Source of the DNA: a virus | DNA: 25,570 bases | IMG/VR virus record: IMGVR_UViG_3300025483_000064 | Span: 1 to 25,570 of that record | Strand: one strand, 5' to 3' | Shown: positions 1 through 25,570 of the stretch, one piece after another | Numbering within the stretch: position 1 is the stretch's first letter | How the letters are laid out: the number at the start of each line of letters is the position of its first letter | Made by a program: the position numbers and the translations under genes | Notes under the pieces: model-generated | What the model saw: only the letters and a program-made list of their open reading frames with translations | What the model was told of the DNA's origin: nothing | Database searches by the model: none

Positions 1-230
1 CCAAGTTGGCACCCGTCCCACCACGTCGCCATCAACTCACCATGACCAGAGTAGCTGCAGGCAAATCCTTTGCCCTCCCAACCAGGGCCAGCGTGAGGAG
101 CAGCAATCGAAGCACCAGAGGAACAGCAGAGCAGGGCAAGAGCTTCGCTAAGGGTAAGGTCTGACAGTATAGCACAGGGGGGGAGGACTGTATTATGCCC
201 CCCATCGCCCCCTAGGCGTCCCGCCGTACC
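1..230. other. GC-rich left-edge segment without a convincing gene
   Basis: This stretch is visibly richer in G+C (about 60% over the first 60 bases) than the AT-rich phage genes that follow. On the + strand one frame is open from the left edge to a TGA at 162-164; within it an ATG at 42 would give 40 basic residues containing GKSFA twice, but there is no ribosome binding site, so it could equally be the 3' end of a longer gene. On the - strand a 57-codon ORF (205 down to 32) with a Leu-rich stretch and another frame open to the edge are also possible. None has a recognisable domain. Positions 171-230 hold runs of G7, C6 and C5. From 231 to the late promoter at 275 I see only AT-rich spacer. 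Confidence 0.5.
177..203. terminator. G/C hairpin, possible terminator remnant
   Basis: A run of seven G (177-183) can pair with six C (198-203) around a loop of about 14 bases, giving a strong GC stem 13 bases after the TGA at 162-164. No T-tract follows on either strand, so intrinsic termination is not assured. The only clear terminator in the window, at 2079-2101, is also a G-run/C-run hairpin around a TATTA-containing loop, which makes a shared origin possible. It separates the GC-rich edge from the late operon that begins at the next promoter. Confidence 0.35.
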
Positions 231-274
231 AAAAAAGTACCTTCTTCCTAACCTACAAAGTGTTACCCAAACGA

Positions 275-282
275 GATAAATA
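275..282 (+). promoter_or_regulatory. T4-type late promoter box GATAAATA
   Basis: GATAAATA differs from the T4 late consensus TATAAATA only at the first base, and marine T4-like phages are reported to use NATAAATA. It lies 56 bases before the first codon of the first small gene, in non-coding spacer, at the head of the run of overlapping genes from 339 to 1888. T4 late promoters need only this -10-like element, recognised by the phage sigma factor gp55 with the sliding clamp, so the lack of a -35 box is expected. Confidence 0.6.
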
Positions 283-338
283 TTTCCAGGAAATCGAAAA
301 AATTTCCCCCAGAAAAAATAGGTCAAAATAGTCGAGTT

Positions 339-518
339 ATGAAAGATTACGATAACTATCTGAATAAGCAAGCAGAAGTATTGAATGAGTTCGATGATTT
401 CTGTGAGCAGTTTGAGCAGCGAGCTGCCGAGAACTTTAAGAACCCAAAGAAAGAGGATGTAAGATTTGAACTACTCAAAGAAATCGTCGAACCCAGTGAA
501 GAGCAATCTGACAGTTGA
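339..518 (+). CDS. Small acidic protein of unknown function (59 aa)
   Basis: An ATG ORF of 59 codons ending at TGA 516-518. The product begins MKDYDNYLNKQAEVLNEF, is mostly charged and probably helical, and ends in an acidic tail (EPSEEQSDS). I see no membrane segment or known motif and do not recognise it; it does not resemble T4 UvsY, gp26 or gp51 by eye. It is the first gene after the late promoter box at 275-282, and its end overlaps the next ORF by 53 bases in another frame. Its ribosome binding site is weak. The case for it being real rests on position, coding-like composition and the lack of any alternative gene here. It could be a small assembly factor for the baseplate proteins downstream, but that is inference. 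Confidence 0.55.
   Translation: MKDYDNYLNKQAEVLNEFDDFCEQFEQRAAENFKNPKKEDVRFELLKEIVEPSEEQSDS
452..457 (+). promoter_or_regulatory. Ribosome binding site supporting a TTG start
   Basis: AGAGGA sits 8 bases before the TTG at 466, inside the preceding gene. It is the best Shine-Dalgarno match near any possible start of this ORF; the in-frame GTG codons at 496 and 526 have none. It therefore favours the TTG start and the long overlap. Confidence 0.4.
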
Positions 519-684
519 ACAAGTGCTTGAGTATGCATTAGAGGAGATCAATGTGCTAAAGCAAGAGGTTGAGCGTCTAAAATCTCCTCAACTCATGTAT
601 AAGCGTCCCGGATCAGAGAAGCATGAGAAGATCACGGAATTCTTTGATGATATAGAGATACGCTTACAGAAGTTAGAGAAGTAA
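466..684 (+). CDS. Small coiled-coil protein of unknown function (72 aa)
   Basis: A 72-codon ORF if the TTG at 466 is used; GTG at 496 (62 aa) or 526 (52 aa) are alternatives. The middle, LTVEQVLEYALEEINVLKQE, and the C-terminus, FFDDIEIRLQKLEK, show heptad spacing of hydrophobic residues, so one or two short coiled coils are likely. No enzyme motif is present and I do not recognise the family. Its stop TAA (682-684) shares one base with the ATG of the next gene, which implies translational coupling. With the preceding 59-residue gene it forms a pair of overlapping small genes directly upstream of structural spike genes, the kind of place where tail-assembly chaperones or hub-assembly catalysts occur. 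That role is only a guess from context. Confidence 0.65.
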   Translation: MNYSKKSSNPVKSNLTVEQVLEYALEEINVLKQEVERLKSPQLMYKRPGSEKHEKITEFFDDIEIRLQKLEK

Positions 685-1577
685 TGGCAGTACTAGTACC
701 AGGTCCAGGTTTCATTAATGTTGGTGGTATGTGGGAGATCTTACCAAGTCCTGGTGTAGGGCAGTTTGGTACATTTCGAGAAAGCATATCATTAAATATC
801 TACGAAAACATCAACCCTGTTCCGATTACGGCGCAGGGTAATCTAGTATGTCCTGGAGGCACACCCTTTTCTCTCACCCAACCATCACCAGAGATGATCA
901 CAGGCATCAGTATTGCCCCTGGAAGCAGTGCTGGGCGTACTGGGGTAGGTGTAACCGTATTGATGTCTCGGGGCGGTGCAGGGAACATTCCAGAGATGTC
1001 TATGCCAATCTATAGTGAACCTTATATAAAGTATTTTGATATTACATCAGGTCCAGTACCTACTTTAGTGTTACCTATACCGTTAACAGGGTATGTTACC
1101 GAGAAATACTTTTGGGATGGAGATGCAGGATTCTCTGAATTATATCAAGGTAAAGAAACTCCATTAGTTAGAGATAATATCCGAGGTGCTTCACGACAGG
1201 GTGGTGTTGGTATTGTAAAGACTCCAGGGTTTCCGAGAGATAAAGGAATTAGCGTACAGAAGAATATACCGGGGAGCGGAACTCTGCCCATCAGTATGAA
1301 TGAGGTGGGTCCAGGTGCTGCTGCCATAACTAGAGGTTCTGCTGCTGCAGAACAAGCATCAGTGAATAGTAGTTATATGTGGTCAATGAAACCTTCACAA
1401 ATACAAGTGGAGCGATTATTCTTTACGATTACTGTAACTAGTACATGTCCACCATATACTTGGGTATTTCCTGCATATATGGATGTTGATAATAATTGGA
1501 CACCACATGGCGAACGTATTAAGTATAGAATAAATAGACAGAAGAGAGCATTACCGGGAGAGGAGGCAAAGTTCTAA
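684..1577 (+). CDS. Virion-associated protein of unknown function upstream of PAAR (297 aa)
   Basis: A 297-residue protein starting MAVLVPGPGFINVGGMWEIL. It is rich in Gly, Pro and Ser, with predicted beta strands and no membrane segment. A low-complexity Gly/Pro/Ala region covers roughly residues 165-225, and the C-terminus has an aromatic and Pro-rich part (TCPPYTWVFPAYMDVDNNW) followed by a basic tail. I recognise no family. It overlaps the preceding gene and the PAAR gene by one base at each end, so it is almost certainly co-translated with the spike tip and may be a spike, hub or tip-adjacent protein. Its own ribosome binding site is modest (AGAGAAG just upstream). The length and steady codon use make it a real gene; the function is open. 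Confidence 0.85.
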   Translation: MAVLVPGPGFINVGGMWEILPSPGVGQFGTFRESISLNIYENINPVPITAQGNLVCPGGTPFSLTQPSPEMITGISIAPGSSAGRTGVGVTVLMSRGGAGNIPEMSMPIYSEPYIKYFDITSGPVPTLVLPIPLTGYVTEKYFWDGDAGFSELYQGKETPLVRDNIRGASRQGGVGIVKTPGFPRDKGISVQKNIPGSGTLPISMNEVGPGAAAITRGSAAAEQASVNSSYMWSMKPSQIQVERLFFTITVTSTCPPYTWVFPAYMDVDNNWTPHGERIKYRINRQKRALPGEEAKF

Positions 1578-1888
1578 TGGTAGGATCTGGAATGAGTCGT
1601 CTTGGCGATTTCGAGAGTGGGCATGGGTGTTGGCATCCAGTACCCATTGCAAGCACTGTAGGTACAGTATTAGTTAATAAGATACCTGCTGCACAAGTGG
1701 GGGATGTAACTGCACCACATATCTGTCCAAAGAAATCTCCCCATATTGATCAGATTTCAAAAGGATCTAAAACCATCTTTGTAAATAAGAGACCAGCAGC
1801 ACGTATCGGTGATACTCTAAAAAGTCTTGGTCCTGGTGGTGTTGCAGTTTTGGCACAAGGATCTCATTCGGTATTGGCAGGCGGTTAA
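1577..1888 (+). CDS. PAAR-domain spike-tip protein (gp5.4-type)
   Basis: At 103 residues this is a PAAR protein with no extension, close in size to T4 gp5.4, the conical cap of the membrane-piercing spike. Visible PAAR features are two repeats of the type VNK-x-PAA-x-(V/I)GD, at about residues 33-43 and 69-79, with clustered possible zinc ligands: His16, Cys18, His20, His48, Cys50, His56 and His97. PAAR tips bind one metal ion near the apex, usually through three His and one Cys. The start is well supported: AGGAGG at 1561-1566 precedes the ATG, which overlaps the previous stop by one base. By analogy it sharpens the gp5-like spike trimer. No effector domain is fused to it, so it should be a purely structural tip. 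Confidence 0.93.
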   Translation: MVGSGMSRLGDFESGHGCWHPVPIASTVGTVLVNKIPAAQVGDVTAPHICPKKSPHIDQISKGSKTIFVNKRPAARIGDTLKSLGPGGVAVLAQGSHSVLAGG

Positions 1889-1902
1889 TTTTGTGGTATA
1901 AT
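1874..1902 (+). promoter_or_regulatory. Strong sigma70-type promoter with extended -10
   Basis: TTGGCA at 1874-1879 and TATAAT at 1897-1902 are separated by exactly 17 bases. The -10 is perfect and is preceded by TGG, which provides the extended -10 TG. The -35 lies inside the end of the PAAR gene. Transcription should start near 1908-1910, about 17 bases before the ATG of the 48-residue gene. This is a host-polymerase promoter, unlike the NATAAATA late boxes, so the gene can be read early in infection without gp55. Confidence 0.75.
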
Positions 1903-1925
1903 AACGGTAGTTCACACTAAAACTC

Positions 1926-2072
1926 ATGGCACGTCGTCCAAGTCTGACCAGCAAAATCACGATCGATCCACACCCCAAGCGTACACGTCAGGGTATGGGA
2001 AAGAACACCAAGTACGCTGCGACTTCACGTAACAAAGCAAGGAAGAAGTATCGCGGTCAAGGTCGGGGTTGA
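1926..2072 (+). CDS. Very basic 48-residue protein with its own promoter and terminator
   Basis: The ORF encodes 48 residues starting MARRPSLTSKITIDPHPK and ending KKYRGQGRG. It has 15 Arg/Lys against a single acidic residue, with no hydrophobic segment, so it probably binds nucleic acid or an acidic surface, in the manner of small ribosomal or DNA-condensing proteins. Codons such as CGT, AAC, ATC and AAG give it a higher GC content than its neighbours and suggest strong expression. It has no clear Shine-Dalgarno sequence and only a short leader after the promoter at 1874-1902. An intrinsic terminator follows 7 bases after the stop. This makes it a one-gene transcription unit inserted between the PAAR gene and gp25. 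Function unknown; an early host-takeover, RNA-binding or packaged basic protein are all possible. A non-coding transcript is less likely given the regular codon use. Confidence 0.8.
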   Translation: MARRPSLTSKITIDPHPKRTRQGMGKNTKYAATSRNKARKKYRGQGRG

Positions 2073-2078
2073 TTTAGT

Positions 2079-2101
2079 GGGGGGTATTACCCCCTTTTTT
2101 T
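2079..2101 (+). terminator. Intrinsic terminator after the 48-aa gene
   Basis: Five or six G (2079-2084), a TATTA loop and five C (2090-2094) form a GC hairpin followed directly by seven T (2095-2101). This is a textbook Rho-independent terminator on the + strand. It closes the unit started by the promoter at 1874-1902 and predicts a transcript of roughly 190 nucleotides. It would also block read-through from the upstream late operon into gp25 unless late transcription is antiterminated or restarted. Confidence 0.9.
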
Positions 2102-2108
2102 AATAAAT

Positions 2109-2120
2109 TATAATATAAAC
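2109..2120 (+). promoter_or_regulatory. Possible promoter for the 42-aa gene and baseplate operon
   Basis: Just after the terminator the sequence reads TATAAT (2109-2114) overlapping TATAAAC (2114-2120). The first matches a sigma70 -10 but has only a weak -35 (TTACCC, inside the terminator). The second matches six of eight positions of the late box TATAAATA. Since the terminator should stop upstream transcripts, some promoter is expected here for the genes that follow; which type is used cannot be told from sequence. Confidence 0.4.
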
Positions 2121-2134
2121 TACAGGAGAATACA

Positions 2135-2263
2135 ATGGGTAACTCACCAACAGATAAAAGTAAAGATTTTATCAAAAGTGGTATGACATTAATCACTCAA
2201 GTTGATTCTGATAAATTTTTAAAGAAGGTAAAAGAAGAGAAGCAGGAAAAGACTACTAAATAA
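2135..2263 (+). CDS. Small charged protein of unknown function (42 aa)
   Basis: A 42-codon ORF with a good ribosome binding site (AGGAGA at 2123-2128) before its ATG. The product starts MGNSPTDKSKDFIKSGMTLI and ends in a Lys/Glu-rich helix (FLKKVKEEKQEKTTK). It has a short amphipathic or mildly hydrophobic middle but no true membrane span. I do not recognise it. It lies between the terminator at 2079-2101 and gp25, 18 bases upstream of the gp25 start, so it is probably the first gene of the baseplate wedge operon. The strong ribosome site is the best evidence that it is expressed, since most large genes downstream have none. Confidence 0.65.
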   Translation: MGNSPTDKSKDFIKSGMTLITQVDSDKFLKKVKEEKQEKTTK

Positions 2264-2281
2264 AAATAAAAGTGTCCTGTT

Positions 2282-2677
2282 GTGCCAGATCTCGCTCCTT
2301 TTAAGGATTTAAAGGTTAATTTTAAACCACATCCGATTACTGGTGATTTACAAGTATCCAAAGAGGATGCTGCAATCAAACAGTCAATTATCAATTTACT
2401 AATGACTGTTCCTGGCGAGCGTCCCTTTCAACCAAATTTGGGATCTGGATTATCGGAGTTGTTGTTTGAACAACTAGATTTTGGCGTGGCAGCACTTATT
2501 AAGAATGAGATTAATGACACTGTTCGTAAATACGAACCAAGAGTGAACGTAGTTGGGTTGACAGTAGAACCTAACTTTGTTGATAATGCATTTGATGTAA
2601 ATTTTGAATTTGAGATTCGTGGTCGTGAAGACACTACACCACTACAAATTAACTTCCTTCTGCAGAGAACTCAATAA
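2282..2677 (+). CDS. 25: Baseplate wedge protein gp25
   Basis: At 131 residues it matches T4 gp25 (132) in length and belongs to the GPW/gp25 sheath-initiator family. The diagnostic part is residues about 41-67, MTVPGERPFQPNLGSGL and the following ELLFEQLDF, where the Glu-Arg-Pro region corresponds to the conserved EPR-type motif. The C-terminal strands (VNFEFEIRGR) fit the family. gp25 sits in the inner baseplate, contacts gp6 and gp53, and nucleates sheath polymerisation around the tube. The start is GTG at 2282: no in-frame ATG occurs before 2402, which would cut into the fold, and no clear Shine-Dalgarno precedes it. The stop overlaps the gp6 ATG by one base. Confidence 0.95.
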   Translation: MPDLAPFKDLKVNFKPHPITGDLQVSKEDAAIKQSIINLLMTVPGERPFQPNLGSGLSELLFEQLDFGVAALIKNEINDTVRKYEPRVNVVGLTVEPNFVDNAFDVNFEFEIRGREDTTPLQINFLLQRTQ

Positions 2678-4473
2678 TGAAGTACGTTCAGGTTAGTAAT
2701 TTAGATTTTACCGATATCAAGACCGAACTCAAGGATTACTTGAGATCAAAGTCAGATTTTACTGATTTTGATTTTGAAGGTTCTGTATGGGCAAACCTAT
2801 TAGATGTATTAGCATATAATACATACTATACTGCATTCAACACCAATATGGTGACGAATGAGTTGTTTCTAGAGTCTGCTACTTTAAGAGATAATGTAAT
2901 CACACTAGCGAAACAACTAGGATATAAACCAAAATCTGTTGTTTCACCTCAAGCAGTAGTTAATTTTAAAGTAACGTTTCCTGGTACGGCACCTTCTAAT
3001 ATTATTCTTAAGAAGGGTACGGGATTTGTAACTACATTTGATGATAAACTGTATCGTTATGTTGCTATTGATGATATTAAAGTACCTGTAGCAAATAACG
3101 AGGCATTCTTCACAAACATATCTGTGTATGAAGGTAGTTTAATTACAAACCAATTTGTAGTTGATACTTCTTTGTCCAGGCAACAATATATTTTATCCAA
3201 CTCAAATACCGATACGAGCACTATTAGGGTGAGAGTATTTGAGTCTCCAACGTCATCGTCGTTTGTATATTACAACCAAATCGATACTATTATCGATGTT
3301 ACCTCTGAAGATAACATTTATTATGTTGATGAGTCATTAGATGAACAGTATCAGTTATTCTTTGGTGATGACGTTATTGGCAGGGCATTAGATAATGATC
3401 AAGTAGTTGATGTATCATATTTGATTACAAGTGGTGAGGCGACTAATGGTGCTTCCCAGTTTACTTTTGCTGGTACTTTACTTGATGAGTCTGATCAAGT
3501 ATATCCAGTAGTTGTCACTAATATTGAAACTGTCTCCAAATCTTCTGGTGGTGCAAATATTGAATCCATTGATAAAATTAAATTCAATGCTCCGAAACAA
3601 TATGCAACACAAAACAGAGCAGTAACTGCTAAAGACTATGCAGCAATTGTAAGAAAGATTTATCCAGCAGTATCTGACATCATTGTATATGGTGGTGAAG
3701 AGGAAAGATATCCAGAATATGGTAAGGTAAAGATTATTATCAAGCCAAATAGTGGTTCTTCACTATCAACATTCACAAAACAACAAATTAGTGAAGGTCT
3801 GAAAGATTATGCAGTTGCATCAGTCACTGCAGACATTTTAGATCCTTCCGTAGTTTATATTGAGATTACTAGTTCAGTATATTATAATACTAGAGAGACT
3901 ACACAATTTCCAGAAGAAATTAGATCTAAAGTTATTAGTGCTGTAGATGAGTATACTAAACTATCAGAAACCGAGCAGTTTAATGGTAAGTTTAGATATA
4001 GTAAGTATGTTGGTGTGATTGACGAATCTGATGTGTCTATCAACTCAAACACTACCAGTATTATGTTGCGTAAGGATTTTTATCCTGCAATGAATTCTAC
4101 TTATTATTATGAGTTATGTTTTCAAAATTCTTTCAAAAAATCTTGTGATGGACCTGTACTACAAAGTACTGGTTTTAAGGTTAGTGAGTATCCCACTTAT
4201 ACTGTATATTTTGAAGATCGGGATGGAAAAATTGTCCTATATAGAATAGATCCTGCGACTGGAGAAAAAGTTGTTTTAAAAGATGACTTGGGAACAGTTG
4301 ACTATGTAGAAGGTGAAATCAAACTGTATGATGTAACTATCGTTTCTGGTAGTTTCTTTGATAATAGAATTCAGGTTAGGGTACAACCTGCTAGTAACGA
4401 TATCAATGCAGAAAGAAGTCTATATCTAGATGTAGACATTAGTAATAGTAAATTCACGGTATATCCAGAGTAA
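2677..4473 (+). CDS. 6: Baseplate wedge protein gp6 (baseplate J-like)
   Basis: A 598-residue homologue of T4 gp6 (660 residues), the protein that joins the six wedges into the inner baseplate ring and triggers the shape change on contraction. The N-terminus (DIKTELKDYLRSKSDFTDFD, then GSVWANLLDVLAYNTYYTAF) is typical of gp6/baseplate-J proteins. The core around residues 308-420 carries the conserved QNRAVTAKDYAAIVRKIYP, VSDIIVYGGEEERYPEYGKV and KIIIKP stretches. It starts with ATG sharing one base with the gp25 stop and ends four bases before the giant gene. A neighbour order of 25 then 6 is common in marine T4-like phages. Confidence 0.95.
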   Translation: MKYVQVSNLDFTDIKTELKDYLRSKSDFTDFDFEGSVWANLLDVLAYNTYYTAFNTNMVTNELFLESATLRDNVITLAKQLGYKPKSVVSPQAVVNFKVTFPGTAPSNIILKKGTGFVTTFDDKLYRYVAIDDIKVPVANNEAFFTNISVYEGSLITNQFVVDTSLSRQQYILSNSNTDTSTIRVRVFESPTSSSFVYYNQIDTIIDVTSEDNIYYVDESLDEQYQLFFGDDVIGRALDNDQVVDVSYLITSGEATNGASQFTFAGTLLDESDQVYPVVVTNIETVSKSSGGANIESIDKIKFNAPKQYATQNRAVTAKDYAAIVRKIYPAVSDIIVYGGEEERYPEYGKVKIIIKPNSGSSLSTFTKQQISEGLKDYAVASVTADILDPSVVYIEITSSVYYNTRETTQFPEEIRSKVISAVDEYTKLSETEQFNGKFRYSKYVGVIDESDVSINSNTTSIMLRKDFYPAMNSTYYYELCFQNSFKKSCDGPVLQSTGFKVSEYPTYTVYFEDRDGKIVLYRIDPATGEKVVLKDDLGTVDYVEGEIKLYDVTIVSGSFFDNRIQVRVQPASNDINAERSLYLDVDISNSKFTVYPE

Positions 4474-4477
4474 CTAG

Positions 4478-7400
4478 ATGAATACACAGATCTCTTCACT
4501 CATCGAAGATCAACTTCCAGGGTTTATTGTATCCGAATATGAGAACTTTAAGAAAGTTCTTGAATATTACTATGAGCATTTAGAGTCACCTGGAAATCCT
4601 TTAGACATTATTACAAATTTAACATCGTACTATGATGTTGATTTTTACGAGAAAAAGTTGTTGCAGGAGAGAACTACTCTTTCATCATCTTTAAATACTA
4701 CCGATACCACCATTATTGTTGCGGATGCCTCTTCGTTCCCGTTAAAAAATGGTTATGTTAAAATTGGTAATGAGATTTGCTTTTATAAAGAAAGAACTAG
4801 TACAGAACTTTTAGAAGTTTCCCGAGGAGTTAGTGGTACTACACAACTTGGTGATTTATATACTAAATCAAAATTTGTTTCTGAAGAAGCAACGTCTCAT
4901 GATTTATCATCCAATGTTGATAACTTAAGTCATCTATTTTTATATGCTATTGTAAAATCATTTGAAAATCAATACCTAGAGTCTTTTCCAGAAGCATATC
5001 TCAAATCTGATGTAGACAAGAGAACTTTAATTAAAAATATCTCTAATTTTTATAAAGTAAAAGGAACTGACAAATCTATTAGATTTATTTTTAATAGCAT
5101 TGTAGATAAAAGTAATGATGATGTTCCTACAACATACAATCCAAAAGATCAAACTTTAAAAAGTTCTGTTTCTGATTGGGAATCTTCTTATGTTGTTCAA
5201 GCAAAAGTTATTTCTGGAAATCCTCAATGGTTATTGGGTCAAACAATAATCCAACAATCGGATAATAATATTAAACTAAATTATGCATCTGCAATTGTAG
5301 AAAACTTTTATTCTGTAGATTCTGATGGGGACGACCAACTTTTCAATTTAGTTATTAATCCATCATCATTAAATTCAGAATTTGCGGTTCCTCAAAAAAC
5401 TGTTCTGAATAGAACACTTACTCCCTCTATGACTACGGGAGATACTATTACAGTAGATTCTACATTTGGTTGGATATCTCCTGTTGGAGTTGTTGTCATT
5501 AATAGCGAAGTTATTTCTTATGAGGGTAAGAATGCTAGACAATTTGTAATCAAAAAACGCGGAAACATCACAAGAACTCATGGAGTTGGTGATGAGGTTA
5601 CTAGTTATTCTACACTTAAGGCAGTTACTCCTGATGGAGTAGTTTCTTTATTAGTATATGCAGTTTTAACTAATTTAGATATTGATGCTGCAGAACCATA
5701 TGCATCTATTAACGATAGGGTTCAAGTTTCAAATCCTGGTTTTGAAACTGCAGATCCGATTTTATTTGATTACTCTTCTTCAAATTATCGCTGGAAAGTA
5801 AATGTTACTGGAGACTCTCCATCAGTTCCTCTAAACCCTAGTGTGGGACAGGGTTTACAGAAGGTGCTTTCTGGCATAGGTGCGGTATATGAAGATAATG
5901 ATTTATATTATTTTACTACCTCATCATATCCATCTACAAGCATTTTGACAGCATCTGTCGGTGAAACATTATCAGATCCTGAATTACTTAAAATCGTTCC
6001 TAAACAGACAACCACAACATCAGAAGTTTACAAAACACCTAGAAGGGACATTGGTATTTTTGTTGATGGTTCGATTGCATTTGGATATAAAGATGAAGAT
6101 CTAATTGAATATGGTCCTATCACCAATTTTACGATTTCTAGTAGAGGATCTGGATACCAAAGACCTCCATTTATTTTAATTAATGGTGTAAATGATAAAG
6201 CGAGTGCTAGATTGACGGGAGATACTGTAACAGAAATTATTAGCACTGACAATTCTACCAACTACACTTCTCCTCCTACAGTAGAGATTGTTAGTGGCAG
6301 AAATGCTGTATTAGAAGCTATTGTAACATCAGGAGAAGTTACTAGTATTCGTATCGTCAATCCAGGTGAATATTATTCATCTCCTCCTATTGTTGTGATA
6401 AGTGATTTTGGTGGTAGAGGTAGGTTTGCAGAATACCAGGCATTAATTTCTCCACAAGGACAAATTGTAGAACTAGTAAAGATAGATGGAGGTAAATTTT
6501 ATACTCAAGAGAATATACAAGTTACTGTAGTTCCAGATGCGAATTCAAATAATGCTACTGCTACTGCAAATATTCGCGAATGGGTTAAGAACAGACATTT
6601 TACTGCTAACTTGGATGACAATGGAGGATTAGTTGTACCAGGTTACAATAGAAATAAAAATTACTATGGAGTAATCTCAAATCCAAGAAGATTGAGATTA
6701 AGGTTAAGTGATAATATTGCAACTACTACTTTACTAGAAACTACTGCTGCAAAAACTCACTCACCCATTTTAGGTTATGCGTATGACGGTAATCCTATTT
6801 ACGGACCATATGGATTTGAAAATCCATTAAACTCCACTTCTGATATTGTTAGAATGGAGAGTGGGTATTCTCTTAAAGTAAGTAGAGTAGATGGTCCTGT
6901 AGATGCACCATATCCATTGGGAACATTTGTTGACGATTATCAGTGGACACCAACTGTAGATACAGGAAAAAGAAGATTAGATGTTAATAATGGAAGATTT
7001 TGCGTAACACCAGAGTTTCCTAATGGAGTATACGCATACTTTTTAACAGTTGACCAAACAGGAACACCAGTATTTCCATATGTTTTGGGAGAAAATTATT
7101 ATTCTTTGCCAGTAAAGTCTAACTACGAATCTGATGTTACTCAAAGTTCTCTTCCAAGAAATGTAAAGAGACTGTTTATTCCGGGAACACAAAAAAATGG
7201 CAAATCAGAAATTGCAATTATTGCTTCTGTTTCTAAAGGTTCCGTTTCTTCAGTAGTTGTTGAAGATTCTCAACCTAACTTTACTGTCGGTTCAAAAATT
7301 TACGTTGATGATTCTGGCACAGGAGGATTTGGTGCTACTGGTGTAGTTTCATCAACTTTCGGAAAATCAGTTACTTCTTTAGAATCTAGAGAAACAAAAG

Positions 7401-10400
7401 CATCTGTATTGACGACAGTACAACCTTTTTACTCTTTTGTTGGGGATACTATTACTCAACCAGCAACTGGAGCAACTGGAGAGTTGCTTCGAGATACTAT
7501 TGAAGAGACGACATTTGTTTTAAGATCTATCAATAATAAATTTGAACCTGGTTATTCTGTTCAATCCAGTTCTACAGTTTTAAACCTTCTATTAAACCAA
7601 AGTAGTACATATGAACAGGGAGCAACGTTAGAATTAGTATTTTTTGAAGACCCAACCAATGTAATCGCTAGTTCTACAGTTCTTTCAGGAACTTTAGAAC
7701 AGAACTCTGTAAGAGTGAAAGTTAATAGTGGTAATTTTTCAGACTATTTAAATTATGAAGAAGGAGAAACAATTTTAAAAAGCAGTAATCTTACTAATAC
7801 TGCTGGATCAGAAATTGTCATTATTAATAATTTAAGTTCTAATATTGACATCACAACAGTAGATGAATCTATTGCTATTGCAGAAACTGTAGGAGCACAT
7901 GATTTTGCAGAAGGTGATGCAGTTGATATTCAAATTGATCCGGATGAAGCAACTACAGAAACACTGTATTATGTTGCTAAAAAACAATACCAAGAATTAA
8001 ATCTCAATCCACAAACTTTTAGTGGAAAAGTGAATGATACTGGAATTGGATCATCTAATATGATTGGTTTGGGTAGAGATTATGTAGGAGGAGTATACCA
8101 AGACGTAGAACTCATTTTTAGTGATTTTACTAATGTTCGAGATGGTGTTGGGTCTGCAGGAGATTCTAATAATGCTAAAGCAACAGTAACTGTAAATACA
8201 ACCAATTTTGATAATAGTGGTCAAATCGAGTCCATTGTAGTTACTGACGCTGGAAGTGGGTATAATTCAGATGATATTTTAACTATTAACCCAGCAAGTA
8301 TTCTAAAACCAGATCCCTCCGATCTTGATATTTCCATCGATCCCGACATGGTTTTACTCAATCAAGATGTGATTGATGCTTACCTAACTGGATATTTTCA
8401 AGTAAATACTGCTGATGTAGATGCTGTTACAACTTTTTTAGGAGAACCGGGAACTATTTTTGTAGATGGTAACGGAGGTGAGTATGTTTACACTGGTTAT
8501 AACGAAACTGATGAATGGTTTACATATTTGGAAACTGTTCCTGGAGAATCTTTACAAGTCACTGATACTCTAGATGGGATTGGAATTACGCTAGTAGGTC
8601 AAACTACTAGCCCAGGAGCTCCATTGCCCCAGTATAGATTTGATGTTGATGGACAAGAAAATCCATCTTATACTATTCGAGTAGGGTCTACTTTTACGTA
8701 TAATCCTATTTCAGCATCACAAGGTGTGCATCCAGTATGGTTTGTTTCTGATTACTCTACTAACGTTAGGGAAGATGGTGTTGCATTAGAAATTGCAACA
8801 TCCACTCCATCAAATGAAGCAACTAACAATGGGTCTACTGATGATACACAAAATATTGTATTTACTCCAACAATTCCCGGTACATACTATTTTGTTTGTA
8901 TAAGTCATCCAGAAGCAGTTGGTACTATCAATGTTGAGCCAGCACCAAGTACTGCTATTCCTTTAGTATCTGTTAATGCTGTAGGTCTTGGCGTAGAGAG
9001 AACAGATATTGTATTAGATAAAGTATTCTCTCTTTCTGAAAATGATCTTTTAGAAGTAGGAAGTGAAATTGTAAAAGTGACATCAGTAGATACAGTTAAT
9101 CGTAAAGTTGGATTAGAAAGAGGTGTTAATGGAACTAGTGCTTTAAACCATCTCGCAGGATCTACAGTACTATCTTATAAACCTAGATATAGATTTACTC
9201 CAGGAGCTCAACTCTTTGGAAATGATGTCAATGATCCATATGTAGTTTCATACGACGAAAATACACACAAGTTAGTTATTAACTACGGGTTTGATGCTGT
9301 CAACCCTAGAGAACTAACTAAAGTTTCATCTTTTGCTGATCAAAGTGCTCCTGCAAAAATTGTATCTGTATCCAGTGTATCTTCGTTGAATGATAGGTTA
9401 CTATTTTCATTAGATAATGTAAACTACTTGACCAACCCCATTATCGATATTCAAAAATATTATTTCTATAAATTTGATACTAGTCATCCTTCAATGCTTG
9501 GATCGTATTTAGATATTTCTACCAGCGCAAATTATAATGTGTTTACTGAAGAAAAAGAAGTTGGATTAGCAGAACCTGGCAATGCTGGATCATTCGTAAG
9601 GATCAGATTGGGATATGGTGCAAATATTGGCGATATTAAAAGAAAAACTGTTGATTACACTACTTATTATTATTTCTTAACCAGTTCACAAACAGATACT
9701 AATAATTCTTTCTTGAGAGTAAAAGAGGATCCTCTTGCTGGACTTAAGAGAGTTGTATTCACAACCGAAAATAAATTTGTTTATTCGTTGAATGACATTC
9801 CTCAATATGACGGGTCAGGAGATATTAGATATACTGGCAGGTCTGTAGGAAAAATCGCTTCTATTAAATTAGATAATCTTGGAGAGAACTACGAATCTCT
9901 TCCAGTAATTAAAGGTGTTGTTCCTGCTCCAGGATATAGAGCAGAAGTAACAGCACTTCGTGATGCATCCACAAATTCTATTAGTAGTTTGACAATTGAT
10001 TTTGCTGGTCAGGGATATTCTTCTCCCAAAGCAGTTGTTTCTGGTGACGGAACTGGACTAGAAATTGAAGTACAAAGTGATGGTGGTATGATTACCGCAG
10101 TTAAAATTATAAATGGCGGTAGAAACTACTTATCAACACCAAAAATTGATATTATAGAGACCGATAATAAATTGTTTTTTGAGTCAACTGATATTGGCAT
10201 TCCTCAAAGTATTAGGTTTATTAACTACGGATCATTTTATTTTGACGATGATTCAATTAAATCTTTCTACGAATCTCCACAAGTTTTAACCTTGTATAAC
10301 TTTGATTTAGATTCTTTTGCTGATGGAGAAATCATTGAGCAAAAAATAAATGGAGTTGTTTTTGCTTCTGGTAAAGTTGCTTCTAATGGATGGAATAAAG

Positions 10401-13400
10401 GATCTAATATTTTACGTTTAGTTAATGTCGATGGAGTATTCCGAGAAGGATATAATATTTCCGGCAAGTCCAAAGGAAAAACTGCTACTATCTCTTCTAT
10501 TTCAAAAACTAAATTTACTCCAGTTTCTTCTACCAGAGCAAGAACCCTCGGCAAATTTAATTCTGATAGAGGAAAGTTAAGTTCCGTCAATCAAAGAATT
10601 ACGGATTCATTCTTTTATCAAGATTATTCTTATGTAGTTAGAAGTAAAACTCCGATTAAGCAATGGAGAAACGTAGTAAAAGATACTACTCATCCTGCTG
10701 GTTTCAAAATGTTTGGAGAAGTTTCTATAGAATCTTTTTCTGAATCTAGAATGGTTGATAACCAACCAAATTCTGAAAAACTAACTAGCTATCTTATTTT
10801 ACCAACAACTGCGGTTTCTTCATTGACAACCAGAAGAACTATCACTACTTCAGTTGTTAAAGTAGAAGATACCACAGTAGTTAGAGGAGAAGGATCTGCG
10901 GCAGTAGATTCTTTTGACGAAACTTTGACTAGAGTTAGAGAGATCGTATTGTCTCCAGATTTTGATGGTAGATACGATCCTTCGACAGGATTAAAAATTG
11001 GTAATAAGTCTTTTACTCTTAAAGACAAAAAAACAGGAACTGCTTTTACACCAAATAATAATCAGTCTATTATGATTACCATCGATGGTGTGGCTCAAAA
11101 TCCTGGTTATTCATATAAAATTAATGGTAACCAAATTACTTTCTACGAACCACCTTTTGGAAAGAGACAGAGCAATGTAGATGGAGAAATTATAGATGTT
11201 CCTGCACAAGAATATTATATTAGAGGTTTTGAATTTAGAGAAGACGTAGATAACAACAAGTATCTGAAAAAGTTAAAAAATATCTCTAATAGTTTTGATG
11301 GCAGAACAAGAATTTTTGATCTATTTTATGAAGATAACTCTATTGTAAAATCTGACGAAAATGAAAACTTCTTAATCTATTTAAATGCTGTCTTGCAACA
11401 AGGTTCGTATGAGATCAGAAGATTCAATAGTTCTGTAAAAACTGATCAAATCGTATTCTCTAAAGCTCCCAAAAATTATCAAGACCTTTATGAAGGAGTT
11501 CCTAATCAGTTACAAAATGAAGAGTATTTCTTTGGGTATAGTGTAGGTTCGTATGAAAGATTAAGTATTAATGAAAAACTAATACCTTTTAATAGTGTTT
11601 CAAATTCTTATCAAATTCTTGATTATAGTGGAAGAGTTAAAAACTTTGACACTCCATTATATGCATATGTTTTTGTTGACGGTGTGTTACAACGAGATTC
11701 TATTTCTTACAGAATAAATGGCCCTTCTATTACGTTTGCTGATCCGGTAAAATTTACTAAACAAACAGATGGTACGTATACCAATGCAAAGATTGACATT
11801 TTATATTTTTATGGTAAAACCTATAACACCACAGTAACACTGTTTGATTTTGAATCAAATACTTATTACAATAGAACAAGTATTACTTTTTCTGGAGCAG
11901 GAACCAGAAATCAAGTTGATTCATGGTTTAAACAAAACACCTCATATAAAACTACTGTTTATCAAATTGTTGGTGGCACCCAAAGAGTTTGGGGAGAAGT
12001 TATTGATATTGGTCGTTCTAACGGTGATGACTGGGAAATGTCTATCAGATCACAAAATGTAGATTTGGTTGCTGACGAACCTGTTTATTTCTCTAGACGT
12101 ACTATTACTGGAACTACCGATGTTATTAGTGTTTCGTTTGATTCATTTAGTATTTCATATTTACTAACAGAACAAAATGAAAGACTTTTGAATAGAGTTG
12201 AGAGTAACTATTCTCCTTTCTTACAAACTACAGATTTAACTGATAGTTATGACTATACAAGTTTTATTATTAAAGAACATCCTAATTTAAGAGTAGGAGA
12301 CTTTATACAGATTGATGGCGAAATAGATCAGCGTGAAGTCTTTAGTATGCCTCTGTTTGTAAAAACTAAAGAATATCGTTTAGGAGAGCAAGTTTCTAAT
12401 AGTTTCTTTAGTAAAGTCAGTGTGGGTTCTTATAACGAAGACACTAAAGGAGAAGGATTAAGTGTTACTGCAAATATTGATAATGGGGTAGTTACCAGTC
12501 TTGATTGGAATAAAAGAGATTTACAACAGTATTTTGATAATAATATTTTAATTAATCCTACTGCATATCAATACTACACTCCACCTGTCTTAAACTTTAT
12601 TCCCTCTACTCCTGATGGTGGTGGAGCGAAAGCGGAAGTTGTTGTGTACGGTGGTCAGATTATTGATTTAGTTTTGATTGATGGTGGGTCTGGTTATAAA
12701 ACTGCTCCAAGAGTAGTTGTATCTAGGGGATATAATGTTATACGTGGAAATAGATATCCAGAATCTTCTTTTGACCTCAAGTTGAAATCTCAAGATGGTA
12801 TCTACGGTGCTGTAAAAATTATTAGCATCATTAGTGAGGTCTATCTCTGGGATAGAGAATTGATAGAATCTGTAACTGCTGTGAGAGTACCATCTCCGGT
12901 TGATTACAAAGAAATTTTGGTATGTTTTATTACTCCAGACCCAGTAGCAGTATCTTTTGATACTACCCATTTTGAAAATAAATCTATTGTAGAGACAACT
13001 ACCCAAAACAATAACTTGTCTTGGAATGAAACTACTGTTGAAGTTGATTACGAAATAGTTGAAGATCTTTCTTATAGTACCTATCTACACCCAGTTACAA
13101 AACATCATCAAACTGGTGTTTTGGATCTTAATAATAATCCGATGGGCGATACAGAATACTTGTATAGTCATTATCTACCTGGAAAATCAGTAAGAGATTT
13201 TATTGAGTCTCTATATATTGATGTTGGTTATGCAAATGTTTCTGGTATTACCATAGAACAGTTGGATACAACTTTCAGTGAATTTAAGTCTATTGATGAT
13301 GGCAATGATACCTGGATGGAAAATTATGCTATTACTGACAGCAATATTTCAACTACTGGTAGAGTATTGAACTTCGGAATTCCATCTATTCAAGAACTTG

Positions 13401-13630
13401 GTTCATATTTAGATTCTGATTTATTGATTGGTAGCAATCTACTCTATATCCCTGACACTACTAATTTCCCAAGTTCTGGAAAATTATTGGTAGGAAAAGA
13501 AGTTATTTCTTATACTTCCAAACTTTCCGATAGATTTCTTGGCGTAACCAGAGGAGTTGATAATACTCAAGAAGTAGATCATTCTGCTGGAGACATCTTA
13601 AGAACTATTGGTAACGCAACAACTGCTTAA
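4478..13630 (+). CDS. Giant modular baseplate protein in the gene 7 position (3050 aa)
   Basis: An uninterrupted 3050-residue frame between genes 6 and 8, exactly where T4 has gene 7 (about 1030 residues). The N-terminus (LPGFIVSEYENFKKVLEYYY and KRTLIKNISNFYKVKGTDKS) matches the helical start typical of large marine myovirus baseplate proteins. The rest is a chain of beta modules: four RG-x-x-GT-type repeats (near residues 65-138, 310-380, 1497-1575 and 2978-3045), many GSGY/PP-x-V modules, a YHYH domain (about 759-878), a cupredoxin-like domain (about 1385-1487) and three GVxQ modules (about 2197-2425). No signal peptide or membrane span is visible. The start has no Shine-Dalgarno and lies 4 bases after gp6. 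Being the functional counterpart of gp7, the wedge initiator, is inferred from position; overall similarity to T4 gp7 is not evident by eye. Confidence 0.9.
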   Translation: MNTQISSLIEDQLPGFIVSEYENFKKVLEYYYEHLESPGNPLDIITNLTSYYDVDFYEKKLLQERTTLSSSLNTTDTTIIVADASSFPLKNGYVKIGNEICFYKERTSTELLEVSRGVSGTTQLGDLYTKSKFVSEEATSHDLSSNVDNLSHLFLYAIVKSFENQYLESFPEAYLKSDVDKRTLIKNISNFYKVKGTDKSIRFIFNSIVDKSNDDVPTTYNPKDQTLKSSVSDWESSYVVQAKVISGNPQWLLGQTIIQQSDNNIKLNYASAIVENFYSVDSDGDDQLFNLVINPSSLNSEFAVPQKTVLNRTLTPSMTTGDTITVDSTFGWISPVGVVVINSEVISYEGKNARQFVIKKRGNITRTHGVGDEVTSYSTLKAVTPDGVVSLLVYAVLTNLDIDAAEPYASINDRVQVSNPGFETADPILFDYSSSNYRWKVNVTGDSPSVPLNPSVGQGLQKVLSGIGAVYEDNDLYYFTTSSYPSTSILTASVGETLSDPELLKIVPKQTTTTSEVYKTPRRDIGIFVDGSIAFGYKDEDLIEYGPITNFTISSRGSGYQRPPFILINGVNDKASARLTGDTVTEIISTDNSTNYTSPPTVEIVSGRNAVLEAIVTSGEVTSIRIVNPGEYYSSPPIVVISDFGGRGRFAEYQALISPQGQIVELVKIDGGKFYTQENIQVTVVPDANSNNATATANIREWVKNRHFTANLDDNGGLVVPGYNRNKNYYGVISNPRRLRLRLSDNIATTTLLETTAAKTHSPILGYAYDGNPIYGPYGFENPLNSTSDIVRMESGYSLKVSRVDGPVDAPYPLGTFVDDYQWTPTVDTGKRRLDVNNGRFCVTPEFPNGVYAYFLTVDQTGTPVFPYVLGENYYSLPVKSNYESDVTQSSLPRNVKRLFIPGTQKNGKSEIAIIASVSKGSVSSVVVEDSQPNFTVGSKIYVDDSGTGGFGATGVVSSTFGKSVTSLESRETKASVLTTVQPFYSFVGDTITQPATGATGELLRDTIEETTFVLRSINNKFEPGYSVQSSSTVLNLLLNQSSTYEQGATLELVFFEDPTNVIASSTVLSGTLEQNSVRVKVNSGNFSDYLNYEEGETILKSSNLTNTAGSEIVIINNLSSNIDITTVDESIAIAETVGAHDFAEGDAVDIQIDPDEATTETLYYVAKKQYQELNLNPQTFSGKVNDTGIGSSNMIGLGRDYVGGVYQDVELIFSDFTNVRDGVGSAGDSNNAKATVTVNTTNFDNSGQIESIVVTDAGSGYNSDDILTINPASILKPDPSDLDISIDPDMVLLNQDVIDAYLTGYFQVNTADVDAVTTFLGEPGTIFVDGNGGEYVYTGYNETDEWFTYLETVPGESLQVTDTLDGIGITLVGQTTSPGAPLPQYRFDVDGQENPSYTIRVGSTFTYNPISASQGVHPVWFVSDYSTNVREDGVALEIATSTPSNEATNNGSTDDTQNIVFTPTIPGTYYFVCISHPEAVGTINVEPAPSTAIPLVSVNAVGLGVERTDIVLDKVFSLSENDLLEVGSEIVKVTSVDTVNRKVGLERGVNGTSALNHLAGSTVLSYKPRYRFTPGAQLFGNDVNDPYVVSYDENTHKLVINYGFDAVNPRELTKVSSFADQSAPAKIVSVSSVSSLNDRLLFSLDNVNYLTNPIIDIQKYYFYKFDTSHPSMLGSYLDISTSANYNVFTEEKEVGLAEPGNAGSFVRIRLGYGANIGDIKRKTVDYTTYYYFLTSSQTDTNNSFLRVKEDPLAGLKRVVFTTENKFVYSLNDIPQYDGSGDIRYTGRSVGKIASIKLDNLGENYESLPVIKGVVPAPGYRAEVTALRDASTNSISSLTIDFAGQGYSSPKAVVSGDGTGLEIEVQSDGGMITAVKIINGGRNYLSTPKIDIIETDNKLFFESTDIGIPQSIRFINYGSFYFDDDSIKSFYESPQVLTLYNFDLDSFADGEIIEQKINGVVFASGKVASNGWNKGSNILRLVNVDGVFREGYNISGKSKGKTATISSISKTKFTPVSSTRARTLGKFNSDRGKLSSVNQRITDSFFYQDYSYVVRSKTPIKQWRNVVKDTTHPAGFKMFGEVSIESFSESRMVDNQPNSEKLTSYLILPTTAVSSLTTRRTITTSVVKVEDTTVVRGEGSAAVDSFDETLTRVREIVLSPDFDGRYDPSTGLKIGNKSFTLKDKKTGTAFTPNNNQSIMITIDGVAQNPGYSYKINGNQITFYEPPFGKRQSNVDGEIIDVPAQEYYIRGFEFREDVDNNKYLKKLKNISNSFDGRTRIFDLFYEDNSIVKSDENENFLIYLNAVLQQGSYEIRRFNSSVKTDQIVFSKAPKNYQDLYEGVPNQLQNEEYFFGYSVGSYERLSINEKLIPFNSVSNSYQILDYSGRVKNFDTPLYAYVFVDGVLQRDSISYRINGPSITFADPVKFTKQTDGTYTNAKIDILYFYGKTYNTTVTLFDFESNTYYNRTSITFSGAGTRNQVDSWFKQNTSYKTTVYQIVGGTQRVWGEVIDIGRSNGDDWEMSIRSQNVDLVADEPVYFSRRTITGTTDVISVSFDSFSISYLLTEQNERLLNRVESNYSPFLQTTDLTDSYDYTSFIIKEHPNLRVGDFIQIDGEIDQREVFSMPLFVKTKEYRLGEQVSNSFFSKVSVGSYNEDTKGEGLSVTANIDNGVVTSLDWNKRDLQQYFDNNILINPTAYQYYTPPVLNFIPSTPDGGGAKAEVVVYGGQIIDLVLIDGGSGYKTAPRVVVSRGYNVIRGNRYPESSFDLKLKSQDGIYGAVKIISIISEVYLWDRELIESVTAVRVPSPVDYKEILVCFITPDPVAVSFDTTHFENKSIVETTTQNNNLSWNETTVEVDYEIVEDLSYSTYLHPVTKHHQTGVLDLNNNPMGDTEYLYSHYLPGKSVRDFIESLYIDVGYANVSGITIEQLDTTFSEFKSIDDGNDTWMENYAITDSNISTTGRVLNFGIPSIQELGSYLDSDLLIGSNLLYIPDTTNFPSSGKLLVGKEVISYTSKLSDRFLGVTRGVDNTQEVDHSAGDILRTIGNATTA
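4670..4894 (+). repeat. First copy of the RG-x-x-GT module in the giant protein
   Basis: The encoded segment reads as a Thr/Ser-rich strand (TTIIVADASSFP), a G-x-(I/V)-x-IG-x-E-(I/V)-x-(F/Y)-Y part and RGVSGT. Related copies lie at about 5404-5620, 8965-9200 and 13410-13610, giving RGNITRTHGVGD, RGVNGTSALNHLAG and RGVDNTQEVDHSAGD. The copies are divergent at the DNA level, so they are old duplications. The first and last bracket almost the whole protein. Confidence 0.7.
6752..7111 (+). other. YHYH domain inside the giant baseplate protein
   Basis: Residues about 759-878 encode HSPILGYAYDGNPIYGPYGF, then after an insertion GRFCVTPEFPNGVYAYFLT and FPYVLGENYYSLP. The tripartite pattern (HSP-x-x-G-x-AYDG-x-PIYGPYG, then PNG-x-YAYF, then FPY-x-x-G) is that of the YHYH protein domain, found in secreted bacterial proteins and in large marine phage structural proteins. 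Its biochemical role is not established. The strongly conserved His761, Asp, Tyr and Cys residues suggest a ligand-binding or stabilising site. Confidence 0.8.
8631..8940 (+). other. Cupredoxin-like domain inside the giant baseplate protein
   Basis: Residues about 1385-1487 read as a beta sandwich: a strand pair (YRFDVDGQENPSYTIRVGS), then GVHPVWF with His1418, and near the end TPTIPGTYYFVCISHPEAVG followed by TINV. The His, then C-x-x-H (Cys1474, His1477) and the closing G-x-(I/V)-x-V strand match plastocyanin-type copper proteins. The axial Met seen in copper-binding relatives is absent: HPEAVG occupies that place. It may be a fold reused for structure, or a three-ligand metal site. Confidence is in the fold, not in metal binding. 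Confidence 0.65.
11065..11752 (+). repeat. Three GVxQ-type modules in the giant protein
   Basis: Three consecutive segments share the pattern (I/V)-x-(V/I)(D/N)(G/A)V-x-Q-x-x-x-Y-x-I-x-x-x-x-I-(T/V)F-x-x-(P/A)P: IDGVAQNPGYSYKINGNQIT near 11075, LNAVLQQGSYEI near 11380 and VDGVLQRDSISYRINGPSIT near 11670. This module is widespread in phage tail and fibre proteins. The copies are about 300 bases apart and clearly diverged, so they are protein-level repeats, not recent DNA duplications. Confidence 0.65.
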
Positions 13631-13637
13631 TATGCAG

Positions 13638-13651
13638 TATAAATATAAATA
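13638..13651 (+). promoter_or_regulatory. Doubled late promoter box before gene 8
   Basis: The 53-base gap before gp8 contains two perfect T4 late boxes, TATAAATA at 13638-13645 and again at 13644-13651, sharing two bases (TATAAATATAAATA). Position, 33 bases before the gp8 ATG, and perfect match make this the strongest late promoter in the window. It gives gene 8 and its downstream genes a fresh start after the 9-kb giant gene. Two in-phase starts 6 bases apart are predicted. Confidence 0.85.
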
Positions 13652-13683
13652 ACACAGAAATCAACCCCGTAACCTTACTCTCA

Positions 13684-15561
13684 ATGGCTGCTATTATCTC
13701 GGAAAAGTTCAGAATTTTTAATGCAAAGCAGTTCCTAGAATCCCTGTCAGAAGGTTCTAGTGACACTGGCAGTGAAAGGAGTAGAATGTACTTCTTTGTT
13801 GGTAGACCCCAGGCATGGGAGTCTTATTTAGAAATCTATTCAACAGACGGAGCAGACTCGTTTGCCGTTGGTGATGGAGTCTATGTCGGAGCATCATGGG
13901 CAGGAGCAACTTTCAAAGCAACTGTAACCAAAGTTCTTGATAACTCTTTGCTTCTTTCAAGCATTGGTCCTCTAGTTACCGATGCTCCTGCTCTCGGTTC
14001 GACGTTAACGGGTTATAATCAGACAACTAATGCAGATAAGTTAGTAACAGCAACTACGGGAGTATACAGATTCTCCACAGAAAATATTCCTCCGGTTCCT
14101 CTAGATAACCAAACTGAAAAATATCATATCTATGATGATATTATTGCTGCCAAAAGAATCACTAGTTCTTATGCTAGACATGTTGTAAGACGTTACAACT
14201 GGAATTTGATTGATAATCCAAAATTTGACATGTGGAAACCGGATTACTTTGCTACTCCAGCAGGTGGTGGTCAAGTAGGTAAGTCTACGGCATTGGGAGG
14301 AACGTCTATCTCTAATGCAAAATTTTATATCATGAATCAATCGTATGAAGTATTTAAGTGTCTCTATAATGGAGAATCTGTAGCGAATCCTACTGGCGTA
14401 AACATTGCTCACGAACCAAAGACCAGTCCTCAAGCTGGTTTAGGTACTTACTCAAACGGCATTTTTACTGCTCCTGACAATTCTTATGTCTGGAAGTATA
14501 TGTACACCATCCCAACTGATGATGTATTGGCATTCTTGTCTACTGATTTTATGCCAATCAATGCTGCTGGAGAAACAACTAGAGTAGCAACCGAAGCAGC
14601 TGCAACTGATGGTGCTTTGGATATTGCTTTAATCAGCAACCCAGGCACTCTCACTGCTCCTGTATCGGGTACATTCTATGCTTCTGTAGTAGGAGATGGT
14701 CAAGGTGCTGTAGCAGAAGTCACGGTCGATGCAGGAGTAGTTACTGTTGCTAAAGTAATCACACCAGGATCTGGTTATACTTATGCATCTATTCCTTTCG
14801 TTACCGGTGTTCCTTTGGGTACTGCTGGAAGCACAGAAGCTATTGGATTGTTTGCAGATTCTGCACTCACAACTCCAGAAACTGTAACTGCAACCGATAC
14901 TCCTGCATTAGATCCTATTCTTCCTCCACAAGGTGGTCATGGTTCTGATTTTGAGATGGAACTTAACTCCAAGAGAGTTATGACAAACATTCGCCTCACT
15001 TTCATTGAGAATGCTGGCGACTTCCCTGTAGATAATGACTTCCGTCGTATTGGTATTATCAAAGATCCCCTTGAGTACGGTACATCTACTTTCGCCACAT
15101 CAGATACTCTTAATGGTCTGAAAGCAATCAAGATTACTGGAGCGACTGGGAATTATATTTCTGATGAAATGATTACCCAAACTGTTGGTGGAGGATCTGC
15201 ATATGGTACTGTAGTTTCTTGGACTCTTGATGCAGGAAGTCCTTCTCCCACACCAAGCACTCCCGGAAGTGGCGTTCTTAAGTACATTCAAACACCAAGT
15301 CTTCATAAAGACACTGGAGTTGTAAGAGCATTTGAGTCAGATGCCGCAAATAATGTGACCGGATCTCAATCTGGATCAGTAGGAACTGTAGAAACTGCTT
15401 TAGTAGACGGAACTGAATTAGTTGGTTCTATCTTTACGGATGGTTTAGCAAATCCAGAAATTGAAAATAACTCTGGAGATCTTATATACATAGAGAACAG
15501 AAGACTAATTACTAGAGCAGCTGATCAAATTGAAGATATCAAGTTAGTCATCGAGTTCTGA
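13684..15561 (+). CDS. 8: Baseplate wedge protein gp8
   Basis: The 625-residue product aligns in order with T4 gp8 (334 residues) but is almost twice as long. Matching segments are the N-terminal KFR and FVGRPQAWES (T4 KFR, FGRSEPWSS), YVWKYMYTIPTDD at about 270 (T4 YVWEYLFEIPPDV), DFRRIGIIKDPLEYG at about 451 (T4 GFRQISIITNPLEAK), and the last 28 residues, GDLIYIENRRLITRAADQIE onward (T4 GEMIYMENRPPIIMAMDQTE). The extra length lies mainly in an insertion at about 300-415 with a GSGY module (residue 360), plus an enlarged N-terminal third. gp8 is a dimer in each T4 wedge, contacting gp6, gp7 and gp10. The ATG at 13684 lacks a Shine-Dalgarno sequence and is served by the doubled late promoter upstream. 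Confidence 0.95.
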   Translation: MAAIISEKFRIFNAKQFLESLSEGSSDTGSERSRMYFFVGRPQAWESYLEIYSTDGADSFAVGDGVYVGASWAGATFKATVTKVLDNSLLLSSIGPLVTDAPALGSTLTGYNQTTNADKLVTATTGVYRFSTENIPPVPLDNQTEKYHIYDDIIAAKRITSSYARHVVRRYNWNLIDNPKFDMWKPDYFATPAGGGQVGKSTALGGTSISNAKFYIMNQSYEVFKCLYNGESVANPTGVNIAHEPKTSPQAGLGTYSNGIFTAPDNSYVWKYMYTIPTDDVLAFLSTDFMPINAAGETTRVATEAAATDGALDIALISNPGTLTAPVSGTFYASVVGDGQGAVAEVTVDAGVVTVAKVITPGSGYTYASIPFVTGVPLGTAGSTEAIGLFADSALTTPETVTATDTPALDPILPPQGGHGSDFEMELNSKRVMTNIRLTFIENAGDFPVDNDFRRIGIIKDPLEYGTSTFATSDTLNGLKAIKITGATGNYISDEMITQTVGGGSAYGTVVSWTLDAGSPSPTPSTPGSGVLKYIQTPSLHKDTGVVRAFESDAANNVTGSQSGSVGTVETALVDGTELVGSIFTDGLANPEIENNSGDLIYIENRRLITRAADQIEDIKLVIEF

Positions 15562-15598
15562 TTTATTAATTAATTCAACCAGACGGTAGTATATTACA

Positions 15599-18500
15599 AT
15601 GCCACAGAAGACTAATCTTAACGCTATCCCATATTTCGACGATTACGATTCCGGGAAAGACTTCTATAAGGTATTATTCAGACCTTCCTATCCGATTCAG
15701 GGTAGGGAGCTGAATAGTATCCAGTCTATTCTGCAAAATCAGATTGAGAATTATGGCAAGAATCAGTTTAAGCAGGGCGATTTGGTCATCCCTGGAGAAG
15801 TTGGTCTGAATACAAAATTAGATTTTGTAAAATTATCTTCAGTTTCTGAAGTTGCTGTTAATGTTGACGGAGAAATCGTATATCAAAAATACGATATCGA
15901 AAATTTAGTAGGACAAAAGATTTCTGGATTGTCTTCTGGGGTTGTAGCACTAGTCCTTACTATATCAAAAGCAACAGAAAATAGTAATGACACAATTTAT
16001 GTAAAGTATTTGACGGCAGGAGACGGTGGTGATGAACAATCTTTCCGCCAAGGAGAAACTCTGGAAATTGTCGATGGCATTAATAGCCCTCTTCTCGTTG
16101 TTGGCACTGACGGGAGTGTTCTACCTACAACTATTAGTGTAACAAATCCAGATACAGGTGTAGTATCTTTTGTAGAAAGTCCCGCTATGGGATATGGTTC
16201 TGCTGTTAAAGTAGAAGAAGGTATCTATTTTGTTAACGGATTTTTTGTTCGTAATGATGAGGGACTTATTATTGTTTCCGGATATACTCAAACGCCATCA
16301 ACAAAAGTTGGTTTTAATGTATCAGAATCTGTAGTAACTCCAGAAAAAGATCCTAGTTTGTATGATAATGCAACTGGATCTTCTAACTTCGCATCTCCAG
16401 GTGCCCATAGATTACAGATCAAATTAGATCTTATCAAGTACGAGTACACAGAAACTCCAGAAAAGAATTTTATTCAACTGTTATCTATCAAAAATGGTGT
16501 TATTGAGCGCCAGGTTAGAAAAGTTGATTATACTTTAATCGAAGAGACTCTAGCAAGAAGAACATATGATGAGTCTGGTGATTATGTTGTAGATAACTTC
16601 GACACTGAAGTAAGAGAGTATTACCAGAGAAATGGTAATCTGGGAATTTATACAGCAGACACTGATGGTACGGTTAATGGATTATTGCCGTCAGAAGCTA
16701 CAGAGAAACTATTACTTTCTGTCGGACCAGGAAAAGCATATGTTCGGGGTTATGAAATTGTAAATAAGGAAACCAAGTATTTAGAATTAGACAAAGCAAG
16801 AAATACTTTATCCAGAGATAATATTAATATTAAAACCAATGGGGTTTCTAGCTTTAATATTACTAATGTCTATAATAGTGTACCCCTAAATGCTGAAGGT
16901 TCTGAACTTACTGCATACCCAACTATCTTTTTAAATTCTGTATATAATGATGGAACTATTGGATCAAATGATTTAGAAGTTTCTACTAATTATCTACAAA
17001 CTTTAAATAGAAGAGGTAAGTCTTTTAGTAAAGATGATGCTATTAAGACAATCTATTTGTTTTCAGATTTAGATCTTGGGTTGATTGACGAATCAAGCAT
17101 CGAACCAAATACACCTGCTGATCGCGCCGATCTTAAAAATATCTATTTTGTTCAGTCAAGAACATCATCTAACGCAGTATCTACGGTAAAAAGTGTTGAG
17201 ACTATTTCTTTTGCAAAAGTAACAAGACCAGAAGTAGGTGATGTTAATGCCCAATTCTTACAACTAACAGTTGCTGGAAGAAAAGACTATCTAGATCTTT
17301 TGTTTATTGAGTATGATGATAATGTAAGTACTAGAAGAAGACTTCTTTATAAATCTGAATCAGATGCTCAACAAGAAATTAATGAAATTGGATATATTGT
17401 TGATTATGATCAGACGATCACACCATTAATTGGAGTAGCAAAACCAAAAGATTTTACTCTTTTAAAGAATGCAACAGGATTTAATCCCGATACCGATGTT
17501 GTTATTTCTAAAGGTAGGTTATCTTCGGGAGAAGAAACTTATAATGGCATTTTTAACATGTCATATTTTAATCCAGTATTCTTTACTAGATTATTAGTTG
17601 ATTCTAGTATTACTTCAGATTTCAGTCCTGGTAAGTATATTGTAGGTTCTCAAAGTGGTGCCTATGGTATAATCGAAGGAAATAGTAATGGATTTTTGTC
17701 TACAGGTGCAAGTCTTTATGTAAAAACTTTATCCGGTAATTTCAAATCAGGCGAAACAATCACAAATGAAGAAGGTGGTATTTTAAGAATCGCTAAAGAG
17801 AATACTATTTCACATTTTATTGTAACCAGACAAGGAACTGGATACGACAGCACTGCAAAAATTTCTATTGATGGTGTTCAATATGAACCATCAGATGTAT
17901 TTGTTGGATCTTTTCAGTCATCCGATATTAGCGTTGGTGTTAGTGGCGGAACTTTATACAAGGTACAAATTTTAAATAGAGATGCAGTTTCTTTAGATTA
18001 TGTGGCACCTCCAGTAGTTGACTTTACCGGAGCTTTTACTATTCAAGCAAAGGTATTACCAGTATTGTTTAAGAACACTGTTCTTAACTATTCTGCAAAT
18101 AATGTAAAGTCTTTATATTCTGTTTATGGTTCTGGAAATGTATTTACAGCAGATATAGAAACTGTCGATCCTACATATTCCAATTCAACAGCAGTAACTG
18201 AATTTAATTTTTCTGGTACTAAAGGATATAAATTCTTGGAATGTACTGGTTTTGGCGCAAGTGCTGGAAAATATCTTATTCAAGGTGATGCAATCCAATT
18301 CAGTGATGACACTGGAGTAATTCACAAATATATTGTTGATTACGCTACCGATAGTCAAGGAACCACAAAATCAAGAATTTATTTAAATGGTGCTCTTCCA
18401 GAAAAAGTAACTTCAACTTCGGTTGTTAGGTTGCGTCCTATTATTAATAATACAGCAACTTCAACTTTAGTATTCCCAACTGGAAGTAAAGAAGTTAGTA

Positions 18501-21500
18501 GTTTAATTAAAACATCAGAAGACACTAAAATTAAATATTATATTAGAAGAGATTTTGTAACCACTGGGTCTAGTAGTGGTGGAGAAATTACTTTTGCAGC
18601 ACAGTTAGATTTTGGTACTCAAAGATTTGTTGATTTTAATGAAAAAGATTTTGTTGTTACTATTTTAGACAAAGGTGATTCTAATCGAGTAGAGACAGGT
18701 GATATTGTTTACTTGAGACCAGAATATGTTAATATTTTAAATACTACTGATGCAACTTCCGGGTTGTCTTCTGGTAGTATCACTATCGCATTTCCAAGTA
18801 ACTACTTTGGATCTAATGTTTCTAACTTCCCTAAACTTAAATTAACTGCCACTATTGAAGTATCAAAAGGAAGACCGAAGTTAAAAACATCAGTTTCAGA
18901 TTTGAGAATTATTATCAGAGCACCTGGTGATAGAGTTATTCCTTTGAGAGGAATTAACTACGATGATGAGAGTACCGAGTCATTTAGTTATTCTGATGTC
19001 TATGCTATCAAATATATTTACGAAGGTTCTGCGTCTTCCCCACCAACTGTAGACGTAAATGGTAATTTAGTTGTTGGTACAGATATAACCAACCGGTTTA
19101 CGTTTGATGATGGTCAGAGAGAAACATTCTATGACGTATCAAGGATTGTATTAAAACCAGGGTTTAGTCCACCAACAGGTCAAATAGTGGTTGCGTTTGA
19201 TTACTTCCAGCATTCGCAAGGAGATTTTTGCACTGTTGACTCATATATTCATGAGGCAGGTGTCGTCGCTGATGATATCCCATCATTCAATAGTACAGTA
19301 TACGGTATTGTAAATCTAAAGAATGTCATTGACTTCCGACCCAAAGTAGATTCAAATACAATTATTGCTGGTTATCAAGATTCATCGTTGTTGTCTCAAG
19401 CAGATTACATTAGTTTTATTGGTGATGGAGGTTCTGTATCTAGTACTCCTTCATCTAGTAGACTTCTTCCTTATACAATGTCATTTAGCGAGTCTCAATA
19501 TCTAGATAGAATTGATGGAGTATTTCTTAATCAAAAAGGAGAGTTTTTAATTAAGACTGGCAACTCTTCGCTCAATCCATCCAAACCGGAAATTATTGAA
19601 GATGGTATTCCTCTTTATTATGTTTATGTCCCAGCATTTACCAAATCAAGTAAGGATGTAAGAATTATTCCTGTTGATAATCGTAGATATACGATGCGTG
19701 ATATTGGTAAGTTAGAAAAACGTGTTGAGCGTTTAGAATATTACACGACATTAAGTATCCTAGAGCAGCAAGCTCTTAACATGCAAGTAAAGGATGTTTT
19801 GGGTATTGATAAAACCAAGAGTGGTTTTGTTGTTGACAATTTTGAAACTCATCAAGTTGGTAATATCAAGTCTTTAGATTACTTGTGTGCTATTGATCCA
19901 CAACAATCTGTTTTGCGTCCACAATCTAAAGAAGATAGTTTTTCTTTGATCGAAATTAATACTAGAGACGAACAAAGGAAACTAGATGGATATCAAAATT
20001 CTAATGGTGTCATTACACTACCATATAATAATGTTTCTTATGCTTCTAATGCATTTGCAACTAAAACTATCAATCCGAATCCATTCGTAATTCTACAATA
20101 TGTGGGTGATGCGGCATTAATTCCAAACATTGATCAATGGTATAACACAACGGTTGCTCCATTAGTAACAGAAAATAATACGAATCTATTTTCTATCTTC
20201 CTTGGTAAAAAAGATGTTAGGGCAGCATTTTCTAGCATCTACAATTCATTCGTTATTAACTGGGTTGGTGTTAATAAATCTTTCTTTAACATTAATAGTT
20301 TTGGCGAAAGTAACAGTAGTATTTCTGATTCTACGGTAAACTCTGCTAGTGTAGGAAGTACTTCTAATGTAAGTCCACAAAATAATGAGATTGCAAAGGG
20401 TGTTGGGTATAAAACAATTAATGGAACTAACGTTGCAAATGCATTGAGATTCTTCGCAAGATCAATTCCTGTTAAGTTTGTACTTAAGAGACTTAAACCC
20501 AAGACTCAACTTTATGTATTCATGGATCAAAGAAGTATTGGTCGTTGGGTCAATCCCGATTCCAGATTTACTGGTGTTGCCGGAAACTCTTTAACTACTT
20601 TTAATAATACTTTAACCACTGATGAATATGGTAATGCTAGTGGAATTATTTTAGTTCCTGCTGGTTATGCACCAAGAATGAATACTTCATGGTCTGGCGA
20701 TGTTAATACAACGCAGTATGACACTACTTCCGAAGAATTATTCTTCTCTACAGGTGTCAAGAATATTAGATTTACTTCTAGTTCCACTGATGCCAATAAA
20801 GATTTTGTAGATAGTTATGCTGAAGTTAAGTTCTATGCAACCGGTGTTCTCCCAGAAAATCCTGCTTCTATTATTTCAACTGCTCCAGCGATCTTTAAAT
20901 CAAACGAAGGTGTGCAGTTAATTGATAGTAATACAGAAAATAAATCCAGACCAAATCCTCTAGCACAAACTTTCAAAGTAGAAAACTTTGATGGTGGTAT
21001 GTTTGCTACAGCAGTAGATTTGTTCTTTGCCAAGAAGAGTTCTACTATTCCATTGAGAGTGTATCTAACTAATGTAGAAAGCGAGAAACCAAGTAAGTAT
21101 ATTATTCCTGGGTCACAAGTTACTTTATATCCAGACACTTTCCTTAAAGTTTATTCTTCTGGAAATATTACTATCAAACTTGGTGAATATGTAACGGGTA
21201 GAAGATCTCTTGCTTCTGGTCCTATTTCAAAAGTATTGGATAGAAATAATTTTGAAGTACTCGCATCAAGTAATGGAGAGATTTCTATTACAAATGAACA
21301 GGTATACACATTTGTATTGAGTAATCATAATGGTTCTTCGTTCTTTGCTAATGAAGATATTACTCTCACATCAGTTACCCAGTTCAACAATGCAAATAAT
21401 GCCACTGTAGGATTAAAGATTGCTAAAGACTCTGGTAGAGTTGCATCTCTTGATGTTACTAACCTCGGTTCTGGTTATGAAGGTGCTACTATTACTATCG

Positions 21501-23743
21501 AAAGTCCTCAACTTCCTGGTGGAAGCACTGCTACAGGTTCTGCAAAAGTTGATAACGGTCAACTTTACTTGGCAGAAATTGCTTTAGGTGGTAGAGGATA
21601 TACAGACCCACCATCAGTTGTTGTTAGAGGTTCTGGTAATGGTGCTACCGGCGCTGTCATTGGATCAAAACTAACTATTAATGAACCTGCAGTAAGAATG
21701 GGTATTGCTTCTGATACTGGAGATTCTATCCAGTCTACAATAGCAACAACATTTAAATTTGATTATCCAGTATATTTACAAAATAATACTGAATATGCTA
21801 TCAACATCGAATGCGATGATACTGAATATGAGATTTGGGCTTCTCGTTTAGGAGAAACTGATATTTCTTCTGGTTTAGTTGTTAATGCTCAACCATTACT
21901 TGGTTCTGTATTCAAATCACAGAATGTAGATAACTGGACGGAAGATCTGTTTGAAGATGTCAAATTTACTGTACATAGAGCAGAATTTGATACAACCAAA
22001 GTTGCAGAACTCAATATCAAGAATGAAGATCTCGGGTATGAAAAACTTGATCCGGATTCATTTGAAACTTATGCTCTTGCTAACAGTACAGCAACATCTG
22101 AACTGTTTAAAAATAATAGTAACATTGTCAAAGTTTATCATAGAGATCATGGATTTGAAGATTCTGGCATTTCAAAAGTATTCTTCCGTGGTGTAGATGA
22201 TTTTGCTGGATATAATGAGATTGATATAGAATCATCATTGTATACTGTTTCTAACGTCGGTATCGATAGTTATAATATCGTAGGTCCTTCTAGAGCATCA
22301 GACACAGGTTTTGGTGGTGGAGATACTATTCTTGCTTCTTATAATAGAAAGTACGAAAAACTTTACGCTCAAATTCCTTACTTACAATTATCAAATACGA
22401 AAATTGATAGTTTTGTAAAAACTACAAATGTAGTTCCTGTAGATTCTTCTACACAAGACTACAGTTCTTATGATGTTTCTGATATGGAAACTACATTCTT
22501 AAACGAAGAACAATATTTCCTAAATCAAAAAATGATTACTTCAAGAATTAATGAAGTTGTAAATGATATTGATAGCTCTTTACAATATAAAATTAATCTT
22601 TCTTCCGAGGTATCACACCTGTCTCCTGTTATTGATTTGCGTACAGCATCTGTTAAAACTATTTCTAACCGTGTTGATAACGCTTCTGGTTCTGAAAAAA
22701 GATTTGGTAAGAGATATCAAATCCTTAAAATGTATCCCATATACAAATTTACAATCACTGGTAACAATGACGGAAGTGGTGGAGCAGATATTTTGGCAGT
22801 AACTAATCAAAATGTTACTGGTCAAACTTCCGGAGCAGAGTCTGAAGTGTTGCGTGTGATCGATAATGATGTTTATGTAAAAATTAAAAATAGTTTACAG
22901 TTTACTGTTGGCGAAAATCTGTTCTTCAGCACCCAATCTGAAAGTGGTGGCGATTACGAAAACTTAACCATAACTATTTCTTCTTCTGGTATTTTTGAAC
23001 AAGTACCTAACTTTGTTGTTGGGGCAACTGTAAATGCTATCAACCCATCAATTAGAAGTGAAAAATATGAGAACAAGATTAGCAGTAAAGTAATCTCTTG
23101 GGATTCCAAAACAAAACTACTAACTTTAGAAAATGATAAGCAACCAATTAATAATGATTTTACTAGCGAAATTACTTTAGGTAGTGATTATGCAAGGGAA
23201 AGTCAAACATCAGATCAAATTGCTGATATTTTCAGGGTAGGTGATTTAATTGACTTCGACGGATCATCTTTTGAAACCTCCAAATTTGCAGAAGTTAGTA
23301 AAATGTCATTCAGTCAAGGCGTTGACTACGTTGCAGAAAATGGTTCTATCAATACCTCTAGTGCTTCAAAGTATGTTACCAAGGAGATCTTCATTAATAA
23401 TCCAGCATCTTCTATCAATACATATTTGACGGTAAATGTCAGAGACATAGAAAACATTAAAGTATTCTATAAGATTAAACCTGCTGCATCCCAGCAGAAT
23501 TTTGATGATATTAACTGGGAATATTTTAATGGTACTGGAGCTCCTGATCAACTTAATGAAATTGCAACAGCAGAAAATAGTATTTCAGGACAATTTGAGA
23601 AGCAGTCTTCTTATCAAGAATTGAGATATAGTGAAGAGGAGTTAACAGAATTTTCTTCTTTCGCTATTAAGATCGTCATGAAAACCGACGACCCTTCATA
23701 TGTCCCCAAGATTCAGGATCTGCGAGCAGTAGCTTCATTCTGA
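15599..23743 (+). CDS. Giant DUF4815-like virion protein in the gene 9/10 position (2714 aa)
   Basis: The N-terminus (LNAIPYFDDYDSGKDFYKVL, PSYPIQGRELNSIQSILQNQ, FKQGDLVIPG) is the hallmark of the DUF4815 family of large tailed-phage structural proteins. Further family-like parts are YTMRDIGKLEKRVERLEYYT at about 1363, a probable coiled coil; LKPKTQLYVFMDQ at about 1630; NPLAQTFKVENFDGGMFATA at about 1786; SHLSPVIDLRTASV at about 2340; and the C-terminal VPKIQDLRAVASF. GSGY modules occur near residues 740 and 1955-2015. It follows gp8 after 37 bases, the place of T4 genes 9 and 10, so an outer-wedge role joining baseplate to fibres is likely but inferred. The AT-rich gap holds no clear late box and no good ribosome site, so it is probably read from the promoter before gp8. 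Confidence 0.9.
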   Translation: MPQKTNLNAIPYFDDYDSGKDFYKVLFRPSYPIQGRELNSIQSILQNQIENYGKNQFKQGDLVIPGEVGLNTKLDFVKLSSVSEVAVNVDGEIVYQKYDIENLVGQKISGLSSGVVALVLTISKATENSNDTIYVKYLTAGDGGDEQSFRQGETLEIVDGINSPLLVVGTDGSVLPTTISVTNPDTGVVSFVESPAMGYGSAVKVEEGIYFVNGFFVRNDEGLIIVSGYTQTPSTKVGFNVSESVVTPEKDPSLYDNATGSSNFASPGAHRLQIKLDLIKYEYTETPEKNFIQLLSIKNGVIERQVRKVDYTLIEETLARRTYDESGDYVVDNFDTEVREYYQRNGNLGIYTADTDGTVNGLLPSEATEKLLLSVGPGKAYVRGYEIVNKETKYLELDKARNTLSRDNINIKTNGVSSFNITNVYNSVPLNAEGSELTAYPTIFLNSVYNDGTIGSNDLEVSTNYLQTLNRRGKSFSKDDAIKTIYLFSDLDLGLIDESSIEPNTPADRADLKNIYFVQSRTSSNAVSTVKSVETISFAKVTRPEVGDVNAQFLQLTVAGRKDYLDLLFIEYDDNVSTRRRLLYKSESDAQQEINEIGYIVDYDQTITPLIGVAKPKDFTLLKNATGFNPDTDVVISKGRLSSGEETYNGIFNMSYFNPVFFTRLLVDSSITSDFSPGKYIVGSQSGAYGIIEGNSNGFLSTGASLYVKTLSGNFKSGETITNEEGGILRIAKENTISHFIVTRQGTGYDSTAKISIDGVQYEPSDVFVGSFQSSDISVGVSGGTLYKVQILNRDAVSLDYVAPPVVDFTGAFTIQAKVLPVLFKNTVLNYSANNVKSLYSVYGSGNVFTADIETVDPTYSNSTAVTEFNFSGTKGYKFLECTGFGASAGKYLIQGDAIQFSDDTGVIHKYIVDYATDSQGTTKSRIYLNGALPEKVTSTSVVRLRPIINNTATSTLVFPTGSKEVSSLIKTSEDTKIKYYIRRDFVTTGSSSGGEITFAAQLDFGTQRFVDFNEKDFVVTILDKGDSNRVETGDIVYLRPEYVNILNTTDATSGLSSGSITIAFPSNYFGSNVSNFPKLKLTATIEVSKGRPKLKTSVSDLRIIIRAPGDRVIPLRGINYDDESTESFSYSDVYAIKYIYEGSASSPPTVDVNGNLVVGTDITNRFTFDDGQRETFYDVSRIVLKPGFSPPTGQIVVAFDYFQHSQGDFCTVDSYIHEAGVVADDIPSFNSTVYGIVNLKNVIDFRPKVDSNTIIAGYQDSSLLSQADYISFIGDGGSVSSTPSSSRLLPYTMSFSESQYLDRIDGVFLNQKGEFLIKTGNSSLNPSKPEIIEDGIPLYYVYVPAFTKSSKDVRIIPVDNRRYTMRDIGKLEKRVERLEYYTTLSILEQQALNMQVKDVLGIDKTKSGFVVDNFETHQVGNIKSLDYLCAIDPQQSVLRPQSKEDSFSLIEINTRDEQRKLDGYQNSNGVITLPYNNVSYASNAFATKTINPNPFVILQYVGDAALIPNIDQWYNTTVAPLVTENNTNLFSIFLGKKDVRAAFSSIYNSFVINWVGVNKSFFNINSFGESNSSISDSTVNSASVGSTSNVSPQNNEIAKGVGYKTINGTNVANALRFFARSIPVKFVLKRLKPKTQLYVFMDQRSIGRWVNPDSRFTGVAGNSLTTFNNTLTTDEYGNASGIILVPAGYAPRMNTSWSGDVNTTQYDTTSEELFFSTGVKNIRFTSSSTDANKDFVDSYAEVKFYATGVLPENPASIISTAPAIFKSNEGVQLIDSNTENKSRPNPLAQTFKVENFDGGMFATAVDLFFAKKSSTIPLRVYLTNVESEKPSKYIIPGSQVTLYPDTFLKVYSSGNITIKLGEYVTGRRSLASGPISKVLDRNNFEVLASSNGEISITNEQVYTFVLSNHNGSSFFANEDITLTSVTQFNNANNATVGLKIAKDSGRVASLDVTNLGSGYEGATITIESPQLPGGSTATGSAKVDNGQLYLAEIALGGRGYTDPPSVVVRGSGNGATGAVIGSKLTINEPAVRMGIASDTGDSIQSTIATTFKFDYPVYLQNNTEYAINIECDDTEYEIWASRLGETDISSGLVVNAQPLLGSVFKSQNVDNWTEDLFEDVKFTVHRAEFDTTKVAELNIKNEDLGYEKLDPDSFETYALANSTATSELFKNNSNIVKVYHRDHGFEDSGISKVFFRGVDDFAGYNEIDIESSLYTVSNVGIDSYNIVGPSRASDTGFGGGDTILASYNRKYEKLYAQIPYLQLSNTKIDSFVKTTNVVPVDSSTQDYSSYDVSDMETTFLNEEQYFLNQKMITSRINEVVNDIDSSLQYKINLSSEVSHLSPVIDLRTASVKTISNRVDNASGSEKRFGKRYQILKMYPIYKFTITGNNDGSGGADILAVTNQNVTGQTSGAESEVLRVIDNDVYVKIKNSLQFTVGENLFFSTQSESGGDYENLTITISSSGIFEQVPNFVVGATVNAINPSIRSEKYENKISSKVISWDSKTKLLTLENDKQPINNDFTSEITLGSDYARESQTSDQIADIFRVGDLIDFDGSSFETSKFAEVSKMSFSQGVDYVAENGSINTSSASKYVTKEIFINNPASSINTYLTVNVRDIENIKVFYKIKPAASQQNFDDINWEYFNGTGAPDQLNEIATAENSISGQFEKQSSYQELRYSEEELTEFSSFAIKIVMKTDDPSYVPKIQDLRAVASF

Positions 23744-23744
23744 T

Positions 23745-23939
23745 ATGCAACGTTATATAAAAGTTGAGGGTCAAGATGGATTTGTTAGAGATGTAACTAC
23801 AGGGGCAATTGTTTCAACTGCTCCTAAATCTTCTCGCAAATCTTTTTCTAACGAGTTCCGAAATGTAGTCTCTGAACTAAATACTTTGAAGGAAGAAATG
23901 TCCGAAATAAAGTCCCTCCTTAAGCAGTTAATCAAATGA
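23745..23939 (+). CDS. Small virion-cluster protein with C-terminal coiled coil (64 aa)
   Basis: A 64-residue protein starting MQRYIKVEGQDGFVRDVTTG. The opening pattern (I-x-V-x-G-x-x-x-x-VRD-x-x-TGAI) followed by a basic linker and a C-terminal heptad helix (LNTLKEEMSEIKSLLKQLIK) resembles small proteins I have seen beside structural genes of marine myoviruses; I know of no assigned function. It begins one base after the stop of the giant gene, and its own stop overlaps the next ATG (ATGA). That tight sandwich between an outer-baseplate protein and a fibre suggests a joint role, such as a fibre-attachment or trimerisation helper, but this is inference. The coiled coil argues for an oligomer. 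Confidence 0.85.
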   Translation: MQRYIKVEGQDGFVRDVTTGAIVSTAPKSSRKSFSNEFRNVVSELNTLKEEMSEIKSLLKQLIK

Positions 23940-25570
23940 CATTAAGAAACGTACCAAATAGTTTTACGCTAGAACAGCAGCGTCAAGAGATTAATGAAAT
24001 AGCAGTAGACTTGGATACCGCCGTTGATGGTGTCCAGACATTTTCTGGTGATAAAACATTTTCAAGTGATGTAACATTTTCAAGTGATGTAACGTTTCAA
24101 GCACAAACTTTCTGGGGAGATGGAGATCAGGCAGTTTTTGGAGATGACTCTGATTTCAAAATTTACTACGATGGTGGCGCAGGTGTTCAGACATCATTCA
24201 TTGATTCCGATGCGTTGATTATCAGATCAGAATCTGATAGTGACGAAAAATATATTACAGCTCTCAAGGATGGTCCTGTCGAACTTTACTATAACGGTGC
24301 TAAAAAAATTGTAACTAGTCTTGCAGGTGCGACAGTTTTAGGAGATCTCCAAGTTAATGACGAGTTACATTCCACAACAGGTGCATTATATTTAAAAACT
24401 GCAGATCAGATAACTCCTGGTCAGATGGTTACTGAAGCGGTCTTTGGTGGATCAATGTATGTACCATACGGTTTCAGTACATATCCTATTACTGAATTTC
24501 CTGGTGGTAATATCGACGAGACATCCACTAATGCTGGATTTAGTGTAAGCAGCGGTGGACAGATTTATATTGCTAACATTAGCGCACAGGCTCTTTGGAA
24601 GGGTAGACAAGTAGGAACTCCTGGACTCACATCAGAAATCGATGCTGCTGGCAATGCCGAATTTGCAGGAACTGTTACTGCAACAGGTGGTGTTACAGGT
24701 AATCTAACTGGTGGTGTTACAGGTAATCTAACTGGTGATGTTACAGGTAATCTAACTGGTGATGTTACAGGTAATCTAACTGGTGATGTTACAGGTGATG
24801 TTACAGGTGATCTAACTGGTGATGTTACAGGTGATGTTACAGGTAACGTAACTGGAAATGCTTCCGGAACTGCTGGTAGTACTGGAGTCCTATCGGCAGG
24901 TGCTACTGGTGCTGATCTTACATTAAGTAGTAACCTAACTGCGGATGGTACAGTAACAAGCACAACTGCAAACAATACTTACGCCTTTGAAGTTAAAAAT
25001 GGCAGTACAAATATTGGTGGTTTGTATAGATCTGGAACTTCTGATACTAGGTTAATCCTTAAAAATGTCAGTGGTACTAGCATAGTTTTAAAAGGTTCGG
25101 ACGGCAGCGCCACATTTGCGGGTGCTGTTGATGTTGGCACGTTCTCGGCTGGCACATCAGGCATACGCTTGACAAACAGTGGCACTATTTATGTAGGTGG
25201 TACTGGTGCTAATGCCGCCTTAAATATCGGAAATAGTTCTGCTGTACTTAACTATGACGGCAGCGCCACATTTGATGGAGACATCGATACAGCAGGTACT
25301 CTTACATTTACTGGTCAAACTAACAGTGCCACAGGCACTGCATCTAGCGATGCTCTTGATCACTACGAAGAAGGAACTTGGACACCAACTCCATACTATC
25401 AAAACGCAGGTGATCAATCAGCAGCAAGCTTTACTACTGCCAATGGATATTACACCAGAATCGGTAACATTGTTCATGTAAGTGGTTATGTCGTTTGTTC
25501 TGGACCATCATCTCCAGCAAATGACAATGTAGGTATCAACAGTTTTCCATACAATAATGCATTAAATGTA
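23936..25570 (+). CDS. Tail-fibre-like protein, 3' end beyond the window
   Basis: The frame opens at ATG 23936 (overlapping the previous TGA) and stays open to the right edge, giving 545 residues without a stop. The N-terminus (MTLRNVPNSFTLEQQRQEIN) probably attaches to the baseplate. Residues about 65-130 carry the marine fibre motif DSDFKIYYDGG then VELYYNGAKKI. Residues 251-306 are tandem GDVTGNLT-type octads that should form a rigid beta shaft. Residues about 472-545 carry DHYEEGTWTPTPYY and GYYTRIGNIVHVSGYV, a C-terminal domain common in marine phage fibres, usually near the end of the protein. It is probably a trimeric receptor-binding fibre or short-fibre equivalent. Base composition changes along the gene, with GC-richer codons around 25040-25340. 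Confidence 0.88.
   Translation, partial: MTLRNVPNSFTLEQQRQEINEIAVDLDTAVDGVQTFSGDKTFSSDVTFSSDVTFQAQTFWGDGDQAVFGDDSDFKIYYDGGAGVQTSFIDSDALIIRSESDSDEKYITALKDGPVELYYNGAKKIVTSLAGATVLGDLQVNDELHSTTGALYLKTADQITPGQMVTEAVFGGSMYVPYGFSTYPITEFPGGNIDETSTNAGFSVSSGGQIYIANISAQALWKGRQVGTPGLTSEIDAAGNAEFAGTVTATGGVTGNLTGGVTGNLTGDVTGNLTGDVTGNLTGDVTGDVTGDLTGDVTGDVTGNVTGNASGTAGSTGVLSAGATGADLTLSSNLTADGTVTSTTANNTYAFEVKNGSTNIGGLYRSGTSDTRLILKNVSGTSIVLKGSDGSATFAGAVDVGTFSAGTSGIRLTNSGTIYVGGTGANAALNIGNSSAVLNYDGSATFDGDIDTAGTLTFTGQTNSATGTASSDALDHYEEGTWTPTPYYQNAGDQSAASFTTANGYYTRIGNIVHVSGYVVCSGPSSPANDNVGINSFPYNNALNV
24056..24091 (+). repeat. Perfect 18-bp tandem duplication in the fibre gene
   Basis: The unit acattttcaagtgatgta occurs twice in direct succession and in frame, encoding FSSDVT-type hexapeptides at the start of the shaft; a partial third copy (acgttt) and a related preceding copy (acattttctggtgat) flank it. 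The identity of the two copies at every base points to a recent slippage duplication. Confidence 0.9.
24686..24853 (+). repeat. Tandem 24-bp/12-bp repeats encoding GDVTGNLT octads
   Basis: Four nearly identical 24-base units (24686-24781) encode G(G/D)VTGNLT. They are followed by interleaved 12-base half-units (GDVT) and variant units up to GDVTGNVT. All are in frame, so length changes by slippage or recombination keep the gene intact. The array codes for an extended beta shaft in the fibre. The half-unit steps show that the ancestral repeat is 12 bases (Gly-x-x-Thr). On the - strand the array creates a meaningless open frame of PVTS repeats. Confidence 0.95.
25100..25274 (+). repeat. Direct 19-bp repeat pair flanking a fibre segment
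   Basis: The 19 bases gacggcagcgccacatttg occur identically at 25100-25118 and 25256-25274, 156 bases apart and in the same frame (DGSATF). The repeat is GC-rich compared with the rest of the gene. Exact identity over 19 bases, with dissimilar sequence between, suggests a recombination site at which fibre segments can be lost, gained or swapped; a deletion between the copies would remove 52 codons and stay in frame. Confidence 0.85.

Follow-up and report, generated by a model that had tools for sequence, protein, structure and literature searches.

The window (the whole 25.6-kb stretch of viral DNA analysed here) belongs to a T4-like marine cyanophage, and a giant baseplate protein encoded in it carries a domain that we read as a cupredoxin with a metal-competent Cys-His2 site, with a probability of roughly 55%. 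That the protein has a cupredoxin domain at residues 1278-1488 is itself nearly certain. The window holds a T4-like baseplate cluster with genes for a PAAR protein, gp25, gp6, the 3050-aa protein, gp8 and a protein of 2714 aa. Synechococcus phage S-CAM3 has gp25, gp6, its giant protein and a wedge subunit in the same order. As in the VrlC-like proteins of T4-like marine phages, the 3050-aa gene lies between gp6 and gp8 and matches PHROG families classed as virion structural or baseplate wedge, and an ortholog is annotated VrlC in KF156338.1. The reading frame, its neighbors and these family matches thus agree with the initial annotation, which had placed the domain in a 3050-residue baseplate protein (Table 1). 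The next domain downstream of the cupredoxin, residues 1502-1570, superimposes on a baseplate chain of phage JBD30 (VIA-align Z 10.0, rmsd 1.7, 69 residues).

Table 1. Features of the giant baseplate protein and its neighbors, in window positions.
Feature	Position	Strand	Basis or remark
VrlC-like giant baseplate/virion structural protein, 3050 aa	4478..13630	+	between gp6 and gp8; carries cupredoxin domain
gp6 baseplate wedge (context)	2677..4473	+	
gp8 baseplate wedge (context)	13684..15561	+	
Whole cupredoxin insertion, residues 1278-1488	8309..8941	+	ortholog insertion limits; fold matches over residues 1279-1488
Putative small alpha/beta module nested in cupredoxin, about residues 1294-1376 (approximate limits)	8357..8605	+	second AF2 model and cupredoxin alignments
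His1418 (= amicyanin His53)	8729..8731	+	within GVHPVWF; profile alignment
Cys1474 (= amicyanin Cys92)	8897..8899	+	profile alignment
His1477 (= amicyanin His95)	8906..8908	+	profile alignment
Ala1480 (GCA), axial position (= amicyanin Met98)	8915..8917	+	Met in S-CAM1
Next domain downstream, residues 1502-1570	8981..9187	+	similar to phage JBD30 baseplate domain

The assignment to the cupredoxins comes from the family and from predicted structure. The window sequence scores under the Pfam gathering thresholds of PF00127 (Copper-bind) and PF13473 (Cupredoxin_1), at 13.6-15.2 bits vs. 21.2 and 27, and at 17.5 bits does not reach the 110.2-bit cut-off of the amicyanin equivalog TIGR02657. Distant phage members of the family exceed the PF00127 cut-off, and a profile of nine phage sequences (the window and eight relatives) searched against the PDB matched rusticyanin, auracyanin A and amicyanin with E-values of about 1e-7. 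An AF2 model of residues 1376-1496, made with 53 sequences, is confident (pLDDT 90.8). Like the model of the whole insert described below, it is a Greek-key beta sandwich of the 7-9-strand type. In VIA-align the best match to the core model was rusticyanin (Z 7.7), followed closely by NirK, purple cupredoxin and auracyanin, and the rows were mostly cupredoxins for the core (Z to 7.7) and for the whole insert (Z to 9.4). The cupredoxin-like fold proposed in the initial annotation is upheld by this profile and by the structure prediction that it had put forward as a check. Foldseek gave modest matches to the core model (E 3e-4, TM-scores about 0.4) and included Ig domains; its top row was the Ig domain 5ayq (3e-4) and its second the Cu(II) amicyanin M98A. 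An Ig-like sandwich with a chance His and Cys would account for these rows. It is strongly disfavored by the 1e-7 profile match to cupredoxins, by VIA-align Z-scores of up to 9.4 and by the family-wide His-Cys-His-Met set, and was rejected as having next to no probability.

The domain is larger than first described, as it seems to enclose a small alpha/beta module. In a second AF2 model, which spans residues 1195-1575 (pLDDT 89.9), the cupredoxin matches rise to Z 9.0-9.4 and cover model residues 85-294, i.e., protein residues 1279-1488. The first cupredoxin strands therefore fall at about residues 1279-1293; the stretch after them, some 80 residues long and reaching to about residue 1376, is a separate module. 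In this model the module appears to sit between the first strands and the rest of the cupredoxin; no Pfam family matched it. The limits given in the initial annotation, 8631-8940, thus missed the first strands, and the span is instead that in Table 1. In an ortholog alignment the stretch from about 1278 to 1487 is wholly absent in S-PM2, Syn1, S-RIM44, AG-345-P14 and others, and the limits of this insertion agree with those from the fold matches. The cupredoxin is an optional accessory domain that is present or absent as one unit. Two orthologous copies (L122 and L123) have unrelated sequence in place of the nested module.

The two His and one Cys that form the equatorial set of a type 1 copper site are present in the alignment with amicyanin (ligand numbering from PMC12723479). 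His1418 lies within GVHPVWF, and Cys1474 and His1477 lie within YYFVCISHPEAVG, which holds the only C-x-x-H in a protein with four Cys in total. In the AF2 model the first His starts one strand, the Cys ends the next-to-last strand, and the second His and the Ala precede the last strand. This topology and the structural alignments agree with the clustering of the three residues about one point that the initial annotation had proposed. An axial Met (or Gln/Leu) is missing, and Ala1480 occupies its place; the S-CAM1 ortholog reads HPEMVG, with Met at this position, and S-CAM3 is of the Ala type. The initial annotation had described three of four copper ligands and a lost axial Met, and both descriptions stand. 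The Asn or Ser that directly follows the first His in the second sphere of plastocyanin, amicyanin and azurin is Pro1419 in the window; in nearly all relatives this residue is Pro, Thr, Val or Ala. This, like the missing axial Met, speaks against a metal site. Judged by the profile match of about 1e-7 and by the retention of the same residues across relatives, the His1418/Cys1474/His1477 pattern is not due to chance.

Ligand conservation was assessed in several sets of relatives. The motif that seeded the first search contained the Cys, so its conservation in that set is not evidence, and a set of orthologs was therefore fetched by the downstream flank, with no ligand presupposed (80 loci, 30 with the domain). 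Single-sequence scans of viral contigs were too poor (the domain returned one relative and the downstream flank two) and alignments were used for this reason; for the flank, 14 orthologs gave an alignment too varied to seed a scan, and a closer set worked. His/Cys/His is kept in 28/30 of the flank-fetched domain copies. The axial residue is Met in 17 (His-Cys-His-Met) and Ala in 11 (His-Cys-His-Ala), and the remaining two copies are decayed. In these (L120 and L126, just upstream of position 3001) the first His has become Asp or Lys and the Cys has become Val or Thr; the second His is retained and the axial residue is Ala in both. Since they have the domain yet neither the first His nor the Cys, the domain can serve without the site. 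All 31 distant phage copies have His-Cys-His-Met, a set of which the search seed contained the Cys alone, and several of these copies are in proteins with matches to tail fibre, tail spike or wedge-fibre connector families. When nine distinct Ala-type copies were compared, His/Cys/His was found in 9/9; invariance of the three ligands in the Ala group is weakly unexpected by chance (p = 0.04). Ligand retention in the nine Ala-type copies and the complete sets in relatives favor a live metal site.

The decayed copies raise a serious alternative, namely that the domain is a relic kept as a scaffold or adhesin while its metal site is going, Met first and His and Cys next. We consider this unlikely for the window. 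The axial Met is gone in the window lineage, and L120 and L126, with Ala at that position and the first His and Cys lost, look like the next step; they are on long branches, and by their flanks they fall among orthologs that lack the domain. The rate of change is also as a relic would have it. When the window is compared with its nearest relative, the insert and the rest of the protein differ at synonymous sites to a similar degree, while protein change in residues 1278-1487 is about 4.6 times the rest (Fisher p = 1.3e-6). The pN/pS in the same comparison is 0.68 for the cupredoxin, 1.57 for the nested module (the highest in the protein) and 0.22 elsewhere, making the insert the fastest-evolving part of the giant protein. 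The excess over 1 in the nested module is not significant (p = 0.5), and positive selection is therefore not claimed. Fast protein change fits an exposed accessory domain or relaxed constraint alike. Against a relic stand the three ligands in all nine Ala-type copies and the Cys/His loop, PGTYYFVCISHPEA, which is identical in the window and its nearest relative though about a fifth of the domain differs. The Ala types also occur in several groups, as a stable state would give. Taken with the fast protein evolution of the insert, the decayed sister copies mean that site decay does occur.

In the flank and domain trees, which have many weak forks, Ala types and Met types are each found in several groups, and the codons at the axial position are ATG vs. 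GCN. The axial residue has thus changed more than once, or the domain has been exchanged between phages. We regard the site in the window as a derived form, free of an axial ligand, of a copper-type site found repeatedly in the tail proteins of marine phages. Among cellular proteins, the closest relatives found were small cupredoxins of marine Bacteroidetes; proteins of Thaumarchaeota were more distant. The Bacteroidetes proteins (L186-L199) share the pattern HPFYL...AGTYYY.C..H..M with the distant phage copies and are a possible source or recipient of these; they differ in being cellular, with complete ligand sets, and are not in virion proteins.

Copper binding by an Ala-type domain is plausible by analogy with amicyanin. 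Paracoccus amicyanin is a fold match with a ligand loop of equal length, C-x2-H-x2-(M/A), and an HP after the Cys. The engineered M98A form lacks the same axial Met, and its PDB title describes a Cu(II) structure (PDB 2idq); amicyanin axial-ligand mutants with novel copper sites are among the work cited in PMC4059628. As M98A still holds copper, the window domain is best read as a natural axial-ligand-free cupredoxin site in a baseplate. There are also differences. Amicyanin is a free periplasmic electron carrier, whereas the window domain is part of a phage baseplate protein, has no Asn after the first His and scores far under the equivalog cut-off. The best structural matches, rusticyanin, auracyanin and the N-terminal cupredoxin domain of NirK (2dv6), reach Z 7 to 9.4, but all have an axial ligand, which the window lacks, and are cellular electron transfer proteins or enzyme domains; rusticyanin in addition has longer ligand loops than the window. 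The purple cupredoxin Nmar1307 of Nitrosopumilus maritimus (5fc9) is a fold match at Z 6.6 and, by the title of a paper referenced in PMC6790972, has a type 1 center with an open binding site; it is a free archaeal protein and not viral.

That the window domain binds a metal at all is somewhat more probable than not. A site of one Cys and two His can accommodate various soft or borderline ions, and nothing measured for the window site is copper-specific, so that a Cys-His2 site for another ion (Zn, Fe, Ag/Hg), or a plain thiol, may be imagined in place of a copper site. Such a site is improbable given that the relatives combine a cupredoxin fold with His-Cys-His-Met, the complete ligand set of type 1 copper. 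We find it less probable still that the domain is a redox or electron-transfer domain acting at the host surface. Most cupredoxins carry electrons (PMC4059628), and the Nitrosopumilus purple cupredoxin, with its open site, oxidizes NO (PMC6790972), but neither a redox partner nor another metal site could be seen in the window, which has a single cupredoxin copy.

For the metal-competent cupredoxin that we prefer, the following course can be proposed. The ancestor would be a phage cupredoxin family with the complete type 1 set (His, Cys, His, Met), from which the window lineage would have lost the axial Met only. His1418, Cys1474 and His1477 would most likely still bind a single soft metal ion, with copper the first candidate, in a trigonal geometry that lacks an axial ligand. 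Little free copper is expected in the host cytoplasm, the place of virion assembly, and the ion would on this account be loaded after lysis, once the virion has left the host. The bound ion may then act as a clamp that rigidifies the exposed domain at the host surface; with no partner to be seen, we favor a structural clamp over electron transfer. Such a clamp role in host contact is doubtful. The predicted fold, the places of the ligands in the sequence, the optional insertion, the keeping of the three ligands and the fast protein change are results of the analysis; surface exposure, metal binding, the choice of copper, the role in host contact and a role of the metal in seawater are all points that we infer.

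Copper-protein domains are known as cellular electron carriers. Free plastocyanin (petE) is already known in cyanophages (PMC2984593) and is likewise a cupredoxin encoded by marine cyanophages, but it is a separate metabolic gene and not a domain of a virion protein. A search of the literature outside subscription papers returned no paper on cupredoxin domains in phage virion proteins. Metal ions on marine phage tails have been proposed in the form of iron sites (the Trojan Horse or Ferrojan hypothesis; PMC11705849), which differ from the present site in the metal, in their HxH motifs in fibre tips and in their unrelated fold. Since close relatives of the window domain have all four ligands, copper may be borne by some ocean phages at the very part of the virion that meets the host. 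More tentatively, and with the odds somewhat against it, many marine phages might carry virion copper in complete type 1 sites of tail and baseplate proteins, with the window lineage as an axial-ligand-free variant, like amicyanin M98A, at the host-contact face; this would be a copper counterpart of the iron hypothesis. If it is true, a recurrent copper-type ligand set in virion proteins would mean a trace metal bound on the exterior of the particle, which would affect adsorption, virion stability and marine copper speciation. Natural controls exist within the family, where the same gene occurs in forms with an axial Met, an axial Ala, a decayed site or no domain at all.

The giant protein has other features of its own. 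A YHYH domain (PF14240, E 1.1e-26) is found at residues 749-861 (window 6722-7060); this domain has been predicted to be a tail-associated Zn-dependent hydrolase (PMC7824862). A short module with an RGVxGTxxxxH-like end seems to be repeated at residues of about 105-122, 350-375, 1541-1558 and 3010-3040, and the copy in residues 1502-1570 is the match to the JBD30 baseplate domain. Among the other phage proteins collected, four (in L054, L074, L076 and L085) carry the cupredoxin, or its closing motif, twice in one protein. A further phage protein (L041:485-4018) joins a subtilase (Peptidase_S8) to a cupredoxin domain, and a similar match in S-H9-1 is annotated as a subtilisin-like protease.
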